64,000 nucleotides of DNA. It comes from Kitasatospora azatica KCTC 9699. GTDB taxonomy: Bacteria; Actinomycetota; Actinomycetes; Streptomycetales; Streptomycetaceae. The notes beneath the pieces were generated by a model. That model was not told where the DNA came from. It saw only the letters and a program-made list of their open reading frames with translations, and made no database searches. Of the stretch, positions 1 to 64,000 are shown in pieces. Within the stretch, counting starts at the first letter, position 1, and each line of letters starts with the position of its first letter. The stretch covers positions 4,836,001-4,900,000 of the forward strand of contig NZ_JQMO01000003.1 of the NCBI RefSeq assembly GCF_000744785.1. The letters are read 5' to 3'. The position numbers and the translations under genes are program-made.

Positions 1-1233
1 GGACCAGAGGATCGCCTTGGTGCCGTTGACGGTGCCCATGGCGTTGGCGTCCAGGCACAGCACGCTGCCGCCCACGGTCACCGTCAGCTGGTTCGACGCC
101 GTCCGGGTCCAGGTCTGGTTCGCGGCGCCGGTGCAGCTGTAGATCTGCTGCTGGGTGCCCAGCGTGGTGGTCGAGTTCGGGTCGTCCAGGCACTTGCCCG
201 CACCCACCGCGTGCAGCGCGCCGTTGTTGCCGCCGCCGGAGGGGGTGCTGTCCAGGCCCATGAAGTGGATGGCGTTGGCGGCCATCGCGGTGCCCTTGAC
301 GGGCAGTTCGTGGCCGGCACCGGAGATGCTGTACGCCTCGACCTGGGTGGTGCCGGCGCCGTTGTTGTACCGGGTGCGGGTCCAGTTGGCCGCCGGGGTG
401 TCGGTGGACGACGGGTTCTGGCTCACCCCGAGGACGTCGGTCCACTGCTTGATCTCTTCGGCGAGGTTGTTGTAGTTCACGGTGGTGTCGTTGGTCCCGT
501 GCCACAGCTGCATGCGCGGCCGCGGGCCGGTGTAGCCGGGGTACGCGGTGCCCCGCACCAGGTCGCCCCACTGCTGCGGGGTCTTGTTGACCTGCCCGCC
601 GCCGCAGGGCCCGTTCCAGCCGCGCACCGTGCCGGTGGCGAAGCAGTGGTAGGGCACTCCCATGAACGCGGCGCCCGCCTTGAACACGTCGGGGTAGTCG
701 GCGAGCATCACGTTGGTCATCATGCCGCCGGACGACTGCCCGGTCACGAACACGGCGTTGGGGTTGCCGCCGTAGTGCTGCTCGGTGTAGGTGATCATCG
801 ACATCAGCCCGACCGGGTCACTGCCGCCGTTGCGGGTCAGCGCCTGGTCGGAGGAGACGTCCCAGCAGGCTGCGCCGGGGGTCGAGGGGTAGATGACGAG
901 GAACCCGTACTGGTCGGCCAGCGACGCGAAGTCCTGGCTCTGGTACAGGTAGGGCCCGGAGCCCTGACACCCGTGCAGGGCGAGCAGGATCGGCGGGTTG
1001 GCCTTGACGTTGTTCGGCCGGTACAGGTTCATCTGCAGGCCGGTCGGGTTGGTGCCGAAGTTGCTGATCGGGGTCAGCGAGGCGACGGCGGCCTGGGGGG
1101 CGGCCGGCAGGCTCAGGCTGACCGCGATGCCGAGCGCGGCGGCGACGCCGAGCACGCGGGTCATCAGGTACCGGGAACGCAGCGTGGAACCTCTCTTCCT
1201 CCGCGGGCTCTTGACAGATGGGCGAGGGAACAT
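1..1233 (-). CDS. Secreted PHB-depolymerase-family esterase with C-terminal ricin-type lectin domain (3' end beyond window)
   Basis: The frame stays open from the ATG at 1233 to the window edge (411 codons), so the C-terminus is missing. An Arg/Lys-rich N-terminus and hydrophobic stretch ending in an Ala-rich cleavage site (about residues 20-50) look like a signal peptide. The catalytic part has LLALHGCQGS (oxyanion region), the nucleophile motif GQSSGG and a late GAGHE histidine, the pattern of PHB-depolymerase/LpqC-type esterases, which also includes acetylxylan and feruloyl esterases. After a short Gly-rich linker, motifs such as GKCLDDPNSTT, QIYSCTGAANQTW and LCLDAN mark a ricin-B/CBM13 lectin domain. 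The likely role is extracellular ester hydrolysis on a plant polysaccharide or polyester; the substrate cannot be told. It stands alone, separated from the next gene by about 150 bp. Confidence 0.85.
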   Translation of the reverse strand, partial: MFPRPSVKSPRRKRGSTLRSRYLMTRVLGVAAALGIAVSLSLPAAPQAAVASLTPISNFGTNPTGLQMNLYRPNNVKANPPILLALHGCQGSGPYLYQSQDFASLADQYGFLVIYPSTPGAACWDVSSDQALTRNGGSDPVGLMSMITYTEQHYGGNPNAVFVTGQSSGGMMTNVMLADYPDVFKAGAAFMGVPYHCFATGTVRGWNGPCGGGQVNKTPQQWGDLVRGTAYPGYTGPRPRMQLWHGTNDTTVNYNNLAEEIKQWTDVLGVSQNPSSTDTPAANWTRTRYNNGAGTTQVEAYSISGAGHELPVKGTAMAANAIHFMGLDSTPSGGGNNGALHAVGAGKCLDDPNSTTTLGTQQQIYSCTGAANQTWTRTASNQLTVTVGGSVLCLDANAMGTVNGTKAILWS

Positions 1234-1385
1234 GTCGATGCTCTCTTTCAGCCGTTGCCTCTGACCAGACCGCCTGTCCGGACACCACCCAGTTGTCACC
1301 GCCCCCGGAAAGGTTGCACGGGACCGCGAAGATCTTTTTTGGGCAGCACGTCACTTATCGCCCTCTGATACCTGCGGCGTAGTGG

Positions 1386-1922
1386 TCAAGCGCCCAACTC
1401 GCGCCCGGAGTTGTGCAAGTAGGCCAGGCTGCGCAGGAGTTCGGCTCGCAGGGTCGGGGTGAGGTGGCGGGCCCAGGCGGGGGTGGGTTCTCCGCGCAGG
1501 TGGGCCCAGCAGGCCAGCGCGTAGCCGAACTGGCGGTCTGTCAGGTATCCGAGGTGGTGGGTGGTGCCGAGGAAGGAGCCGGCCAGCATCTGCTCGGTGA
1601 GGTCGCCCATCGGGAGGGCCGACCAGCCGTGGGCGGTCCTGGCGAAGGTGTGGGCGGCGTTGGCGGTGAAGACGCCCATGCCGAGGTGGACGGTCAGGAG
1701 GTCGGTGAGCTTCTCCTCCTCCCGCTCCCAGTCGGGCAACCGGCCCTCGCCGCGCAGCCGGACGTGGGCCAGCTCGTGGGCGATGATCGCGGTGAGGCGG
1801 GCCGGGTCCTCGCGGGCACGCAGGTCCAGGGATATGACGGCGTGGCCGTCCTCGTGGTGGTAGGTGCCGACCCATGCCGGCGCGTGGCTGCGCGCGATCT
1901 GAGCGGATGTTGAGGCGGTCAC
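1386..1922 (-). CDS. Small HELAH-motif metallopeptidase-like protein
   Basis: A 178-residue protein with GTG start at 1922; an in-frame stop lies two codons upstream (1926-1928), so it cannot be longer. The motif IIAHELAHVRL near residue 46 is a zinc-binding HExxH, and an acidic EREEEKLTDLL helix about 20 residues later could supply the third (Glu) ligand, as in gluzincins and ImmA/IrrE-like proteases. No signal peptide or membrane segment is seen. The N-terminus before the HExxH helix is short for a protease domain, so it may be truncated or a minimal stand-alone domain. It starts 26 bp after the exporter stop and could be cotranscribed. Substrate unknown. Confidence 0.6.
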   Translation of the reverse strand: MTASTSAQIARSHAPAWVGTYHHEDGHAVISLDLRAREDPARLTAIIAHELAHVRLRGEGRLPDWEREEEKLTDLLTVHLGMGVFTANAAHTFARTAHGWSALPMGDLTEQMLAGSFLGTTHHLGYLTDRQFGYALACWAHLRGEPTPAWARHLTPTLRAELLRSLAYLHNSGRELGA

Positions 1923-1948
1923 GGCTCAATCGGCGACCTGATCGCCGC

Positions 1949-3547
1949 TCAGCGGCGGGCGGGTGGCCCGGTCGGTGAAGGGGCAACGCGCGTGGCCGGC
2001 GTCCTCACCACGGCAGTGCCCCGACCCTGCCCGCCGGGCGGCGGCGTGAGTCGGCCCGGCAGTGCCAGGCGTGCGGCGGCTGCGCCCAGCAGGCAGACTC
2101 CGGCGGCGACCACGCAGGCGAGGTGGAAGCCGTACATGAACGAGGTCTGGACGTCGCTCAGGAGGCTCTGCCGGGCGGCTGGTTCGGCAGCCGCGGTGAT
2201 CCCCAGCGCCGATGCGACCGAGTCCTTCGCGGCTGCCGCGGTGTGCGCCGGAAGGTCGGCGAAGGCGGTGGTGGCGAGCCGACTCGCGTACAGGGACGTG
2301 AAGATCGAACCGATCACCGCCACACCGAGGGTGCCGCCGGCCTCGCGGGTCGCGTCGTTGACGGCCGACCCGACTCCGGCCTTCGCCGGCGGCAGCACGC
2401 TGAGGATCGACTCGGTGGCGGGCGCCGTGGTGAGCCCGAGCCCCAGTCCGAGCATCACCATCTGGCCCACGATCCGCGGATAGGACATGAAGGTCGGTGA
2501 CAGGGCGATCCACCCGAAGGACGAGCCGAGCAGGACCAGGCCGGTGGTGACCACCGCGCGGGTGCCGAGCCGGTTCACCAGCGCGACCCCGCCCACCGAC
2601 CCCAGCGCGATGCTCAGCGCGACCGGCAGGATCCGCACGCCGGTGGAGAGCGTGCCGTAGCCGCGGATGAACTGGAAGTACTGGGTCACCAGGAAGATGA
2701 ACCCGAAGAGCGCGAAGAACGCGACCGTCACCGAGCCGCTCGCCGCCGAGAACGCCGGTGTCCGGAACAGCGTCATGTCGATCATGGGCTGCCGTCGGCC
2801 CCGCTCGACCCGGACGAACAGCGCCGTCAGGAGCACCGAGCCGGCGAATCCCGCCAGGCTGGCGGGAGCGGCCCAGCCGCGGTTCGGAGCCTCGATGATG
2901 GTGTAGACGAGCAGGCCGATCGCCGTCGAACTCGCGGCGAGCCCCGGAAGATCGAGGCGGGCGGCGGCGGGATCGCTCGACTCCGGCACCCACACCCAGG
3001 TCGCGACCAACGCGGCCAGTGCCACGGGCACCAGGGCGAGGAACACCGAGGGCCAGCCGAAGTGCGCCAGCAGGACTCCGCCCGCCACCGGCCCCACGGC
3101 CACCCCGAGTCCGGTCACCGCACCCCAGACGCCAACCGCCTTGGCGCGGGAGCGGCGTTCGGGAAAGGTGTTGGTGATGATCGACAGAGTTGTGGGGAAG
3201 ATCGTCGCCGCGCAGGCGCCCATCGCGAAGCGCACGGCGACCAGTGCGCCGGGTGAGCCGACCAGGCTTCCGATCGCACTGGTGACGGCGAAACCCGCAA
3301 GTCCCGCAAGGAGCGTCGGCCGGCGCCCGAAGCGGTCGCCGAGCGAGCCCGCGGTCAGGACGAGCGCGGCGAAGGCGAGGTTGTAGCCGTCGACGACCCA
3401 CTGCAGGTCCCGGGTCGTCGCCCCGAGCTGTCTGCTCAGCTCCGGCAGGGCCACGTTGACGATGGTGGTGTCCAAGTTGATCGCGAACGCCGCCAGGCAG
3501 ACCGTGGCGAGGACCAGGCCCTGTCGGCGAGCGGTGAGGGCGGGCAT
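1949..3547 (-). CDS. MFS drug exporter, DHA2 (14-TM) family
   Basis: 532 residues with the hydrophobic periodicity of a 14-helix DHA2 transporter (EmrB/QacA type). Helix 1 contains NLDTTIVNVALPEL, the family's motif D1; LGDRFGRRP is motif A between helices 2 and 3; GPVAGGVL is motif C of antiporters. It should export a toxic small molecule using the proton gradient. The start at 3547 has GGAG six bases upstream; ATGs at 3559 and 3655 are possible but have weaker sites. The divergent TetR gene about 100 bp away is the obvious regulator. The substrate cannot be inferred. Confidence 0.9.
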   Translation of the reverse strand: MPALTARRQGLVLATVCLAAFAINLDTTIVNVALPELSRQLGATTRDLQWVVDGYNLAFAALVLTAGSLGDRFGRRPTLLAGLAGFAVTSAIGSLVGSPGALVAVRFAMGACAATIFPTTLSIITNTFPERRSRAKAVGVWGAVTGLGVAVGPVAGGVLLAHFGWPSVFLALVPVALAALVATWVWVPESSDPAAARLDLPGLAASSTAIGLLVYTIIEAPNRGWAAPASLAGFAGSVLLTALFVRVERGRRQPMIDMTLFRTPAFSAASGSVTVAFFALFGFIFLVTQYFQFIRGYGTLSTGVRILPVALSIALGSVGGVALVNRLGTRAVVTTGLVLLGSSFGWIALSPTFMSYPRIVGQMVMLGLGLGLTTAPATESILSVLPPAKAGVGSAVNDATREAGGTLGVAVIGSIFTSLYASRLATTAFADLPAHTAAAAKDSVASALGITAAAEPAARQSLLSDVQTSFMYGFHLACVVAAGVCLLGAAAARLALPGRLTPPPGGQGRGTAVVRTPATRVAPSPTGPPARR

Positions 3548-3615
3548 GAGGGTCTCCATCCGCCGCGCATGTTGACTGCGGTAACATGCGATTAATGCCA
3601 CAATTCCACTCAAAA

Positions 3616-3630
3616 TGGACAGTGTCAACA
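3616..3630. promoter_or_regulatory. Candidate TetR operator overlapping exporter promoter
   Basis: In the divergent region the sequence TGGACAGTGTCAA forms a near-perfect dyad (GACA-G-TGTC). On the minus strand it overlaps a TTGACA -35 hexamer (3628 to 3623) pointing at the MFS gene. A second short inverted repeat, GTGGG-AG-CCCAC, lies at 3642-3653 just before the regulator's TTG start. Binding of the adjacent TetR protein here would repress both genes. This is inferred from position and symmetry only. Confidence 0.45.
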
Positions 3631-3654
3631 TCGCTCGGGAAGTGGGAGCCCACA

Positions 3655-4272
3655 TTGCCGAAGACGGCCTATCACCACGGTGACCTCCGCCAGGCCCTGA
3701 TCCGCGCCGGTATCGATGTCGCTCGCACCGGCGGCCCGGCGGCCGTCGTGCTCCGTGCGGTGAGCCGGGAGGTCGGCGTCTCGCACAATGCCGCCTACCG
3801 GCACTTCGCCGACCGGGAGGACCTGCTGGCCGCCGTCGCGGCCGGCTGCATGGAGCGCCTCGGCCGCCTGATGGTGGAGCGAACCGCCGAGGTCCGCAGC
3901 CCGGACCCGGTCGAGCGGGCCTGGGCCAGGCTGGAGGCGATCGGTCGGGCCTACATCGAGTTCGCCCTCACCGAGCACGGGTGGTTCCGGACCGCCTTCT
4001 CCGGCGCCGCCGCCCACGGCGGCAAGCCGCCGGTCCCAGCGGCCGACCAGTGCGCAACCGATCCCTACACACTCCTCGCCCAGCGGCTCGACGAACTCGT
4101 CGAGGTGGGCGCGCTGCCCGCCGAACGCCGGCCCGGGGCCCAGTACGCGGCATGGGCCGCGGTGCACGGCCTGTCGAGCCTCCTGGTCGACGGCCCGCTC
4201 CAGGACCTGCCCGAGGGCGAGCGGCGGGCCGCGGCCGACAGCGTGCTCGCCACCGTCTCCCGCGGCCTCTGA
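3655..4272 (+). CDS. TetR/AcrR family repressor divergent from MFS exporter
   Basis: About 205 residues. The N-terminal YHHGDLRQALI, then AVSREVGVSHNAAYRHFADREDLLAAVA, is a typical TetR helix-turn-helix. The C-terminal half resembles the WHG/TetR_C_33 ligand-binding type (GRAYIEFALTEHGWFRTAF). The TTG at 3655 is chosen because GGGAG lies six bases upstream and homologous proteins usually begin shortly before YHHGDL; GTG 3622 and ATG 3586 are alternatives. It probably senses the exporter's substrate and represses exporter and self. Confidence 0.85.
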   Translation: MPKTAYHHGDLRQALIRAGIDVARTGGPAAVVLRAVSREVGVSHNAAYRHFADREDLLAAVAAGCMERLGRLMVERTAEVRSPDPVERAWARLEAIGRAYIEFALTEHGWFRTAFSGAAAHGGKPPVPAADQCATDPYTLLAQRLDELVEVGALPAERRPGAQYAAWAAVHGLSSLLVDGPLQDLPEGERRAAADSVLATVSRGL

Positions 4273-4445
4273 CGGCAAGGGCGGGCGCTTCGCTCGCTCA
4301 CCGCGGCGGCGCCGGGAGGAGCGCCCGCAGGCGCCGGGCGGGGGAGCAGCTCGGCGGAACCGGCCGAAGCCGGCCGGCGGCCGGCCGCCGCGGTGGAGCG
4401 GAGGGGCTGGCCGACCATTCGCGCCGGAACACCTCGTGCGCAGCC
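4273..4445. terminator. Intergenic hairpins between convergent tetR and hydrolase genes
   Basis: The 173-bp gap between two converging genes is almost pure G+C. It contains a perfect 16-bp palindrome CGGCGGCCGGCCGCCG (4375-4390) preceded by a second GGCCGG inverted repeat, and is likely to act as a bidirectional terminator without a T tract. It also has a copy of the CGCTTCGCTCGCTCAC sequence seen again at about 14862. No gene is seen. Confidence 0.5.
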
Positions 4446-5249
4446 TCAGCCCCGGTCCTGGGCCTGCCGGTTGTCCACGTACTCGGTGACGACCGAGAAG
4501 AACCGCGCCGGGTCCTCGAACGGCAGGCCGTGGCCGCCGGGGACCTGGAGGTAGTCGGACCGGCGGATGGCGGCAGCGAGTTCGCGCTGGTGGTGGGGCG
4601 GGAGGATCCGGTCGTCGGCGCTCGCCAGCACGAGGGTGGGCGCGGTGATCCGGCCCACCGCGTCACGCAGGTCGATCCGGGTGTCGAGTTCTATCTGCCC
4701 CAGGATCCGCTCGTCGAGCATGGCCGTGAAACCGGCGGCCAGTTCGGCGAACTGCGCGTCGTCCAGGGTGTCCAGCAGGCCGGGTCCCATCGCGGTGAGG
4801 ATCAACTCGCGGGCCAGCAGGGCCGGGTCGGTGCGCAGCAGGCGGGTCCAGAGGTCGAACATGAACGCTTCGCGCGGGGCGGTCCTGACCCAGCCCGCGT
4901 GCAGGAGGAGCGAGGTCACGGCGGCGGGGTGCCGGGCGGCCACGGCCGTGGCGAGGGCCGCGCCCAGCGAGTGGCCGACCAGGTGGAACCGCTCCAGGCC
5001 GGCGGCGCGGGCGGTGGCCACGACCCGGTCGGCGAGCGCGTCGAGGTCGATCGGCGCGGGGTCGACGGGGGTGGCGCCGGCGCCGGGCAGGTTCGGGGCG
5101 AGAACGGTGTACCGGTCGCGCACGGCCTCGATGAGGGGTCCCCAGTTCGAGGTGGCGTCGGCGCCGGTGCCGTGGATCAGGACCAGGCCCGGGCCGGATC
5201 CGGCGACGACGTGATCGAGCGGTGTGAAGCCGGGCAAGGGTGCCTCCAT
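4446..5249 (-). CDS. Alpha/beta hydrolase
   Basis: 267 residues. LVLIHGTGAD is the oxyanion loop, HLVGHSLGAA the nucleophile elbow with the catalytic Ser, LVLASADDRI the strand carrying the acid, and VPGGHGLPFEDP the catalytic His, so the triad is complete. No signal peptide is seen; the enzyme is probably cytoplasmic. The start at 5249 (MEAPLPG) is preferred because an upstream ATG at 5306 would place translation inside the paired operators. No good Shine-Dalgarno is seen, so the start is uncertain. Divergent from a MarR regulator that probably controls it. The substrate (ester, lactone or other) is not evident. Confidence 0.85.
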   Translation of the reverse strand: MEAPLPGFTPLDHVVAGSGPGLVLIHGTGADATSNWGPLIEAVRDRYTVLAPNLPGAGATPVDPAPIDLDALADRVVATARAAGLERFHLVGHSLGAALATAVAARHPAAVTSLLLHAGWVRTAPREAFMFDLWTRLLRTDPALLARELILTAMGPGLLDTLDDAQFAELAAGFTAMLDERILGQIELDTRIDLRDAVGRITAPTLVLASADDRILPPHHQRELAAAIRRSDYLQVPGGHGLPFEDPARFFSVVTEYVDNRQAQDRG

Positions 5250-5292
5250 GGGTGAGCGCGGAGTCGATGCTGAGTGATACCCAGAAAGATAG

Positions 5293-5321
5293 CAGAGCTC
5301 TGGCATGTTCGCAGAGCTCTG
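5293..5321. promoter_or_regulatory. Twin palindromic MarR operators (CAGAGCTCTG x2)
   Basis: Two perfect copies of the 10-bp palindrome CAGAGCTCTG occur at 5293-5302 and 5312-5321. Their centres are 19 bp apart, roughly two helical turns, so two dimers would bind the same DNA face. They sit between the divergent hydrolase and marR genes, where MarR proteins normally bind. Confidence 0.7.
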
Positions 5322-5362
5322 TCATCAGGCAGGGTTCGATCTGGTGACGTAGGATCGGGCCC

Positions 5363-5815
5363 ATGAAGATGCCGGTCACCGAGCGCCTCGGGCTGCACAT
5401 CAAGCGGGTGGAGCAGGAGCTGATGGCGGCCAAGCACGCCGCGCTCCGACCGTTCGGGCTGACGGTCCCGCAGTACGCCGTGCTGTACGCGCTCGACGAC
5501 CAGCCTGGGCTCTCCGCCGCCGCCCTCGCCCGCGCCTGCCTGGTCACCCCGCAGACCATCGCCACCGTGCTCGCCAACCTGGAGGCCAAGGAGCTGATCA
5601 CCCGTCGGCCGCACCCGTGGCACCGCAGGGTGATCGAGGTGACCCTCACCGACGAGGGGCGCAGCCTGCTCGCCCGGGCCGACGCGGAGGCCGTCGCCGT
5701 CGAGCGGCGGATCGCCGACGGCTTCAGCGCCGAGGAGCGCGCCCTGCTGATCGACCTGCTGGCCCGCGCATCGGCTCAGCTGACCGCGGCGCCGCAGCCG
5801 GCCCCGGAGCGCTGA
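5363..5815 (+). CDS. MarR family transcriptional regulator
   Basis: 150 residues with winged-helix MarR features: LTVPQYAVLYALDDQPGLSAAALARACLVTPQTIATVLANLEAKELITRR-type organisation of recognition helix, then the wing (HRRVIEVTLTDEGRSLL) and a C-terminal dimerisation helix. Divergent from the alpha/beta hydrolase, with twin CAGAGCTCTG palindromes between. It most likely represses hydrolase and itself and is released by a small phenolic or similar ligand; the ligand is unknown. A strong hairpin follows its stop codon. Confidence 0.9.
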   Translation: MKMPVTERLGLHIKRVEQELMAAKHAALRPFGLTVPQYAVLYALDDQPGLSAAALARACLVTPQTIATVLANLEAKELITRRPHPWHRRVIEVTLTDEGRSLLARADAEAVAVERRIADGFSAEERALLIDLLARASAQLTAAPQPAPER

Positions 5816-5842
5816 GGTCGGCAACGCGGACTGACGGGCCGT

Positions 5843-5873
5843 CGGATGCTGGTAGTGCCGCTACCAGCATCCG
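5843..5873. terminator. Perfect 13-bp hairpin after marR
   Basis: CGGATGCTGGTAG (5843-5855) pairs perfectly with CTACCAGCATCCG (5861-5873) around a 5-nt loop, 28 nt after the marR stop. It may be a terminator lacking a T run, or an operator for the next gene; position favours termination. Confidence 0.55.
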
Positions 5874-5942
5874 CACGCACTGCTGCGAACGCTCCGCCGA
5901 CGGGAGGCTGGACCCAGTCGAGAGAGCTGAGGAGCAGCCGAG

Positions 5943-6962
5943 ATGAGTGTCAACACGCCTCGTACGATCACCCGCCGCACCGCCCTGGCCGCCGCGTTCA
6001 CGCTGTCCACGCTGCTGGGCGCGGGCGCGGTGGCGGCGCCGGCCGAGGCGAGCCCGGTGGTGGCCGGCCAGTGGCAGGGCGCGGTACTGCACGGGCACGG
6101 CGAGAGCCTGCACCCGGAGAGCGCCGCCTGGGACCCGATCCGCCGTCAGTTCGTCGTCGGCTCGCTGCGGCACGGGACGGTGAGCGTGGTGCGGGCCGAC
6201 GGCGGAGTGCGCACGCTGGTCGCGGACCCGCGGCTGGTGTCGGTGGTCGGGGTCAAGGTGGACGCCGCGCGGGGGCGGGTGCTGGTCTGCAACGCCGACC
6301 CGGCGGGGCTGTCGGTGCGCAGTACGGCCGACAGCAAGGGACGCGTGGCCGGTCTGGGCAGCTATGACCTGGAGACGGGTCAGCGACGGTGGTACGTGGA
6401 CCTGGCGGCGGTGGCGGGGGACGGTGGCCCGCATGTGGCCAACGACGTCGCCTTCGACGCCGACGGAACCGCCTACGTCACGGACTCGTTCGCGCCGATC
6501 GTCTACCGGGTGACGGCCGACGGGCGGGCCTCGGTGCTGGTGCGCGACCCGCGGATCGGGGCCGGACCCGGCCAGTTCGGGCTGAACGGGATCGTGCTGC
6601 GCGGCGGCCGGCTGTGGCTGGGCAACTATCAGACCGGCGCGATCTGGCAGCTGCCGCTGCGCCACCCCGAGCGGGTCGAGCTGCTGGTGCAGGACCCGCG
6701 TCTGGTCGGCCTGGACGGGATGGCCGCCGGTCCGGACGGGACGCTGGTGGGCGTGACCAACCGGATCGGCACCGACGCCACCGGCACCGTCGTGGTGGTG
6801 CACCCGGGCGAGGGCGGGAGGGTGGAGTCCCGCCCGGCGGCGGACCCGGCGCCGACCGCCGTGACCAGGGGTCCGGGCGGTGCGCTGTACGTGCTGTCGG
6901 GCCGGATGGACCTGCTGTTCGCCGGGCAGCTGTCGGACGAGTTCACCCTGCGCCGGATCTGA
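5943..6962 (+). CDS. Secreted SMP-30/NHL-type beta-propeller protein
   Basis: 339 residues. The N-terminus has a twin-arginine-like TRRTALAAAF followed by a hydrophobic core and an APAEAS cleavage region, so it is probably exported, possibly by Tat. Repeated blade motifs (PESAAWDPIRRQFVVGSL, HVANDVAFDADGTAYVTDS, GLDGMAAGPDGTLVGVTN, PTAVTRGPGGALYVLSG) resemble SMP-30/gluconolactonase and NHL six-bladed propellers. A good site (GAGGAG) precedes the ATG. An extracellular lactonase or binding role is possible, but metal-binding and catalytic residues were not assigned. Converges on the chelatase gene. Confidence 0.75.
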   Translation: MSVNTPRTITRRTALAAAFTLSTLLGAGAVAAPAEASPVVAGQWQGAVLHGHGESLHPESAAWDPIRRQFVVGSLRHGTVSVVRADGGVRTLVADPRLVSVVGVKVDAARGRVLVCNADPAGLSVRSTADSKGRVAGLGSYDLETGQRRWYVDLAAVAGDGGPHVANDVAFDADGTAYVTDSFAPIVYRVTADGRASVLVRDPRIGAGPGQFGLNGIVLRGGRLWLGNYQTGAIWQLPLRHPERVELLVQDPRLVGLDGMAAGPDGTLVGVTNRIGTDATGTVVVVHPGEGGRVESRPAADPAPTAVTRGPGGALYVLSGRMDLLFAGQLSDEFTLRRI

Positions 6963-6985
6963 CCGCGCCTGAAACTGACGTCGAG

Positions 6986-7722
6986 TCAGGCGGCCTGGGC
7001 GGAGAGGCTGTTGAGCCGAGCAGCGGCGAACCGGTGCAGCAGCAGTTCGGCGATCTCCGGAGCCGCGCCGAGGACCGGGGCGAGCACCCCGGCCTCGGCC
7101 TCGGTGGCGGCCGCAGCGATCCGGTCCGGGAGCAGGCCCGGGGCAAGCAGGTAAGGGGCGACCGCGGTGCGCGTCACACCACGGGCCCGCAGCGCCGCCA
7201 GTGCGTCGGGGACCCGGGGCCCGCCGGCCGAGGCGTACGCCACCTCCACCGCCCCCAGCCCCGGCGCCGCTGCCAGTCGGCGGCCAGCGCGCGGGTGGCG
7301 GCGTCGGCGGCGGGGTCGGAGGAGCCGGCGGCCGCCAGCACCACACCGGTGCCGGCCCGGACGGCGGGGGAGGAGACGTCCAACCCGGCCTGGGCCAGTC
7401 GCCGCTCCAGCGCCGCGAGCAGCAGCGGGGAGGGGCCGAGCACCTCCGCGACCGGCACGGCCGCGCCGGCCGCACCGGCCGCCCGCAGCGCGGCGGGGAT
7501 GTCGTGCTTGGCGTGGAAGGCGCGGTTGAGCAGCAGCGGCACCGCCACGGCGTCGGTCAGCCGACCCAGCACCTGCGGGATGCGCGGCGCGCAGTGGTCC
7601 AGGTAGGCGGTGGCCACCTCCAGCCCGGGCCGCTGCGCCCGCACCTCCCGGACCAGCGCGTCGACCGTCGCGGCGTGCCGCGGGTCACGGCTGCCGTGGG
7701 CGATCAGGAGCAGGGCGGTCAT
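6986..7722 (-). pseudogene. Sirohydrochlorin ferrochelatase (CbiX/SirB type), frameshifted
   Basis: Translation from ATG 7722 gives a clear CbiX/SirB N-terminus (LLLIAHGSRDPRH, with the metal-chelating His; PLLLNRAFHAKHDIP). At about 7252-7256 the frame slips: it runs on as Arg/Trp-rich nonsense to 7174, while the expected C-terminal half (VEVAYASAGGPRVPDALAALRARG through to the stop at 6986) continues in the -1 frame. Adding one G to the run of five G on the coding strand restores a continuous protein of about 245 residues. The product would insert Fe into sirohydrochlorin to make siroheme for the sulfite reductase of this operon. It is either a real mutation or a homopolymer sequencing error. 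Confidence 0.8.
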
Positions 7723-7743
7723 GTCAGCGCTTTCAGCGGGCTT

Positions 7744-8652
7744 TCAGCGGGTGTTCTGCAGCAGGCCGCGGCTGCGCAGCACGCGGCGCTCCAGGGGGGA
7801 GAAGATCAACAGGTCGATGGCGACCCCGACGACCAGGATCAGGATGATACCGAGCAGCACTCCGGACATGTCGTTGGAGTCGCGCTGGTTCTCCAGGTAG
7901 CGGCCCAGGCCGATGCCCAGGTCGGGGGAGCTGGCGATCAGCTCGGCGGCCATCAGCGAGCGCCAGGAGAACGCCCAGCCCTGCTTGAGACCGGACAGGT
8001 AGCCGGGCAGCGCGGCCGGCAGCAGGATGTGCCGGGCGCCGCTGAGCCCGCGCGCCCCGAGGGTGCGACCGGCCCGCAGGAAGAGCGGCGGCACCTGGTC
8101 GATGCCGGAGATCAGGCCGTTGGCGATGGACGGCACCGCGCCGAGCAGGATCACCGCGTACATCGCCTGGTCGTTGATGCCCAGCCAGATCACCGCGGCC
8201 GGCACCCAGGCCACCGAGGGCAGCGACTGCAGACCGGAGAGCACCGGGCCGACCGCGGCCCGGACGAACTTCACCCGGGCCACCACCAGGCCGATCGGCG
8301 TGCCGATCACCACCGCCGCCAGGAAGCCGGAGATCCCGCGCCAGATGCTGGTCCAGATGATCGAGAACAGCGTCCCCTGGTACCAGAGGTCGGTCAGGCT
8401 GTGCCAGACGTCCAGCGGGCTGGGCAGCTTGTACGAGGCGGTGACGTGCAGGCTGTAGAGCAACTGCCAGATCGCGAGCACCAGCAGCACGCCGAGCACC
8501 GGCGGCAGCGCCTTCTCGCGCAGCACCTGGCCGATCGGGGCGCGCTGGATCTGCACGGCGTCGAGCGCGTCCAGCCCGGCCTCGACCCCGTGCAGGTCGT
8601 CGGCGGAGCTCTCCTTGGAGAGCGGAGCGGGGGCTGTCTCAGTGCTGGCCAT
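7744..8652 (-). CDS. ssuC: ABC transporter permease for sulfonates/organosulfur
   Basis: 302 residues with about six membrane helices and the binding-protein-dependent permease (EAA) loop near SGARHILLPAALPGYLSGLKQGWAFSWRSLMAAEL, typical of SsuC/TauC. It forms the channel of an importer with the ATPase and lipoprotein encoded just upstream. The ATG at 8652 lies inside the end of ssuB (14-bp overlap), suggesting translational coupling; GGGGAG precedes it. Location in the sulfur operon supports sulfonate or taurine-type substrates over nitrate or bicarbonate. Confidence 0.88.
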   Translation of the reverse strand: MASTETAPAPLSKESSADDLHGVEAGLDALDAVQIQRAPIGQVLREKALPPVLGVLLVLAIWQLLYSLHVTASYKLPSPLDVWHSLTDLWYQGTLFSIIWTSIWRGISGFLAAVVIGTPIGLVVARVKFVRAAVGPVLSGLQSLPSVAWVPAAVIWLGINDQAMYAVILLGAVPSIANGLISGIDQVPPLFLRAGRTLGARGLSGARHILLPAALPGYLSGLKQGWAFSWRSLMAAELIASSPDLGIGLGRYLENQRDSNDMSGVLLGIILILVVGVAIDLLIFSPLERRVLRSRGLLQNTR

Positions 8653-9442
8653 GGCGGCGGATCTCCCCACGCAGGTCTTCGGTGATCTCGACGGACAGGT
8701 CCGCGACGGCGGCGGACTCGATTCGGCGCGGCTGCGGCAGGTCGACCTGCCACTGCTTGGCCACCCGGCCGGGCCGGGAGGAGAGCAGCACCACGCGCTG
8801 GGCCAGCCGGACGGCCTCGCGCACGTTGTGCGTGACGAACAGGACGGTCAGCTGCCGTTCCTGCCAGATCCGGGTGATCTCCTCGTGCAGCACGTCGCGG
8901 GTGATCGCGTCCAGGGCCGCGAACGGCTCGTCCATCAGCAGCACGCTGCTGCCCTGGGCGAGCGCCCGGGCCATCGCGACCCGCTGGCGCATGCCGCCGG
9001 AGAGCTCGTGCACCCGCTTGCCGTAGGAGCCGCCGAGCCGCACCAGTTCGAGCAGCCGCTCGGCCTCGGCCTTGCGGTCGGCCCGGGCCACGCCGTTGAG
9101 CCGCAGCGCCAGCTCGATGTTCTTGCCGGCGGTCAGCCACGGGAAGAGCGCGTGCTCCTGGAACATCAGCGCCGGGCGGCCACCGGGCACCTCGATGCTG
9201 CCGGCCGTCGGCTTGTCCAGCCCGGCGACCAGGTTGAGCAGGGTGGACTTGCCGCAGCCGGACGCGCCGAGCAGGCAGACGAACTCGCCGGCGGCGACAT
9301 CGAGGGTGATGTCGTCCAGCACCGGGGTGGCCGCGCCGGGGCGGCCGAAGGACTTGTGCACGCCTGCGATCCGGACGGCAGGGGTGCCGGTCCGGTCCGC
9401 GATGTCGGGGGCCTCGTTCGGGGTGGTCAGTGCCGTGCTCAT
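8639..9442 (-). CDS. ssuB: ABC transporter ATP-binding protein for sulfonates
   Basis: 267 residues. Walker A GASGCGKST, Q-loop LMFQEHALFPW, signature LSGGMRQRVAMARAL, Walker B VLLMDEPFAALD and H-loop VLFVTHNVREA are all intact. The N-terminal 25 residues before VRIAGVHKSFG are a short extra extension. AGGAGG lies upstream of ATG 9442. Together with ssuC and ssuA it should make an ATP-driven importer of alkanesulfonates. Confidence 0.9.
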   Translation of the reverse strand: MSTALTTPNEAPDIADRTGTPAVRIAGVHKSFGRPGAATPVLDDITLDVAAGEFVCLLGASGCGKSTLLNLVAGLDKPTAGSIEVPGGRPALMFQEHALFPWLTAGKNIELALRLNGVARADRKAEAERLLELVRLGGSYGKRVHELSGGMRQRVAMARALAQGSSVLLMDEPFAALDAITRDVLHEEITRIWQERQLTVLFVTHNVREAVRLAQRVVLLSSRPGRVAKQWQVDLPQPRRIESAAVADLSVEITEDLRGEIRRHGQH

Positions 9443-9500
9443 AGCGGGCACCTCCTGGCGTGAGTGGGGCGAGCGAAAACTGGAGCGGGGCCGGGGTCCA

Positions 9501-9546
9501 CCCCCGCCCGACCCTGTGACTGGGCATCGACCGGGACGGGCGGGGG
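9501..9546 (-). terminator. Hairpin between ssuA and ssuB
   Basis: CCCCCGCCCG (9501-9510) pairs with CGGGCGGGGG (9537-9546) across a 26-nt loop, in the 148-bp gap between the ssuA stop and the ssuB start. It could partially terminate, or protect the 3' end of ssuA mRNA, and so raise binding-protein levels over the ATPase and permease. Confidence 0.45.
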
Positions 9547-9590
9547 AGGACACCGGAGCTACCGGTGCGGGGACAACGTCAGTGAGGGTG

Positions 9591-10736
9591 CTACGGGGTG
9601 CCGAGGCCGGCGTCGGCCGCCACGGGCTGACCGGCGGCCTTGAGCACCTTGTTGAGCAGCGACAGGTCGTAGATCCCGGCGATGTTGGGCTTCTTCAGCA
9701 GCCCGGCGGTCACCGCGTGGTCGGCCTCCGCCTGCAGGGTGCTGGCCAGCGGGTCGTCCAGGAAGTCGATGCTCTTCCAGGCCGGGGCGAGCACGTTGGC
9801 CGGCAGCGCGTTGCCGCCGGTCGCCTTGATCGCGTCGTTGGCGTCCTGCTGGGCCTTGTCCGGGTTGGCCTTGATGAAGGCGTTGGACTTCACCGAGCCG
9901 CGCAGCACGGCCTCCACCACGTCCGGGTGCTCCTTGAGGAACTTCTGCGAGACGATGATGTTGGTGATCACGAACTGCTTGTTCGGCCAGAGGTCCTTCT
10001 CGTCCAACAGCACCTTGGCGCCCTTGTTCACCAGGGTGGAGGCGGTGGGCTCGGGCACCCAGGCGCCGTCGATCGAGCCGGAGGAGTAGGCGTCCGGGGT
10101 GACCTTGTTGTCGGTGCGGACCACCGAGACGTCACCGGCGCCGGACTGCGGGTCCACCTTGTAGCCCTTGCCCGACAGGTAGTTCAGCAGCGCCACGTCC
10201 TGGGTGTTGCCGAGCTGCGGGGTGGCGATCTTCTTGCCCTTGAGGTCGTCCAGCGACTTGATCTTGTCCGGGTTGACCACCAGCCCGACGCCACCGGAGG
10301 CCGAGCCGCCGATGATCTTCAGGTTGGTGCTGTTGGACTTCACGTAGCCGTTGATCGCGGGGGAGGGGCCGATCCAGCCGATGTCGATCGAACCGGCGTT
10401 CAGCGCCTCGATCTCGGACGGGCCGGCGTTGAAGACCTGGGTCTTGATCTGGGTGCCGCCGAGCTCCTTCTGGAAGAGCCCTTCCTGCAGGCCGACCAGC
10501 GCGGTGCCGTGGGTCAGGTTGGCGAAGTAGCCGATCTTGACCGTGTCGGCGGACAGCTTCGCACCCGAGGTGGCCGCTGCCGGGGCGGCGTTGGCCTTGG
10601 TGTCGGCCTTGGAGCCGTAGCCGCCGCAGGCGGTCAGCAGGCCGACGGCGGTCAGACCCGCCACGCCGGTCAGCGTGGCGCGTCTGGCGCGCCCGGCGTT
10701 GGGGCGAAGCGGGCTATGCGTCTGAGAGGAAGCCAT
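9591..10736 (-). CDS. ssuA: Sulfonate ABC transporter substrate-binding lipoprotein
   Basis: 381 residues. A basic N-terminus and hydrophobic helix end in the lipobox LLTAC with Cys37 as the lipidation site. The mature part (KIGYFANLTHGTALVGLQEGLF, ALNAGSIDIGWIGPSPA, YLSGKGYKVDPQ) is an NMT1/SsuA-type periplasmic-binding fold (ABC substrate-binding protein). GGTGTCCTTCG precedes the ATG with a weak ribosome site. Upstream gap to cysN is 218 bp, so it may also have its own promoter. Confidence 0.88.
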   Translation of the reverse strand: MASSQTHSPLRPNAGRARRATLTGVAGLTAVGLLTACGGYGSKADTKANAAPAAATSGAKLSADTVKIGYFANLTHGTALVGLQEGLFQKELGGTQIKTQVFNAGPSEIEALNAGSIDIGWIGPSPAINGYVKSNSTNLKIIGGSASGGVGLVVNPDKIKSLDDLKGKKIATPQLGNTQDVALLNYLSGKGYKVDPQSGAGDVSVVRTDNKVTPDAYSSGSIDGAWVPEPTASTLVNKGAKVLLDEKDLWPNKQFVITNIIVSQKFLKEHPDVVEAVLRGSVKSNAFIKANPDKAQQDANDAIKATGGNALPANVLAPAWKSIDFLDDPLASTLQAEADHAVTAGLLKKPNIAGIYDLSLLNKVLKAAGQPVAADAGLGTP

Positions 10737-10954
10737 GGGAGGTGTCCTTCGCTGGAACGGTCAAGGGAAGCTGGTGCGTTGGCACGCCGGGTGCCGTCTT
10801 CTGGAGGTGCGGAAGGCGGCGGTGCACCCGGTGACGGAGTGTCAGAGACCCCGTCCGGACCCACATCGGCCGATGCCGCCCTGGCCACTGCCACGGACGC
10901 CGCTGCCGATGCGGCCGCCTTCCTTGTCCATGCCGGAGAACGCCTCTCCTGACA
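10737..10954 (-). other. Intergenic region cysN-ssuA
   Basis: 218 bp separate the cysN stop from the ssuA start. Just after the cysN stop the RNA can fold GGAGA-GGCGT-TCTCC (about 10939-10953). An open frame of 29 Gly/Arg-rich codons (10842-10931) lacks a clear ribosome site, so I do not call it a gene. No promoter hexamers were convincing. Confidence 0.3.
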
Positions 10955-12280
10955 TCAGACCCAGTCCCCCTCTTCCGCCTGCGGCTCGGCCACCGCGAGG
11001 GCGCCGCCGAAGGCCTCGCCCGCCATACCGGCGGTGAGCGTGGTGCCGTCGGCCGGGTCGATCAGCAGGAAGGACCCGGTCCGGCGGTTGTCGGTGTAGT
11101 CGTCCAGCGCCAGCGGCTCGGCGGTGCGCAGCACCACGCGGCCGATGTCGTTGACGCCCAAGCCCTCGGCGCCGGAGCGCTGTTCGAGGGTGTCGATGTC
11201 GATCCGGTAGGAGATCTCCTTGACCAGCGCGCGCACCGTGCGGGTGGTGTGCTTGAGCAGCACCTTGTCCCCGGCGCGCAGCGGGCGCTCGTGCAGGTGG
11301 CTCACGGTCGCCTCGACGTCCTTGGTGGGCACCGGCACCGGGCCCGCCGCGATCAGGTCGCCGCGCGAGATGTCGATGTCCTCGGCCAGGCGCACGGTGA
11401 TCGACTGCGGCGCCCAGGCGACGTCGGTCGCCTCGCCGAGCAGGTCGATGCCCGCCACCGTGGTGGTGTGCCCGGAGGGCAGCACCGTGACGGCGTCGCC
11501 GGTGCGCAGCACGCCGGAGGCCAACTGCCCGGCGTAGCCGCGGTAGTCGGGGTTCTCGGCGGACTGCGGCCGGATCACGTACTGGACCGGGAAGCGGGCC
11601 GGCTCGACGCTCGGGTCGGTGCCGACCGGCACCGTCTCCAGGTGCTCCAGCAGGGTCGGGCCGCCGTACCAGTCCATGTGCGCGGAGGGCTCGACCACGT
11701 TGTCGCCGGCCAGCGCCGAGATCGGGATCGAGACGATGTCGCTCACCCCGAGGGAGGCCGCGTAGGCGGTGAACTCCTCGGCGATCGCCGCGAAGACGGG
11801 CTCGGCGTAGTCGACCAGGTCCATCTTGTTGACGGCCAGGACCACGTGCGGCACCCGCAGCAGCGCGGCCACCGCGGCGTGCCGGCGGGTCTGCTCGACC
11901 ACGCCGTTGCGCGCGTCCACCAGCACCACGGCCAGCTCGGCGGTGGAGGCGCCGGTCACCATGTTGCGGGTGTACTGCACGTGCCCGGGGGTGTCGGCCA
12001 GGATGAACCGCCGCCGGGGCGTGGCGAAGTAGCGGTACGCCACGTCGATGGTGATGCCCTGCTCGCGCTCGGCCCGCAGGCCGTCGGTGAGCAGCGCCAG
12101 GTCGGGAGCCTCCTGGCCGCGCTTGCGGGAGGCGTGCTCGACGGCCTCCAGCTGGTCGGCCAGCACCGACTTGGAGTCGTGCAGCAGGCGGCCGACCAGG
12201 GTCGACTTGCCGTCGTCCACGGACCCGGCGGTGGCGAAACGCAGCAGCGAGGTGGCGGTCAATTCGGTGGTGCTGGACAT
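10955..12280 (-). CDS. cysN: Sulfate adenylyltransferase subunit 1 (GTPase)
   Basis: 441 residues. G1 GSVDDGKST (19-27), the Thr of switch I in REQGITIDVAYRYF, G3 DTPGH and G4 NKMD are present, followed by EF-Tu-like beta-barrel domains. The GTPase stimulates the CysD subunit to form APS from sulfate and ATP. Its length is normal for an actinobacterial CysN without a fused CysC domain, and a separate cysC is present. It begins one base after the cysD stop (12282). Confidence 0.95.
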   Translation of the reverse strand: MSSTTELTATSLLRFATAGSVDDGKSTLVGRLLHDSKSVLADQLEAVEHASRKRGQEAPDLALLTDGLRAEREQGITIDVAYRYFATPRRRFILADTPGHVQYTRNMVTGASTAELAVVLVDARNGVVEQTRRHAAVAALLRVPHVVLAVNKMDLVDYAEPVFAAIAEEFTAYAASLGVSDIVSIPISALAGDNVVEPSAHMDWYGGPTLLEHLETVPVGTDPSVEPARFPVQYVIRPQSAENPDYRGYAGQLASGVLRTGDAVTVLPSGHTTTVAGIDLLGEATDVAWAPQSITVRLAEDIDISRGDLIAAGPVPVPTKDVEATVSHLHERPLRAGDKVLLKHTTRTVRALVKEISYRIDIDTLEQRSGAEGLGVNDIGRVVLRTAEPLALDDYTDNRRTGSFLLIDPADGTTLTAGMAGEAFGGALAVAEPQAEEGDWV

Positions 12281-12281
12281 T

Positions 12282-13220
12282 TTAGAAGTACCCCTCGCGC
12301 TTGCGGTCTTCCATGGCGGCCTCGGAGAGCTTGTCGTCGGCCCGGGTCGCCCCCCGCTCGGTCAGCCGGCTGGCGGCGATCTCGGTGATCACGTCCGCGA
12401 TGGTCGCGGCGGCCGAGTCGACGGCGCCGGTGCAGGACATGTCGCCGACCGTGCGGTAGCGGATCAGCCGCCGCTGCACCGTCTCGCCCTCCTTGGGGCC
12501 GCCCCACTCGCCGGCGGTCAGCCACATGCCGTCGCGGGCGAAGACGTCGCGCTCGTGCGCGTAGTAGATCTCCGGCAGCTCGATCGCCTCGCGCTCGATG
12601 TACTGCCAGACGTCCAGCTCGGTCCAGTTGGAGAGCGGGAAGACCCGGACGTGCTCGCCGACCGCGTGCTTGCCGTTGTAGAGGTTCCACAGCTCGGGGC
12701 GCTGGCGGCGCGGGTCCCAGGCGCCGAACTCGTCGCGCAGCGAGAACACCCGCTCCTTGGCGCGGGCCTTCTCCTCGTCCCGGCGGCCGCCGCCGAAGAC
12801 CGCGTCGAACTTGCCGGTCTCGATGGCGTCCAGCAGCGGGACGGTCTGCAGCGGGTTGCGGGTGCCGTCCGGGCGCTCGCGCAGCCGGCCGTCGTCGATG
12901 AAGTCCTGCACGCTCGCCACGTGCAGCCGCAGGTTGTGCTCGGCCACCACGCGGTCGCGGTAGGCGATCACCTCGGGGAAGTTGTGGCCGGTGTCCACGT
13001 GCAGCAGCGAGAACGGGATCGGCGCCGGGGCGAAGGCCTTGAGCGCCAGGTGCAGCATGACGATCGAGTCCTTGCCGCCGGAGAACAGGATCACCGGACG
13101 CTCGAACTCCCCCGCGACCTCGCGGAAGATGTGCACCGCCTCGGCCTCCAGGGCGTCGAGGTGGGAGAGCGCGAAGGGATTGTCGCTGCGCTCGATCGGG
13201 CTGGCGGTCGCGGTCGTCAT
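12282..13220 (-). CDS. cysD: Sulfate adenylyltransferase subunit 2
   Basis: 312 residues. The PP-loop SGGKDS (47-52), HVDTGHNFPEVIAYRD and the C-terminal KREGYF typical of CysD are seen. It is the catalytic subunit that adenylates sulfate to APS with CysN. Its ATG overlaps the cysC stop by 4 bp (ATGA), so cysC-cysD-cysN are coupled. Confidence 0.96.
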   Translation of the reverse strand: MTTATASPIERSDNPFALSHLDALEAEAVHIFREVAGEFERPVILFSGGKDSIVMLHLALKAFAPAPIPFSLLHVDTGHNFPEVIAYRDRVVAEHNLRLHVASVQDFIDDGRLRERPDGTRNPLQTVPLLDAIETGKFDAVFGGGRRDEEKARAKERVFSLRDEFGAWDPRRQRPELWNLYNGKHAVGEHVRVFPLSNWTELDVWQYIEREAIELPEIYYAHERDVFARDGMWLTAGEWGGPKEGETVQRRLIRYRTVGDMSCTGAVDSAAATIADVITEIAASRLTERGATRADDKLSEAAMEDRKREGYF

Positions 13221-13831
13221 GCGAGGCCCCTCTCGGACAGGAAGGTGTGCAGTTCGGCGGCGGACTCGGCGACCGAGCGGCCCTGGGTCTGCAGGCGCAG
13301 CTCGGGGTGCTCGGGAGCCTCGTACGGGTCGTCGACGCCGGTGAGGCCGGAGATCTCACCGGCGGCCTGCTTGGCGTACAGGCCCTTGACGTCGCGCTCC
13401 GAGCAGAGCTCGACGGGGGTGGCAACGTGGATCTCCAGGAACTCGGCGCCCTGCTCGGCGTGCCGGGTGCGGACCGCGGCACGGGAGTCGGCGTAGGGGG
13501 CGATCACCGGGGCGAGCACCTTCACACCGTTCTTGGCCAGCTTCTCGGCGACGAAGCCGATCCTGGTCACGTTGGTGTGCCGGTCCTCCTTGCTGAAACC
13601 CAGTCCCTTGGAGAGGAACTCGCGGATCTCGTCCCCGTCCAGCACCTCGACCTTGTGGCCCTCGGCGCGCAGCCGGTCGGCCAGCGCGAAGGCCAGGGTG
13701 GTCTTGCCGGCGCTGGGCAGCCCGGTCAGCCACACCGTGGCGCCGCGCTCGCAGGGGGCGGCCACGGGGGCCGCCTCCGCGGCTTCCCCGGCGGCGGCCA
13801 AGGTGTCGGCTGTGGTCACGTTTCGCTCCAA
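13217..13831 (-). CDS. cysC: Adenylylsulfate kinase
   Basis: 204 residues. P-loop GLPSAGKTT (37-45), VLDGDEIREFLSKGLGFSKEDRHTNVTRIGFVA-type APS-binding region, and the ELCSERDVKGLYAKQAAGEISGLTGVDDPYE lid region are canonical for APS kinase, which phosphorylates APS to PAPS. The first 28 residues are an Ala-rich extension. Cotranscribed with cysD and cysN downstream. Upstream lies an AT-rich patch and the tandem repeats. Confidence 0.95.
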   Translation of the reverse strand: MERNVTTADTLAAAGEAAEAAPVAAPCERGATVWLTGLPSAGKTTLAFALADRLRAEGHKVEVLDGDEIREFLSKGLGFSKEDRHTNVTRIGFVAEKLAKNGVKVLAPVIAPYADSRAAVRTRHAEQGAEFLEIHVATPVELCSERDVKGLYAKQAAGEISGLTGVDDPYEAPEHPELRLQTQGRSVAESAAELHTFLSERGLA

Positions 13832-13860
13832 AATTAAGTAACTGACAAAAAAAGAGGATT

Positions 13861-13952
13861 CAGAGGTGGCTGTATCCGTTGACCATCAGAGGTGGCTGTA
13901 TCCATTGACCATCAGAGATGGCTGTATCCATTGACCATCAGAGATGGATCCC
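13861..13952. repeat. 26-bp tandem repeat spanning the cysH 3' end (3 copies plus partial)
   Basis: Three head-to-tail copies start at 13861, 13887 and 13913, differing by one or two bases (GAGGTGG/GAGATGG; CCGTTGA/CCATTGA), and a fourth partial copy (13939-13952) is the real end of cysH. Read on the minus strand, the end of cysH including its TGA has been duplicated downstream into the cysH-cysC spacer. Each copy carries a TGATGGTCAA segment. 26 bp is not a codon multiple, so the repeats are not coding. Confidence 0.9.
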
Positions 13953-14636
13953 GCACTCGGTCTTGCCGGACCCGGCCCAGCGGCCGGCCCGGCCCTCCTC
14001 GCCCTCGCCCGGCTTGCGGGTGCAGGAGAGCGGCGAGCAGCCGACCGAGGTGTAGCCCTCCCACAGCAGCGGGTTGAGCAGCACCCCGTTGGCCTGGACG
14101 TAGGCGTCCACGTCCGCCTGGGTCCAGCGGGCGATCGGCGCGATCTTCACCTTGCGGCGCTTCGCGTCCCAGGCCACCACCGGGGTGTTGGCGCGGGACG
14201 GCGACTCGTCGCGGCGCAGGCCGGTCGCCCAGGCGTCGTAGGCGCCCAGTCCGCGCTGCAGCGGCTCGACCTTGCGCAGCGAGCAGCACAGGTCCGGGTC
14301 CCGGTCGTGCAGGTTGGGCCCGTACTCGGCGTCCTGCTCGGCCACCGTCTGACGCGGGGTCAGGGTGATCACGTTGACCGGCATGGTCGCGGCGACCGCG
14401 TCCCGGGTGCCGATGGTCTCCGGGAAGTGGTAGCCGGTGTCCAGGAAGACCACGTCGATGCCGGGCAGCGCGGTGGAGGCCAGGTGGGCGACCACCGCGT
14501 CCTCCATCGAGGAGGTGACGCAGAGCTTCTTGCCGAAGGTGCCGGCGGCCCAGCGCAGGATCTCCTGCGCCGAGGCCTCCTCCAGATCGCGCCCGGCCGC
14601 GGTGGCCAGCGCCTCCAGATCAGTGGTGGTGCTCAC
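13938..14636 (-). CDS. cysH: APS/PAPS reductase with atypical cysteine spacing
   Basis: 232 residues from GTG 14636 (GGGGGAG upstream). VTSSMEDAVVAHLA, FLDTGYHFPETIGTRD, the CCSLRKVEPL pair and the C-terminal KTECGIHL identify an assimilatory APS/PAPS reductase that reduces activated sulfate to sulfite. CC plus a later Cys pair indicates the 4Fe-4S, APS-type branch. The second pair here reads VGCSPLSCTR, four residues between cysteines rather than the usual two. The start overlaps the zinc-ribbon gene by 17 bp. Confidence 0.93.
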   Translation of the reverse strand: MSTTTDLEALATAAGRDLEEASAQEILRWAAGTFGKKLCVTSSMEDAVVAHLASTALPGIDVVFLDTGYHFPETIGTRDAVAATMPVNVITLTPRQTVAEQDAEYGPNLHDRDPDLCCSLRKVEPLQRGLGAYDAWATGLRRDESPSRANTPVVAWDAKRRKVKIAPIARWTQADVDAYVQANGVLLNPLLWEGYTSVGCSPLSCTRKPGEGEEGRAGRWAGSGKTECGIHL

Positions 14637-14799
14637 TTGTGCTCCCCCCGTTCGAAGCTGACAGCAGACCAAGGAACTTCACTTGGAAAGCGCGGCGGCA
14701 GCTCGCGCATTCCCAGGCGCCGTGTCCGCCTTCCGCGGACGGGCGAAGGTCCTCGTCACCGCAGTACGGGCAGTAGAACGGGGCCGCGCGCTCGCTCAT
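14620..14799 (-). CDS. Small zinc-ribbon protein of the sulfate operon
   Basis: 59 residues from ATG 14799 with GAGG upstream. FYCPYCGDEDLRP and WECASCRRAFQVKF form a CxxC-CxxC zinc ribbon. It lies between sirA and cysH and overlaps the cysH start, so it is translated with the reductase genes. Conserved position in actinobacterial sulfur operons (from memory) suggests a role in metal or sulfur handling, or in regulation, but no activity is known to me. Confidence 0.75.
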   Translation of the reverse strand: MSERAAPFYCPYCGDEDLRPSAEGGHGAWECASCRRAFQVKFLGLLSASNGGSTSEHHH

Positions 14800-14872
14800 G
14801 CGGCCACCTCGCTTCGCTCGGCGGTCGCTTCGCGAGACGCGCACCTCTTGATGGTTCGCTCGCTTCGCTCGC
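14800..14872 (-). repeat. Short GCTTCGCTCGC-type repeats between sirA and zinc-ribbon gene
   Basis: This spacer contains four near copies of CGCTTCGCTCG or its variants (around 14810, 14826, 14853 and 14862), which can form small GCGAAGC-loop hairpins. The same CGCTTCGCTCGCTCAC string occurs near 4288. Such elements are common in Streptomyces spacers; here they may weaken or protect the message between sirA and cysH. Confidence 0.5.
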
Positions 14873-16585
14873 TCACGACAACTGCTCCTCGCTGGCCCGG
14901 GCGGTCCACTGGGCGAACCGCTCGCCCTCCTCGCGGTCGGCCTGGAAGCGGGTCAGCACCCGCTCCACGTAGTCCGGCAGGCCGTCCTTGGTGACCTTCA
15001 GCCCGCGCACCTTGCGGCCGAAGCCGGCCTCCAGGCCGAGCGCGCCGCCCAGGTGGACCTGGTAGCCCTCCACCTGGTTGCCGTGCTCGTCGGTCACCAG
15101 CTGGCCCTTGAGACCGATGTCCGCGACCTGGATCCGGGCGCAGGCGTTCGGGCAGCCGTTGATGTTGATGGTCAGCGGCTCGTCGAACTGCGGCAGCCGT
15201 GCCTCCAGCTCGTCGATCAGGGTGCGCCCGCGCTCCTTGGTCTCGACGATGGCGAGCTTGCAGTACTCGATGCCGGTGCAGGCCATGGTGCCGCGGCGGA
15301 ACGGGGACGGGGTGACACGCAGGTCCAGCGCCTCCAGGCCGGCCACCAGGGACTCGACGTGCTCCTCGGGCACGTCCAGCACCAGCATCTTCTGCTCGGC
15401 GGTGGTGCGCAGCCGGTCCGAGCCGTGCGCGGCGGCGAGTTCGGCGACCTTGCCGAGCAGGGCGCCGTCCACCCGGCCGACCCGCGGCGCGAAGCCGACG
15501 TAGTAGTTGCCGTCCTTCTGCTTGTGCACGCCGACGTGGTCGCGCCAGACGCCGGTGGGCTGCTCGGGCGCGGGGCCGTCGACCAGCTGGTACTTGAGGT
15601 ACTCGTCCTCCAGCACCTGGCGGAACTTGTCCTTGCCCCAGTCGGCGACCAGGAACTTCAGGCGGGCGCGGTTGCGCAGCCGGCGGTAGCCGTAGTCGCG
15701 GAAGATGCCGATCACGCCGCCGTAGACGTCCGCGACCTCCTGCAGCGGCACCCAGGCGCCCAGGCGCACACCCAGCTTGGGGTTGGTGGACAGGCCGCCG
15801 CCGACCCACAGGTCGAAGCCCGGGCCGTGCTCGGGGTGGTTCACGCCGACGAAGGCGATGTCGTTGATCTCGTGCGCCACGTCCAGCAGCGGGGAGCCGG
15901 AGACCGCCGACTTGAACTTGCGCGGCAGGTTGGAGAAGTCCGGGTTGCCGATGAAGCGGCGCTGGATCTCCTCGATGGCGGGGGTGCCGTCGATGATCTC
16001 GTCCTCGGCGATGCCGGCCACCGGGGAGCCGAGGATGACCCGCGGGGTGTCGCCGCAGGCCTCGGTGGTGGACAGGCCGACGCCCTCCAGCTTCTGCCAG
16101 ATCGCGGGCATGTCCTCGATCCGGATCCAGTGGTACTGGATGTTCTGGCGGTCGGTCAGGTCGGCGGTGCCGCGCGCGTACTGCTGCGAGACCTCGGCGA
16201 TCGCCTGCAGCTGGGCGACGGTGAGGCGGCCGCCGTCGATCCGGACCCGGAGCATGAAGTACTCGGCGTCCAGCTCGTGCGGCTCCAGGATCGCGGTCTT
16301 GCCGCCGTCGATCCCCTCCTTGCGCTGGGTGTACAGACCCCACCAGCGCATCCGGCCGCGCAGGTCGGACGGGTCGATCGAGTCGAAGCCGCGGTGCGCG
16401 TAGATCGTCTCAATGCGTGTCCGCACATTGAGACCGTCATCGTCCTTCTTGAACTGCTCGTTGGCGTTCAGCGGAGTGAAGTGCCCCATGCCCCACTGGC
16501 CCTCGCCACGGTGGCGGGTCACCTTGCGGGCGGCGGCAGCACGGGGCGCGGGCTGGGGCTCGACCGGGTCGGAAGTGGTTGGCAT
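14873..16585 (-). CDS. sirA: Ferredoxin-dependent sulfite reductase
   Basis: 570 residues from ATG 16585 (AAGGACC upstream). Two nitrite/sulfite reductase repeats are visible, and the C-terminal half carries C436-x5-C442 and C478-x3-C482, the ligands of the 4Fe-4S/siroheme centre. It reduces sulfite to sulfide with six electrons from ferredoxin. Nitrite reductases of the same family look similar, but the surrounding cys genes and siroheme chelatase make sulfite the natural substrate. First enzyme gene of the operon, preceded by a leader peptide. Confidence 0.93.
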   Translation of the reverse strand: MPTTSDPVEPQPAPRAAAARKVTRHRGEGQWGMGHFTPLNANEQFKKDDDGLNVRTRIETIYAHRGFDSIDPSDLRGRMRWWGLYTQRKEGIDGGKTAILEPHELDAEYFMLRVRIDGGRLTVAQLQAIAEVSQQYARGTADLTDRQNIQYHWIRIEDMPAIWQKLEGVGLSTTEACGDTPRVILGSPVAGIAEDEIIDGTPAIEEIQRRFIGNPDFSNLPRKFKSAVSGSPLLDVAHEINDIAFVGVNHPEHGPGFDLWVGGGLSTNPKLGVRLGAWVPLQEVADVYGGVIGIFRDYGYRRLRNRARLKFLVADWGKDKFRQVLEDEYLKYQLVDGPAPEQPTGVWRDHVGVHKQKDGNYYVGFAPRVGRVDGALLGKVAELAAAHGSDRLRTTAEQKMLVLDVPEEHVESLVAGLEALDLRVTPSPFRRGTMACTGIEYCKLAIVETKERGRTLIDELEARLPQFDEPLTININGCPNACARIQVADIGLKGQLVTDEHGNQVEGYQVHLGGALGLEAGFGRKVRGLKVTKDGLPDYVERVLTRFQADREEGERFAQWTARASEEQLS

Positions 16586-16776
16586 GTGAGGGTCCTTCGG
16601 GGAGGTGGCTCTGCTGCTGGAGGTGTGCGTCTTCCCGGGACCGTGCCTACTCCGACCTGCGAACCTGTGGTACCAGGTGGATGGCGGTGATCGTGGCCCT
16701 GGGCGCCGGCACATCCGCTACGGCGGGGATGGCGAGGCGGGTGGCGCCGGTGCGGTGGTGGCGGCTGGGGTGGGGC
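16586..16776 (-). promoter_or_regulatory. Leader RNA between leader peptide and sirA
   Basis: This 191-nt untranslated stretch follows the leader-peptide stop. It can form competing structures: two CCGGCGCC segments (near 16702 and 16749) can pair with each other or themselves, and ACCTG-GTACC-CAGGT (about 16662-16680) is an inverted repeat. This is compatible with attenuation coupled to the leader peptide, but no clear terminator with a U tract is visible. Confidence 0.45.
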
Positions 16777-16860
16777 TCAGATCACCGGACAGATGGCGCT
16801 GGACACGCGAAGGAGATCGACGTGGAGTCGACCTACTAGGGTGGTTCCGGCGCTAGGCAT
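16777..16860 (-). CDS. Putative leader peptide of the sulfur operon (27 aa, HVDL motif)
   Basis: A 27-codon frame from ATG 16860 to TGA 16777 encodes MPSAGTTLVGRL followed by HVDLLRVSSAICPVI. It matches the pattern I know from automated annotation of actinobacterial sulfur genes as 'putative leader peptide' (HVDLxR followed by Ser and Cys near the C-terminus). It lies 191 bp upstream of sirA. Translation through its Cys codon near the end could report cysteine supply and control the downstream operon by attenuation. No strong Shine-Dalgarno is present, so it may be translated from a leaderless or short-leader RNA. Confidence 0.8.
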   Translation of the reverse strand: MPSAGTTLVGRLHVDLLRVSSAICPVI

Positions 16861-17014
16861 GGCAAGAGATTCGCACGCCGAGCGAGGCGCGGTCCACTGA
16901 CGTCCAGAATGCGGACGAGTTTGTTCCGAATCGCGAGATCGGCGCGCAGTCGCCGAGCTGGCGACGGTACCGGCCCGCCGGTGCGCCCGAAGCTCTGGGC
17001 CTGCCCGATACCGT

Positions 17015-18406
17015 ATGGGTGTGCAGCCACCAGGTGAAGTCAGCAGAGCGGGCGCCGAGCGGCCCTCCCGGCGACGGGGGAAGGGCGCCCGGCGGGCGGC
17101 CCGGCGGTCGAGCTGGCGCGGCACCGTCTGGGCCCTGGTCAAGGACACCACCAACACCTGCGTCGAGTACCGGGTCACCGGGCTGGCGGCGGAGGCGGCC
17201 TTCTTCACCCTGCTCTCCATCCCGCCGCTGCTGCTCTGCCTGGCCGGCACCCTCGGCTACCTGGACGAACTGCTCGGCGCCGGGACCATCCAGAAGCTGC
17301 AGCACGACATCCTCTCGGCCGCCGGCACGGTGCTCTCGCAGTCCTCGATCCACCAGACCGTGCAGCCACTGCTGGACGGCGTCTTCGCGCACGGACGCCC
17401 CGACCTGATCTCGATCGGCTTCCTGCTCTCGCTCTGGTCCGGCTCCCGGGCGCTCTACATCTTCATCGACACCATCACCGTGATGTACGGGCTGGACGGC
17501 AAGCGCGGGATCGTCAAGACCCGGACCATGTCGCTCGGCCTCTACCTCGGCGCCCTGGTGATCGGCTCCCTGGTGCTGCCCCTGCTGGTGGCCGGCCCAG
17601 GGCTGGTGGTGGCGGCGGTGCCCAACATCGCAGGCCTGGTCAGCGCGCTCTACTGGCCGGTCGCGATCCTGCTGCTGATCATCTTCCTGACCACCCTCTA
17701 CCACCTCTCGGTGCCGGCCAACACGCCCTGGCGCGAGGACATCCCCGGCGCCCTGGTGGCGCTCGGGGTGCTGGTGCTGTGCAGCCTGGTGCTGCGGGTC
17801 TACCTGGTCAGCTCGGTGGAGGGCCACTCGGTCTACGGCTCGCTGGCCGCGCCGGTCGCGGTACTGCTGTGGATCTTCGTGCTGGCGCTCGCGGTGCTGA
17901 TCGGCGCCGCCATGAACGCCGCGCTAGACCGCCGCTGGCCCAGCGTGGAGACCGCCGACGCCCGGGCCGAGAGCGAGCGGGCCAGCGAGCAGCGGGCCGC
18001 CGCACTGGTCCGCCAGGTGGGCGTGCGCCGGGCCGCCGAGCGGGCCCAGCGGGCCCGGACGCTCGGGCTGGCCGACAGCTACGACGAGGAGTTCGGCGAG
18101 GAGGGCGCCGAGGACGACGAGGTGCCCTCGGAGTACCCCGAGCGGTGGGCCGACTTCCTGGCGCCCGGAAATGTGCGCGGACGGCTCGGCGGCCTGCGCC
18201 GCCGTCGCCGGCGGACCCCGCCGCCCCCGCCGGACACCGACCGTCCGGTCGCCCGGCCCGCCCCGCACCACGCGGCCGACCCCACCGGAGCGGTGGAGCA
18301 CCCGGCCGGGCCGTGGGCCTCCGACGGGCGGTTCCCGGGAGAGCTGGGGCCGGTGGACTCGGCGCTGCCGAGCTACCCGCCGCGGCCGCCGTGGGACGGG
18401 CCGTGA
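17015..18406 (+). CDS. YihY/BrkB family inner-membrane protein
   Basis: 463 residues. A basic N-terminus is followed by YRVTGLAAEAAFFTLLSIPPLLL, and six membrane helices with WSGSRALYIFIDTITVMYG, PWRE and SVYGSLAAPVAVLLWIFVLALAVLIGAAMNA, all family landmarks. The last 130 residues are soluble, Ala/Arg/Glu-rich then Pro-rich, probably disordered cytoplasmic tail. The molecular function of YihY/BrkB proteins is not settled (the old RNase BN assignment is wrong). No ribosome site is visible before the ATG. Divergent from the sulfur operon. Confidence 0.88.
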   Translation: MGVQPPGEVSRAGAERPSRRRGKGARRAARRSSWRGTVWALVKDTTNTCVEYRVTGLAAEAAFFTLLSIPPLLLCLAGTLGYLDELLGAGTIQKLQHDILSAAGTVLSQSSIHQTVQPLLDGVFAHGRPDLISIGFLLSLWSGSRALYIFIDTITVMYGLDGKRGIVKTRTMSLGLYLGALVIGSLVLPLLVAGPGLVVAAVPNIAGLVSALYWPVAILLLIIFLTTLYHLSVPANTPWREDIPGALVALGVLVLCSLVLRVYLVSSVEGHSVYGSLAAPVAVLLWIFVLALAVLIGAAMNAALDRRWPSVETADARAESERASEQRAAALVRQVGVRRAAERAQRARTLGLADSYDEEFGEEGAEDDEVPSEYPERWADFLAPGNVRGRLGGLRRRRRRTPPPPPDTDRPVARPAPHHAADPTGAVEHPAGPWASDGRFPGELGPVDSALPSYPPRPPWDGP

Positions 18407-18560
18407 CGCCCCCGTCGAGGAAGAACCGCTGGTCAAAAACCTGATGCGAGCCGCGGGGCAGGTGTTCTAGGCTGCCACCGCAGGCGATCGCGCATGATCG
18501 CCCAGCCGATCGCCAGGACCGTTGATCCGGTCCGGGAAACAGAAGCAGGAGGTGGGCCCG

Positions 18561-18632
18561 ATGGTTGTCGCCGCGCTCACGGCTGCCCAGGGCAGCACTC
18601 GTACTCCCCTCTTCCTCCCGGCCGCCGGCTGA
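18561..18632 (+). CDS. Possible 23-aa upstream peptide before rsgA
   Basis: ATG 18561 has an ideal AGGAGG eight bases upstream and opens a 23-codon frame (MVVAALTAAQGS...FLPAAG) ending 48 bp before the TTG start of rsgA, which itself has only a weak ribosome site. The arrangement suggests a leader peptide or translational coupling. Homology is not recognised; it could be an accidental frame. Confidence 0.4.
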   Translation: MVVAALTAAQGSTRTPLFLPAAG

Positions 18633-18680
18633 CGTTTCGCTCAGCCCCGGGAAAACTTCCTCCCGAAGGGCTTCACCGCG

Positions 18681-19799
18681 TTGTTCGAGGCATTCGCTTC
18701 TGACGTTCTCTCTTCCCTCTCCGGCTACGGCTGGACCCCCGAGCTCGACGAGCTCTTCGCCCCCCTCGCCGAGGCGGGGCTGACCCCCGGACGACTGGCC
18801 CGCGTCGATCGCGGCCAGGCCGACGTGCTGGTCGCCGACCCCGAGACCGGCGAGGTGCGCACCGTACGGGCCGACACCCGTCCGGTCAGCGGCGCCGAGG
18901 CCGTGGACAATCCGTGCACCGGTGACTGGGTGGCGATCGACCTCGCCGCCGAACCGATGATCGCGGTCAGTGCCGTCCTGCCGCGCCGTACCGCGATCGT
19001 CCGCAAGGTCGCCGGCAAGACCTCCGAGGGCCAGGTGCTGGCCGCCAACGTCGACACCGTCCTGATCGCCTCCTCATTGGCGGCCGAACCCGACCTCGGC
19101 CGGGTCGAGCGCTTCCTGGCGCTCGCCTACGAGAGCGGCGCCGAGCCGCTGGTCGTGCTCACCAAGGCCGACCTGGTGAGCGACGCCGAGTTCGTCCGCG
19201 AGGACGTCGAGCGCGTCGCGCCCGGCGTCACCGTGCTGGTGGTCAGCGCCGAGACCGGCGCCGGCCTGGACGTGCTGCGGGCCTGCATGGGCGCCACCAC
19301 CGCGCTGATCGGCCAGTCCGGCGCGGGCAAGTCCACGCTGACCAACGCGCTGGCCGGGCATCAGGTGATGACCGTTCAGCAGACCCGCGACAGCGACGAG
19401 AAGGGGCGGCACACCACCACCACCCGCGAGCTGTTCGCGCTGCCCGGCGGCGGAGTGCTGATCGACACCCCCGGCCTGCGTGGCGTCGGCCTCTACGGTG
19501 GCGAGGGGCTGCAGCAGGCCTTCGCCGAGATCGAGGAGTTCGCGGCGCAGTGCCGCTTCCCGGACTGCTCGCACCAGTCCGAGCCCGGCTGCGCCGTCCG
19601 GGCCGCGCTGGCCGACGGCACCCTCGCCCACCGTCGCTGGGAGAGCTACCTCAAGCTCCAGCGCGAGAACGAGTGGATCGCCTCCCGCGCCGACGCCCGC
19701 CTCGCCAAGGAGCGCGCCAACCTGTGGAAGCAGCGCTCCAAGGCCGCGCGCGGCAACATCCGCCCCTGGCACGGCTCGCGCGCTCCCGGCGCCAGCTGA
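18681..19799 (+). CDS. rsgA: Ribosome small-subunit-dependent GTPase
   Basis: 372 residues. OB-fold N-domain (VDRGQADVLVADPETGEVRTV), circularly permuted GTPase motifs in the order G4 (LTKADL), G1 (GQSGAGKST), G3 (DTPG), then a zinc knuckle CRFPDCSHQSEPGC and basic C-terminal tail. RsgA checks late 30S maturation and removes RbfA-type factors. The TTG at 18681 is the best in-frame start, giving the expected N-terminus. Downstream hairpin shared with the GH16 gene. Confidence 0.92.
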   Translation: MFEAFASDVLSSLSGYGWTPELDELFAPLAEAGLTPGRLARVDRGQADVLVADPETGEVRTVRADTRPVSGAEAVDNPCTGDWVAIDLAAEPMIAVSAVLPRRTAIVRKVAGKTSEGQVLAANVDTVLIASSLAAEPDLGRVERFLALAYESGAEPLVVLTKADLVSDAEFVREDVERVAPGVTVLVVSAETGAGLDVLRACMGATTALIGQSGAGKSTLTNALAGHQVMTVQQTRDSDEKGRHTTTTRELFALPGGGVLIDTPGLRGVGLYGGEGLQQAFAEIEEFAAQCRFPDCSHQSEPGCAVRAALADGTLAHRRWESYLKLQRENEWIASRADARLAKERANLWKQRSKAARGNIRPWHGSRAPGAS

Positions 19800-19809
19800 T
19801 CGCGGGATA

Positions 19810-19838
19810 GGGGCACCGGCTCATCCGTCCGGTGCCCC
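19810..19838. terminator. Bidirectional hairpin between rsgA and GH16 gene
   Basis: GGGGCACCGG (19810-19819) and CCGGTGCCCC (19829-19838) form a perfect 10-bp stem with a 9-nt loop between convergent stops. Probable terminator for both genes. Confidence 0.75.
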
Positions 19839-19851
19839 GCCCTGCGTGCGG

Positions 19852-21384
19852 CTAGTTCGCCGGGAAGGTGAACCAGTGCAGGCTGACGTACGGTTGGCCG
19901 ACCGCGCCGGAGCTGAACTTCAGGTACACGGTGTGCTTGCCGGTGGTGCGGGAGATGTTTGCCGGCACCGTGCGCCAGGCGGACCAGCCACCGGTGTTGG
20001 CGACGGCGAACGAGCCGATCGGCGCGTTCGCCGGACTGTCCAGCACCACGTTGACCAGTCCGCTCACCCCGCCGGCGGCGCCGGAGGCGACCCGGGCGTC
20101 GAACTGGGTGGAGCCGGCGCTGCCGAAGTCGACGTTGTCGTAGCGCAGGTAGGCGCCGTCGGAGAGCTGGGCCAGCTGGTTGCCGTCCACCCCGGGCGGG
20201 TTGCTGTCACCCGTGCCGGTCCGGGTGGCCGAGCCGAGTTGGGCGGCGGCGTAGCAGTCGGCGGAGATGTCGGCGGTGGCGAGTTGGGCGCAGTTGGTGC
20301 CGCCACCGGATCCGGTCGGCGAGGGCGTGGGTGTGGGCGTGGGGGTAGGCGTGGGTGTGGGCGTGGGGGTAGGCGTGGAAGTGGGTGTCGGGGTGGGCGT
20401 GCTGCCGCCGCCCGTCTGGTAGACCGCGAACCAGTCCACGCTCATTCCCGCCCCCGAGCTGGTTGCCGCCGAGGGTGAGCCGCAGCCGCAGATCGCGTTG
20501 GGATAGGCCCCGCCGATGGCGACGTTGAAGATGGCGAAGAAGCCGTGGTCCACCGCGGCCTGCCAGGTGGCGACCGGGACTTGGCTCTCGTTGACGGTGA
20601 AGGTCTGGGTCCCGTCCAGGTAGAAGCGCAGCTGCTCGGCAGCGGTGTTGGTGCGGTCGAGGATCACCGAGTAGGTGTGGTAGCCGGTCTGGCAGCCCGG
20701 GCAGGCCTGCAGTCCGCTGCCGATCCCGGTGGTCTCGTTGCACGGGCCGCCCGGATCGACACCGCAGTGCAGGGTGGTGGAGTGCTGGCTGAGCGCGTTG
20801 ACGTCCTCCATCACGTCGAGTTCGCCGATGCCGGGCCAGTTGGTGGCACCGACCGGCCGGGCCGCCGCGCCCAGCGCCCAGAAGGCCGGCCAGTAGCCCA
20901 GTCCGTTGGCCGGGTCGGGCTGCTGGATCGAGGCGCTGATCTGCAGTTGGCCGCCGGGAGGTGCGGCGAAGTCGGTGCGCTGGGTCTCCACCCGGCCCGA
21001 GGTCCAGTTGCCGGCGGCGTCCCGGATCGGCTTGATGACGAGGTGTCCGCCGCCGTCCTGGTAGACGTTGGCGGTCGAGTTGGTGACCGTCTCGATCTCG
21101 CCGGTGCCCCAGTTGCCCGCGCCGCCGGGGTAGCTGGTGCCGATGTCGTAGAGCCAGTTGGCGGTGTTGAGACCGGTACCGGCGGCGCCGGTGAAGTCGT
21201 CGCTGAAGACGGTGCTCCAACCACTGGGCGCGGGTGGCACGTTGCCCGCTGCGGCGGTGCCGGTGCCGGTCCCGCCGACCAGGCCGAGCAGGCCGGCCAG
21301 CGGGAGGGCGAGGGCGGTCAGCAGTGCGAGCGGTCGGCGTCTGCGCGCGCCGGCCGCGGGGGAGTGCGGGATGGTCCTGCGCAT
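19852..21384 (-). CDS. Secreted GH16 beta-glucanase with CBM6-like domain
   Basis: 510 residues. A signal peptide covers about residues 1-46. The GH16 domain (about 55-320) contains the catalytic signature ELDVME with nucleophile E188, D190 and acid/base E193. A (Pro-Thr)n linker encoded by GGTGTG-type repeats leads to a C-terminal CBM6/35-like beta-sandwich (ending YVSLHWFTFPAN). It should cut beta-1,3 or beta-1,3-1,4 glucan outside the cell. ATG 21384 has GAGAGG eight bases upstream. LacI-type operators upstream indicate sugar-controlled expression. Confidence 0.92.
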   Translation of the reverse strand: MRRTIPHSPAAGARRRRPLALLTALALPLAGLLGLVGGTGTGTAAAGNVPPAPSGWSTVFSDDFTGAAGTGLNTANWLYDIGTSYPGGAGNWGTGEIETVTNSTANVYQDGGGHLVIKPIRDAAGNWTSGRVETQRTDFAAPPGGQLQISASIQQPDPANGLGYWPAFWALGAAARPVGATNWPGIGELDVMEDVNALSQHSTTLHCGVDPGGPCNETTGIGSGLQACPGCQTGYHTYSVILDRTNTAAEQLRFYLDGTQTFTVNESQVPVATWQAAVDHGFFAIFNVAIGGAYPNAICGCGSPSAATSSGAGMSVDWFAVYQTGGGSTPTPTPTSTPTPTPTPTPTPTPTPTPSPTGSGGGTNCAQLATADISADCYAAAQLGSATRTGTGDSNPPGVDGNQLAQLSDGAYLRYDNVDFGSAGSTQFDARVASGAAGGVSGLVNVVLDSPANAPIGSFAVANTGGWSAWRTVPANISRTTGKHTVYLKFSSGAVGQPYVSLHWFTFPAN

Positions 21385-21490
21385 GGTGGGGGCCTCTCTG
21401 GGCATGCGTCGTCAACCCGGACTGTTCATACAGGAAGTGAAGGAGATGGGGGCTCGGACGCGACGATGGTGGGGCTGTCCGAGGCAGGAT

Positions 21491-21504
21491 TGGAAGCGCT
21501 CTCA
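21491..21504. promoter_or_regulatory. LacI/CebR-type operator 1 (imperfect)
   Basis: TGGAAGCGCTCTCA, 107 bp upstream of the GH16 start, matches 12 of 14 bases of the perfect operator TGAGAGCGCTCTCA found nearby. It is positioned to repress the glucanase promoter. Confidence 0.65.
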
Positions 21505-21642
21505 AGCGATCTGATGGCCCATCACCTGCCAGTTATGGAGTGTGTGTCATGACCGGGGTCGGGTCAAGCGCCCCGGCCATGTTCACTTAGTGGAGAAACG
21601 CCGGGCCTTGACAGCTGTGGCGAGGTCTCGTCATGCTCCTCT

Positions 21643-21656
21643 TGAGAGCGCTCTCA
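21643..21656. promoter_or_regulatory. LacI/CebR-type operator 2 (perfect palindrome)
   Basis: TGAGAGCGCTCTCA is a perfect 14-bp palindrome 17 bp downstream of the regulator's stop and about 260 bp before the glucanase start. The GAGCGCTC core is typical of actinobacterial LacI operators such as those of CebR. A DNA loop with operator 1 or 3 is possible. Confidence 0.7.
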
Positions 21657-21672
21657 GCGATTGCTGCCGACC

Positions 21673-22761
21673 TCAGGCCGACTCGCGGTGCACCAGGTGG
21701 GTCGGGGTGATCACCGAGGAGAGTGCGCTGACCCGGCCCGGAACCGGCTCCGCCGCCGCGGCGAGCTTGCGCAGCAGCAGGCGTGCCATCAGGCGGCCCA
21801 TTCCCTCGATGTCCTGACGGACCGTGGTCAGCGGGGGATCGGTCCAGGCGGCCACCGACTCGACGTCGTCGAAGCCCACCACGGCCACGTCCTGCGGCAC
21901 CCGTCGGCCGCGGTCGCGCAGTACCCGCAGGGCGCCGGAGGCCATCGAGTCGGAGGCGGCGAACACGGCGTCCAAGTCCGGTCGGCGATCGAGCAGTTCG
22001 GCCATCGCGAGGCCGCCGCCGTCGGGCGTGAAGTCGGCCTCGGCGATCAGGCCGGGATCGCCGTCCGGCAGCAGGTCGCGGTAGCCGTCCAGCCGGTCGA
22101 TCGAGGAGGTCTGGTCCAACGGACCGGTGATGGTGGCGATCCGGCGCCGCCCGAGCGAGAGCAGGTGCTCGACCGCCAGTCGGGCACCGCCGCGGTTGTC
22201 GCTGTCGACGTAGAGCAGGTCCTGGTCCTGCTCGGCGCCGGGCCAGCCCGGGCGGCCGCCGATCACCGTGGGCAGACCGACCCGGCGGGCCATCGACGGC
22301 AGCGGGTCGGCCTGGTGCAGCGAGAACAGCAGGGCGCCGTCCACGTGGCCGCCGGCCAGGTAGTGGCCGACCCGGGTGTAGTCGCTCTGGTCGGCGATCA
22401 GCAGCAGCACCATCTGGTTGTCGGCCGCCGCGAGTTCGCGACTGATTCCGCGCAGCTGCTGGGCGAAGAACGGGTCGGAGAAGAGCCGGCTCTCCGGCTC
22501 GGCGACCACCACCCCGATCGCCTGGTTGCGCCGGGTGACCAGGGTGCGGGCGGCCAGGTTGGGGACGTAGCCGAGCTCGTCGACGGCCAGTCGCACCCGC
22601 TCGCGCAGCGGTTCCCGTACGCCGGCCCCGCCGTTGATCACCCGGGAGGCGGTGGCGCGGGAGACGCCCGCGAGTTCGGCGACGGCCTCCAGCGTCGGGC
22701 GGACGATCCGGCTGGGCGTCGGGCCGTTGCCCACCTGTTCGATCGACGGCTGGTCGGTCAC
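21673..22761 (-). CDS. LacI family repressor of the GH16 gene
   Basis: 362 residues from GTG 22761 (AGGAGA upstream). LacI helix-turn-helix and hinge: PTLEAVAELAGVSRATASRVINGGAGV and YVPNLAARTLVTRR; then a periplasmic-binding-protein-like effector domain (IGVVVAEPESRLFSDPFFAQQLRGIS, VAVVGFDDVESV). It probably represses glucanase and itself until a glucan oligosaccharide binds. Operators of one type lie on both sides of the gene. Confidence 0.9.
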   Translation of the reverse strand: MTDQPSIEQVGNGPTPSRIVRPTLEAVAELAGVSRATASRVINGGAGVREPLRERVRLAVDELGYVPNLAARTLVTRRNQAIGVVVAEPESRLFSDPFFAQQLRGISRELAAADNQMVLLLIADQSDYTRVGHYLAGGHVDGALLFSLHQADPLPSMARRVGLPTVIGGRPGWPGAEQDQDLLYVDSDNRGGARLAVEHLLSLGRRRIATITGPLDQTSSIDRLDGYRDLLPDGDPGLIAEADFTPDGGGLAMAELLDRRPDLDAVFAASDSMASGALRVLRDRGRRVPQDVAVVGFDDVESVAAWTDPPLTTVRQDIEGMGRLMARLLLRKLAAAAEPVPGRVSALSSVITPTHLVHRESA

Positions 22762-22827
22762 CCGGATCTCCTCTACTCGGTGGTGCACGACTCGGAAGGA
22801 TCAGCGTAGCGGGTGGCCTCCTGCTAC

Positions 22828-22841
22828 TGAGAGCGCTCTCT
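22828..22841. promoter_or_regulatory. LacI/CebR-type operator 3 (autoregulation)
   Basis: TGAGAGCGCTCTCT, 13 of 14 bases of the perfect operator, lies 67 bp upstream of the lacI-type start. It supports autoregulation. It is also about 85 bp before the Ada-AlkA gene, whose control by this repressor is not expected. Confidence 0.65.
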
Positions 22842-22925
22842 CAACCGGCTCGGCCTGGCCAGGCCCGGACGCCGATGTCCGATTCCCGCCAGTCGATGCC
22901 CGCACGGTGGAGCAGACTGGACGGC

Positions 22926-24410
22926 GTGATCGACGACGAGACCCGCTACCGAGCCGTGGACAGCCGAGACGCCCGCTTCGACGGGATCTTCTTCACCGCT
23001 GTCACCACCACCGGGATCTACTGCCGGCCGAGCTGCCCCGCGGTCACACCCAAGCGGGCCAACTGCACCTTCTACCCGACCGCCGCAGCCGCCCAGGGCG
23101 CCGGCTTCCGAGCCTGCCGGCGCTGCCGGCCCGACTCGGTGCCCGAGTCACCGGAGTGGAACCACCGGGCCGACCTGGTCGGCCGGGCGATGCGGCTGAT
23201 CGGCGACGGAGTGGTGGACCGCGAAGGGGTGGCCGGCCTGGCGGCCCGGCTCGGATACAGCGCGCGGCAGGTGCAGCGCCAGCTCACCGCCGAACTCGGC
23301 GCCGGACCGATCGCGCTGGCCCGGGCCCAGCGGGCACAGGCCGCCCGGCTGCTGCTGCAGACCACCCGACTGCCCGTCACCGAGGTGGCGTTCGCGGCGG
23401 GTTTCGCCTCCGTCCGCCAGTTCAACGACACCGTCCGCGAGGTCTACGACCGCACCCCGAGCGGCCTGCGCGCCGAGGTGAGCGCGGCCGCCGAGGCGGC
23501 CCCGGGAGCACTGAGCCTGCGCCTGGCCTACCGGGGCCCGATCGACACCGAGCACCTGATGGACTTCCTCGCACTGCGCGCCGTGCCGGGCGTGGAGGAG
23601 GTCGTCGCGGGCGGCAAGCGCGGGATCCGGACCTACCGTCGCACCCTCGCCCTCCCGCACGGCCCCGCGATCGTCGAGGTGGACTCACTGGGCGAAGGCG
23701 TGCCGCCGACCCGGGGGTGGCTGGACTGCCGGCTCCGGCTGACCGAGCTGCGCGACCTGACCACCGCCGTGCACCGGCTGCGCGCACTCTTCGACCTGGA
23801 CGCCGACCCGCAGACCGTCGCCGAGCAGCTCGGCGACGACCCCGTGCTCGGCCCCGCCGTCGCCGCACGGCCCGGACTGCGCTCGCCCGGCCACGTCGAC
23901 CCGCACGAGCTCGCCGTGCGCGCGGTGCTGGGGCAGCAGATCACGGTCGCCGCCGCCCGCACCCTGGCCGGCCGGCTGGCGGCCCGTTACGGCGTGCCGC
24001 TGCCCGAGCCGAGCGGTGGCCTGAGCGTGCTCTTCCCGACCGCCGCCGCGCTCGCCGAGGCCGACCCGGCGGACCTGGCGATGCCCGTCTCCCGGCAGAA
24101 CGCGGTGCGCGGCCTGTGCGCGGCCCTCGCCGACGGGACGCTCCGACTGGACCCCGGCGTGGACCGCGAGCAGGCCGCCGCCGAACTGCTGGCGCTGCGC
24201 GGCATCGGCCCCTGGACGGTCGGATACCTGCGGATGCGGGCGCTCGGTGACCCCGACGTGTTCCTGCCCGGCGACGTCGGAGTGCGGCACGGGCTGCAGC
24301 GGCTGGGCCTGACCGGCGACCCGAAGTCGGCTGCGGCGAGTGCCACCGCCTGGGCGCCCTGGCGCTCGTACGCCGTGCACCAGCTCTGGGCGTTGGCCGG
24401 CGGGGTGTGA
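22926..24410 (+). CDS. Ada-AlkA fusion: alkylation-responsive regulator / 3-methyladenine DNA glycosylase
   Basis: 494 residues. Residues 1-85: Ada methyl-phosphotriester zinc domain (RFDGIFFTAVTTTGIYCRPSCPA, CRRCRPD; four Cys). Residues 90-180: AraC helix-turn-helix (VTEVAFAAGFASVRQFNDTVREVYDRTPSGLR). Residues 200-494: AlkA with helix-hairpin-helix ELLALRGIGPWTVGYLRMRALGDPDVFLPGD, including the catalytic Asp. It senses methylated backbone phosphates and excises alkylated bases. GTG 22926 aligns with the normal Ada start; ATG 22875 is less likely. No separate ogt gene is next to it. Confidence 0.9.
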   Translation: MIDDETRYRAVDSRDARFDGIFFTAVTTTGIYCRPSCPAVTPKRANCTFYPTAAAAQGAGFRACRRCRPDSVPESPEWNHRADLVGRAMRLIGDGVVDREGVAGLAARLGYSARQVQRQLTAELGAGPIALARAQRAQAARLLLQTTRLPVTEVAFAAGFASVRQFNDTVREVYDRTPSGLRAEVSAAAEAAPGALSLRLAYRGPIDTEHLMDFLALRAVPGVEEVVAGGKRGIRTYRRTLALPHGPAIVEVDSLGEGVPPTRGWLDCRLRLTELRDLTTAVHRLRALFDLDADPQTVAEQLGDDPVLGPAVAARPGLRSPGHVDPHELAVRAVLGQQITVAAARTLAGRLAARYGVPLPEPSGGLSVLFPTAAALAEADPADLAMPVSRQNAVRGLCAALADGTLRLDPGVDREQAAAELLALRGIGPWTVGYLRMRALGDPDVFLPGDVGVRHGLQRLGLTGDPKSAAASATAWAPWRSYAVHQLWALAGGV

Positions 24411-24470
24411 CGCGGGGGCACACGGGCGGGTGAAGCGGGGGTCAGGCTGGCGAGGTCAGTGCCTGCTCGG

Positions 24471-24983
24471 TCAGTGCCCGCTCGGGCCCGAGCCGCCGGC
24501 CAGCGCCTTCGCGAGCCGGTCCAGCGCCGGCAGCGCCGCCATCACCACGGACTGGTCGGCGGGGGAGAGGGTGTCCAGCGCGGCCGCGATCCGGCGCTCA
24601 TGGGCCCCGCGCCAGTCCGTCAGCTGCTGCTGCCCCGCCTCGGTGAGGCCGATCCGCGCCGTGCGCCGGTCACCCGGGTCGGGCTGGCGATCCACGAACC
24701 CGGCGTCCAGCAGCTTGCCGACCAGGCCGCTGACCGTGTTCGGCGCCAGCCGCTGACGCGCCGCCAGCTCCCCGACCCGCAACGGCGCCGCGGCCAGCGT
24801 CTGCAGCAGCTCCACCTGCGCCATCGGCAGCGACTCCCACGGGTAGTCCGTGCGGATGCTGCTGCGCAGCGCCCGGCGCAGCCGGGTGACGACGTCCGTC
24901 AACCGCTGCGCGCGCTCGATCGCGGCCCCTTCGCCGCTGCTCAGAGCGGCCTCGCTGGTCGGAGCTGCGTGATCGGTGGGCAT
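24471..24983 (-). CDS. MarR family regulator
   Basis: 170 residues. Winged helix with LPMAQVELLQTLAAAPLRVGELAARQRLAPNTVSGLVGKLLDAGFVDRQPDPGDRRTARIGLT-type organisation; the DRRT wing is typical. ATG 24983 chosen; the frame upstream is open through the GC-rich repeats but not gene-like. It could be the last gene of the DUF3105-DUF305 transcript or a stand-alone regulator. Ligand and targets unknown. Confidence 0.85.
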   Translation of the reverse strand: MPTDHAAPTSEAALSSGEGAAIERAQRLTDVVTRLRRALRSSIRTDYPWESLPMAQVELLQTLAAAPLRVGELAARQRLAPNTVSGLVGKLLDAGFVDRQPDPGDRRTARIGLTEAGQQQLTDWRGAHERRIAAALDTLSPADQSVVMAALPALDRLAKALAGGSGPSGH

Positions 24984-25052
24984 GGCGGACAGCGTATCGG
25001 GTCGGCTGCGGGGTTCCGGCGGCAGACGCGGGTACCCCGGCCAGGGCGGGCC

Positions 25053-25127
25053 GGGGTACCGAGATGCGCCGTCGGCCGGGGTGCCGAGGTGCGCCGTCGG
25101 CCGGGGTGCCGAGGTGCGCCGCCGGTC
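25053..25127. repeat. 25-bp tandem repeat (3 copies) between marR-type and DUF305 genes
   Basis: Three consecutive 25-bp units begin at 25053, 25078 and 25103, each starting GGGGTRCCGAGRTGCGCC and differing by two to four bases. Degenerate extensions (GGGTACCCCGG; GGGGTGTCCGGGTGTCCGG) lie on both sides. They fill most of the 207-bp spacer and may form alternative hairpins. Confidence 0.85.
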
Positions 25128-25190
25128 GGAGTCCCCGATCGCCATCGGCCGGGGTGTCCGGGTGTCCGGGTGCGCGGCTGGGCCGGCTGA

Positions 25191-25862
25191 TCAGGACAGC
25201 GGCTTGGCGCCGCGCTCGGCGAGCATGTCCGTCATCAGCTGGATCTCCGAGGTCTGCGCCGTGACCATCGACTGGGCCAGCCGCTTCTCGGTCGCGTTCT
25301 GCGCCTCGTCCACGTAGCCCTGGGCCATCCCGGCGCCGCCCTTGTGGTGCTCGATCATCAGCTGCAGGTAGAAGACCTCCGCCTGAGCACCGCTCAGCTT
25401 CCGCAGCTGGTCCAGCTGGGTGTTGGTGGCCATGCCGGGCATCAGCGAGCCGTCGTGCGCCTGGTAGTCCATCTTCATCCAGGCCATCGGCTTGGCCGGG
25501 GAGTTCTGGGTGAGCCCCCACTGGTCCAGCCAGCCCATCATCATGCCCCGCTGGTTGGCCTGGGTGTTGATGACGTCGAAGGCCAGGTTGCGGACCTCGG
25601 CGTTGTCGGTCCGGTCACGGACGATGAACGACAGGTCGATCGCCTGCTGGTGATGGGTGGCCATGTCGCGGGCGAACCCGGCCTCGGGCGAGTCGGTGGC
25701 CGGGGCGGCCGCCGCCGAGCCGGAGGCCGAGGAACCGCTCGCCACCAGGGCCGGCACGCCCAGGCAGAGCGCGACGGCCGCCGCCAGCGCGGCCGGCCAC
25801 CAGAGCGTGCGCCGACGCCGGGGAGCGCTCGGGTCCTCGGTGACCGGCTGGTCGGCGGTCAC
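25191..25862 (-). CDS. DUF305 family membrane-anchored protein
   Basis: 223 residues from GTG 25862. One N-terminal membrane helix (WWPAALAAAVALCLGVPALVAS) anchors an extracytoplasmic four-helix DUF305 domain with FARDMATHHQQAIDLSF and LMIEHHKGGAGMA, the paired His motifs of the family. Such His/Met-rich domains (many Met here) have been linked to copper in other bacteria. The GTG overlaps the DUF3105 stop by 4 bp, so the two are translationally coupled. Confidence 0.9.
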   Translation of the reverse strand: MTADQPVTEDPSAPRRRRTLWWPAALAAAVALCLGVPALVASGSSASGSAAAAPATDSPEAGFARDMATHHQQAIDLSFIVRDRTDNAEVRNLAFDVINTQANQRGMMMGWLDQWGLTQNSPAKPMAWMKMDYQAHDGSLMPGMATNTQLDQLRKLSGAQAEVFYLQLMIEHHKGGAGMAQGYVDEAQNATEKRLAQSMVTAQTSEIQLMTDMLAERGAKPLS

Positions 25863-26584
25863 TGCATCGCGCCGGAGCTGCAGGACGCCCCGGGCTCCTG
25901 GGTCTGCGGACCCTGGACGTACTTGGTGAGGAACTCCTCGACCCGCGGGTCCTTCGCGCTGTCCACCACCAGCTGGGTGCCCCAGGCGCTCAGCGTGATG
26001 GTGCCGGTCTCCGTCGGGTACGGGCTCATCATCGTGTACGGGGTGGCCTTGACCTTGTCGGAGAGCGTCTTGATGTCGTCCTGCGAGGCCTTGTCGTTGT
26101 AGGTCACCCAGACCGCGCCGTGCTCCAGCGAGTGCACCGCGTTCTCGTTCTGCACCGGCTTGTCGTACACGTTGCCCATGCAGGTCAGCCAGACCGGGTT
26201 GTGGTCGCCGCCGACCGGCGGGGTCATCGGGTAGCTGACCGGCGTCTGGACGTGGGTGCGGCTGAGCTTGTCCCAGGTCTTCACGCCCGGGATCGGCGCC
26301 TTGGCGGCCGCCACCTGCTTGTCGTGCTTGGCGTTGGCGTTCTGGATGATGTAGATGCCCGCGCCGACGGTGCCCGCGATCAGCACGCCGGCCACCGAGA
26401 AGGCGATGACCTTCATCCGCTTCTCGCGGCGCTGCTCCTCGGCCCGCAGCTGGGCGATCCGCTCGCGGCGGTCGGCGGTGGCCTGCTTGCCGCCGCCCTT
26501 GCCCTTGGCCGAGCGGGAGGTCACCAGCTGCTCGGCCTGCTTGCCGGAGCCGTTCTGGTTGGTCTGCTTCGAAGCGGAACCCAC
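25859..26584 (-). CDS. DUF3105 family membrane protein
   Basis: 241 residues from GTG 26584 (AAGGAAG upstream). A charged cytoplasmic N-terminus (Lys/Arg-rich), one helix (VIAFSVAGVLIAGTVGAGIYII), and an outer domain with YPMTPPVGGDHNPVWLTCMGNVYDKPVQNENAVHSLEHGAVWVTY, the DUF3105 signature with conserved Cys and His. Usually found beside DUF305, as here. Function unknown; metal binding outside the membrane is a reasonable guess. Confidence 0.88.
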   Translation of the reverse strand: MGSASKQTNQNGSGKQAEQLVTSRSAKGKGGGKQATADRRERIAQLRAEEQRREKRMKVIAFSVAGVLIAGTVGAGIYIIQNANAKHDKQVAAAKAPIPGVKTWDKLSRTHVQTPVSYPMTPPVGGDHNPVWLTCMGNVYDKPVQNENAVHSLEHGAVWVTYNDKASQDDIKTLSDKVKATPYTMMSPYPTETGTITLSAWGTQLVVDSAKDPRVEEFLTKYVQGPQTQEPGASCSSGAMQ

Positions 26585-26742
26585 GGAGATCTTCCTTGTC
26601 CCCGCCGGCGGTCTGCGCGCGGCGGAATGAGGTGGTGCGGAGGGAGGGGGAGACCGCAGGTCGGCCGTCCGGCCGCGGCACCGGGACGACCGTCGGTGAC
26701 GATCGGTGGTGACGGGATCGGACGGGACCGGCGGGGTTCCGC

Positions 26743-27240
26743 TTAGGTCCGATTGACCTGGAGCAGGTGGAGATCGGGAGTGCGCCCCGGCCGGTCGACG
26801 GCGCTCGCCGGCTTGGGCGCCGCAGGCGCGCTCGGCGGCACCAGCAGCGGCAGGTTGGCCGCGCCGGGCTGCGGCGGAGCGTTCGGCAGCTGGGCGTCCT
26901 GGCCCGGGCAGGGGTGGCTGGAGCAGCCGTGCCCAGGGGCGGGCTGGGAGCCGTCGGCGGCGCACAGGGTCGGCGGCACCAGGGGCGACGGGGCGTGCAC
27001 GGAGCTGTGAGCGACGGGGCTGCTGTGACCGGTGGCGGGTTTGGGGTGCTCCGCCACGGGCGCGGCGTGCTCCGGAGCGTGAGCCGGCGCGGCGCCGGCC
27101 GAGCTCGCATTGGGGAGCGTCACCAGCAGCGCGACCAGTAGCCCGACCAGCGGCAGCGCCCAGGACCACGACACGCCGACCGGGCGGCCCGCGGAAGCGG
27201 CGCTCCCCGGCATCGGTCGGACAGGTCCTGGCGCGGTCAT
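26743..27240 (-). CDS. His/Pro-rich single-pass exported protein, possibly leaderless
   Basis: 165 residues. One membrane helix or uncleaved signal (WALPLVGLLVALLVTLPNASSAGAA), then a low-complexity outer part rich in His, Pro and Ala (HAPEHAAPVAEHPKP, HSSPVAHSSVHAPSP) with three Cys (LCAADGSQPAPGHGCSSHPC). Upstream of DUF3105/DUF305 it looks like a metal-binding partner. A TAATAT -10 hexamer ends six bases before ATG 27240, so the transcript may be leaderless; ATG 27246 is the alternative start. No homologue recognised. Confidence 0.6.
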   Translation of the reverse strand: MTAPGPVRPMPGSAASAGRPVGVSWSWALPLVGLLVALLVTLPNASSAGAAPAHAPEHAAPVAEHPKPATGHSSPVAHSSVHAPSPLVPPTLCAADGSQPAPGHGCSSHPCPGQDAQLPNAPPQPGAANLPLLVPPSAPAAPKPASAVDRPGRTPDLHLLQVNRT

Positions 27241-27246
27241 GCGCAC

Positions 27247-27252
27247 ATATTA
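27247..27252 (-). promoter_or_regulatory. -10 element (TAATAT) for a leaderless transcript
   Basis: TAATAT on the minus strand ends 6 nt before ATG 27240 in an AT-rich island. Transcription would start at or next to the ATG. No convincing -35 is seen. Confidence 0.5.
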
Positions 27253-27415
27253 ATCAGCCGAGTGGGTGAAGCGGTCCCCCTCTCCGGTCCCTTCTTTCGG
27301 ATTAATACCGCGGGTCGCGGGTGACATCCATCCTGCGGAAAGCCCGGACAGCGGGCTCCGGGCCGGGGAGAATGACGAGATCGCCCGGCCCGAACAGACC
27401 GACAGGAGCCGCCGG

Positions 27416-28672
27416 ATGAGCAACCAGGGCGCACCCGTACAGGGGCGGCCGGAGGACGGCTGGTGGGGCAGGGTCTACCAGGGACCGGCCGGCGGCCTCC
27501 CCGACACCCCCGACGCGGAGGCGGGCGAGGGGAGCGTGGACGACTGGTTCGACTCGATCGCCTCGGTGGTCGGGCTGATCGGGCGCCAGCGCAGCGGGGA
27601 GGAGGAGGACGCGCCGGGGCCTGAGGCGGTGGCGCCGGAACCTGAACCAGCGGCCGTCGTGGCACCCGAACCCGCTGCGGCTCCCGAACCCGCTCCCGAG
27701 CCCGAGCCCGAACCCGGCCCGCTCACCCCCGTCTCCCTCACCAAGCCCGACCGCCCAGCCACCTCCGCCCTCGAGTCCGCCGCCCCCGCTTCCGCCTCCG
27801 CCCCGCACATCGGCTCCCGCCCGCCCACCTACGGACCCGAGCCCACCGCGGTCCCCGCCGCCCACCCCGAGCGGGTGGCCGTCGTCGTCCCCGACACCGT
27901 CCTCGACGGTGCCCAGTACCCCGGATTCACCCTGCGCGCCGCCTCGATCCGCGGCGACTCCGCCCGCTACCGGGGCGAACCGCGCGGCGACGCGCTGCTG
28001 GTCACCCGCTTCGGCGAGGCCCCCGACGGCCTGCTGCTCGCCGTCCTGGGCAGCCGCGCCCGCCCGGTCGCCGATCCGCGCGCCGAGACCGACCCGCAGG
28101 GCCCACTCCCCGACACCGTCCGCCGGGCCGCCGAGCAGCTTGCCGAGGCGATCGGCCGCAGCCGCGCCGAACTCGCCGCCGACCTGCGCGAGGGCGCCCG
28201 CGACCGGCTCCGCTACGGACTGCAGCGCCTCACCGCCCGGGCCGCCGCCGGCCTGCGCGCCTCGACACCCGAGGCCGGCTCGCTGCACTGCCTGCTGGTC
28301 TCACTCGACCCGGCCGCTACCCACCGGGCCGCCTTCGGCCTCGGGACCGGCGGCCTCTACCTGCTCCGCGCCGGCCACTGGATCGACGCCTACGCCGCCC
28401 GCCTGCTGCACCACCCCGACGGCCCGATCAGCGTCCCCGAGCCGCGCCCGTTCCGGTTCCGACTGGTCCCCACCACCCCCGGCGACATCCTGCTGCTCTG
28501 CTCACCGGGACTGGCCGAGCCGATCGCCGAGGAGCCGGCCGTCGCCCACTTCCTGGCCACCCACTGGTCCCACCCGCACCCGCCCGGCTCCGTCGACTTC
28601 CTGCGCCAAGTCCAGGTCCGCGCCAAGGGCTTCGCCGACGACCGCACCGCCGCTGCCCTCTGGACCGACTGA
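27416..28672 (+). CDS. PP2C-like domain protein with Pro/Glu-rich spacer
   Basis: 418 residues from ATG 27416 (AGGAG upstream). About residues 70-120 are a repetitive Pro-Glu-Ala spacer. The C-terminal 260 residues (SIRGDSARYRGEPRGDALLVTRFG, LLLAVLG, RLRYGLQRLTARAA, DILLLCSPGLAEP) have the order of a PP2C-type fold, but the usual metal-binding DG motifs (DGMGG, DG) are altered, so activity is doubtful. Similar proteins are common in Streptomyces. Its stop adjoins, with no gap, the stop of the convergent TetR gene. Confidence 0.65.
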   Translation: MSNQGAPVQGRPEDGWWGRVYQGPAGGLPDTPDAEAGEGSVDDWFDSIASVVGLIGRQRSGEEEDAPGPEAVAPEPEPAAVVAPEPAAAPEPAPEPEPEPGPLTPVSLTKPDRPATSALESAAPASASAPHIGSRPPTYGPEPTAVPAAHPERVAVVVPDTVLDGAQYPGFTLRAASIRGDSARYRGEPRGDALLVTRFGEAPDGLLLAVLGSRARPVADPRAETDPQGPLPDTVRRAAEQLAEAIGRSRAELAADLREGARDRLRYGLQRLTARAAAGLRASTPEAGSLHCLLVSLDPAATHRAAFGLGTGGLYLLRAGHWIDAYAARLLHHPDGPISVPEPRPFRFRLVPTTPGDILLLCSPGLAEPIAEEPAVAHFLATHWSHPHPPGSVDFLRQVQVRAKGFADDRTAAALWTD

Positions 28673-29275
28673 TCAGCCGCCGGCCGTGCCCAGCAGCGCC
28701 GCCGCCACCGCCCGCACCCGCGCCGCCGACCGCTCCCGGTCCGCCCCCGGCAGCCCGATCGCCAGCGGCACCGAGAACCCGTCCAACACCGCGCGCAGTT
28801 GCACCGCCCGCTCCTCCGCCGACCCCGGCCGGAACTCCCCGGCCGCCACCCCGTCCTCGATCAACGCCTCCAGATCCGCCTGCCAGGGCGCCTCGATCTC
28901 CAGCTGCCCGGCCCGGATCTCCGCACTGGCAGGCGAGCGCCCCCACACCTCGACCCACAGGATCCACCGCGGATCCCCCGGCCCGTCCGCCAGGTACAAC
29001 TCCGCATACGCCGCGAACCGCTCCCACGCACCGCCCCGCGCCAGCGCCACCCGCCGCCGCTCCCCGAGCTGCTCCTCACTCCACCGCAGGGTCTCCAGCA
29101 GCAGCTGGTCCTTGCTCCCGAAGTAATAGAGGAGATGCCCCGCACTCATCCCCAGCTGCTTCCCCAACCCCGCCATGGTCAGCTTCGCCAACCCGTGCTC
29201 CGCGATCGCCCCCATCGCCACCGCGAGCACCTCCTCCCGCGGCCGCGCGGGTCGCCGAGGGCGGGGGTCGGTCAT
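28673..29275 (-). CDS. TetR family regulator (BetI-like C-terminal domain)
   Basis: 200 residues from ATG 29275 (AAGGAG upstream). TMAGLGKQLGMSAGHLLYYFGSKDQLLLETL is the DNA-binding helix-turn-helix. The C-terminal part (DPRWILWVEVWGRS, AVLDGFSVPLAIGLPG) resembles the TetR_C_6/BetI type. The gene uses C-ending codons very heavily. The next gene upstream (amidase) is divergent, 235 bp away. Target unknown. Confidence 0.85.
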   Translation of the reverse strand: MTDPRPRRPARPREEVLAVAMGAIAEHGLAKLTMAGLGKQLGMSAGHLLYYFGSKDQLLLETLRWSEEQLGERRRVALARGGAWERFAAYAELYLADGPGDPRWILWVEVWGRSPASAEIRAGQLEIEAPWQADLEALIEDGVAAGEFRPGSAEERAVQLRAVLDGFSVPLAIGLPGADRERSAARVRAVAAALLGTAGG

Positions 29276-29510
29276 GGCGGCGTGCTCCTTGGGGGTAGTG
29301 CCGAGGCAATCGCTCCAGCCTACGGCGCGGGCTCAGGCCCGCCGGACGGCCGGCCCACCGAGTCCGCGGACGGGTGGAAGGTCGAGGTGACCAGTCCGAC
29401 TGTCTACGGGATCTCGTCACTCGTTCGTGGGAAGGCTTGCCGGAGTGGCTCAGATCGCTACCCTGCGGCCATACCGTCGAGGTGATTCGTCCACGGAGAG
29501 GAGGTGGCCC
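29276..29510. other. Divergent intergenic region tetR-amidase
   Basis: 235 bp between divergent starts. GGGCTCAGGCCC (29330-29341) is a short inverted repeat that could be an operator. Otherwise no clear promoter hexamers or gene are seen, apart from GAGGAGG before the amidase GTG. Confidence 0.3.
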
Positions 29511-30323
29511 GTGCAACTTGTGACTCGCGCGGCGTGGGGTGCCCAACCGCCCAGGAGTGGCTGGACGTACATGGCGAGCACCCAGGGTGTGAAGGTCCAT
29601 TACGAGGGGACCGAGGTACCCGCTGACCTGCCGGACCATCATGAATGGTGCGCGGGGCGGGTGCGGGACATCCAGGCCGCTCATCTGGCGAACACCAGCG
29701 AGGGTTGGATCGACGTCGCCTACAATGCCTTGGTTTGTTGTCATGGCTATGTCTTCGAAGGCCGCGGCCTGCACCACGAGACCGGCGCGAACGGCAACCA
29801 GCCGCTCAACCGCGCGCACTACGCGGTCTGCGGGATGATCGGGGATTCCGGTCTGACGCAGCCGACGGACGCGTTGCTCAACGGCCTGCGTGACGCCATC
29901 GAGTGGTTGCAGCAATACGGCGGGGCGGGGCCCGAGATCAAGGGGCACCGGGACGGGTACGCCACCGACTGCCCCGGCGACCCGCTCTACGCCTGGGTTC
30001 AGGCCGGCGCTCCCCGCCCCGGCGGTGGCGCTGGCGGGGTCAGGGGTGGCGGCGGGACCGGGGCGCAGTCGGCGCCGCCGTGGCCGGGGGAGTACCTGCA
30101 GCTCCAGGACCCGCTGCTGCACGACGACAACGTCCGTACCTGGCAGCAGCGGATCGCCGACCGCGGCTGGCCGCTCACGGTGGACGGCTGGTACGGCGAG
30201 CAGAGCAGGAGCGTCTGCGAGCAATTCCAGCAGGACTCCACCGCGAACGGCTGGCCGTTGACTGTCGACGGGGTTGTCGGGCCAGAGACCTGGCGGGCTT
30301 CCTGGGAGCGGCCGCTGAGCTGA
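29511..30323 (+). CDS. Phage-endolysin-like N-acetylmuramoyl-L-alanine amidase with PG-binding domain
   Basis: 270 residues from GTG 29511 (GAGGAGG upstream). Residues 1-165: PGRP/amidase-2 fold with zinc ligands in VKVHYEGT and IKGHRDGYATDCPGD and NALVCCHGYVFEGRG. Residues 200-270: one peptidoglycan-binding repeat (VRTWQQRIADRGWPLTVDGWYGEQSRSVCEQFQQ). There is no signal peptide, as in phage endolysins that need a holin, but no holin or phage genes are nearby. It may be a domesticated phage enzyme released by lysis. Confidence 0.88.
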   Translation: MQLVTRAAWGAQPPRSGWTYMASTQGVKVHYEGTEVPADLPDHHEWCAGRVRDIQAAHLANTSEGWIDVAYNALVCCHGYVFEGRGLHHETGANGNQPLNRAHYAVCGMIGDSGLTQPTDALLNGLRDAIEWLQQYGGAGPEIKGHRDGYATDCPGDPLYAWVQAGAPRPGGGAGGVRGGGGTGAQSAPPWPGEYLQLQDPLLHDDNVRTWQQRIADRGWPLTVDGWYGEQSRSVCEQFQQDSTANGWPLTVDGVVGPETWRASWERPLS

Positions 30324-30330
30324 CGGTGTG

Positions 30331-31368
30331 TCAGGCCTTCGGCTGCTGCTGGGTGATGCAGTGGATGCCGCCGCCGTTGGCGAAGATCTCGCGGGCGTCG
30401 ACCAGCTCGACGGTGCGGTCGGGGAAGGCCTCGGCGAGGATGGCTGCTGCTTCCTCGTCGCGGGGGTCGTTGAAGGCGCAGAGGATCACGGCGCCGTTGG
30501 CGACGTAGTGGTTGATGTAGGAGTAGTCGACCGGCTCGCCGTCCTCGTCGTGCAGGGCGGTGGGGGCCGGGACTTCGATGACCTCCAGCTGGCGGCCCTG
30601 GGCGTCGGTCGAGGCGCGCAGGATGGCGACCAGTTCCTGGCAGACGGTGTGGTCGGGGTGGGCGGGGTCGGGCTGGACGTGGGCGAGGACGACGCCGGGG
30701 CGGACGAAGGAGGCCACGATGTCGATGTGGCCGCGGGTGCCGAACTCGTCGTAGTCGCGGGTGAGTCCACGGGGGAGCCAGATCGCCTTGGTGGTGCCGA
30801 GGTGGGCGTGCAGCTCGGCCTCGACCTGTTCCTTGGTCCAGTCGGAGTTGCGGCCCTCGCCGAGCTGGACGGTCTCGGTGACCAGTACCGTGCCCTCGCC
30901 GTCCACGTGGATGCCGCCGCCCTCGTTGATCAGGCGGGAGGCGAAGCGCTGGACACCCGTCAGCTCGCTGATGTGTTCGGCGATGTGCTGGTCGTGCTCC
31001 CAGTTGGCCCAGGACTGGGCGCCCCAGCCGTTGAAGATCCAGTCGGCGGCGGCGAGTTGACCGTCGGGCCCGAGCAGGAAGGTGGGGCCGATGTCGCGCA
31101 TCCAGGCGTCGTCCAGCGGGCGCTCGACGATCTCGACCTCCGCGGAGACGTACTCCTGCGCGGCCTTGGTCTCGCCGAGGTTGACGATCAGCGTCACCGG
31201 CTCGTAGCGGACGATGGTGTTGGCCACCTTTGCCCAGGCGAGGCGGGCCGCGTGCAGGTCCTCGGGGTTGTCGAAGGTCTGGTTGTCGGTGGGGAAGGCC
31301 ATCCAGGTGCGCTCGTGCGGGTGCCATTCGGCGGGCATCGAGAAACCGAGAGCGGAGGGGGTGGTCAT
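30331..31368 (-). CDS. aguA: Agmatine deiminase
   Basis: 345 residues from ATG 31368. SMPAEWHPHERTWMAFP, DDAWMRDIGPTFLL, LINEGGGIHVDGEG (E149, H154), YDEFGTRGHIDIVASF and the nucleophile region NGGGIHCITQQQP (C337) are all present, as in agmatine deiminases of the guanidine-modifying superfamily. It converts agmatine to N-carbamoylputrescine and ammonia. It starts 29 bp after the urease alpha-subunit stop on the same strand, so the three genes form one operon. Peptidyl-arginine deiminase-like paralogues look similar, but bacterial proteins of this length are normally agmatine deiminases. Confidence 0.9.
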   Translation of the reverse strand: MTTPSALGFSMPAEWHPHERTWMAFPTDNQTFDNPEDLHAARLAWAKVANTIVRYEPVTLIVNLGETKAAQEYVSAEVEIVERPLDDAWMRDIGPTFLLGPDGQLAAADWIFNGWGAQSWANWEHDQHIAEHISELTGVQRFASRLINEGGGIHVDGEGTVLVTETVQLGEGRNSDWTKEQVEAELHAHLGTTKAIWLPRGLTRDYDEFGTRGHIDIVASFVRPGVVLAHVQPDPAHPDHTVCQELVAILRASTDAQGRQLEVIEVPAPTALHDEDGEPVDYSYINHYVANGAVILCAFNDPRDEEAAAILAEAFPDRTVELVDAREIFANGGGIHCITQQQPKA

Positions 31369-31397
31369 CAGAACAAGTCCTAAGAGGTGAAGGGCTC

Positions 31398-33116
31398 TTA
31401 CAAGAAGTACAGGCGGCTGAGCGAGACGCTCTCGGAGGGCTCGGAGCGCAGCGGTTCGCCGTTGAGCGAGACCAGGCCGTTGGCCGCGTCGACGCTGACC
31501 GAACCGATCTGCGCGTTGCGGACCATGTCGCGCGGGCCGATCCCGCGGGTTCCGCGCACGCCCACCCGTCGTCGTCGGGTGGGGAGTTGGTCGGCGGCCT
31601 GGTCCAGGTAGGCGCCGTCGGCGGCGGCCTGGGCGACGAAGGCGACCGAGATGTCGGCGGCGGTGGCGCCGTGGGCGCCGAACTGTGGGCCGAGGAGCAG
31701 GGGTTCGCAGCGGTCGGTGGAGGCGTTGGGGTCGCCGACCACGCCGTACGCGGGGAAGCCGCCCTTCAGCACCAGTTGCGGCTTGGCGCCGAAGTGGTCG
31801 GGGCGCCAGAGCACGATGTCGCCGAGCTTGCCGACCTCGATCGAGCCGACCTCGTGCGAAAGGCCGTGCGCGATGGCGGGGTTGATGGTGAGCTTGGCGA
31901 TGTAGCGGAGCACCCGCTCGTTGTCGTCGCCGCTCTCCCTGGTGCCGTAGCCGCCGTCCAGCGGGCCGCGTTCGGCCTTCATCTTGCCGGCCATCGCGAA
32001 GGTGCGGCGCACGGTCTCGCCGGCCCGGCCCATGCCCTGGGCGTCGGAGGAGGTGATGCCGATCATGCCGAGGTCGTGCAGCACGCCCTCGGCGCCCATG
32101 GTGCCGGCCCGGACCCGGTCGCGGGCCATGGCGGCGTCGCCGGGCAGGTCGAGCTTGAGGTCGTGGGCGGAGACGATCATGCCGGCGGCCTCGGCCAGCG
32201 CGTCCCGGCCGAACGGCAGGGTCGGGTTGGTGGAGGAGCCGATGACGTTGGCGACGCCGGCCATCTTCAGCACGTTGGGGACGTGGCCGCCGCCGCAGCC
32301 CTCGATGTGGAAGGCGTGGATGGTTCGGCCCTCGAGCACCGCGAGGGTGTCCTCGACCGACAGGCACTCGTTCAACCCGTCGGTGTGCAGGGCGACTTGG
32401 ACGTCGTACTCCTCGGCTACCCGGAGCGCGGTGTCCAGCGCCCGGGTGTGCGCGCCCATGTCCTCGTGCACCTTGAAGCCGCTGGCCCCGCCCTCGGCCA
32501 GCGCCTCGACCAGCGGGCCCGGGTCGGAGGAGGAACCCCGGCCGAGGAAGCCGATGTTGACCGGCCAGGCGTCGAAGGCGTTGAAGGCGTGCCGCAGCGC
32601 CCAGGGGGAGTTGACGCCCACGCCCCAGACCGGCCCGAACTCCTGGCCGATGATGGTGGTCACGCCGGAGGCCAGCGAGGCCTCCATGATCCGTGGCGAG
32701 AGCAGGTGGACATGGGTGTCGATGGCGCCGGCGGTGGCGATCAGGCCCTCGCCGGAGACGATCGTGGTGCCGGTGCCGACCACCACGTCCACGCCGTCCA
32801 TGGTGTCGGGGTTGCCGGCCCGGCCGATCGCCGCGATCCGGCCGTTGATCAGGCCGATCGAGGTCTTCACGATGCCCTGGACCGCGTCGATCACCAGCAC
32901 GTTGCTGATCACCACGTCGCAGGTGGAGCGGACGGTGGCGGCCTTGAGGTGCAGGCCGTCGCGCGCGGTCTTGCCGAAGCCGGCCAGGAACTCGTCACCG
33001 GGGGCCTGTGAGTCGGCTTCGACCCGGACGATCAGTCCGGAGTCGCCGAGCCGGATCCGGTCGCCGGTGCGGGGACCGTGCACGGAGATGTAGTCGTGGG
33101 GAGAAATCGACGTCAC
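31398..33116 (-). CDS. ureC: Divergent urease alpha subunit with altered active-site flap
   Basis: 572 residues. Nickel ligands and substrate-site residues align with classical UreC: H135 and H137 (THVHLL), carbamylated K215 and H217 (GFKVHEDMG), H244 (ALHTDGLNE), H270 (FHIEGCGGGH), D358 (SSDAQGMGR). The mobile flap, normally MVCHHLDP with catalytic Cys and His, reads MIVSAHDLKLD here (S316, A317, H318). So the metal site is kept but the flap acid is lost. Encoded between fused ureAB (4-bp overlap) and agmatine deiminase; no ureDEFG in the window. A urea-like substrate such as N-carbamoylputrescine is possible. Confidence 0.88.
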   Translation of the reverse strand: MTSISPHDYISVHGPRTGDRIRLGDSGLIVRVEADSQAPGDEFLAGFGKTARDGLHLKAATVRSTCDVVISNVLVIDAVQGIVKTSIGLINGRIAAIGRAGNPDTMDGVDVVVGTGTTIVSGEGLIATAGAIDTHVHLLSPRIMEASLASGVTTIIGQEFGPVWGVGVNSPWALRHAFNAFDAWPVNIGFLGRGSSSDPGPLVEALAEGGASGFKVHEDMGAHTRALDTALRVAEEYDVQVALHTDGLNECLSVEDTLAVLEGRTIHAFHIEGCGGGHVPNVLKMAGVANVIGSSTNPTLPFGRDALAEAAGMIVSAHDLKLDLPGDAAMARDRVRAGTMGAEGVLHDLGMIGITSSDAQGMGRAGETVRRTFAMAGKMKAERGPLDGGYGTRESGDDNERVLRYIAKLTINPAIAHGLSHEVGSIEVGKLGDIVLWRPDHFGAKPQLVLKGGFPAYGVVGDPNASTDRCEPLLLGPQFGAHGATAADISVAFVAQAAADGAYLDQAADQLPTRRRRVGVRGTRGIGPRDMVRNAQIGSVSVDAANGLVSLNGEPLRSEPSESVSLSRLYFL

Positions 33117-33823
33117 GACTCGACCTCCGAGTTGTCGAAGTTGATCAGGTAGCCGGTGGCGCGGGCCTTCTCCAGGGCGGCCTCGCGGGCGCCGGGGGCG
33201 TCGAGCGGGCCGTCGACCAGGCCGGCGAAGCCGATCGCCACCCGCGCGCCGGCGATCGGGACCAGTCCGACCTCGACCACCGCGCCGGGGTCGAAGCGCA
33301 CCGAGGAGCCGGCCGGCACGGCGAGCCGGGTGCCGTAGGCGGCCGCCCGGTCGAAGGCGAGGCGGGGATTGACCTCGAAGAAGTGGTAGTGCGAGGTGAC
33401 CGAGATCGGTACCGGCGAGGTGTTGTGGACGGGCAGGACCACGGTCTCCTCGACCGGGTCGTAGCCGGCGCCGCTGCCCGGCAGCGCCGCGCCCGGGGCC
33501 TCCTCGCCGAGTGAACCGGCGCCCTGGAACGGGTCGTTGATCACGGCGAGCCTGGTGCCGTCGTCGAACACGGCCTCCACCTGCACCACGGTGACCACGT
33601 CGGGCACGCCGGGCAGCACGTCGGCGGCGCTGAGCACGGTGCGGCCGGCCTCGATCGCCTCGGCCAGTCGCAGCCCGTCGCGGGCGGCCTCGCAGACCGT
33701 GTCGGCGATCAGCGCTGTGGCCTCGGGCACGTTGAGCCGCACGCCGCGGGCGCGCCGGGCGCGGGCCAGTTCGGCGGCTGTGAAGATCAGCAGCCGGTCC
33801 CGTTCGGTGGGGGTGAGTCGCAC
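33113..33823 (-). CDS. ureAB: Fused urease gamma/beta subunit
   Basis: 236 residues. Residues 1-100 are UreA-like (MRLTPTERDRLLIFTAAELARARRARGVRLNVPEA) and 110-236 UreB-like (VHNTSPVPISVTSHYHFFEVNPRLAFDR, AYGTRLAVPAGSSVRFDPG). The fusion is common in actinobacteria. It forms the structural scaffold with UreC. The stop overlaps the ureC ATG by 4 bp. No accessory genes for nickel insertion follow. Confidence 0.92.
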   Translation of the reverse strand: MRLTPTERDRLLIFTAAELARARRARGVRLNVPEATALIADTVCEAARDGLRLAEAIEAGRTVLSAADVLPGVPDVVTVVQVEAVFDDGTRLAVINDPFQGAGSLGEEAPGAALPGSGAGYDPVEETVVLPVHNTSPVPISVTSHYHFFEVNPRLAFDRAAAYGTRLAVPAGSSVRFDPGAVVEVGLVPIAGARVAIGFAGLVDGPLDAPGAREAALEKARATGYLINFDNSEVES

Positions 33824-33882
33824 GGTGCCTCGCTCGCGGGTCGGCGGGGATCGGGTGAAGGACGTCAGAACGTGGAGGAAGT

Positions 33883-33897
33883 TAGAACGGCGTTCAA
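33883..33897. promoter_or_regulatory. Candidate operator upstream of ureAB
   Basis: TTAGAACGGCGTTCA is an inverted repeat with GAAC/GTTC arms, 60 bp upstream of ureAB on the minus strand and 124 bp before the carbonic anhydrase gene. Sites like AGAACGNNGTTC are typical TetR operators in Streptomyces. No matching regulator is adjacent. Confidence 0.4.
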
Positions 33898-34020
33898 AGT
33901 CGTGCTGGCCATTGAACCCGGAACGGGTCGCCGTGTCCAGCCTTGCCCGGCTTGCGAGGTTCTGCGCGTTGGGGTGACCGGTGGGGGTGTCACTCGTTTG
34001 CCAGCGCGAGGAGGTCGCTC

Positions 34021-34713
34021 ATGGTGAGTCGGCGTGCGGTGCTGGGAGCCGGAGCCCTGGTGGTGCTGCCCGGGCAGCGGCGGGCCGCCGTCCCCGCCGT
34101 GAACTCGCCGAGCGACGCGACCCAGGCGCTGGCCCGGTTGCGCGAGGGCAACATGCGGTGGGTGCGCGGCGCGGCCCGGCACCCGGACGCCTCGCTGCCG
34201 CGCCGGCAGGACCTGGCCGGCGGCCAGGCGCCGTTCGCGGTGGTCTTCTCCTGCATCGACTCCCGGGTGCCGCCCGAACTGGTCTTCGACCAGGGGCTCG
34301 GTGACCTGCTGGTGGTGCGGACCGCCGCGCACACCCTGGACCGGCTGGTCACCGGCAGCCTGGAGTACGGCCCCGCCGAACTGGCGACCCCGCTGCTACT
34401 GGTGCTCGGACACCAGCGTTGCGGGGCGGTCACCGCTGCCGTCGGGGCGCTGCGCGGCGGCGAGCCGCTGCCGGGACACCTGGCCGAGGTGGCCGAGGAC
34501 CTGCGGCTGCCGTACCAGGCGGTGCTGGCCCGGGGTGTCGCGGAGGCGGACCTGGTGGACGCCGTGGTCCGCGAGCAGACCCGGCAGACCGTCGAGAAGC
34601 TTCGGGCCGACCGGCTGTTGGCGCCGGCGGTGGCGGCGGACCGGCTGTTGGTCTGCGGCGGCTACTACTCGCTGGACAGCGGCACGGTGGCGTTCGACTC
34701 CTTCGAACGGTAG
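34021..34713 (+). CDS. Exported beta-class carbonic anhydrase
   Basis: 230 residues from ATG 34021 (GAGGAGG upstream). MVSRRAVLGAGALVVL resembles a short Tat signal with an arginine pair. The zinc site is intact: VVFSCIDSRVPPE (Cys, Asp/Arg dyad) and GHQRCGA (His, Cys). It interconverts CO2 and bicarbonate, probably outside the membrane. Divergent from the urease operon, whose product is carbamate/CO2, which may be why they are neighbours. Confidence 0.88.
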   Translation: MVSRRAVLGAGALVVLPGQRRAAVPAVNSPSDATQALARLREGNMRWVRGAARHPDASLPRRQDLAGGQAPFAVVFSCIDSRVPPELVFDQGLGDLLVVRTAAHTLDRLVTGSLEYGPAELATPLLLVLGHQRCGAVTAAVGALRGGEPLPGHLAEVAEDLRLPYQAVLARGVAEADLVDAVVREQTRQTVEKLRADRLLAPAVAADRLLVCGGYYSLDSGTVAFDSFER

Positions 34714-34855
34714 CCACCACCCGGCGGGAAGTTGACAGCATGTCAGCAAGACGTGCGCCGCGAGCCCCCCGTGCACCTCGGCCGACGTCCTGCGCACCGT
34801 TGCGGTCGAGCCCGTGCCCGGCTGACGATGGATCAGGAGTTGGGGGGCGGGCCTG

Positions 34856-35368
34856 ATGGACAGCCGACGCAAGACCGAGGAGCGCTTGCGCGTCGCCCTG
34901 GCCCCCGCCGACCTCGCCGCACTCTCGCCACTGCGGGCCGAGCTACGGGCCGCACTGTGCCGCTGGGGGCGGGCCGAGCTGGCCGACACCGCCGAGCTGC
35001 TCGCCTGCGAGCTGGCCACCAACGCACTGCGGCACACCGACGCGGGCGCCGTACTGGAGGCGGGGCTCACCGCTGGCGGTCGGCTGCGGGTGGCGGTCCG
35101 CGACGGCGACACCCGGCTGCGGGGCCAGGTACGGGTGGGCGAGGGCGAGAGGGTGGGCGCGGGGGTGGAACCGGGCGCGCTGCTGGAGACCAGCGGCCGG
35201 GGCCTGCTGCTGGTCGACGCACTCTCGGAGAACTGGGGCGTGCGGCTCGGCGCCGAGGGCAAGACCACCTGGTTCGAGCTCGGGCCCGGCCGGACCGGGT
35301 CCCCCGGCGGCGGACCGGGCGGCGACGCTGGTGGCTGGCGGGATGGAGAAGTCGGCGGCGCGCCGTAG
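34856..35368 (+). CDS. RsbW-like anti-sigma/HATPase regulator
   Basis: 170 residues from ATG 34856. The N box ELATNALRHTDAG, G1-like VRDGDTRL and G2-like TSGRGLLLVDALSENWGV mark a GHKL ATPase of the RsbW/SpoIIAB type without a histidine kinase. Such proteins bind and phosphorylate anti-sigma antagonists. It precedes, with 171 bp between, a SpoIIE phosphatase carrying the same domain at its C-terminus, suggesting duplication of this domain within one signalling unit. Confidence 0.85.
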   Translation: MDSRRKTEERLRVALAPADLAALSPLRAELRAALCRWGRAELADTAELLACELATNALRHTDAGAVLEAGLTAGGRLRVAVRDGDTRLRGQVRVGEGERVGAGVEPGALLETSGRGLLLVDALSENWGVRLGAEGKTTWFELGPGRTGSPGGGPGGDAGGWRDGEVGGAP

Positions 35369-35539
35369 CCACGCGGCGGCATTGCTCCTTTGCCGAACAT
35401 TCGACAGGATAGTGAGAATGTGTGTCCGGACCTGGACCCCCCGGCGCGGGCCGTGTCCACCGGCCACCACCACCGAGCACCACCATCGACCACCGTGCAC
35501 CGACCACCGTGCAATTGACCCGGCAGGGGCAGGAGAACC

Positions 35540-37744
35540 ATGGCGACTGAGCCCGAGCCGCAGGGGCCCGCACGCCTCCCGCTCGGCCCGCCGGCCCAGG
35601 GCGGCCGCCGGTCCGGCACCCGTACCAGCTCACTCGCGGCGGGCCGGATCGCGGTACCCGCCGCCCTCCCGGCCGTCCAGTCCCTGGCCACTCGGACCGG
35701 CGACTCCACACCGGAGTGGCTCGAGCCGGCGATGGCCGCCAACGGCATCGGCTCCTTCGACTGGGACATCCGGCGCGACCTGATCGAGGCCGACCAGCGC
35801 GCCGTCGCGATCATCGGGGGCTCCGGAAGCAGCTTCCGGCTCAGTTCGGACGCCTTCCTGGCCCTGCTGCACCCCGAGGACGCGCCGGTGGTGCGCCGCC
35901 GGGTCGAGCGCGCGGTGGCCGAGCTCGGCCAGTGCGGCGCCTACTACCGCACCGTCTTCCCCGGCGGCGCGCTGCACGCCGTCCGGTTCCGCGGCCGGGT
36001 GCTCGCCGACGCCTTCGGGCGGCCTTCCCGGATGGTCGGCTTCGTCTGGGACGCCACCGCCGAGCTGCACAAGCGCGAGGACGCCGGCCGGATGGCCGCC
36101 CTGCGCGAGGAACGGTCGCGGTTCATCAAGGAGGCCGCCCGGGCGCTCTCCGAGGCGGTCACCGTGCGTGACGTGGCCAGGGTCTTCACCGAACTGCCGC
36201 TGCCCGGGCTGCCACCCGACGGACTGGTGCTGGCCGCCTTCGAGACCGGCCGGCTGCAGATCCTGGGCGCCAGCGGCTACCGCCCCGAGGACGTCAGCTC
36301 CTACGACCGGGCCCCGCTGGAACCGTTCCAGCCGGCCGCCGAGGCGATCCGCAGCCGGCTGCCGGTGTTCCTGTCCAGCCCCACCGAGTACCGCGAGCGC
36401 TACCCGCAGGCCTGGCCGCGGGCCTCCAGCACCGGCCGCCGCGCCTGGGCCTTCCTGCCGCTGGTGGCCAGCGGCCGGGCGATCGGCCTGTGCGTGGTCA
36501 GCTTCGACGACTCGCGCGAGCTGGACGCCGACGAGCGCACCCTGCTCTCCACCCTCGGCGGGCTGGTCGCCCAGTCGCTGGCCCGGGCCCGGCTGCACGA
36601 CGCCGAGCACGAGCTGGCCGCCGGCCTGCAGCGGGTGATGCTGCCGCGCACCGTCCCCGCCGTGCCCGGGGTGACCACCGCCGTGCGCTACCTGCCGGCC
36701 GGCTCCGGCCTGCAGATCGGCGGTGACTGGTACGACGTCGTACCGTTGCCCGGCGGACACGTCGGCCTGGTGATCGGCGACGTGCAGGGGCACGACGTGC
36801 ACGCCGCCGGCATCATGGGCCAGCTGCGGATCGCCCTGCGCGCCTACGCCGCCGAGGGCCACCCGCCGGCCGCCGTGATGGCCCGGGCCTCCCGCTTCCT
36901 GGCAGACCTGGACACCGACCACTTCGCCACCTGCACCTACGCCGAGGTGAACGTCGACTACGGCGTGGTCTACGCCGTCCGGGCCGGCCACCTGGACCCG
37001 GTGGTGCGCCGCGGCGACGGCAGCAGCGCGGTGCAGAGCGTGGTCGGCGGCCTGCCGCTGGGCGTCTCGGCCGACCAGGAGTACCAGGTCACCCGGTTCA
37101 GCCTGGACCCGGGCGAGACCGTGGTGCTGTGCACCGACGGCCTGGTCGAGTCGCGCACCATGGACCTGGACACCGGCATGGCCCGGCTCTGCGAGTCGGT
37201 GGCCGGGGAGCTCGAGTCCACCGGGGTGGACCCGATCGAGGACCTCGCCGACCGGATCGCCGCCCGGGCCGCCGACTCCGCCGAGCGTGAGGACGACATA
37301 GCGCTCCTGCTGCTGCGCTGGGACGGCCCCGAGGGCGGGCTGGCCGCCCAGCAGCTGCGCCGCCGGATCGGGCAGGCCGACCTGGCCCGGGTCGCCGAGC
37401 TGCGCGGCGAGCTGCGCGACGCACTGCGCCGCTGGGGTGTCGCCGAGCTGATCGACACCGCCGAGCTGCTGGCCTCCGAGCTGGTCACCAACGCGATCCG
37501 GCACACCGACCGGGACGCGATGTTCACCGCCCGCCTCTACCGCGAGGACGGCCGTGAGCCGCGGCTGCGGATCGAGGTGGAGGACGAGTCCGACCTGTGG
37601 CCCAAGCGCCGCACCCCCGGCGAGCAGGCCTCCTCGGGCCGCGGCCTGATGCTGGTCGAGGCGCTGGCCGATGCCTGGGGCGTGGAGCCGCGCGGGACGG
37701 GCAAGCGGATGTGGTTCGAGCTGACGGCGGGCGAGGCGGCCTGA
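35540..37744 (+). CDS. PAS-GAF-SpoIIE phosphatase-HATPase signalling protein
   Basis: 734 residues from ATG 35540 (GGAG upstream). Order: PAS-like (about 55-175, FDWDIRRDLIEADQ...FVWDATAE), GAF (about 195-355), PP2C/SpoIIE (about 375-585; QIGGDWYDVVPLPGGHVGLVIGDVQGHDVHAAG, LCTDGLVESR, EDDIALLLLRW), then a RsbW-type HATPase (about 605-734; SELVTNAIRHT, SSGRGLMLVEALADAWGV). It probably controls an anti-sigma antagonist by dephosphorylation in response to a small molecule or redox state. No sigma factor is adjacent. Confidence 0.92.
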   Translation: MATEPEPQGPARLPLGPPAQGGRRSGTRTSSLAAGRIAVPAALPAVQSLATRTGDSTPEWLEPAMAANGIGSFDWDIRRDLIEADQRAVAIIGGSGSSFRLSSDAFLALLHPEDAPVVRRRVERAVAELGQCGAYYRTVFPGGALHAVRFRGRVLADAFGRPSRMVGFVWDATAELHKREDAGRMAALREERSRFIKEAARALSEAVTVRDVARVFTELPLPGLPPDGLVLAAFETGRLQILGASGYRPEDVSSYDRAPLEPFQPAAEAIRSRLPVFLSSPTEYRERYPQAWPRASSTGRRAWAFLPLVASGRAIGLCVVSFDDSRELDADERTLLSTLGGLVAQSLARARLHDAEHELAAGLQRVMLPRTVPAVPGVTTAVRYLPAGSGLQIGGDWYDVVPLPGGHVGLVIGDVQGHDVHAAGIMGQLRIALRAYAAEGHPPAAVMARASRFLADLDTDHFATCTYAEVNVDYGVVYAVRAGHLDPVVRRGDGSSAVQSVVGGLPLGVSADQEYQVTRFSLDPGETVVLCTDGLVESRTMDLDTGMARLCESVAGELESTGVDPIEDLADRIAARAADSAEREDDIALLLLRWDGPEGGLAAQQLRRRIGQADLARVAELRGELRDALRRWGVAELIDTAELLASELVTNAIRHTDRDAMFTARLYREDGREPRLRIEVEDESDLWPKRRTPGEQASSGRGLMLVEALADAWGVEPRGTGKRMWFELTAGEAA

Positions 37745-37778
37745 CCTCGGCCGAGGCGGCCTGACACCTGGTCAGGCC

Positions 37779-37805
37779 GCCGGTCGGCGTACGCCGCCGA
37801 CCGGC
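37779..37805. terminator. Bidirectional hairpin (11-bp stem) after SpoIIE gene
   Basis: GCCGGTCGGCG (37779-37789) pairs perfectly with CGCCGACCGGC (37795-37805), loop TACGC, between convergent stops at 37744 and 37839. Confidence 0.8.
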
Positions 37806-37838
37806 GTACGGCGCTCACCCGGAGCTGCCGGCGGGTGG

Positions 37839-38852
37839 TCACCCGAACTGGCGCTCCAGGTCTTTGAGCTTCTGTTCCAGGGAGTCGAGGCGGGGCAGGG
37901 TCATGGTGTCCTCCTCGGTGGTCAGGTCGATGGTCCGCCGGCCCGGGCGGGCCGGCAGTCCGGGGGCGACGGCGGGGCCGCCCGTCGGCTCGGGGGCGGA
38001 CGCTATCGCAGGCTCCGCACTCCCGCCCGGCTCCAGTTGCCGGGCGGCTGTCGTGCGGGTGCGGCCCCAGCCGCCGTGCTGGCGGTTGATCGCACGGATC
38101 TCGGCCCGTTCGCGGCGGCTGGCCAGGCGCTGGCGCTCGCGGTTCTCCACCGCCTCGCGCCTGGTGTCACGGACCTCCTCCACCGCCTCGTCCAGGCTGC
38201 GCACCCCTTCGAGGAGCATCAGCGACCAGGCGGCGTACGTCTCCAGCGGGGCCCGCATCCAGCGCACGATCCGGATCTGCGGCAGCGGCCGCGGCACCAG
38301 ACCCTGCTCGCGCAGTGCGGCCCGGCGGGTCTGCTTGAGCGCCCGGTCGAAGAGCACGGCGGCGGAGAGCGACATCCCGGCGAAGAACTGCGGGGCGCCC
38401 GCATGCCCGAGCCCGCGCGGGGCGTGCACCCAGTTGAACCAGGCGGAGGCGCCGGCGAAGAGCCAGACCAGCAGGCGGGAGCCGAGGGCCGCGTCACCGT
38501 GGCTGGCCTCGCGCACCGCGAGCACCGAGCAGAACATCGCGGCGCCGTCCAGACCGAACGGGACCAGGTACTCCCAGCCGTCGCTCAGCCCGAGGTTCTG
38601 GATGCCGAAGCCGACCAGGCCGTGGAAGGAGAGCGCGGCGGCGACGGCCGCGCAGCAGAAGAGCAGGGTGTAGGAGGCGGCTCCGTAGAGGGACTCCTTG
38701 CGCCGCCGCCGTTCTTCGGTGCGTTCCCAGGAGTCGGCCCCGCGTGCGGCGGCCGCCCCTCGGCTGCGCAGGTAGGCGACCAGCACCGCGCTGGGGAGCA
38801 GGACGGCGATGGTGGCCACGGCCCAGCCCAGTGGTATGTCCGACAGTTTCAT
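37839..38852 (-). CDS. DUF2637 multi-pass membrane protein
   Basis: 337 residues from ATG 38852. Membrane helices near residues 5-25 (PLGWAVATIAVLLPSAVLVAYL), 55-75, 90-110 and 125-145; WEYLVPFGLDGAAMFCSVLAVREA and WFNWVHAP are DUF2637 landmarks. A cytoplasmic C-terminal half is Arg/Glu-rich, then Pro-rich, and ends in a short coiled coil (LDSLEQKLKDLERQFG). DUF2637 proteins occur in Streptomyces chromosomes and conjugative elements (SpdB-like); function unknown. Confidence 0.75.
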   Translation of the reverse strand: MKLSDIPLGWAVATIAVLLPSAVLVAYLRSRGAAAARGADSWERTEERRRRKESLYGAASYTLLFCCAAVAAALSFHGLVGFGIQNLGLSDGWEYLVPFGLDGAAMFCSVLAVREASHGDAALGSRLLVWLFAGASAWFNWVHAPRGLGHAGAPQFFAGMSLSAAVLFDRALKQTRRAALREQGLVPRPLPQIRIVRWMRAPLETYAAWSLMLLEGVRSLDEAVEEVRDTRREAVENRERQRLASRRERAEIRAINRQHGGWGRTRTTAARQLEPGGSAEPAIASAPEPTGGPAVAPGLPARPGRRTIDLTTEEDTMTLPRLDSLEQKLKDLERQFG

Positions 38853-39006
38853 TGCGCTGACCCAGCCTCGCTTTCGGCGGTCGTGGTGGCGGGGCCACCA
38901 GGGGACGTCCATCATGGCCGATGGCTGGGCTCGGCACGGGCGGTTTGCGGTCAAATACCCTGATGGGTGAGCGAACTGACGTCTCGTCAGTATGACGGTA
39001 TGACAA

Positions 39007-39861
39007 TTACAGGCGGGTGCGCGGGCAGCCGACGCAGCTCTCCGCCGGGCGCAGCGTGTAGAAGAGGCAGCAGCTGACCCGGGTGCGTGCGGGTGCTGGA
39101 GCCGGTACGGGTGCGGGTGCGGGCGCCGGTGCGGGTCCGGCGGCGCCGCGGAAGGCGGCCGCGCCGGTGAACGGGGCGGTGCCGCCGGGCAGGAGGGCGT
39201 CCAGGGCCGGCACCGCGCGCGACTCCAGTCCGAGCAGGCCGGCGGCGTACCAGAGGCTCTCCACCAGTTCGTCGGTGGCCAGGCCCCACAGGGTGCGCGG
39301 CCCGCGCCGCAGGTGCGGGCGGAAGGCGGCGAGCAGCGGGTCGAGCTGTTCGGCGACGGCGCCGCGCAGGGCGGCGCCCAGTGCGGCCTGGTCCGGCACG
39401 AGGTGGGCGCCCGGATGCCGGGCCGCCGGGTCGGTGGGCAGGCAGGCGAAGCGGTGCGGTGCGGCCGGCGGCAGGGCGAGTTCGGCCGGGCCGCCGCAGC
39501 TCGGGTGACGGAACGCGAGCTGCTCGGCCGCAGGCAGCGGAACCCGCTGTTCCAGCAGCCAGGGGAGGGTGAAGAGCAGGCAGAGCGGCCAGGTGTAGCG
39601 GTGCAGCCAGAAACCGGCGGCGACGTCGGGGCGCGGGGTGGTTCCGTAGCGCAGCCGGGCCTGCCGGGTCTCGGTGGCGATCACCCGGGCCTGCAGGGCG
39701 GGGTCGGCGAGCAGTCGACCGGTGGTCAGCCAGCCCTCGTCGGGCCGGACCGGGCCCAACCGGATCCGCAGCTCGGGGAAGACGCGGGCGAACGCGCCGT
39801 AGGCTGCCGCATAGGGGGCCGCCCCGGGGTGCGGTGCGCGGGTGCGGTGCGCGGTCCTCAT
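39007..39861 (-). CDS. FhuF-like 2Fe-2S ferric-siderophore reductase
   Basis: 284 residues from ATG 39861. The C-terminus VSCCLFYTLRPAESCVGCPRTRL has the CC-x10-C-x2-C spacing of FhuF-type 2Fe-2S proteins. The middle shows HRYTWPLCLLFTLPWLL, typical of the family. A (Pro-Ala)n linker precedes the cluster motif. It should reduce ferric iron from an imported siderophore in the cytoplasm. A strong iron box upstream supports this. Confidence 0.85.
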   Translation of the reverse strand: MRTAHRTRAPHPGAAPYAAAYGAFARVFPELRIRLGPVRPDEGWLTTGRLLADPALQARVIATETRQARLRYGTTPRPDVAAGFWLHRYTWPLCLLFTLPWLLEQRVPLPAAEQLAFRHPSCGGPAELALPPAAPHRFACLPTDPAARHPGAHLVPDQAALGAALRGAVAEQLDPLLAAFRPHLRRGPRTLWGLATDELVESLWYAAGLLGLESRAVPALDALLPGGTAPFTGAAAFRGAAGPAPAPAPAPVPAPAPARTRVSCCLFYTLRPAESCVGCPRTRL

Positions 39862-39921
39862 CGCTCGGTCCTCGTCGCTCGGCGGGAAACCGAAAGGGTG
39901 AGGCGCGTACGCCTCACCCAA

Positions 39922-39940
39922 TCAGGTTAGCCTCACCTTA
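39922..39940 (-). promoter_or_regulatory. IdeR/DmdR-type iron box
   Basis: On the minus strand TAAGGTGAGGCTAACCTGA matches about 15 of 19 positions of the actinobacterial iron box TTAGGTTAGGCTCACCTAA (consensus from memory). It ends 60 bp upstream of the FhuF-like start and overlaps the stop region of the preceding gene. Fe-loaded DmdR/IdeR should repress the gene here. Confidence 0.75.
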
Positions 39941-41008
39941 GCTGACGGGGCGTTGGACGTCCTGCTCCCCGCGTCCGTCCGGGGGACGCCGTGGTGTTGC
40001 GGCGGTCGTCGCGGTGGTCGTGGCGGCAGGCGTCGCGGCGGTCGGGACCGCCGTTGTGCCGGCGCGTGCGCCGCGGGTGCCCGGCAGGCCGGGGCGCGCG
40101 CTCGGCGGCGCTCCGCGCGGGGCGCCCGGTGGACCGCCGGTGGCCGCGACCTCGCCCAGGCGACCGACCAGCCAGACCGGCACGCCGCCCAACGCCTGCA
40201 CCAGCCGTCCAGCCTCGGCCCGCAGTTGCTGGGCCTCCTCCGGCTCGCTGACCTCGGCCAGCGCGGCCAGGGCCGGTGCCACACCCACCATGAAACCGAG
40301 TTCCTCGCGCAGCCGCAGCGAGGCGGCGAACCCCTCGCGGGCCCGCACCCGGTCGCCGCCGGCCAGCGCGAGCGCCGCCAGATGCCGCCAGGTGGACGAG
40401 GCGAGCAGGGTGTCGCCGTGCGCCAACGCCCCTTCGTGGGCCCGCCGGTAGGCGATCCAGGCGGCGGTCTGGTCGCGCAGCAGGTTCTCCGCGACCAGCC
40501 CGCGCCGGAAGTCCAGCAGTGGCCGTCCCGGTGCGTGCGGCGGCAGCAGCGCGGAGGTCCGGCCGAGCGCGGCCTGGGCCTCGTCCAGCCGGTCGCGCGG
40601 GCCGAGCACGCTGCCCAGGTAGGCCAGGAAGCCGCGGGCGCAGGCGGCCGCCGCGCGCTGCTCGGTGCTGGTCACCCCGGCCTCGGCCAGGCGCAGTGCG
40701 GCCTCCGCCTGCTCCCAGTGATCGGCGGTGAACAGGCACTGTTCGATGAGGAGTTCGGCCCGGCACAGGGCCGTCCTGGCATCCCGTTCGGCGGCCGGCA
40801 TGAGCAGTTCGGCCGCCTCCTGCCAACAGGCGCGCGAGCGCAGCCGCCAGACCGTGCCGCTGGTGATCTCGTCCAGATGGCCGTCCGTGCCCGGATGCAG
40901 CCCCCCACCGTGCGGCGGTACCCCCGGCGGGCCGCCGCGCGCGCGATCGGGCTCCGCCCCCCGCCCGCGCGTCCCCCCGCTCAGCGGGGCCGTTCCGTGC
41001 TCCGACAA
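39938..41008 (-). CDS. Conserved helical-repeat (TPR-like) protein
   Basis: 356 residues. TTG 41008 is chosen because AGGAGG lies five bases upstream; GTG 41014 is the other choice. Residues 55-265 are Ala/Leu/Glu-rich helical pairs (LFTADHWEQAEAALRLAEAGV, RAREGFAASLRLREELG, VAPALAALAEVSEPEEAQQLRAEAGRLV) as in TPR proteins or the C-terminal parts of LuxR/AfsR regulators, but no DNA-binding or ATPase domain is seen. The last 60 residues are low-complexity Ala/Thr/Pro. Function unknown. Confidence 0.6.
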   Translation of the reverse strand: MSEHGTAPLSGGTRGRGAEPDRARGGPPGVPPHGGGLHPGTDGHLDEITSGTVWRLRSRACWQEAAELLMPAAERDARTALCRAELLIEQCLFTADHWEQAEAALRLAEAGVTSTEQRAAAACARGFLAYLGSVLGPRDRLDEAQAALGRTSALLPPHAPGRPLLDFRRGLVAENLLRDQTAAWIAYRRAHEGALAHGDTLLASSTWRHLAALALAGGDRVRAREGFAASLRLREELGFMVGVAPALAALAEVSEPEEAQQLRAEAGRLVQALGGVPVWLVGRLGEVAATGGPPGAPRGAPPSARPGLPGTRGARAGTTAVPTAATPAATTTATTAATPRRPPDGRGEQDVQRPVS

Positions 41009-41166
41009 CGCCACCTCCTTGTGCGCGGTGCCCCACGGTCATGCGGCGCTCCCCGGCAGGGCCGAGGAGCACCGCAATTCAACACGGGGGCGAGCTTGTG
41101 CACCAGATCACGAGCGTGACCTTTTTGGTCGGGGAGGTTAGCGGTCCGTTGGCAGGTGTCGTTGCG

Positions 41167-42225
41167 TCAGGAGGTCCAGCCGGTCTCCAGGAGTGCTTCG
41201 GCGGCGCCGTTGACGGGGCGCGGGAGGCCGGCCTCGTCGAGGGTGAAGAGGGCGACCAGGAGCTGCTCGCCGCGCACGGTGGCCTGGTGCGAGTAGCCGG
41301 CCATGGTGAACATCGCGGCGGCCGTCTCATCGGCGTGCAGGGTCTGCAGCCACAGGCACTCGACCGAGCGCAGGTCGGCCTGGTCCGGCCAGGTGTCCAC
41401 CTGGGCCACCAGCCGCTCACCCAGCAGGGTGACCGCCTCGCGCTCCTGGCCCTCGCAGAGCTCCAGGTCGTTGAAGCCCAGCCACTCCAGGTAGCGGGCG
41501 GCGGCCAGCACGGCGTCCTGGGTGCTGCGGACCGGGTGCGGGCGGAACGGCGGCCGGTGCTGCCGGCCGGTGTGCGGGACGGACGGCATGGCGGGGCTGC
41601 CCGGGTGGACGGGGGTGCCCGGCTGGCTGGCGGGGCTGCCCGGCTGGCCGGGGCCGCTCGGCCCGGGGCTGATGGAGCCGGGACCGGTCGTGCCTGGACC
41701 GATCGAGCCTGGGCCGGTCGAGCCGGTCGAGCCGGTCGAGCCGGCCGGGCGGCCGCCGTCCGCGTAGAAGGGGGCGGGCGGGTCGCCGTACCGGCGCGCA
41801 CCGAGCGGGCGCGACCCCTGCGCGCCCTGGCCGCCGGGTCGCGGCGAGCGGTCCACCGGGAGGCGGACGGTGGCGCCGCAGTTGCAGGTGAACTCCGGCT
41901 GCGGCCACTGGTCGGAGCGGCCGCACTGCGGGCAGCGCATGCTCAACCAGGAGTCCTCCCAGGAGCGGAACCGCACCTGCACCGGCACGCCGCCCTGCAG
42001 CAGCGGCACCCGCAGGGCGGCACCGCACGGGCAGGGCAGGGTCGGCGGCTCGTAGACGTGCTCGCGGCGGCAGGCCGGGCAGCGGATGCTGCGGGCCGCA
42101 GTGGGGGTGGTGGCCGCTTCGGGGAGGTCGGGGGGTGTGCCGGGGCCGGTGAAGTCGTCGGGGAGGGAGGGTCCGGACAAGGCACGCACCGTCCGTTCGG
42201 GTGGAGTGGGCGGGTCGCCTCCCAT
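41167..42225 (-). CDS. Double zinc-ribbon protein with putative nuclease-like C-terminal domain
   Basis: 352 residues from ATG 42225. Two treble/ribbon motifs: CPACRREH...CPCGA (about 47-66) and CPQCGRSDQW...CNCGA (about 95-120). A Gly/Pro/Ser linker (SGSTGSTGPGS-like, with 9-bp repeats at 41700-41745) leads to a compact C-terminal domain (DAVLAAARYLEWLGFNDLELCEGQEREAV) that recalls restriction-endonuclease-like (Mrr) folds at its first helix, though I see no full catalytic PD-ExK. Function unknown. Confidence 0.55.
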   Translation of the reverse strand: MGGDPPTPPERTVRALSGPSLPDDFTGPGTPPDLPEAATTPTAARSIRCPACRREHVYEPPTLPCPCGAALRVPLLQGGVPVQVRFRSWEDSWLSMRCPQCGRSDQWPQPEFTCNCGATVRLPVDRSPRPGGQGAQGSRPLGARRYGDPPAPFYADGGRPAGSTGSTGSTGPGSIGPGTTGPGSISPGPSGPGQPGSPASQPGTPVHPGSPAMPSVPHTGRQHRPPFRPHPVRSTQDAVLAAARYLEWLGFNDLELCEGQEREAVTLLGERLVAQVDTWPDQADLRSVECLWLQTLHADETAAAMFTMAGYSHQATVRGEQLLVALFTLDEAGLPRPVNGAAEALLETGWTS

Positions 42226-42367
42226 GGTCCCCGATCGGGATGGCGGGCGGCAGGGAATACCCGGAATGATCAGGGCATTTTCAGGGTCGCCGGTCGATGG
42301 ACGGTTGGTCCTGCCGAGCTGCCGGCCTGCCGATCTGCTGATCTGCCGAGCTGCCGGGCCCGCTGAG

Positions 42368-42445
42368 CGACCGTCAGCCGCCAGCCGACCAGCGCGACTG
42401 TCAGCCGGCCGACCAGCGCGACCGTCAGCCGCCAGCCGACCAGCG
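42368..42445. repeat. 27-bp tandem repeat overlapping the MocA-like 3' end (3 copies)
   Basis: Copies at 42368-42394, 42395-42418 (3 bp shorter) and 42419-42445. The last copy is the true end of the MocA-like gene, including its TGA at 42425. Upstream, 42300-42360 holds looser CTGCCGAGCTGCCGG repeats. The pattern mirrors the cysH repeat: the gene end has been duplicated downstream. Confidence 0.85.
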
Positions 42446-43024
42446 GAGCAGGTCGGCGGGCGTGTCCAGATCGTCCGGCACGGCCACATCCCCGCACTCG
42501 ACCAGTCGCAGCCGCTCCTGATGCTCCTTCAGCAGCGCCCGCGCTCCTGCGTCGCCCCGGGCCCCGGCGGCCGCCTCGGCCAGGTACTCGGCGCCGATCA
42601 GCACCGGGTGCCCGCGCCGGCCGTCGTAGCCGGCGGCGGCCAGCGCGGCGCCCTCGCGGTGTGCGGCGAGCAGCCGGGCGACGGCGGCGGGGGAGACCCC
42701 GGGCGTGTCGACCAGCGCGACCAGCACCGCCGGGCTCTCGGCCGGCAGCGCGGCCAGGCCCGCGCGCAGCGAGCTGCCCATGCCCTCGGCCCAGTCGGGA
42801 TTGGCCACCACGGTGCAACCGGTCAGGTCGGCCTTCGCCAGCACCTGGTCGCGGGCCGCGCCGAGCACCACCAGGACCGGGCCGCAGCCGCCCGCGCGCA
42901 CCACGCCGACGGCGTGTTCGACCAGCGGCCGGCCCCGGAAGCTCAGCAGCGCCTTCGGCCGTCCGCCGAGCCGGCGGCCGCCTCCGGCGGCCAGCACCAG
43001 GGCGGGGATGGTGGATTCGGGCAT
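42425..43024 (-). CDS. MocA/MobA-like nucleotidyltransferase
   Basis: 199 residues from ATG 43024. LVLAAGGGRRLGGRPKALLSFRGRPLVEHAV is the NTP-transferase signature (LAAGxGxRxG-PK), and ALVDTPGVSPAAV holds the metal-binding Asp. MocA-like enzymes add CMP to molybdopterin for xanthine-dehydrogenase-type enzymes; MobA adds GMP. Divergent from moaA, which supports a molybdenum-cofactor role, though sugar nucleotidyltransferases share the fold. Confidence 0.8.
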   Translation of the reverse strand: MPESTIPALVLAAGGGRRLGGRPKALLSFRGRPLVEHAVGVVRAGGCGPVLVVLGAARDQVLAKADLTGCTVVANPDWAEGMGSSLRAGLAALPAESPAVLVALVDTPGVSPAAVARLLAAHREGAALAAAGYDGRRGHPVLIGAEYLAEAAAGARGDAGARALLKEHQERLRLVECGDVAVPDDLDTPADLLRWSAGG

Positions 43025-43154
43025 GCCACCACCATGCCCCTCGACGCGGCCCCGTGGACTTGTGTGATTCCACAAGACTGCCGCGCTGACGTTGGTGGGA
43101 GCCCGGGCCATCCGCCCCTGGATCTTCGGCGCCGGTCCGTTTCTACTGGCTGCT

Positions 43155-44162
43155 ATGCACACCGCACCTGCCCCGTTGGTCGACCGGTTCGGCCGGGTCC
43201 ACACCGACCTGCGGGTTTCCCTGACCGACCGCTGCAACCTGCGCTGCACGTACTGCATGCCGGCCGAGGGCCTCAACTGGCTCCCGAAGGCCGAGGTGCT
43301 CACCGACGACGAGATCGTCCGGCTGGCGCAGATCGCCGTGCGGCGCCTGGGGATCGCCTCGGTGCGGCTGACCGGTGGCGAGCCGCTGCTGCGACGCGGG
43401 CTGCCCGGGCTGGTGGCCCGGCTGACCGAGCTGGGCGTGGACCTCTCGCTGACCACCAACGGGATCGGGCTGGCCCGGATGGCCGGCGAGCTGAAGGCCG
43501 CCGGGCTGCGCCGGGTCAACGTCAGCCTGGACACTCTGCGGCCCGAGCGCTACCAGGCGATCACCCGCCGTGACCGGATCGCGGACGTCTTCGCCGGCCT
43601 CGCGGCGGCCCGGGACGCCGGCCTCGCGCCGGTCAAGGTCAACGCGGTGCCGGTGCGCGGAGTGAACGACGACGAGATCGTCGAGCTGGTCGAGTTCGCC
43701 GCTGGGCACGGCTACCTGATGCGCTTCATCGAGTCGATGCCGCTGGACGCCCAGGGCGCCTGGGACCGGTCGGCGATGATCACGGCGGACGAGCTGCTCG
43801 GGATCCTCGGCGCACGTTGGGAGCTGGAGCCGCTGCGCCGGGAGCCGACGCGTGGCGGGACCCCGCCGGCCGAGGAGTTCCGGATCGCGGGGACGGACAC
43901 CGTGGTCGGGGTGATCGCCTCGGTGACCCGCCCGTTCTGCGGGACCTGCGACCGGGTCCGGCTCACCGCCGACGGGCAGCTGCGCAACTGCCTCTTCGCC
44001 ACCGAGGAGTCCGACCTGCGCGCGCTGCTGCGCGGTGGCGCCGACGATTCGGCGATCGAGCAGGCCTGGCGCAACACCATTGCCCGCAAGGGCCCCGGGC
44101 ACGAGATCAACTCCGCTGACTTCGTCCAGCCGGAGCGTCCGATGTCGGCGATCGGGGGTTGA
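43155..44162 (+). CDS. moaA: GTP 3',8-cyclase
   Basis: 335 residues from ATG 43155. Radical-SAM CNLRCTYCMP near the N-terminus, LTGGEPLLRRG, and the second cluster FCGTCDRVRLTADGQLRNCLF; it ends in Gly-Gly as active MoaA proteins do. It catalyses the first step of molybdopterin synthesis from GTP with MoaC, which is not in the window. The ribosome site is weak. Divergent from the MocA-like gene. Confidence 0.95.
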   Translation: MHTAPAPLVDRFGRVHTDLRVSLTDRCNLRCTYCMPAEGLNWLPKAEVLTDDEIVRLAQIAVRRLGIASVRLTGGEPLLRRGLPGLVARLTELGVDLSLTTNGIGLARMAGELKAAGLRRVNVSLDTLRPERYQAITRRDRIADVFAGLAAARDAGLAPVKVNAVPVRGVNDDEIVELVEFAAGHGYLMRFIESMPLDAQGAWDRSAMITADELLGILGARWELEPLRREPTRGGTPPAEEFRIAGTDTVVGVIASVTRPFCGTCDRVRLTADGQLRNCLFATEESDLRALLRGGADDSAIEQAWRNTIARKGPGHEINSADFVQPERPMSAIGG

Positions 44163-44233
44163 GAGCGGTGGGTTGAGGTCGGGCTGCGACCCCTCTGTGT
44201 GTTCATGTGAAGAGCAGGTGATATGCCTCTGCA

Positions 44234-45868
44234 GTGAACATCGCTCTGGCGCGCCTGTCGCGCCGCATCCTGCCCGCAGTTCTGGGGGTCACCGTGGTGG
44301 CCGGTTGCAGCGGTTCCGGGGGGACAGGGGTCGCCAAGGGTTCTGCCAGCCCCGCACCGTCGATCTCCGCCGCGCCGTCGCCGTCCGCCTCGCCCACACC
44401 GTCCGCCTCGCCGACACCGACGGTGAAGCCGACCGGGGCTGACGATCCGGCACTCAAGTCCTTCTACGGCCAGCAGATCGCCTGGGCGCCGTGCGCCGAC
44501 GACCCGGAGACCAAGAACGTCGACGAGTCGACCTTCCAGTGCGGCACCGCGCACGTCCCGCTGGACTACGCCAACCCCGCCACCGACACCATCGACCTCG
44601 CCCTCGTCCGCAAGCCGGCCGCCAAGCAGGACCAGCGTCTCGGCTCGCTCTTCTTCAACCCCGGTGGCCCCGGCGGCTCCGGGATCGGCGAGGTCACCAA
44701 CGGGGCGGCCAGCCGGTTCCAGAGCCTGAACGACCGTTACGACCTGGTCGGCTTCGACCCGCGCGGCGTCGGCAAGAGCACCCCGGTGCACTGCCTGGAC
44801 GACGCGGCCCGCGACCAGTGGGTCACCGAGGACCACCCGGCCCAGGCCGCCAAGGGCAAGGCGCTCGCTGACGGCTGCCAGGCCAAGTCCGGCAAACTGC
44901 TGCCGTTCCTCGGCACCGCCGACGGGGCCCGCGACCTGGACGTGCTGCGCGGGGTGGTGGGCGACCAGAAGCTCAACTTCCTCGGCTTCTCCTACGGCAC
45001 CTACCTCGGCAGCGTCTACGCCGAGCAGTTCCCCGCCCGCACCGGGCACCTGGTGCTGGACGGGGCGATGGACCCGACCCAGACCCTGCTGGACTCCGAC
45101 GTGCAGCAGATGATCGGCTTCGAGGGCGTCTTCGAACGCTGGGCCGCCGACTGCGTCACCCACGACGGCTGCCCGCTCGGCAGCAATCCCGACACCGCCG
45201 CGAAGAAGGCCGCCGACTTCCTCGACGGTCTGGCCGACAACCCGATGACCACCAAGGACGGCCGCCAGCTCACCGCCTCCCAGGGCTGGACCGGCACGCT
45301 CAGCATGCTCTACGGCTCGGGAAAGTCCTGGGAGTACCTGCGCAACGGCCTCGACTGGGCGATGAAGGGCCACAAGGCGGACTACCTGCTCGACTTCGCC
45401 GACGGCTACAACGGCCGCGACGCCCAAGGGCACTACGACAACAGTGCTGACGCCTACGCCGCCATCACCTGCGCCGACCACGGCGCCCTGATGCCGACGG
45501 ACGACCAGATCCAGCAGGCCCTGCAGCAGTTGCACGACAAGGCGCCCTACCTGACCCGGCACTACACCAAGGACGACCTCTTCGACCCCGACTGCCGGGC
45601 CTGGCCCTACCGTTCCACCGTCCAGCCCCACCAGATCAAGGCCCCCGGCAGCGCCCCCATCCTGGTGGTCGGCTCCACCGGCGACGACGCCACCCCCTAT
45701 GCCTGGGCCCAGAACCTCGCCGCCGGCCTGCCCGGCGCCGTCCTCCTCACCCGTGACGGCGACGGCCACACCGGCTACGGCAAGAGCGCCTGCATCAAGT
45801 CGGCGGTGGACGCGTTCCTGATCAACGGCACCATGCCGGCGGCCGGGACACACTGCGCCAGCGACTGA
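44234..45868 (+). CDS. Tripeptidyl-aminopeptidase-like secreted lipoprotein, copy 1
   Basis: 544 residues from GTG 44234. Lipobox VVAGC with Cys25; a Ser/Pro/Thr linker; FFNPGGPGGSG; nucleophile GFSYGTYLG (S253); acid in VGSTGDDATPY and His in DGDGHTGYG. This is the S33/TAP-SlpD type that removes short peptides from N-termini. About 40 bp of promoter and leader are shared with copy 2, 1.9 kb downstream, which is a recent tandem duplicate. Confidence 0.92.
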   Translation: MNIALARLSRRILPAVLGVTVVAGCSGSGGTGVAKGSASPAPSISAAPSPSASPTPSASPTPTVKPTGADDPALKSFYGQQIAWAPCADDPETKNVDESTFQCGTAHVPLDYANPATDTIDLALVRKPAAKQDQRLGSLFFNPGGPGGSGIGEVTNGAASRFQSLNDRYDLVGFDPRGVGKSTPVHCLDDAARDQWVTEDHPAQAAKGKALADGCQAKSGKLLPFLGTADGARDLDVLRGVVGDQKLNFLGFSYGTYLGSVYAEQFPARTGHLVLDGAMDPTQTLLDSDVQQMIGFEGVFERWAADCVTHDGCPLGSNPDTAAKKAADFLDGLADNPMTTKDGRQLTASQGWTGTLSMLYGSGKSWEYLRNGLDWAMKGHKADYLLDFADGYNGRDAQGHYDNSADAYAAITCADHGALMPTDDQIQQALQQLHDKAPYLTRHYTKDDLFDPDCRAWPYRSTVQPHQIKAPGSAPILVVGSTGDDATPYAWAQNLAAGLPGAVLLTRDGDGHTGYGKSACIKSAVDAFLINGTMPAAGTHCASD

Positions 45869-46132
45869 CTCGGCGCCACACGTTGAAACCCCTTACGGCA
45901 GCAGTGGCGTAATGACCGAGGGGCCGGCGAAGTCTGCGGCGAGCGCGTCCATGATCACCTCGTCGTCGGGACGGGCTGGTTCGTTCCCGAGTCCAGACGC
46001 TGCACCGCAGGCTCGACGGCCCGGCACACCAGCGACTTGGGGAGGCGCTGGCGAGTTGATGCGGTGTCCTGAGGGCCGGATGGGGCGACCCCGGGGTGGG
46101 TTCGTGTGAAGAGAGGGTGATATTCCTCTGCA
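45869..46132. other. Spacer between duplicated peptidases
   Basis: 264 bp. The last 40 bp (from GTGTGAAGAG to the GTG) closely match the stretch before copy 1, so the duplication carried its promoter/leader. The first 200 bp show no recognised gene; short frames on both strands lack start sites and recognisable motifs, and may be gene remnants. Confidence 0.5.
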
Positions 46133-47746
46133 GTGAATATCGCTCTGGCGCGTGTGTCGCGTCGCGTGCTGCCTGTTGTGTTGGGGGTCACCGTGGTGGC
46201 CGGGTGCAGTGGGTCCGGGGGGACGGGGACTGCGAAGGGGGCCGCCAGCCCGTCGGTGGCGGTCTCTGTCGCGCCGTCGCCGTCCGCCTCGCCCACGCCC
46301 ACGGTGAAGCCGACCGGGGCTGACGATCCGGCGCTGAAGTCCTTCTACGGGCAGCAGGTCGCCTGGGCGCCGTGCGCGGACGACCCGGAGACCAAGAACG
46401 TCGATGAGTCGACCTTCCAGTGCGGCACCGCGCACGTCCCGCTGGACTACGCCAACCCCGCCACCGAAGCCATCGACCTCGCGCTGGTGCGCAAGCCCGC
46501 GGCCAAGCAGGACCAGCGTCTCGGCTCGCTCTTCCTGAACCCCGGCGGTCCGGGCGGTTCCGGGATCGAGGAGGTCACCAACGGGGCGGCCAGTCGGTTC
46601 CAGAGCCTGAACGACCGTTACGACCTGGTCGGGTTCGACCCGCGCGGGGTCGGCAAGAGCAGCTCGGTGCACTGCCTGGACGACGCGGCCCGGGACCAGC
46701 TCAACGCCCAGGACCACGCGGACGCCAACACCGGCAAGGGCTTCGCCGATGCCTGCCAGGCCAAGTCCGGCAAGTTGCTGCCCTTCGTCGGCACCCGCAA
46801 CGCGGCCCGCGACCTGGACGTGCTGCGCGGGGTGGTGGGCGACCAGAAGCTCAACTACCTGGGCTTCTCCTACGGCACCTACCTCGGGGCCAGCTACGCC
46901 GAGCAGTTCCCCACCCGCACCGGACACCTGGTGCTGGACGGCGCGATGGACCCGAACGCCGATCCGCTGGACGCCAACGTGGCCCAACTCGCCGGCTTCG
47001 AGGGCGTCTTCGAGCGCTGGGCGGCCGACTGCGTGAGCCACGACGGCTGCCCGCTCGGCAGCGACTCCGGCGCCGCCGCGAAGAAGGCCGCAGACTTCCT
47101 GGACGGCCTGGAGCAGCACCCGATGACCGCCAAGGACGGCCGCCAGGTCACCTCCGCCGAGGGCTGGACCGGCGCGATGGACATGCTCTACGGCGACGCC
47201 AAGTCCTGGGAGTACCTGCGCGACGGCCTGGCCTGGGCGATGAAGGGGCACAAGGCGGACTACCTGCTGGCCTTCGCGGACGACTACAACGGTCGCGACG
47301 ACAAGGGCCACTACAACAACATGGCCGACGCCAACATAGCGATCGACTGTGCTGACTACGGCGCCCCGACGCCCTCCGACGACCGGATCCAGCAGGCGCT
47401 GCAGCAGTTGCACGACAAGGCCAAGTACCTGACCGCCCGGATGACCGCCGAGGACCTCAAGTCCCAGGACTGCCGGGCCTGGCCGGTCCACTCCGGCGAG
47501 GCGCCGCACGTGGTCAAGGCCGCCGGCAGCGCCCCGATCCTGGTGGTCGGCTCCACCGGCGACGACGCCACCCCCTACACCTGGGCCCAGAACCTCGCCG
47601 CCGGCCTGGCCAACGCCACCCTGCTCACCCGCGACGGCGACGGCCACACCGGCTACGGCAAGAGCGCCTGCATCAAGTCGGCGGTGGACGCGTTCCTGAT
47701 CAACGGCACCATGCCGGCGGCCGGGACACACTGCGCGACGGGCTGA
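46133..47746 (+). CDS. Tripeptidyl-aminopeptidase-like secreted lipoprotein, copy 2
   Basis: 537 residues from GTG 46133. Same layout as copy 1: lipobox VVAGC, FLNPGGPGGSG, GFSYGTYLG, VGSTGDDATPY and DGDGHTGYG, so active-site residues are intact. It lacks seven linker residues. Differences cluster in surface segments of the cap domain (for example LNAQDHADANTGKGF), while the last 104 bp before the final codons are identical to copy 1. Together they may give broader peptide specificity. Confidence 0.92.
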   Translation: MNIALARVSRRVLPVVLGVTVVAGCSGSGGTGTAKGAASPSVAVSVAPSPSASPTPTVKPTGADDPALKSFYGQQVAWAPCADDPETKNVDESTFQCGTAHVPLDYANPATEAIDLALVRKPAAKQDQRLGSLFLNPGGPGGSGIEEVTNGAASRFQSLNDRYDLVGFDPRGVGKSSSVHCLDDAARDQLNAQDHADANTGKGFADACQAKSGKLLPFVGTRNAARDLDVLRGVVGDQKLNYLGFSYGTYLGASYAEQFPTRTGHLVLDGAMDPNADPLDANVAQLAGFEGVFERWAADCVSHDGCPLGSDSGAAAKKAADFLDGLEQHPMTAKDGRQVTSAEGWTGAMDMLYGDAKSWEYLRDGLAWAMKGHKADYLLAFADDYNGRDDKGHYNNMADANIAIDCADYGAPTPSDDRIQQALQQLHDKAKYLTARMTAEDLKSQDCRAWPVHSGEAPHVVKAAGSAPILVVGSTGDDATPYTWAQNLAAGLANATLLTRDGDGHTGYGKSACIKSAVDAFLINGTMPAAGTHCATG

Positions 47747-47767
47747 CAGGCTGTCGCAGAGGTACGA

Positions 47768-47795
47768 AGGGCGGGCCACTCACGTGGCCCGCCCT
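47768..47795. terminator. Bidirectional hairpin (12-bp stem)
   Basis: AGGGCGGGCCAC (47768-47779) pairs perfectly with GTGGCCCGCCCT (47784-47795), loop TCAC, between peptidase copy 2 and the convergent lectin fragment. Confidence 0.8.
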
Positions 47796-47811
47796 CACTC
47801 ATACGTTGATG

Positions 47812-48307
47812 TTAGGGGTTTGCACTCCAGGTGCCGCTGTTCCACACCGGATTGTTGTTCGCGTCGTAGATGACGAAGTTGGCATCGTCCTGCACTGAAG
47901 CGCGAGCGCCCCTCAAGGGGGTTTTGGAGCTCCAGAGAGCGTCGCCGGCCACCCCCGGAGAGGGGTACACCGGGTTGCCGGTCACCGGGTCCTGCTTGGG
48001 CTGGTAGACGACGAGATTGCCGTCGCTCTGGAAGGTGGCCCATGCACCGTAATGGTAGTTTGTGCCCGTACTCCACAGGGGGGTACCTGTGCTGAGTGAG
48101 TACAGCACCAGATTCCCGTCGGTCTGCATGGCCAGCCGGGTGTGGGCGGCGTAGACGGTGTCACCGGGGTGGAGCACTGTGCCGGGGGTGATGTTGGTAC
48201 TTCCGCCGGTGCTCGGGCCGATGGCCACCGAGACCGCACCGAGGTCGGCTGCGGGAGCGTTGTTCTGAGCGGCGCTGAACGAGGTGACGGCGTTGCTGTC
48301 AATCCCC
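47812..48307 (-). pseudogene. Bulb-type lectin domain, 5'-truncated by insertion elements
   Basis: The minus-strand frame from 48307 to the stop at 47812 carries a complete B-lectin domain with three QxDxNxVxY repeats (MQTDGNLVLY, FQSDGNLVVY, VQDDANFVIY), which bind mannose in related proteins. Upstream codons (FSAAQNNAPAADLGAVSVAIGPST) continue in frame up to the IS3/IS701 junction, so the original N-terminus, likely a larger secreted protein, is lost. A GTG at 48228 could still start a 138-residue lectin. No signal peptide remains. Confidence 0.7.
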
Positions 48308-49704
48308 TGTAACAGGGCTCGGTCATGATTCTCGACCTATTCGGCCAAGTAGCTGACTGACTATGGCCGTTGGGGCGATGGTCAGTCCATGGAGCTACAG
48401 GCCATGCCCGCGCTGGACGCGGACCTCGCGGAGTTCACCGGTGACATCTTCAAGTACCTGGCCTATGAGGGCCAACGCAGGTATGGACAGCAGTACTTGC
48501 GGGGGTTGATGCTCGACGGCAAACGCAAGTCGGTGGAGCCGATGGCTGAGCGCCTGGGCATCCCACGACAGAATCTGGGCCACTTCGTCGCCCAGTCCAC
48601 CTGGGACTACTCCGAGGTGATGCGACGGGTTGCGGCGCGGGCGGTCAATGTCATCTCACCGTCGGCCTGGCTGATCGACGACCATCCGTTCGTCCGCTAC
48701 GGCCACGGCACTGCGGGGGCGATCGTGCAGCACTGCGGCGAACGCAACCAGCACTTGTGCCAGGTCGGAGTGTCCGTGCACGCGGTGTCCGGGCGAGGGT
48801 CGACCCCGCTGCACTGGCGCCTGTTCCTTCCACAGAAGTGGGCAGAGGATCCGGTGCAGTGCGCGAAGGCCGGGGTCCCGCCCGGGCTCGCGCACCGCAC
48901 CAAGCAGCAGATCGCCCTGGACCTGCTCGACGAACTCGCCGAATGGGGGAACGCCCCGCCTCTGGTCATCGCCGACAGTGACTACGGCACCAACGTCGCG
49001 TTCCGGACCGGGCTCACAGCCCGCGACATCCGCTGGCTGCTGGCAGTCCAGGGGGACACGGTGGTCCTGCCTGCCACGGGTACGCCGGTCACCGCCTGGG
49101 CGAAACGACGCCCCACCGTCTCCGTCGACACCCTCGCCGGGGCCAACCGGCACCGGGCCACCCGATTCATCGACCGCGCCAAGACCGCGAGCCACCGAGC
49201 CCGCTCTGGCTGGTTCGCCGCCATTCCCGTGCACATCGCCGGCATCATCGAACGCGGACACGTCGCGGAAACCGACAGCCGGCTCCTGCCCCAGCGCACC
49301 CTGCTGGTTCAGTGGCGGCGCAAGAACGGCGGAGGGGTGTTCCGCTCCTGGATCACCGACCTGCCCCCGGATACTCCACTGTCGGCCCTGGTCAGGCACG
49401 CCACCAGCCGCTGGCGTATCGAGACCGACTACCGCGAGATGGAGCAGGCCCTGGGTCTGGGAGACTACGAGGGCCGGACCTACCGCGGATTCCACCACCA
49501 CGTCACCCTGGTGTCAGCCGCGCACGTGTTCTGCCTGGAACAGCGCCTCAACCCAAAAGATCAGGACACGCCCTGAGCCTGTATCAGGTCGTGTCCTTCC
49601 TACAGATCGCGCTGATCACCACCCTGTGGCGTTGCCTGGCCTGCCACCGAAACCCGAACGACCTCACCGGCCTTGGTCAAGGACCATGACCGAGCCCTGT
49701 GTAA
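48308..49704. mobile_element. IS701-like insertion sequence with 5-bp target duplication
   Basis: The element runs from 48313 to 49699 (1387 bp). Its ends are inverted repeats starting CAGGGCTCGGTCATG, matching at 22 of 25 positions. It is flanked by identical TGTAA at 48308-48312 and 49700-49704. One transposase gene fills it. The target is the outer tip of an older IS3-family element. Confidence 0.88.
48389..49576 (+). CDS. IS701-family transposase (0-frame part)
   Basis: 395 residues in the 0 frame. SRSO1/IS701-type DDE motifs: WLIDDHPFVRYG, VIADSDYGTNVAFR and the C-terminal SRWRIETDYREMEQALGLGDYEGR. The frame ends at 49576, but the usual family C-terminus (ALSLYQVVSFLQIALITTLWR) continues in the -1 frame to 49689. 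A slippery CCCAAAA, in the exact C-CCA-AAA phase, lies at 49552-49558 before the stop, so the full protein could be made by -1 frameshifting. Otherwise the element has a single-base lesion. Confidence 0.88.
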   Translation: MELQAMPALDADLAEFTGDIFKYLAYEGQRRYGQQYLRGLMLDGKRKSVEPMAERLGIPRQNLGHFVAQSTWDYSEVMRRVAARAVNVISPSAWLIDDHPFVRYGHGTAGAIVQHCGERNQHLCQVGVSVHAVSGRGSTPLHWRLFLPQKWAEDPVQCAKAGVPPGLAHRTKQQIALDLLDELAEWGNAPPLVIADSDYGTNVAFRTGLTARDIRWLLAVQGDTVVLPATGTPVTAWAKRRPTVSVDTLAGANRHRATRFIDRAKTASHRARSGWFAAIPVHIAGIIERGHVAETDSRLLPQRTLLVQWRRKNGGGVFRSWITDLPPDTPLSALVRHATSRWRIETDYREMEQALGLGDYEGRTYRGFHHHVTLVSAAHVFCLEQRLNPKDQDTP

Positions 49705-49850
49705 TCGTGGAGTCCTTCGCTATGCGGCCTGGGCCTCCTGATGAGCCTTGGCTCGTGCCTTGCTGATGATCCGTTCGAACTCCACAGGCGGTAGGCCGCC
49801 GGCCGCGCTGTGCCGGCGGCGGGTGTTGTAGAAGTCGGCGATCCAGGTAG
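49705..49850 (-). mobile_element. IS3-family element remnant (3' end of transposase)
   Basis: On the minus strand, codons for RVATWIADFYNTRRRHSAAGGLPPVEFERIISKARA-type residues ending at TAG 49720-49722 are the typical C-terminus of an IS3-family (integrase-core) transposase. The element's tip TGTAATCGTGGAGTCC follows. Only about 150 bp remain; the rest has been lost where it joins the RHS gene near 49850. Confidence 0.8.
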
Positions 49851-51770
49851 CGACACGAACTCACCCTGGACACGACGAGCAAGTCGCTCTCCGATGTTCG
49901 CTACTACCCGTCGCCGGGAGGCCTGACGATCACTCGGGTCACTGCGGCAACCGGCGGCGGGACCCTGGTGTACCAGGCGGCCGACCCGCACGGCACCACC
50001 GGTGTGCAGATCGATACCGGCACGGCGCAAAACGTGACGCGCCGGCCGACCGACCCGTTCGGCAACCCGCGTGGCAGCCAGCCCGCTCCGGGCAGTTGGT
50101 CCGGTGACAAGGGCTTCGTCGGCGGCACTCTGGACACCGCCACCGGCCTGACCGACCTCGGTGCCCGTGAGTACGACCCGCTGCACGGCCGCTTCCTCAA
50201 TCCCGACCCACTACTCGACCTGACCAGCCCGCAGCAGTGGAACGGCTACGCCTACAGCGACAACCACCCGGTCAGCAGTTCCGACCCGAGCGGGCTGATA
50301 CACCAGGCCGACTTCTACTCCGGCGGCGCTGGCGACGGGACCGCCTGCGACGCCACCTGCCAGGCCACGCTGCCGACCACCTCCTCCGCTCCGATGCCGG
50401 ACACCAGCGGCTTTGGTCAGCCCGCGCACCCGACCACCCCGAGCAACGGCGGCGGCAAGGGCGGCAACGGTGGCGGCGGCTGGCTGGACGGCCTGAAGTC
50501 GGTGGGACACGCCATCAGCAGCGGGGCGAAGGCGGTGGCCCACGGTGTCGAAACCGGCGCCAAGGCTGCCGGCAACGGCGTTGTCAGTGGCGCCAAATGG
50601 GCCTGGGACCACAGGGCGGACATCGGCCAAGCGATCGTCGAGACGGTCGTCTACTCGGGCTGCATCGGCGGCTCCCTGGCGGGCGCTGCCGAAACCGGCG
50701 GCGCGAGCCTGCTCGCCGTCGCCGGGTGCGGGGCCGTGGCGGGTGCGGCCGGTGCGGCGACGTACGACCTGCTGAGCCCGGACGCGCCCAGTACGCCTGG
50801 CGGAGTCTTCAAGGACATCGCCAGTGGCGCTGCCTTCGGAGCCGTCGGCGCGGTGATCGGCGAGGGCGCGAGCTACGTCGGCAAGAAGGTGGTGCAGAAG
50901 GCTGCACCTCTGCTCGGGGACGCGGCTGACTGGGTGGCGAACAAGCTCAGCAAGGCCTGTGCGAACAGCTTCCCGGCGGGCACGCTGGTGCTTCTGGCGG
51001 ACGGAAGCACCAAGGCCATCAACACGGTTGCCGTCGGCGACCAGGTGGCCTCGGCGGACCCGCAGACCGGGCAGAGCAACGGTGAGCCGGTCACCCAGAC
51101 CATCGTCACTCCGGACGACCAGGCGTTCACGGACCTGACCTTCGCCCCAGATGCTCCCAATGCGGCAGCCACGGAGGTGAGTTCACTATCATCACCCACC
51201 GACGGTGCCGTTACGTCCACCCAGCATCACCCGTTCTGGGATGTCACTGCCCAGCGCTGGACCAACGCGGCGGACCTGAGGCCGGGCGACCGCATCGCGG
51301 TGGACACCGCTGCCGGAACCGCCACGGTGACCTCTGTCCGGAGCTACAGGACGGACCCTGAGACCGCCTACAACCTGACTGTTGATGAGCTTCATACTTA
51401 CTACGTTGTGGCGGGCGGGACCCCGGTTCTCGTCCACAATGATGCTTGCCCGTACGGGTACCACGTCGACGGTGACCCGGATTGCGAATGTCAGCCCCCC
51501 GTCGGTGGAACCGCGGTAGCCGGAACCCGACAGCCCCCGCAAGAGGCCCCTTGGAAGGGGTCCCTGAAAAAGGCCGGCGACCTGGTCGGTGGCCTAGAGA
51601 AGGGAGCCTCCGAGCTTCACGCGGGCACCATGCACTCGCACGACTTCACAGGTACGGATCTGGAGCACCCCTTCGCCGATCCGTACTCAACCCTGCTGAT
51701 CACCGGCCTTCGCGTAGGCACACTAGCCCGGCAAGGCGCGAAGAAGCTCTTCTCGCGAAGGGATGAATGA
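49851..51770 (+). pseudogene. C-terminal fragment of an RHS polymorphic toxin (RHS core end, Hint domain, toxin tail)
   Basis: An in-frame stop at 49848 and the IS3 remnant mark the cut. The first part has RHS/YD-repeat core motifs: YYPSPGGLTITRV, DPFGNPRG, GFVGGTLDTATGLTDLGAREYDPLHGRFLNPDPL, YAYSDNHPVSSSDPSGL. Then a Gly/Ala-rich pretoxin stretch. A Hint (intein-like) domain runs from Cys (50958) through TSTQHHPFWD to VLVHN (51440). The last 109 residues (starting DACPYGYHVDGDPDCEC) are a toxin-like tail I cannot assign. No start codon with a ribosome site remains except an internal GTG (49968). Confidence 0.8.
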
Positions 51771-51788
51771 GAGTTGAGGCCAACGGTA

Positions 51789-52352
51789 ATGAATGGTCGT
51801 GGTGGCGGGGGGCAGGAGGGGATCGGCCAGGCCGTGGCCGGCGTCTGGGCGGCAGCAACTGCCCAGGACCTCGCACGGGCACTTGCCGAGTGCAACTCGT
51901 ACCACCCAATAGCCGCTGCCCGGTTCTTCCGGGGAGCGATTCGGTTGAGGTTCCCGATGCCGTGCGACCCACGCCAGGTCAGTCAGGCACTCTCCGATTG
52001 GCTGGCCAGGTTTCCGCAGATGAACCAGGAGATGCTGGTCCCGCGTGAGGCCGAGGCGTTCATCAGGGCGGAGTTGAACGGCGAGGCCGACTTGGTCGCC
52101 GACGTGGCGATCGACTCCAATCCGGTGCGCACTACCCTGATGGTGGTCACTCGGTGCGTATTTGAGGAGGCGCTGGCGAGTGCGCCTTCCTTCGCCGACC
52201 TTCGCCGGATCACGGCGCAGGCGGCCCAGGACCATCGCGACCTCGCCGCCATCACGAGCCTGAAACTGGACAGCATCTTCGTCCGTCGCGACTTGAACGC
52301 AGCTGAGTTCGAAGCGCTGATCGGCGAGGCCGATACAGTGAGGTGGACATGA
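51789..52352 (+). CDS. Unknown protein downstream of RHS tail (candidate immunity protein)
   Basis: 187 residues from ATG 51789 (GAGG upstream), 18 bp after the RHS stop. No signal peptide; mostly helical, with two Trp-rich segments (VSQALSDWLARFPQMNQEM). I recognise no family. Position directly behind an RHS toxin tail is where immunity genes lie. It overlaps the next gene by 4 bp (ATGA), so both are cotranslated. Confidence 0.55.
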   Translation: MNGRGGGGQEGIGQAVAGVWAAATAQDLARALAECNSYHPIAAARFFRGAIRLRFPMPCDPRQVSQALSDWLARFPQMNQEMLVPREAEAFIRAELNGEADLVADVAIDSNPVRTTLMVVTRCVFEEALASAPSFADLRRITAQAAQDHRDLAAITSLKLDSIFVRRDLNAAEFEALIGEADTVRWT

Positions 52353-52843
52353 GGAGTTGGCGCTTCAACCGGCCTGCGCTGGCGCCGAGGTCAGTGTTCG
52401 GCAGTTGGTTCCTCGCTGTGCTGCTCAACCGACCGGAGCAAATCGCTCACTACAGGGCGTTGATGGAGGAGCTGATCCCCGAGGGAAGCACGGAGCATTT
52501 CGCGATCGCTGAGCGCGTCTTCGCGCAGCTCATGTTGATGAGGTTCACACCTGACCAGCCGGTGCGGGACATCTCGGACTTCGTCGCGGCCGTGCGTGGG
52601 GTGATGGCTCACCCCGAGGCCATTGGCCGACTGGAGGCGGAGGCCCTGATCAGGCACGCGCTCGGCGAGCAGACGGTCTGGCTGGCCGGCATCGACGCCC
52701 AGCAGGCGGGCACTGTCTACGGGGGCCTGTCGGTCCGGGTCATTCAGGAGAAGAGGCTCTCCGAGGGGGCCGTCAGGCGCCTTGTGGTAGAGGCCGAGGG
52801 CTGGGCGGAGGCCAACGGGATCCGGCTTGTGGTTGCCGAGTAG
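52349..52843 (+). CDS. Unknown protein, second gene behind RHS tail (candidate immunity protein)
   Basis: 164 residues from ATG 52349. Soluble, helical, with FGSWFLAVLLNRPEQIAHYRALMEELIPEGSTEHFAIAER-type amphipathic segments; no family recognised. It is coupled to the preceding gene and followed by a strong terminator, so the RHS fragment and these two genes form a single transcription unit. It could be an immunity protein or an accessory factor. Confidence 0.5.
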   Translation: MRSWRFNRPALAPRSVFGSWFLAVLLNRPEQIAHYRALMEELIPEGSTEHFAIAERVFAQLMLMRFTPDQPVRDISDFVAAVRGVMAHPEAIGRLEAEALIRHALGEQTVWLAGIDAQQAGTVYGGLSVRVIQEKRLSEGAVRRLVVEAEGWAEANGIRLVVAE

Positions 52844-52853
52844 CCGGACAACG

Positions 52854-52892
52854 CCCGTGTGCCGCGGAGCGCAGGCTCCGCGGCCACACGGG
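52854..52892. terminator. Strong hairpin ending the RHS cluster
   Basis: CCCGTGTG-CCGCGGAGC (52854-52870) pairs with GCTCCGCGG-CACACGGG (52875-52892) with one bulged C and loop GCAG. A second weaker hairpin (GCTAGCGA/TCGTTAGC, 52908-52932) follows. It separates the RHS genes from the convergent SnoaL gene. Confidence 0.75.
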
Positions 52893-52991
52893 GCGCCAGA
52901 CGGCGTGGCTAGCGAACTGAGGGCTCGTTAGCTGTGGTCGACTGCACCGTACTTGGCAGAGGGATGCTGCCCTTTGGAAGGTGGCGGGCAG

Positions 52992-53474
52992 TCAACCGGC
53001 CAGTGCAGGGCCGTGCAACGCACTGGCGACCGGTCGGCTGCTGATGAACTGGTAGTCCCGGGCGATCCGGCCGTCCTCGTCCAGCACCACGAACTCCAGC
53101 CCGCCGCCGACCACCTGCTCCGTGTTCGGGTCCACGGCTTCCCAGTGGAACTTGACCACGCTCTGCAGGCGGTCGGCGTCGGGGCGGGCCCGGAAGCGCA
53201 TCTGGCCGGAGGCGACGAACTCCTGGTAGGCGGTGCGGACCCGGACCTCGAGCGCGGCGTGGCCGCGCAGTTCCAGGGCGGCGTCCGGGAAGCCGATGCC
53301 GATGGCGCGCTCGCGCATCTCCTGCGGGGGCTGCACCAGGTGGACGGCCTCGGGGGACCAGAGTTCGGCGATCAGGGTGCGGCGGACGGTGGGGTCGGGC
53401 TCGTTCCAGACGGCGATGTAGCGGTCGGCGAGCTGCTGGGTGGCTGCGGTGGCCGTGGTGGCTGTGATCTCCAT
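52992..53474 (-). CDS. SnoaL-like / NTF2-fold protein
   Basis: 160 residues. LADRYIAVWNEPDPTVRRTLIAELWSPEAV is the usual N-terminus of SnoaL-like NTF2-fold proteins, followed by VKFHWEAVDPNTEQVVGGGLEFVVLDEDGRIARDYQF. These small cavities act as cyclases, isomerases or ligand binders; no catalytic assignment is possible. It lies downstream of merR on the same strand and may be a target of it. Confidence 0.8.
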   Translation of the reverse strand: MEITATTATAATQQLADRYIAVWNEPDPTVRRTLIAELWSPEAVHLVQPPQEMRERAIGIGFPDAALELRGHAALEVRVRTAYQEFVASGQMRFRARPDADRLQSVVKFHWEAVDPNTEQVVGGGLEFVVLDEDGRIARDYQFISSRPVASALHGPALAG

Positions 53475-53559
53475 ACGGCGATCGTGGGAGACGGCGGAAC
53501 TGGCGGCAATTCCCCGGCGGGAATCAGGGGTTGGATCAGGGATTGGCTCAGGGGCTGGA

Positions 53560-53952
53560 TCACGGGTTGCAGAGGTGGTCGACGGGGCGCTGGTCGAGGA
53601 GGTCCTCGTAGACGGCGACCTTGTGCTTGATCAGGTCCAGGCAGCGGCCGAGTTCGGTGAGTTGGGCCTCGACCCGGGTCTGGTGCTCGCGCAGCAGGGC
53701 GATCCGGTCGGGTTCGGTGCCGGAGCCGGTGCGGGCCAGTTCGGTGTAGCGGCGGATCTCGGGGAGCGGCATGCCGGAGCCGCGCAGCACGACGCAGAGG
53801 TGGAGCCAGTCCACGTCGTGCTCGGAGTAGACCCGCTGGCCGCCCGCGCGACGGCGGACCGGGCCGGCCAGGACGCCCTCCTTCTCGTAGAAGCGCAGCG
53901 CGTGCACGCTCAGTCCGGTGCGTTCGGCGACCTGGCCGATGCTCAAATCCAT
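53560..53952 (-). CDS. MerR family regulator
   Basis: 130 residues from ATG 53952 (ATG 53964 is possible). MDLSIGQVAERTGLSVHALRFYEKEGVLAG is the MerR helix-turn-helix; GQRVYSEHDVDWLHLCVVLRGSGMPLPEIRRY the second winged part; and the C-terminal coiled coil contains no metal-binding Cys pair, so it probably responds to an organic ligand or stress. It controls the divergent aldo/keto reductase through a typical MerR promoter. Confidence 0.9.
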   Translation of the reverse strand: MDLSIGQVAERTGLSVHALRFYEKEGVLAGPVRRRAGGQRVYSEHDVDWLHLCVVLRGSGMPLPEIRRYTELARTGSGTEPDRIALLREHQTRVEAQLTELGRCLDLIKHKVAVYEDLLDQRPVDHLCNP

Positions 53953-53970
53953 GCTGGTGAGCATACGGAC

Positions 53971-54001
53971 TTGACCTAGAGTCGGCTCTAGTTCCTAGCG
54001 T
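53971..54001 (+). promoter_or_regulatory. MerR-type promoter with 19-bp spacer and dyad
   Basis: TTGACC (53971-53976) and TAGCGT (53996-54001) are separated by 19 bp, longer than optimal, as in MerR-activated promoters. The spacer contains CTAGAG-TCGG-CTCTAG (53976-53991), a perfect dyad for the MerR dimer. It points at the aldo/keto reductase. Confidence 0.85.
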
Positions 54002-54047
54002 GGATCGCATCGGTTGGCGATCAGTTGGCGATCAAGGGAGCAGCACC

Positions 54048-55088
54048 ATGCGTTACCGCAGCCTCGGTGGGACCGGGATCGAGGTCAGCACGTACTGCCT
54101 CGGGACCATGATGTTCGGGTTCGTCGGCAATGCCGACCGGGAGGAGTGCGTCCGGATCGTGCACGAGGCCCTGGACCAGGGGATCAACTTCGTGGACACG
54201 GCGGACATGTACTCGGCGGGGGAGTCCGAGGAGATCGTCGGGAAGGCGCTGCGCGGCCGCCGGGACGAGGTGGTGCTGGCCACCAAGGTGCACTTCCCGA
54301 TGGGGGAGGGCCGCAACCGGGGCGGCAACTCGCGGCGGTGGATCCTGCAGGCGGTGGAGGACAGCCTGCGCCGGCTGGACACCGACTGGATCGACCTCTA
54401 CCAGGTGCACCGGCCCGACCCCAGCACCGACATCGAGGAGACCCTCGCCGTCATGGGGGACCTGGTCCGGGCCGGGAAGATCCGCGCCTTCGGCATCTCC
54501 TCCTTCCCGGCCGAGGAGATCGTCGAGGCCCAGCACACCGCCGAGCGGCGGATGCTGGCCCGGCCGCGCACCGAGCAGCCGCCGTACTCGCTGCTGGCCC
54601 GCGGTGTCGAGGCCGCCGTGCTGCCGGTCTGCCGGCGGTACGGGATGGGCGTGCTCACCTGGAGCCCGCTGGCCTCGGGGTACCTGAGCGGGCGTTACCG
54701 GGCCGGCCTGCCGGTGGACCTGAGCCGTGGGCGGGCCGCGCTCACCCCGGCCCGGTTCGACCCGGAGGTGCCGGGCAACGCGGCCAAGCTGGCCGCGGTG
54801 GAGCAGTTGGCCGAGCTGGCCGAGAGCATCGGGTGCACGCTGCCCGAACTGGCGGTCGCCTTCCCGCTGGTGCACCCGGCGGTCACTTCGGTGATCCTCG
54901 GCCCGCGCACCATGGACCAGCTGGCCGGCCTGCTCAAGGGCGCCGAACTCACGCTGGACGACGAGACCCTGGACCGGATCGACGCGATCGTGCCGCCCGG
55001 GACCAACCTCTACCACCCGGACGGCGCCTGGCAGCCGCAGTCGTTGGCCGACCCGGCGCAGCGCCGTCGCCCGCCGGCCGAGCGGTGA
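54048..55088 (+). CDS. Aldo/keto reductase
   Basis: 346 residues from ATG 54048 (AAGGGAG upstream). Catalytic tetrad in place: FVDTADMYSAG (Asp, Tyr), LATKVHF (Lys) and YQVHRPDP (His). NADPH is the likely cofactor (typical of the family; the C-terminal basic motif SVILGPRTMDQL fits). It reduces an aldehyde or ketone, perhaps as part of a MerR-controlled stress response. Substrate unknown. Confidence 0.92.
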   Translation: MRYRSLGGTGIEVSTYCLGTMMFGFVGNADREECVRIVHEALDQGINFVDTADMYSAGESEEIVGKALRGRRDEVVLATKVHFPMGEGRNRGGNSRRWILQAVEDSLRRLDTDWIDLYQVHRPDPSTDIEETLAVMGDLVRAGKIRAFGISSFPAEEIVEAQHTAERRMLARPRTEQPPYSLLARGVEAAVLPVCRRYGMGVLTWSPLASGYLSGRYRAGLPVDLSRGRAALTPARFDPEVPGNAAKLAAVEQLAELAESIGCTLPELAVAFPLVHPAVTSVILGPRTMDQLAGLLKGAELTLDDETLDRIDAIVPPGTNLYHPDGAWQPQSLADPAQRRRPPAER

Positions 55089-55093
55089 GCAGG

Positions 55094-55128
55094 CGTGAAG
55101 TCCGCGGCGGGCTGCCGCGGACTTCACG
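55094..55128. terminator. Perfect 15-bp bidirectional hairpin
   Basis: CGTGAAGTCCGCGGC (55094-55108) pairs with GCCGCGGACTTCACG (55114-55128) around GGGCT, between the convergent aldo/keto reductase and glycosyltransferase stops. Confidence 0.85.
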
Positions 55129-55147
55129 TGATCCGAGTGGTATCGGG

Positions 55148-57421
55148 TCAGCTGCTGGTGGGTGCGGTGAGGTCGTAGACGGTGGTGGAGCCGACCGTCC
55201 TGGCGGTGTAGTGGGCGGCGACCCAACTGGCGATCTGCGAGCTGTCGGAGGAGCCGCCCTGGCTGCCGCCGAACCCGCCGCCACCGATGAAGTAGTGGAT
55301 CTTCCCCTGCTTCACGTACTCCTGGAAGCCGGCCAGGCTGAGCGAGGGGTCCGATCCGTTGAACCCGCCCAGGGCCATCACCGGTACTCCGGTGGCCAGT
55401 TGGTAGCTGGCGGCGTTCTGCGAGCCGACGCCGGCGGCGGCCCAGGTGTAGTGGGAGGCGTCGGTCCTGATCAGGTCGGCGAGCTCGGTGCTGACCTTGG
55501 CGCCGCCGAGCAGGCCGCCCATGCCGCCACCGCCCATGCCACCGCCCATGCCGCCACCGCCCGTGCGTCCGGGAGAGGTGGTGCCCTGCGTGGGCGCGCC
55601 ACCCGGGAAACCGCCCTGCCCGCCGCCCGGGAAACCACCCCGGCCGCCGCCCGGGAACCCGCCGGGGAACCCGCCCCGCGCACCGGTGCCGCCCCTGCCC
55701 GTGCCGGGCCCGCCGACCCGCATGCCGCCCGGCCCGTCCCCGCCCGCGACCCGCGGTCCGGCCGTCGGGATCGAGCCGGTGTGCCCGGTCGAGACGGTGT
55801 CCAGCGCGTACGCCGTCGGCCCGGCCAGCGCCGAGGCCAGCGCGACCACGCCGACCACCGCGGCCAGTCGTGCCGTCAGCCGGCCGGCCAGCAGCAGCGC
55901 CGGGGCGGCTGCGAGCCCGCTGATCAGCACCGCCCAGCGCAGCCACGGGACGAACGAGGAGCTGCGCCCGAGCAGCACGTACGCCCAGACCGCCGTGACC
56001 GCGAGGACCACCGCGAGCACCGCCGCGTACGGCAGCCGCCGGCGGGCCCGCCACAGGCCGTCCACGCCCATCCCGACCAGGGCGGCGATCGCCGGGGCCA
56101 GCGCGATCGTGTAGTACTGGTGGAAGATCCCGGACATGTAACTGAACGTCAGCCCGGTGCCGAGCAGCCAGCCGCCCCAGACCAGGAACGCGGTGCGCGC
56201 CGAGTCGGTGCGGGCGTAGCGGCGGGTGGCCCAGAGGCCGAACAGGAGCAGCAGCAGCGCCGCAGGCAGCAGCCAGGCGATCTGTCCGCCGATGTCGGTG
56301 CCGAACATCCGGGTGATCCCGGTGCTGCCCCAGCCGCGCATACCGGGGCCGGTCGGGCCGCCGGCCGCGCCGGCCAGGCCGTCCAGCCCGGTGGTGCGCG
56401 GCGCCCCGCCCCCGCCGACGCTGCCGGTCTCGTTGCCGGTGAGCCGGCCGAAGCCGTTGTAGCCGAAGGTCAGCGAGAGGAAGCTGTTGTCCTGCGAGCC
56501 GCCGACGTACGGCCGGTCGGCCGCCGGTACCAGCTGCACCACCGCCACCCACCAGCCGCCCGCGACCACCATGGCGACCCCGGCCGCCAGCAGCTGGCGC
56601 ACCCGCCGCCAGAAGCCGGTGGGCGCGACCACCAGGTAGACCACCGCGAAACCGGGCAGCACCAAGAAGGCCTGCAGCGTCTTGGTCAGGAACCCGAAGC
56701 CGAGCATCACCCCGGCGAGCAGCAGCCACCGGGTGCCGGCGTTCTCGCTCGCCCGGACCACCGCGTAGGCGGCCAGCGTCATCAGCAGCACCAGCAGCGC
56801 GTCCGGGTTGTTGAACCGGAACATCAGCGCCGCGATCGGCGTCACCGCCAGCACCGCGCCGGCGACCAGCCCACCGAGCGCGGAGAACCGCCGGCGCACG
56901 GTCGCGTAGACCACCCCGACGGTGGCCACACCCATCAGCACCTCGGGCAGCAGCACGCTGAACGAGCTGAGGCCGAGGATCCGCGCCGACAGCTCCATCG
57001 GCCACAGCGACATCGGCGGCTTGTCCACCGTGATGAAGTTCGCGGCGTCGGAGGAGCCGTAGAAGAACGCCTTCCAGCTCTGGGTGCCGGCCTGGACGGC
57101 GGCCGAGTAGAAGGAGTTGGCCCAGCCGGAGGCGGTCAGGTTCCAGAAGTACAGCACCCCGGTGAGCAGCAGCAGGGCGAGCAGCGCGGGCCGGGCCCAG
57201 GCCGGGTCGTCGGGCCGGCCGCGCCAGGCGCGAGCGGGGAGCGTGCGCAGCCGGTCCGGCCGGCTCCGCGGGCCCTTTGGCCCGCTGGCAGGCGGCTCGG
57301 CGGCCGGGAAGATCGGCTCGGGTGAGGCCGGCGCGGCCGGGGCAGCCGGCTCCGGCGGCGGGTAGTCCGCGGCCTCCGGCCACGGGACGCTGCTCTCGGG
57401 GACGGAACTGGTCGTGGTCAT
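55148..57421 (-). CDS. GT39-like membrane glycosyltransferase with Gly-rich loop
   Basis: 757 residues from ATG 57421. About twelve membrane helices; the first outer loop has FYSAAVQAGTQSWKAFFYGSSDAANFITVDKPPMSLW (acidic residue and DKPP typical of GT-C/PMT_2 ArnT-like enzymes). They transfer sugar from a polyprenyl-phosphate donor to lipid or protein. A Gly-Gly-Met/Gly-Phe-Pro low-complexity loop (about 560-640) precedes a C-terminal outer domain. No ribosome site is visible. Confidence 0.88.
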   Translation of the reverse strand: MTTTSSVPESSVPWPEAADYPPPEPAAPAAPASPEPIFPAAEPPASGPKGPRSRPDRLRTLPARAWRGRPDDPAWARPALLALLLLTGVLYFWNLTASGWANSFYSAAVQAGTQSWKAFFYGSSDAANFITVDKPPMSLWPMELSARILGLSSFSVLLPEVLMGVATVGVVYATVRRRFSALGGLVAGAVLAVTPIAALMFRFNNPDALLVLLMTLAAYAVVRASENAGTRWLLLAGVMLGFGFLTKTLQAFLVLPGFAVVYLVVAPTGFWRRVRQLLAAGVAMVVAGGWWVAVVQLVPAADRPYVGGSQDNSFLSLTFGYNGFGRLTGNETGSVGGGGAPRTTGLDGLAGAAGGPTGPGMRGWGSTGITRMFGTDIGGQIAWLLPAALLLLLFGLWATRRYARTDSARTAFLVWGGWLLGTGLTFSYMSGIFHQYYTIALAPAIAALVGMGVDGLWRARRRLPYAAVLAVVLAVTAVWAYVLLGRSSSFVPWLRWAVLISGLAAAPALLLAGRLTARLAAVVGVVALASALAGPTAYALDTVSTGHTGSIPTAGPRVAGGDGPGGMRVGGPGTGRGGTGARGGFPGGFPGGGRGGFPGGGQGGFPGGAPTQGTTSPGRTGGGGMGGGMGGGGMGGLLGGAKVSTELADLIRTDASHYTWAAAGVGSQNAASYQLATGVPVMALGGFNGSDPSLSLAGFQEYVKQGKIHYFIGGGGFGGSQGGSSDSSQIASWVAAHYTARTVGSTTVYDLTAPTSS

Positions 57422-57529
57422 GGCCCATACGCTCGGGGCCGTGCCTGAGAGGGTGATGAAGCCCGGCTATGAGCGCCCTGTGATCTGCGCACCGGGCGGT
57501 GACGAGGAGTCAGGGAGCGGAGAGCCGGG

Positions 57530-58645
57530 TCAGGCGGCAGGGGCGGCGAACTGCTTGCCCAGCCACTCCAGGGCCGGCGGGATCTCCCGGCCCCAGGTGT
57601 GGAAGTTGTGGCCGCCGCTGTTCAGGGTGATGGTGGAGAGCCTGGTCGGGGCCTTGAAGGCCTTCACCATCTCCTGGGTGGGCTGGTAGTTGTCCTCGTC
57701 GTAGCTGGTGGCCAGCAGCAGCGAGACCGGCGCCGCCGGGGCGTTGCGCAGCCGCCAGAGCAGGTCGTTCTCCTGCCGCAGCTGGGTGCTGCCGGCGAAC
57801 AGGTCACCGGTGCTGGTGTCGTTGGAGACGCTGTAGTCGGCGGAGAGCGAGATCGCGGCGCGGTAGGCGTCCGGCTTGCGCAGCGCGAACTTCAGCGCGC
57901 AGTAGCCGCCGGTGGAGTCGCCGATCGCGGCGTGCGCCGAGGCCTGCGGGGCGATCCGGTAGCCGGAGGCCAGCGCCTTCGGCAGGTCCTCGGTGAAGTA
58001 GGTCTCCACCTTCGGGCCGCCGGGGACGTCCATGCACTCGGTGTCCCGGTTGGCGATCGGGCTGGGGCGCATCATCACCAGCACGGTGGGCGGCAGCGCC
58101 TTGTCGTTGATCGCCTGCAGGGTGCTGGTCGGGTACTGCATCAGCGAGATCAGCTTCTCGGCCGAGCCGGGGTAGCCGGAGAGCACCAGGATCATCGGGA
58201 ACTGGTGGCCGGCGTACTCGGGCTGGAAGTACTGCGGCGGCAGGTAGACGTAGCCGGCGTTGGTCAGGCCCGAGCCGGCGCCGGTCAGCTTGACCTGCTG
58301 GATCAGGCCCGAGCGCTCCTTGGCCGAGCCCTGCGAGCTGTACACCTTCTGCTCACCGGTGACCGAGAGCGCGTTGCCCGGCTTGTGGTCCACCACGGTG
58401 CCGGGCCCGCCGGCGGTGCCGAGCAGGTCGGTCCAGGTGGTGTAGAAGCCGAAGTAGGAGTTGGCCACCAGGGCCATCGCGACCAGCACCATCACCTGGG
58501 TGCCGAAGAAGGCGCCGAGCCGTCCGAGCACGGCACGCCAGCCCTTGCCGCCGAACCGAGGCCAGAGCCACAGGGTGACGGCGAAGGCTGCCACGGCGAG
58601 CAGGCAGGCGATGATCTGCAGCGGGATTCCGGTCAGCGCGAGCAC
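57530..58645 (-). CDS. Membrane-anchored esterase (antigen-85-like)
   Basis: 371 residues from GTG 58645 (AGGATCGG upstream); a GTG at 58708 is an alternative. Two or three N-terminal membrane helices (IPLQIIACLLAVAAFAVTLWLWP; LGAFFGTQVMVLVAMALVANSYFG), then an outer alpha/beta hydrolase domain with AIGDSTGGYCALKFALRKPDAYRAAISLS (nucleophile Ser) and NSGGHNFHTW (His), as in esterase D/mycolyltransferase-like proteins. Substrate unknown. A TAGGAT -10-like hexamer lies just upstream. Confidence 0.8.
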   Translation of the reverse strand: MLALTGIPLQIIACLLAVAAFAVTLWLWPRFGGKGWRAVLGRLGAFFGTQVMVLVAMALVANSYFGFYTTWTDLLGTAGGPGTVVDHKPGNALSVTGEQKVYSSQGSAKERSGLIQQVKLTGAGSGLTNAGYVYLPPQYFQPEYAGHQFPMILVLSGYPGSAEKLISLMQYPTSTLQAINDKALPPTVLVMMRPSPIANRDTECMDVPGGPKVETYFTEDLPKALASGYRIAPQASAHAAIGDSTGGYCALKFALRKPDAYRAAISLSADYSVSNDTSTGDLFAGSTQLRQENDLLWRLRNAPAAPVSLLLATSYDEDNYQPTQEMVKAFKAPTRLSTITLNSGGHNFHTWGREIPPALEWLGKQFAAPAA

Positions 58646-58796
58646 CCGGCCGATCCTAGTTGACCAGCTTGAACTCTCGGTCCACGCCCCCGCACGCCCC
58701 CTGTGCACGCCCTCTCACGCCCTGTTGACCCGGGAGCCTCGACTGCGGGAGTCTGATCACGCACGCGCACGCGAAAGAGGCCTTGGGGGGCTTGAG

Positions 58797-59759
58797 TTGC
58801 TCAGTTCAAAGACGTTGAGCCGCACTGCTTTGCTGACCGGCGGCGTGCTGCTGCTCAGCGCCTGCAGTTCCGCGCAGTACCCGCAGAGCCGTCCCGCACC
58901 CCTGAAGACCGTCGACGGCGGCGCGGGCGAGCCGACCACGGCCGCGGCCAGGACCCCCAGCCCGACGCCCACCCCGTACGGCACCACGCTGACCGGCCTG
59001 GTCGGCCCGGTCAACGACGCGCTCGCCAAGCTTCCGCAGGCCGGCAGCCTGGACGAGCTGAAGACCGCGCTCGGCGCGGTGGAGAAGGCGGCGGGCGACG
59101 GCTACACCGGCCTGCAGAGCGCCATCCCGCCGACGGGGGCCGGCGACGCCAACCGGCAGCTCTACGTCGCCCTGAACACCCTGGTCGACAACTTCACCGC
59201 GGTGGAGACCGACATCTCCGACCAGAAGGTCTGCGCGACCTCCGCCGCGCTGGCCGAGGCCGGGCAGGCGCAGGGGCTCAAGGACATCCAGCAGGCGCTG
59301 CAGACCCTGTCCGGCGCCGGCTACCCCGCCACCTTCACCGTCCCGCAGACCGGCCAGTTGCAGCACCGCGCGCTGGACAACGGCTCCTTCGTCCGCGAGG
59401 GCCAGGACGACGGCAACGGCGAGCTGACCGTGGACAACGGCGGCGGCAACGTGGACGCGGTGCTGACACTCACCCAGGACGGCCAGTCCGCCTACTCCTT
59501 CTACGTGGTCAAGGGCCAGACCGCGAAGATCAGCGGGATCCGCGACGGCAAGTACGACGTGTACTTCGCCGGCGGATTCGACTGGGACACCGGCACCAAG
59601 AAGTTCACCCAGAGCTGCGCCTTCACCAAGTTCGACGACGGCCTGGACTACACCACCACCAACAGCACCTACTCGACCTGGACGCTCACCCTGAAGCCGG
59701 TGGTCGGCGGCAACGCCAGCACCAGCGACGTCCCGGCCAACCAGTACCCCGTGCCGTGA
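58797..59759 (+). CDS. Secreted lipoprotein of unknown function
   Basis: 320 residues from TTG 58797 (GGGGGG upstream). LLTGGVLLLSAC is a lipobox with the lipidated Cys at about residue 21; Pro/Thr linker; then a helical part (VNDALAKLPQAGSLDELKTALGAVEKAAGDGY) and a C-terminal beta-rich part (FVREGQDDGNGELTVDNGGGNVDAVLTLTQDG, YSFYVVKGQTAKISGIRDGKYDVYFAGG). No enzyme motif is recognised. Divergent from the esterase. Confidence 0.75.
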   Translation: MLSSKTLSRTALLTGGVLLLSACSSAQYPQSRPAPLKTVDGGAGEPTTAAARTPSPTPTPYGTTLTGLVGPVNDALAKLPQAGSLDELKTALGAVEKAAGDGYTGLQSAIPPTGAGDANRQLYVALNTLVDNFTAVETDISDQKVCATSAALAEAGQAQGLKDIQQALQTLSGAGYPATFTVPQTGQLQHRALDNGSFVREGQDDGNGELTVDNGGGNVDAVLTLTQDGQSAYSFYVVKGQTAKISGIRDGKYDVYFAGGFDWDTGTKKFTQSCAFTKFDDGLDYTTTNSTYSTWTLTLKPVVGGNASTSDVPANQYPVP

Positions 59760-59777
59760 GGCTCCACGGACGCGCGG

Positions 59778-61823
59778 TCAGCCGGCGGTGCGCGGGATCC
59801 GGCGCTCCCAGCCGCGCTCGTAGAGCACCGAGCCGCCCTCCCAGGCGGTCAGCCGGCTGCGCGCGGTGAAGGCCTCGGCGTCGCAGTCGAGTTCGGTGGA
59901 GGTCCGGACCATGGCGTCCCAGCCCTGGTCCGGCCGCTGCAGCCGGATCGTCCAGTCCGAGCGGCAGCGGGCGCTGAGCGGGTCGCCCTCGGTGATCCGG
60001 TAGGTCTCCAACGCCTCCTCGCTGTGGACCAGCCCGTCGGGGTAGCTGCGGGTACCCCCGGAGCGGGGAGCCACCTCCAGCCGCCATTCGCCGGCCGCGA
60101 GGTCGCGGACCACCAGCCGCTCGGGCCGGGCTTCGGTCGGGGTGGCGTACCGGATCTCCAGCGGCACGGCCTGCTCGGGCTCGGCGAAGGTGATCGGCGC
60201 CCGGCCGACGTCCGCCGCCAGGTGCCGGACCGGCAGCATCAGGGTGCTGTTGCCGGGGTCGACCAGGAACCCGGCGGTGCTCGGCTGCGGCCAGACCCAG
60301 GGCCAGTAGGCGGAGGAGAGCGCCAGCCGGATCCGGTGGCCGGGCGGGAAGGCGTGCGCGATCGACAGCAGCTCGAACTCGACCTCCTCGACCGCGCCCG
60401 GCTCCCAGTCCACCACCGTCTCCGGTCCGCGCCGCGCGGAGAGGTTCAGCGCACCCCGGGTGACCAGGGTCGAGGACCCGTCGGGTGCCACGTCGCAGAG
60501 TCGGGCGACCACCTGGCCGCGGGTCGCCTCGGCGGGCAGCCGCAGTCGCAGCCGGACCGCGGGACGGCCGAGGACCTCCATCCGCTCGGGCAGCGGGGCG
60601 GCGTCGAAGCAGACCGAGCGGCCGTCCTCCTCGCGCTGGTCGGGCGGCAGGTCGGCGGCGTCACCGAGGGGCAGGAACCGGCCCGCGTCGATCCCGGTGT
60701 GCTGGGGCGAGCGGACCAGCACGAACCGTTCGGTGGAGGGGGTGCCGGCGGTGCGCAGCGTCTCGGCCAGGTCGTAGTGGATCTCCCGGACGTCGTCCGA
60801 GGGCCACTCGTCGTCGCCGATCCACCGCCCGGGCCGCTGCGGGTAGGAGGTGGCGGGCCGGACCGACTCGTTCATCCAGCTGCGCAGTTTGGGCTCGGCC
60901 ATGATCCCGGTGTCCCGGCCCTTGAGCCACTGGTCCCACCAGCGCAGGGTCTCCTGGAGGAAGCCGATCGCCTGGCCGGGCGGCAGGCCGCGGTCGGGGT
61001 ACTGGTGCGACCACGGCCCGATGATCCCGCGCACCGGCGCGTCCAGGTGCTCGACCAGCCGCAGCACGGTGTCCCGGTAGGGGTCGGCCCAGCCGCCGAC
61101 GGCGAGCACGGCGGCCCTGACCGCGCCGTAGTCCTCGCGGACGCTGCCCTGACGCCAGTAGGCGTCCCGGGACTGGTGGCCCAGCCAGGTGTGCAGGTAG
61201 GGCTCCACCGCCTCGAGTCGTTCCAGCCAGCGGTGCCGCCAGTCGTCGCCGACGTACCGGGGGTCCGGCGGGCGGGCGGCGAAGGCGAGCATGGCGGCGG
61301 ACCAGGCGTGCATGTCGACGGCGAGCACCGAGCCGCCGAAGTAGTGCACGTCGTTGTCGTAGCGGTCGTCGGTGGCGCAGACGGTGACGACCGCCTTGAG
61401 CGGCTCCGGGGCGAGCGCGGCGATCTGCAGGGAGTCGAAGCCGCCCCAGGAGGTGCCGAACATCCCGACCCCGCCGCTGCACCACGGCTGCGCGGCCAGC
61501 CACTCGACCACCGCGACCCCGTCGGCCAGTTCCTGGGCCGAGTAGGCGTCGCCGGGCAGTCCGTCGGAGTTGCCGTGCCCGCGGATGTCCACCCGCACGC
61601 TCGCGTACCCGTGGCCCGCGTACCAGGGGTGGCGCTGGGCGTCGCGCGGGGCGGTCCAGTCGCCGAGCCGGTACGGCAGGTACTCCAGCAGGGCCGGGAC
61701 GGGCTCCGAGGTGACGGGGCGCCAGATCCGGGCGTAGAGCCGGTCGCCGTCGGAGAGCGGGATCCGGAGGTCCTCGCGGGTGACCTGGTACGGGTACGAG
61801 GTGGGGTGATGCACTTCGGGCAT
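59778..61823 (-). CDS. CocE/NonD family hydrolase (X-Pro dipeptidyl-peptidase type)
   Basis: 681 residues. Nucleophile MFGTSWGG (S125), GGWADPYRD carrying the acid and GPWSHQYPDRG carrying the His, with a C-terminal jelly-roll domain typical of CocE/X-Pro peptidases. They hydrolyse esters or amides such as acyl esters or proline peptides. ATG 61823 is preferred: TATATT ends six bases upstream, indicating a leaderless transcript. No signal peptide. Confidence 0.88.
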   Translation of the reverse strand: MPEVHHPTSYPYQVTREDLRIPLSDGDRLYARIWRPVTSEPVPALLEYLPYRLGDWTAPRDAQRHPWYAGHGYASVRVDIRGHGNSDGLPGDAYSAQELADGVAVVEWLAAQPWCSGGVGMFGTSWGGFDSLQIAALAPEPLKAVVTVCATDDRYDNDVHYFGGSVLAVDMHAWSAAMLAFAARPPDPRYVGDDWRHRWLERLEAVEPYLHTWLGHQSRDAYWRQGSVREDYGAVRAAVLAVGGWADPYRDTVLRLVEHLDAPVRGIIGPWSHQYPDRGLPPGQAIGFLQETLRWWDQWLKGRDTGIMAEPKLRSWMNESVRPATSYPQRPGRWIGDDEWPSDDVREIHYDLAETLRTAGTPSTERFVLVRSPQHTGIDAGRFLPLGDAADLPPDQREEDGRSVCFDAAPLPERMEVLGRPAVRLRLRLPAEATRGQVVARLCDVAPDGSSTLVTRGALNLSARRGPETVVDWEPGAVEEVEFELLSIAHAFPPGHRIRLALSSAYWPWVWPQPSTAGFLVDPGNSTLMLPVRHLAADVGRAPITFAEPEQAVPLEIRYATPTEARPERLVVRDLAAGEWRLEVAPRSGGTRSYPDGLVHSEEALETYRITEGDPLSARCRSDWTIRLQRPDQGWDAMVRTSTELDCDAEAFTARSRLTAWEGGSVLYERGWERRIPRTAG

Positions 61824-61829
61824 GCCGAC

Positions 61830-61835
61830 AATATA
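61830..61835 (-). promoter_or_regulatory. -10 element (TATATT) for leaderless CocE transcript
   Basis: TATATT on the minus strand ends 6 nt before ATG 61823. An AATGCCGCATT near-palindrome (61842-61852) immediately upstream may be an operator. No good -35 is seen. Confidence 0.5.
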
Positions 61836-61886
61836 GGACATAATGCCGCATTAGCTGATGAACTGTGAGTCGCATATCGACGCTAG

Positions 61887-61903
61887 TTGCGAATGACTTG
61901 CAA
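61887..61903. promoter_or_regulatory. Nur-like nickel box
   Basis: TTGCGA-ATGAC-TTGCAA matches the Streptomyces Nur box tTGCaa-N5-ttGCAA (from memory) with exact 5-bp spacing. It lies 61 bp upstream of the NicO-type nickel transporter and within about 65 bp of the divergent CocE start. Ni-loaded Nur would repress the transporter. Confidence 0.75.
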
Positions 61904-61963
61904 CTGCAGACAGTCCGGGGGAAAGATGTAGCGGTTCCGCCCGTCCAGAGAGAGCAGAGGCAG

Positions 61964-63070
61964 ATGACCAGCGCGCCCCGGTGGACCTCGCGGCTGACCC
62001 GGGAGGAGCGGCTGCGACTGTTCGGCATGGGCGCCTTCGTCCTCGCCCTGCACGTGATCGGCTGGTTCACCCTGCTCGCGGTGATCGCCCCCAGGCACTA
62101 CGCGATCGGCAACGAGGCCTTCGGCGCCGGCATCGGGCTGACCGCCTACACCCTGGGCATGCGGCACGCCTTCGACGCCGACCACATCGCGGCCATCGAC
62201 AACACCACCCGCAAGCTGATGGGCCAGGGCAAGCGACCGCTCTCGGTCGGCTTCTGGTTCTCGCTGGGCCACTCCTCGATCGTCTTCGGCCTCTGCGCGC
62301 TGCTCGCCTTCGGCGTCCGCTCGCTGGCCTCGGCCGTCGAGGCGGACGACTCGCAGCTGCACCGGACCACCACCCTGATCGGCACCTCGGTCTCCGGCAC
62401 CTTCCTGCTGCTGATCGGCCTGATCAACCTGGGCGCCTTCAACGGCATCCTGCGGGTCTTCCGGAAGATGCGCGGCGGCCGGTTCGACGAGGCGGAGTTG
62501 GAGGAGCAGCTGAACAAGCGCGGCTTCCTCAACCGGATCCTCGGCCGGGTCACCCGGGCGGTCAGCAAGCCCTGGCACATGTACCCGGTGGGTCTGCTCT
62601 TCGGCCTCGGCTTCGACACCGCCACCGAGGTCTCGCTGCTGGTGCTGGCCGGCGGCGCGGCTGCCTTCTCACTGCCCTGGTACGCGCTGCTGGTGCTGCC
62701 GGTGCTGTTCGCGGCGGGGATGAGTCTGCTGGACACCATCGACGGCTCGTTCATGAACTTCGCCTACGAGTGGGCCTTCTCCAAGCCGGTCCGCAAGATC
62801 TACTACAACCTCACGGTGACCGGGCTCTCGGTGCTGGTGGCGCTGGTGATCGGGGCGATCGAGCTGGTCGGGCTGCTGGCCGACCGGTTCTCGATCACCA
62901 CCGGGCCGATCGGCTGGATCGGCTCGCTGGACATGAACAACGTGGGCTTCGCGATCGTCGGCCTCTTCGTGGTCACCTGGCTGGGTGCGCTGGCGTTCTG
63001 GAAGTTCGGCAGGGTCGAGGAGAAGTGGTCGGCGGGGGTGCCCGACAGCGTGCTGCCGGAGGCGGAGTGA
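61964..63070 (+). CDS. NicO/HoxN-type nickel(/cobalt) transporter
   Basis: 368 residues from ATG 61964 (GAGG upstream). RHAFDADHIAAIDNTTRK is the metal signature of HoxN/NixA-type Ni permeases, with LGFDTATEVSLL the second signature. Eight helices are expected. It should import Ni2+ for urease, hydrogenase or Ni-superoxide dismutase. A Nur box upstream supports nickel rather than cobalt. Confidence 0.9.
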   Translation: MTSAPRWTSRLTREERLRLFGMGAFVLALHVIGWFTLLAVIAPRHYAIGNEAFGAGIGLTAYTLGMRHAFDADHIAAIDNTTRKLMGQGKRPLSVGFWFSLGHSSIVFGLCALLAFGVRSLASAVEADDSQLHRTTTLIGTSVSGTFLLLIGLINLGAFNGILRVFRKMRGGRFDEAELEEQLNKRGFLNRILGRVTRAVSKPWHMYPVGLLFGLGFDTATEVSLLVLAGGAAAFSLPWYALLVLPVLFAAGMSLLDTIDGSFMNFAYEWAFSKPVRKIYYNLTVTGLSVLVALVIGAIELVGLLADRFSITTGPIGWIGSLDMNNVGFAIVGLFVVTWLGALAFWKFGRVEEKWSAGVPDSVLPEAE

Positions 63071-63101
63071 GCCCGTCCGGCAGCACCTCGGGCTGAGCTG
63101 A

Positions 63102-64000
63102 TCAGCAGGTCAGGACCGGTCCCGCCCAGTCGGCGTGGTCGTTGGTCGGACCGTCGCCGCCGTCCGTGATGACCAGGTGCAGCTCGTCGGCACCGGTCAG
63201 GTCGGCGGTCAGCTGCCGGACGCCGGAAGCGGCGGTGACCAGTCCGCTGTCGGCCACCAACGCGGCGTCCTTCCACAGCTGGAAGGAGACCGTGGCCCGC
63301 TGGTTCTCGTCGTCCACGCCCACGTCGGTGCTGAGCGAGCGGCAGGAGCCGCCGAGGTAGTAGACGACCTCGCTGGGCGCGTTGGCACCCAGGCCCTTGG
63401 CGTAGGTGGTGCCGTGGATGCTGATGGTCCGGCCGTCGCCGACCCCGTTCTCGCCGTTGCTCATGTCCTTCTCCACCGGGCCCCAGCCGTTGCTGGCCGA
63501 GGACCAGGTCAGGTCGGAGAGCTGGTGGGCGCCGGCCGCCGGGCCGGAGCCGCAGGCGAGCTTGGCACCGGCCCAGTCGGCGTGGTCCCAACTGGTGCCG
63601 TCACCGCCGTCGGTGACCACCAGGCGGAGCTGCTGAGCGCCCGTCAGATCGGCGGTCAGCGTCCTGGCCGGGTCCTTGCCGGTCAGCAGGCCGCTGTCGG
63701 CGACCTTCCGGCCGTCGGCGAAGACCTGGAAGTCGACCGATCCGGCGCCGTTGGTCTCGTCGTCCACGCCGACGTCGGTCACCAGGTGCCGGCAGCTGCC
63801 GTTCAGGGTGAAGCCGACGCTGCTGGCGGCGTTGGTGCCCAGGCCCTTGGCGTAGCCGGCGCCGCGGATGCTCAGGGTGCGGCCGTCGGCCGCGCTCCAG
63901 TCACCGTTGCTGTGGTCGCGTTCGATCGGGCCCCAGCCGTTGGTCGGCGCCAGGAACGGCAGGTCGCTGAGGTAGCTGATGCCGGTCGGCGGCGGCACCG
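63102..64000 (-). CDS. Secreted protein with two NPCBM domains (5' end beyond window)
   Basis: The frame is open to the right edge. Two repeats of about 145 residues, each starting LSDLPFLAPTNGWGPIERDHSNG or LSDLTWSSASNGWGPVEKDMSNG and including YAKGLG, DVGVDDE, VFADGRKVADSGL and DLTGAQQLRLVVTDGGDGTSWDHADW, are NPCBM domains, carbohydrate-binding modules of glycoside hydrolases. The C-terminal Cys (VLTC) may pair with the repeat's other Cys. The catalytic domain, probably a galactosidase or similar, lies outside the window. Confidence 0.85.
   Translation of the reverse strand, partial: VPPPTGISYLSDLPFLAPTNGWGPIERDHSNGDWSAADGRTLSIRGAGYAKGLGTNAASSVGFTLNGSCRHLVTDVGVDDETNGAGSVDFQVFADGRKVADSGLLTGKDPARTLTADLTGAQQLRLVVTDGGDGTSWDHADWAGAKLACGSGPAAGAHQLSDLTWSSASNGWGPVEKDMSNGENGVGDGRTISIHGTTYAKGLGANAPSEVVYYLGGSCRSLSTDVGVDDENQRATVSFQLWKDAALVADSGLVTAASGVRQLTADLTGADELHLVITDGGDGPTNDHADWAGPVLTC

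Follow-up and report, generated by a model that had tools for sequence, protein, structure and literature searches.

Ureases have essentially one accepted substrate and elaborate nickel-loading machinery. In solved structures, an Asp and an Arg lock the catalytic flap His, and urea has its Ni-bound NH2 anchored by the Ala170 and Ala366 carbonyls (PMC7433671). Helicobacter UreA2B2, an accessory-independent paralog found beside the canonical Ni urease, is an iron urease (PMC6737895). A 2025 paper lists three routes from agmatine to putrescine, plus an AguY variant; the N-carbamoylputrescine step is handled there by AguB (a nitrilase), AguY (an amidase) or putrescine transcarbamylase, and none of the routes uses a urease (PMC12283126). 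Streptomyces ure(AB)C has been treated as urease (PMC2492869, PMC5489568, PMC3293853); in S. coelicolor, SCO5525-5526 are listed as urea-utilizing genes and SCO5527 as an ADC-pathway homolog, and they are not joined as one pathway (PMC3293853).

The locus studied here brings the same kinds of gene together in one operon, ureAB*-ureC*-aguA, whose existence we confirmed at positions 33823-30331 on the minus strand of the window (the whole 64-kb stretch of DNA analyzed). We propose, with a probability of roughly 60%, that the products of this operon break down a guanidino compound in two steps under TetR control, with UreABC* hydrolyzing the N-substituted urea made by the deiminase. The relevant features are as follows:

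33113..33823, minus strand: ureAB*, fused urease gamma/beta subunit (NF009671, 313.6 bits versus a cut-off of 243)
31398..33116, minus strand: ureC*, urease-like catalytic subunit of 572 aa (profile scores, alignments, tree)
30331..31368, minus strand: aguA, agmatine-deiminase-family enzyme of 345 aa (sole PF04371 gene of the genome)
28673..29275, minus strand: TetR/BetI-type regulator (homolog at most 6 kb away in 63 of 71 loci)
33882..33898, no strand assigned: 17-bp palindrome TTTGAACG-C-CGTTCTAA, candidate operator upstream of ureAB*

The original prediction had ureAB overlapping ureC and aguA following ureC by 29 bp, and the coordinates bear this out, with a 4-nt ureAB/ureC overlap and a 29-nt ureC-aguA gap. 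The position of ureAB* upstream of ureC* is kept in relatives. The palindrome has a single match in the window, where 0.02 would be expected; across the 80 loci, 50 contain a match, nearly always upstream of ureAB* and in one (L081) also before the TetR gene. No urease accessory genes lie beside the operon. The claim that ureDEFG genes are missing thus holds for its surroundings but not for the 8.27-Mb host genome, which elsewhere carries two further urease alpha genes of the canonical type adjoined by UreG and UreD. The host genome contains no PF00491 arginase/agmatinase gene and no PF01276 decarboxylase gene.

The deiminase gene adjoins UreC* in 30 of 30 close relatives. A deiminase-family gene is present in 80 of 80 named UreC* loci and lies directly downstream in 78; UreG, sought in the same loci, was found in none (0/80). 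Across 121 Streptomycetaceae genomes, 81 hold both genes, 0 hold UreC* alone, 6 hold the deiminase alone and 34 hold neither (Fisher p 3e-24, uncorrected for phylogeny), so that the deiminase occurs in 81/81 genomes with UreC* and UreC* in 0/34 without a deiminase. Two of the six deiminase-alone genomes (G028 and G046) show UreC*-like fragments, and the pair persists at 52% UreC* identity in L063 and L064, where aguA precedes ureAB*. The proposed operon partnership is upheld by these counts, which support UreABC* and the deiminase as a conserved functional pair. Its occurrence in other Streptomyces, part of the original prediction, is verified as well, and S. coelicolor SCO5525-5526/SCO5527 fits (PMC3293853). 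The adjacent carbonic anhydrase, once read as a neighbor linked to CO2 release, recurs in just 2 of 71 loci and was discarded as a component of the system.

The surroundings of the pair vary. Second-copy clusters (L066, L068, L070, L072, L074, L076, L078 and L082) hold one to four deiminase paralogs together with TetR genes and an Opp-class (peptide/nickel) importer; by eye, some of these deiminases have Tat-like N-termini. PotABCD-type polyamine importers adjoin UreC* in L051, L052, L059 and L062 (NCBIfam assignment made on L062), and the importer of L062 follows an Orn/Lys/Arg decarboxylase. UreC* loci without a nearby deiminase (L047-L052, L057-L062, L080 and the plasmid-borne L164-L166) suggest a wider or different substrate range there.

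On sequence grounds, UreC* is a urease subfamily in Streptomycetaceae and other actinomycete families that is unrecognized in the open-licence papers searched. It scores 621.6 bits against the TIGR01792 equivalog model (cut-off 680), whereas its canonical paralogs in the host reach 883 and 902, and it shares about 45-49% identity with canonical ureases. Full-length matches to the UreC* of this operon across the 121 Streptomycetaceae genomes are bimodal, with identities of either at least 76% or at most 49%. A maximum-likelihood tree separates 47 UreC* sequences from four canonical ureases with a split support of 100/100, the tree being unrooted and its branches long. A class-level search extends the subfamily to other families at 53-85% identity; none was found in the viral contigs searched.

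Two segments of the active site distinguish UreC* from canonical enzymes:

32157..32180, minus strand: ureC* flap codons M313-L320, M-I-V-S-A317-H318-D-L (by alignment, A317 is the flap Cys position and H318 the catalytic His)
32601..32645, minus strand: ureC* remodeled pocket loop, codons Q158-W172 (by alignment, four residues shorter than K. aerogenes 157-175)

The metal ligands H135, H137, K215, H244, H270 and D358 are all present, as first reported, and are the same in all aligned members. The register of the flap was set by HMMER alignments of UreC* to four solved ureases, which are gapless through this region and pair V315-S-A317-H318-D319 with M-V-C319-H320-H321 in K. aerogenes. At 48 and 40 residues, the respective spacings H270-H318 and H318-D358 also match those of H272-H320-D360 in K. 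aerogenes; A317 therefore corresponds to Cys319, H318 to the catalytic His320 and D319 to His321. The original prediction was right that the letters read V-S-A-H and that the flap Cys is lost, but its register was wrong, and a flap without His is ruled out by the gapless alignment. All UreC* members examined retain the His320 equivalent, and the flap-lock residues are retained as D219 (Asp221) and the Arg336 equivalent. At the flap Cys position, most members have A, V, S or T, and Cys is found in L059, L062 and L080.

The pocket loop was compared in about 70 UreC* genes, which come from eight actinomycete families including Streptomycetaceae. The canonical segment GGTGPAAGTHATTCTPGPW becomes QEFGPVWGVGVNS----PW in UreC*, with loss of Ala167 (Ala170 in S. 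pasteurii) and a new motif, QEFGPVWGVG. The shortened loop is common to all members aligned, and its new Trp is invariant. Further departures are A276C, which is constant, and A363G (Ala366 in S. pasteurii), the latter in most members. In the plasmid-borne L164-L166 the loop is shortened too, but Ala363 is retained and Asn stands in place of the acidic residue of the QE motif. Of the idea that the pocket had changed to admit a substrate tail, one part stands, since the active site is altered where structures show the Ni-bound NH2 of urea to be held and where an N-substituted urea would need room, but the flap His invoked in it is unchanged. The AlphaFold model of UreC* is unusable (mean pLDDT of 35, built on 32 rows of which most are 83-95% identical to UreC*), and the pocket argument therefore rests on alignment, by which the loop shortening is a stronger predicted change than the loss of the flap Cys and one that had been missed.

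The partner enzyme also departs from its described relatives. The catalytic His, Asp and Cys of the deiminase are intact, with GHID and GGGIHC motifs that align with H224, D226 and C366 of MtAIH. In plant enzymes, Asp220 and a gate loop with Arg301 contact the agmatine amine or close the site (PMC6447857). Here the D220 position is Gly and the gate loop carrying Arg301 is lost, a shortening by 15; because these agmatine-amine residues are missing, another guanidino compound is possible, with agmatine itself being a plausible substrate. The best-surviving rival, which we consider rather unlikely, accordingly keeps both steps and gives up agmatine: the deiminase would act on arginine, an arginyl peptide or a guanidino acid, and UreABC* on citrulline or a ureido acid. 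Besides the absent D220 and Arg301 contacts, it can draw on the Arg that several deiminases carry at N222, a score of 327.4 bits that falls below the AguA equivalog cut-off (TIGR03380, 381.8), the Tat-like deiminase N-termini and Opp importer of type-2 clusters and an Arg/Lys/Orn-type binding protein near UreC* in L049. It sits poorly, however, with the retained agmatine-channel residues D89 and W91, with the polyamine-type PotABCD importers found with UreC* and with the acidic E/D159 of non-NRPS UreC* proteins, which might suit an amine-bearing tail.

We surveyed 29 genomes for UreG and UreD. UreG exceeds its cut-off in exactly eight, which are those with canonical UreC. Both proteins are absent from 18 of the 21 genomes that have only UreC*, including a single-contig genome (G069); the exceptions hold a UreD remnant (G105), a weak 46-bit GTPase (G146) and a UreG piece at a contig edge (G383). 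Judged by UreG and UreD content, canonical UreDFG maturation therefore appears dispensable for UreC*, a distribution that had not been foreseen. It weighs against a second rival, to which we give little credence, in which UreABC* is an ordinary urease isoform that hydrolyzes urea and borrows UreDFG from canonical clusters, the deiminase being an unrelated neighbor. Such an isoform would explain why UreC* keeps all metal ligands, the flap His, Asp221 and Arg336; UreG and UreD do exist elsewhere in the host, and ure(AB)C is counted among urease genes in the literature (PMC2492869, PMC5489568). It would not explain a link far above chance to a deiminase, which makes no urea, or an Ala170 loop shortened throughout the members. 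Guanidine mineralization, in which the deiminase would turn free guanidine into urea for UreABC*, is very improbable: it would account for the tight pairing and for a urease acting after a deiminase, but the deiminase channel is opened by loss of the gate loop rather than narrowed, the urea-binding loop of UreC* is remodeled, and we know of no guanidine-to-urea deiminase of such a type.

No genome among the 121 Streptomycetaceae has an AguB that passes the TIGR03381 cut-off of 410 bits, and an AguB elsewhere in the host was ruled out on this basis. The host does have two nitrilase-family genes scoring about 260 bits against this model (best, 263.5). One of them adjoins a dihydropyrimidinase and has a plant N-carbamoylputrescine amidohydrolase as its best PDB match, which makes it a weak candidate for that amidase and counts against the proposed pathway, so that the original claim of an absent amidase, correct for AguB above the cut-off, was too strong. 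By hand count, nitrilases of about 260 bits occur in 31 of 34 genomes without the deiminase and in 76 of 81 with UreC*; being equally common in both, they appear unlinked to the pair.

The pairing with a deiminase and the occurrence without maturation proteins together point to larger urea-containing molecules as the target, and UreABC* probably cleaves these, for example N-carbamoylputrescine, rather than urea. In the two-step guanidino pathway that we favor, the AguA-type deiminase would first convert R-NH-C(=NH)NH2 to R-NH-CO-NH2 and ammonia, as its family and kept catalytic triad suggest. The UreAB*-UreC* complex would then split the N-substituted urea into R-NH2, CO2 and ammonia, a step suggested by gene association and the pocket changes. 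It would do so at the bimetallic site with carbamyl-lysine that is usual for ureases, relying on the retained flap His for catalysis. The shortened Ala170 loop and the new, invariant Trp would reshape the cavity for the R tail, joined in nearly every member by the replacement of Ala366 with Gly and the absence of the flap Cys. Maturation without UreDFG may be spontaneous or may use a metal other than nickel. For this operon, N-carbamoylputrescine, giving putrescine, is the most likely candidate substrate as read from the genes; citrulline or a ureido acid is conceivable. A more specific version is tentative and less likely than not: UreABC* would be maturation-independent and possibly non-nickel, would hydrolyze N-carbamoylputrescine, or a ureido amine close to it, instead of urea, and its relatives in NRPS clusters would trim ureido groups of natural products.

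If true, hydrolysis of N-substituted ureas would extend the urease fold to a new function, and the N-carbamoylputrescine reading would give actinomycetes a further agmatine-to-putrescine route. The UreC* subfamily, which is large and broadly conserved, would supply the step that is missing downstream of AguA in Streptomyces, change the annotation of urease genes now counted as ureolysis in many actinomycetes and serve as a naturally accessory-free urease scaffold.

Among known systems, the canonical nickel ureases of K. aerogenes and S. pasteurii share with UreC* the fold, the subunit plan (with UreA-UreB fused here), the metal ligands, the flap His320 and the Asp-His-Arg flap lock. UreC* differs from them in falling below the TIGR01792 cut-off, in a flap Cys that is mostly replaced, in an Ala170 loop four residues shorter, in occurring without UreG/UreD and in being paired with a deiminase. 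Helicobacter UreA2B2 may resemble it in accessory independence, to which the genomes lacking UreG and UreD point for UreC*, but acts on urea and has no described deiminase partner. The genes for AguB, AguY and putrescine transcarbamylase likewise adjoin aguA, and their products carry out the step that UreABC* would perform (PMC12283126), with unrelated folds and mechanism. S. coelicolor SCO5525-5526 (ureABC) and SCO5527 (an AguA homolog) make up the same gene set as the operon described here.

The UreABC* urease-like complex is repeatedly adjoined in relatives by an Amidohydro_3-type protein (loci L049, L051, L052, L060, L062, L081 and L083; family call made on the L062 copy), which is often found at loci without a deiminase. 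This neighbour may stand in for the deiminase step, the proposed conversion of a guanidino to a ureido compound ahead of UreABC*. The L062 copy lies in the following gene group, within which no deiminase is present.

L062:8076-17699, all one strand: Orn/Lys/Arg decarboxylase, PotABCD-like importer, Amidohydro_3 protein and UreABC*

Second-copy UreABC* clusters (L066, L068, L070, L072, L074, L076, L078 and L082) combine TetR genes, UreABC* and an Opp-class ABC importer with one to four divergent agmatine-deiminase paralogues per cluster, some of which carry Tat-like signal sequences. Two further features flank ureAB*, one in a relative and one in the window; among 71 relatives, just 2 share the latter as a neighbour of their operon.

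L080:3771-7432: two ORFs (1090 aa and 129 aa) between Opp-type importer genes and ureAB*
Window 34039-34713, divergent from ureAB*: carbonic-anhydrase-like gene

A basal UreAB*-UreC* pair (63% identity) is enclosed, together with phosphotransferases, in an NRPS gene cluster on three plasmids; one annotation for these clusters also names a 2OG-Fe(II) oxygenase.

L164: plasmid of Embleya sp. NBC_00888
L165: plasmid of Streptomyces sp. NBC_00637
L166: plasmid of S. anulatus NBC_01523

In these clusters, the pair may serve in tailoring, by cleaving off a ureido group.

What the first reader, a model, noticed from the sequence alone, without database searches (positions are those of the whole stretch)
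49851..52843. RHS toxin C-terminus with Hint domain, unrecognised toxin tail and two coupled downstream genes
RHS core end, Hint domain (Cys at 50958 to His-Asn at 51440) and a 109-residue tail beginning DACPYGYHVDGDPDCEC are followed by two genes overlapping by ATGA and a strong terminator. This is the layout of a polymorphic toxin with immunity genes. Neither tail nor downstream proteins match families I know, so a new toxin/immunity pair is possible.
Basis: partly seen in the sequence, partly recalled or inferred. Interest (0 to 1): 0.72.

Follow-up and report, generated by a model that had tools for sequence, protein, structure and literature searches.

The report
Orphaned RHS toxin-immunity remnant module
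A soil actinomycete (Streptomycetaceae) keeps the broken-off tail end of a large secreted RHS weapon protein with two small helper genes that probably make the bacterium immune to it; the tail and both helpers belong to families not in current databases and were found together in only three species, which makes it a new, narrowly spread variety of a well-known kind of bacterial weapon.

Summary
The RHS core end, the pretoxin-Hint domain, the 109-residue tail, two ORFs overlapping by ATGA and a strong hairpin are at the stated coordinates. Homology to an intact 2475-aa RHS in a congener (G050) starts at 49857, next to an IS3-like remnant and an IS701 element, so about 1840 residues, the signal region and the start are gone. 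This is an orphan tail-immunity module. Its parts form a real unit: of 70 genomes of the genus, the same three carry tail, ORF1 family and ORF2 family, always adjacent, in three different contexts. G050 fuses the ORF2-type and ORF1-type proteins into one. The tail diverges sharply (16% identity over its last 65 residues against 84% for Hint), while the ORFs are constrained. No Pfam, NCBIfam, PHROG, PADLOC or PDB family matches. The best reading is a new toxin family of the polymorphic-toxin kind with a two-part, soluble, helical immunity. The toxin is perhaps a small membrane-active helix rather than an enzyme, which is untested and weakest in this copy. The Cys-His motif opening the tail is a post-Hint linker seen on unrelated tails.

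The parts
48312..49700 (+). IS701-family element with 16-bp terminal inverted repeats (ACAGGGCTCGGTCATG); transposase 48389-49576
   Evidence: NF033540 E 6.5e-95; exact 16-bp inverted repeats
49720..49854 (-). C-terminal remnant of an IS3-type transposase (VATWIADFYNTRRRHSAAGGLPP...), abutting the RHS break
   Evidence: translation; the IS3 assignment is from knowledge of the motif, not from a profile hit
49857..51770 (+). 5'-truncated RHS gene fragment: core end, Hint and tail; about 1840 N-terminal residues missing
   Evidence: 65% identity to residues 1843-2472 of the intact 2475-aa RHS of G050, no earlier part anywhere in the window; core TIGR03696
50958..51440 (+). Pretoxin-Hint domain, Cys to His-Asn
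   Evidence: PF07591 E 1.6e-14; 84% identical to the G050 Hint
51441..51497 (+). Post-Hint linker with C-x4-H-x6-C-x-C motif
   Evidence: the same kind of motif follows Hint on tails L040 and L053, which look unrelated
51498..51767 (+). Putative toxin region: amphipathic helix, linker, cationic C-terminal helix
   Evidence: no family match; relatives only in G050 and G061; hydropathy and charge
51774..52352 (+). ORF1, putative immunity protein, all-helical (low-confidence model), 192 aa or less
   Evidence: 62% identity to G061 and about 40% to the C-terminal half of the G050 fusion protein; dN/dS about 0.34 against G061; model
52349..52843 (+). ORF2, putative immunity protein, seven-helix model, 164 aa, ATGA overlap with ORF1
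   Evidence: family members in G061 (three copies), G050 (fusion) and two Streptacidiphilus; model pLDDT 74 with no fold match
52854..52892 (+). 17-bp hairpin, terminator-like
   Evidence: fold z-score -5.4

Best explanation
The locus is an orphan Rhs-CT/immunity module. An ancestral secreted RHS protein carried a Hint domain that cut itself at His-Asn/Asp and freed a tail of about 109 residues. After a linker containing the Cys-His motif, the tail is a small toxin without recognisable catalytic residues, made of an amphipathic helix and a cationic C-terminal helix. ORF1 and ORF2 are translationally coupled, soluble, helical immunity proteins that bind the tail in the producing cell. In this genome, insertion sequences and a deletion removed the RHS 5' part, so the tail is probably silent and the two immunity genes are kept as protection against neighbours carrying the intact version, or simply have not yet decayed. 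Shown: truncation, intact Hint motifs, module co-occurrence, the fusion in G050, rapid tail divergence, constraint on the ORFs. Inferred: toxicity, immunity, Hint cleavage, silence of this copy. The membrane-active mode of the toxin is the least certain step (about 0.4).
For: Hint and Rhs core profiles. An intact 2475-aa RHS with the same Hint and a homologous tail in G050, directly followed by a fused ORF2-type plus ORF1-type gene. The same 3 of 70 genus genomes have the tail, ORF1 and the ORF2 family, whereas Hint proteins occur in 66 of 70, so the linkage is specific to this tail. In G061 a tail remnant plus four such genes lies at a different site near a pSAM2-type RepSA gene. Identity to G050 drops from Hint 84% to tail 1-44 57% to tail 45-109 16%, the polymorphic-toxin pattern. 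ORF1/ORF2 dN/dS against G061 is about 0.34 and 0.47, against about 0.6-0.8 for the tail comparisons. The G050 and G061 tails rank first and second of 34 for C-terminal hydrophobicity, with net charge +4. Neither ORF has a strongly hydrophobic segment. Fused and tandem immunity genes and orphan Rhs-CT fragments are described in PMC3482391 and PMC3967940.
Against: No functional data. Only three tail sequences are known. The window's own C-terminal helix is only weakly hydrophobic (0.69, rank 11 of 34). A membrane-acting toxin usually meets a membrane-bound immunity protein, and ORF1/ORF2 look soluble. The tail is short of conserved residues outside the shared linker motif.
Confidence: 0.62

Rival explanations
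1. Same orphan toxin-immunity module, but the tail acts in the cytoplasm, as an unrecognised small enzyme or a binder of a cytosolic target, not on the membrane.
For: ORF1 and ORF2 are soluble and helical, as expected for neutralising a cytosolic toxin; the window tail is not strongly hydrophobic; the Cys/His residues could hold a metal.
Against: Outside the linker motif no catalytic-looking residue is invariant in the three tails; the Cys-His motif recurs on tails that look unrelated; two of three tails end in the most hydrophobic, cationic segments of 34 compared.
Confidence: 0.25
2. The tail is a dead or non-toxic end and ORF1/ORF2 are unrelated cargo genes of mobile elements.
For: The RHS is truncated; ORF2-family genes without any RHS gene in the stretch read occur near RepSA and integrase in Streptacidiphilus; no known toxin family matches.
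Against: Tail, ORF1 and ORF2 family co-occur in exactly the same three genomes in three contexts, once behind an intact secreted RHS; the ORFs are under constraint.
Confidence: 0.1
3. One of the two genes is the cognate immunity and the other is an accessory immunity gene for a related tail (a small polyimmunity locus). This is a variant of the best explanation and not exclusive of it.
For: G061 carries four such genes in tandem; polyimmunity loci are a known feature (PMC3482391).
Against: ORF1- and ORF2-type domains are fused in one protein in G050 and translationally coupled here, which argues that they act together.
Confidence: 0.3

Closest known systems
Rhs polymorphic toxins with pretoxin-Hint domain (PF07591)
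   Same: RHS core end, Hint with Cys and His-Asn, variable tail, small downstream genes, same strand
   Different: tail and downstream families are in none of Pfam, NCBIfam, PHROGs, PADLOC, PDB; this copy lacks the RHS 5' part
Orphan rhs-CT/rhsI modules of Enterobacteriaceae (Salmonella LT2, PMC3967940)
   Same: RHS fragment with toxin tail and linked immunity gene, lacking initiation and export signals
   Different: no near-identical full-length RHS in the same genome to recombine with (best 77% DNA identity over about 225 bp); the break is next to insertion sequences rather than downstream of a main rhs gene
Polyimmunity loci and fused polyimmunity proteins (PMC3482391)
   Same: tandem (G061) and fused (G050) immunity-like genes
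   Different: two helical families not among the described Imm families as far as the profiles searched show
Non-catalytic small toxin domains Tox-WTIP and Ntox38 (PMC3482391)
   Same: small tail without evident catalytic residues; hydrophobic helix as in WTIP
   Different: no RxxR/W-TIP or PXhhG signature seen by eye; one clear hydrophobic helix rather than two; Hint/RHS carrier in an actinomycete

Membership tests
Hint-bearing RHS polymorphic toxin | RHS core followed by a Hint domain with N-terminal Cys and C-terminal His-Asn | tested here: met
   TIGR03696 1.2e-15 and PF07591 1.6e-14; Cys 50958, HN 51440
Hint-bearing RHS polymorphic toxin | variable C-terminal tail against a conserved carrier | tested here: met
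   identity 84% Hint, 57% tail 1-44, 16% tail 45-109 against G050
Hint-bearing RHS polymorphic toxin | full-length secreted RHS carrier | tested here: not met
   only residues equivalent to 1843-2472 of 2475 are present in the window; met in relative G050
Hint-bearing RHS polymorphic toxin | tail is toxic | not testable with these tools
   needs expression
Orphan Rhs-CT/immunity module | RHS fragment with tail and linked immunity gene, no initiation or export region | tested here: met
   truncation at 49857; linked genes conserved with the tail
Orphan Rhs-CT/immunity module | cognate immunity function | not testable with these tools
   needs co-expression
Known Imm or toxin families (Pfam, NCBIfam, PADLOC, PHROGs) | profile match above cut-off | tested here: not met
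Known folds for ORF2 | Foldseek match to a solved or viral structure | tested here: inconclusive
   best E about 1 and 0.7 with a pLDDT 74 model

The most novel reading that the evidence does not exclude
A new class of Hint-released toxin: a small non-enzymatic helical peptide that inserts in membranes and is held inactive by a composite immunity made of two soluble helical proteins, fused into one in a relative, rather than by a membrane-bound immunity protein.
Probability: 0.2. Interest if true: 0.55.

Novelty: new member of a known kind. Interest (0 to 1): 0.36.

Why it matters
It adds one unrecorded toxin family and two unrecorded immunity-like families, with a narrow phyletic range, to the actinomycete polymorphic-toxin repertoire. 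It also shows an orphan RHS module outside the enterobacteria whose immunity genes stay open and constrained between species although the weapon is broken. The natural fusion in a relative makes the claim that the two genes act as one immunity directly testable.

Tried and rejected
Weak tail hits in G068, G055, G037 and G323 lie in unrelated frames and were dropped; the G282 ORF2 hit was not convincing either. ORF1 and ORF2 as paralogues of each other: profile-profile comparison gives no support (probability 2%). The Cys-His motif as the toxin active site: rejected because it recurs after Hint on tails that look unrelated. No relatives in plasmids, phages or viral contigs, nor in genome contigs for ORF1. 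AlphaFold of ORF1 alone was poor (pLDDT 44) and was not searched. Recombination back into a resident RHS, as in Salmonella: no long identical stretch (longest about 28 bp).

Full report
Observation. The frame 49851-51770 carries the Rhs-associated core end and a pretoxin-Hint domain, with Cys at 50958 and His-Asn ending at 51440. The tail is 109 residues. ORF1 and ORF2 overlap by ATGA at 52349-52352, and a 17-bp hairpin follows at 52854-52892 (z = -5.4).

What was missed. The RHS gene is broken. Against the intact 2475-aa RHS of a congener (G050, locus L017), the window matches only residues 1843-2472, beginning at 49857. The sequence just before is the C-terminal end of an IS3-like transposase on the minus strand (assignment by motif knowledge), then an IS701-family element, 48312-49700, with exact 16-bp inverted repeats. 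No N-terminal RHS part lies elsewhere in the window. The fragment therefore has no export region and no evident start, like the orphan rhs-CT fragments of Salmonella (PMC3967940). The other RHS copies of this genome share at best about 77% DNA identity over about 225 bp with the fragment, longest identical run about 28 bp, so a Salmonella-type rescue by recombination looks unlikely.

The module is real. In 70 genomes of the genus, the tail profile, ORF1 and the ORF2 family occur in exactly the same three genomes, although pretoxin-Hint proteins occur in 66 of 70. The three contexts differ. In the window the module sits between an alpha/beta hydrolase and a mannosyltransferase, behind the RHS fragment. 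In G050 the RHS is intact, the hydrolase lies on the other side, and a single gene encodes an ORF2-type domain followed by an ORF1-type domain. In G061 only the end of Hint and the tail remain, followed by an ORF2-type gene, ORF1, ORF2 and another ORF2-type gene, a few kb from a pSAM2-type RepSA gene. Distant ORF2 relatives occur in two Streptacidiphilus species, one of them next to RepSA and an integrase. In the wider family sample no further tail or ORF1 relative was found.

Evolution. Against G050, identity falls from 84% in Hint to 57% over the first 44 tail residues and 16% over the last 65. ORF1 and ORF2 remain constrained (dN/dS about 0.34 and 0.47 against G061), while the tail comparisons give about 0.6-0.8 (simple Nei-Gojobori counts, near saturation in places). 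This is the pattern of a polymorphic toxin with its immunity, but recombination of cassettes would give the same contrast.

Anatomy of the tail. The first 19 residues hold a C-x4-H-x6-C-x-C motif; comparable motifs follow Hint in tails L040 and L053, which look unrelated, so this is best seen as a linker. The rest has an amphipathic helix and a cationic C-terminal helix. In G050 and G061 this helix is the most hydrophobic of 34 tails compared, with net charge +4. In the window it is weak (0.69). No residue outside the linker looks like an invariant catalytic site. This suggests, but does not show, a membrane-active toxin. ORF1 and ORF2 lack strongly hydrophobic segments, which fits neutralisation in the cytoplasm of the producer and is the main argument for the rival, a cytosolic target.

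Structures. ORF2 with two Streptacidiphilus relatives gives a seven-helix model at pLDDT 74 without match in the PDB or in viral structures. ORF1 alone gives an all-helical model of low confidence. Profiles of ORF1, ORF2 and tail find nothing significant in the PDB by sequence.

Verdict. An orphan RHS tail with two immunity-type genes: a new toxin family and two new immunity-type families within the known kind of polymorphic toxin systems. Toxicity and immunity are inferred. Interest is moderate.

Noticed in passing
47812-48311 (-): A bulb-type (B_lectin) lectin gene is cut at its 5' side by the IS701 element; the frame stays open up to the element's border and the two flanks of the element show no obvious target-site duplication, which suggests a deletion or rearrangement here.
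   Followed up: partly
45803-45865: A short stretch 86% identical to the 3' end of the G050 hydrolase gene lies just before the window's intact hydrolase (46133-47746), suggesting a tandem hydrolase copy upstream.
   Followed up: no
L018:6180-6473 (-): An ORF after the immunity-type genes in G061 ends in a hydrophobic, basic segment like the tails (SPAIGMLVLGAVMARGTVFEARTTANRWRQ); it could be a second orphan tail.
   Followed up: partly
L017:9823-10668 (+): A gene with an HELGH metallopeptidase-like motif follows the fused immunity gene in G050 and has no Pfam match at E 0.01.
   Followed up: partly
L034, L035: Two resident RHS proteins of this genome carry a bulb-lectin-like insertion inside the RHS repeats (MQADGNLV motifs).
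   Followed up: no
window 51441-51497, L040, L053: A C-x(4-6)-H-x(3-6)-C-x-C motif directly after Hint recurs on tails that look unrelated; a possible metal- or disulfide-holding linker.
   Followed up: partly
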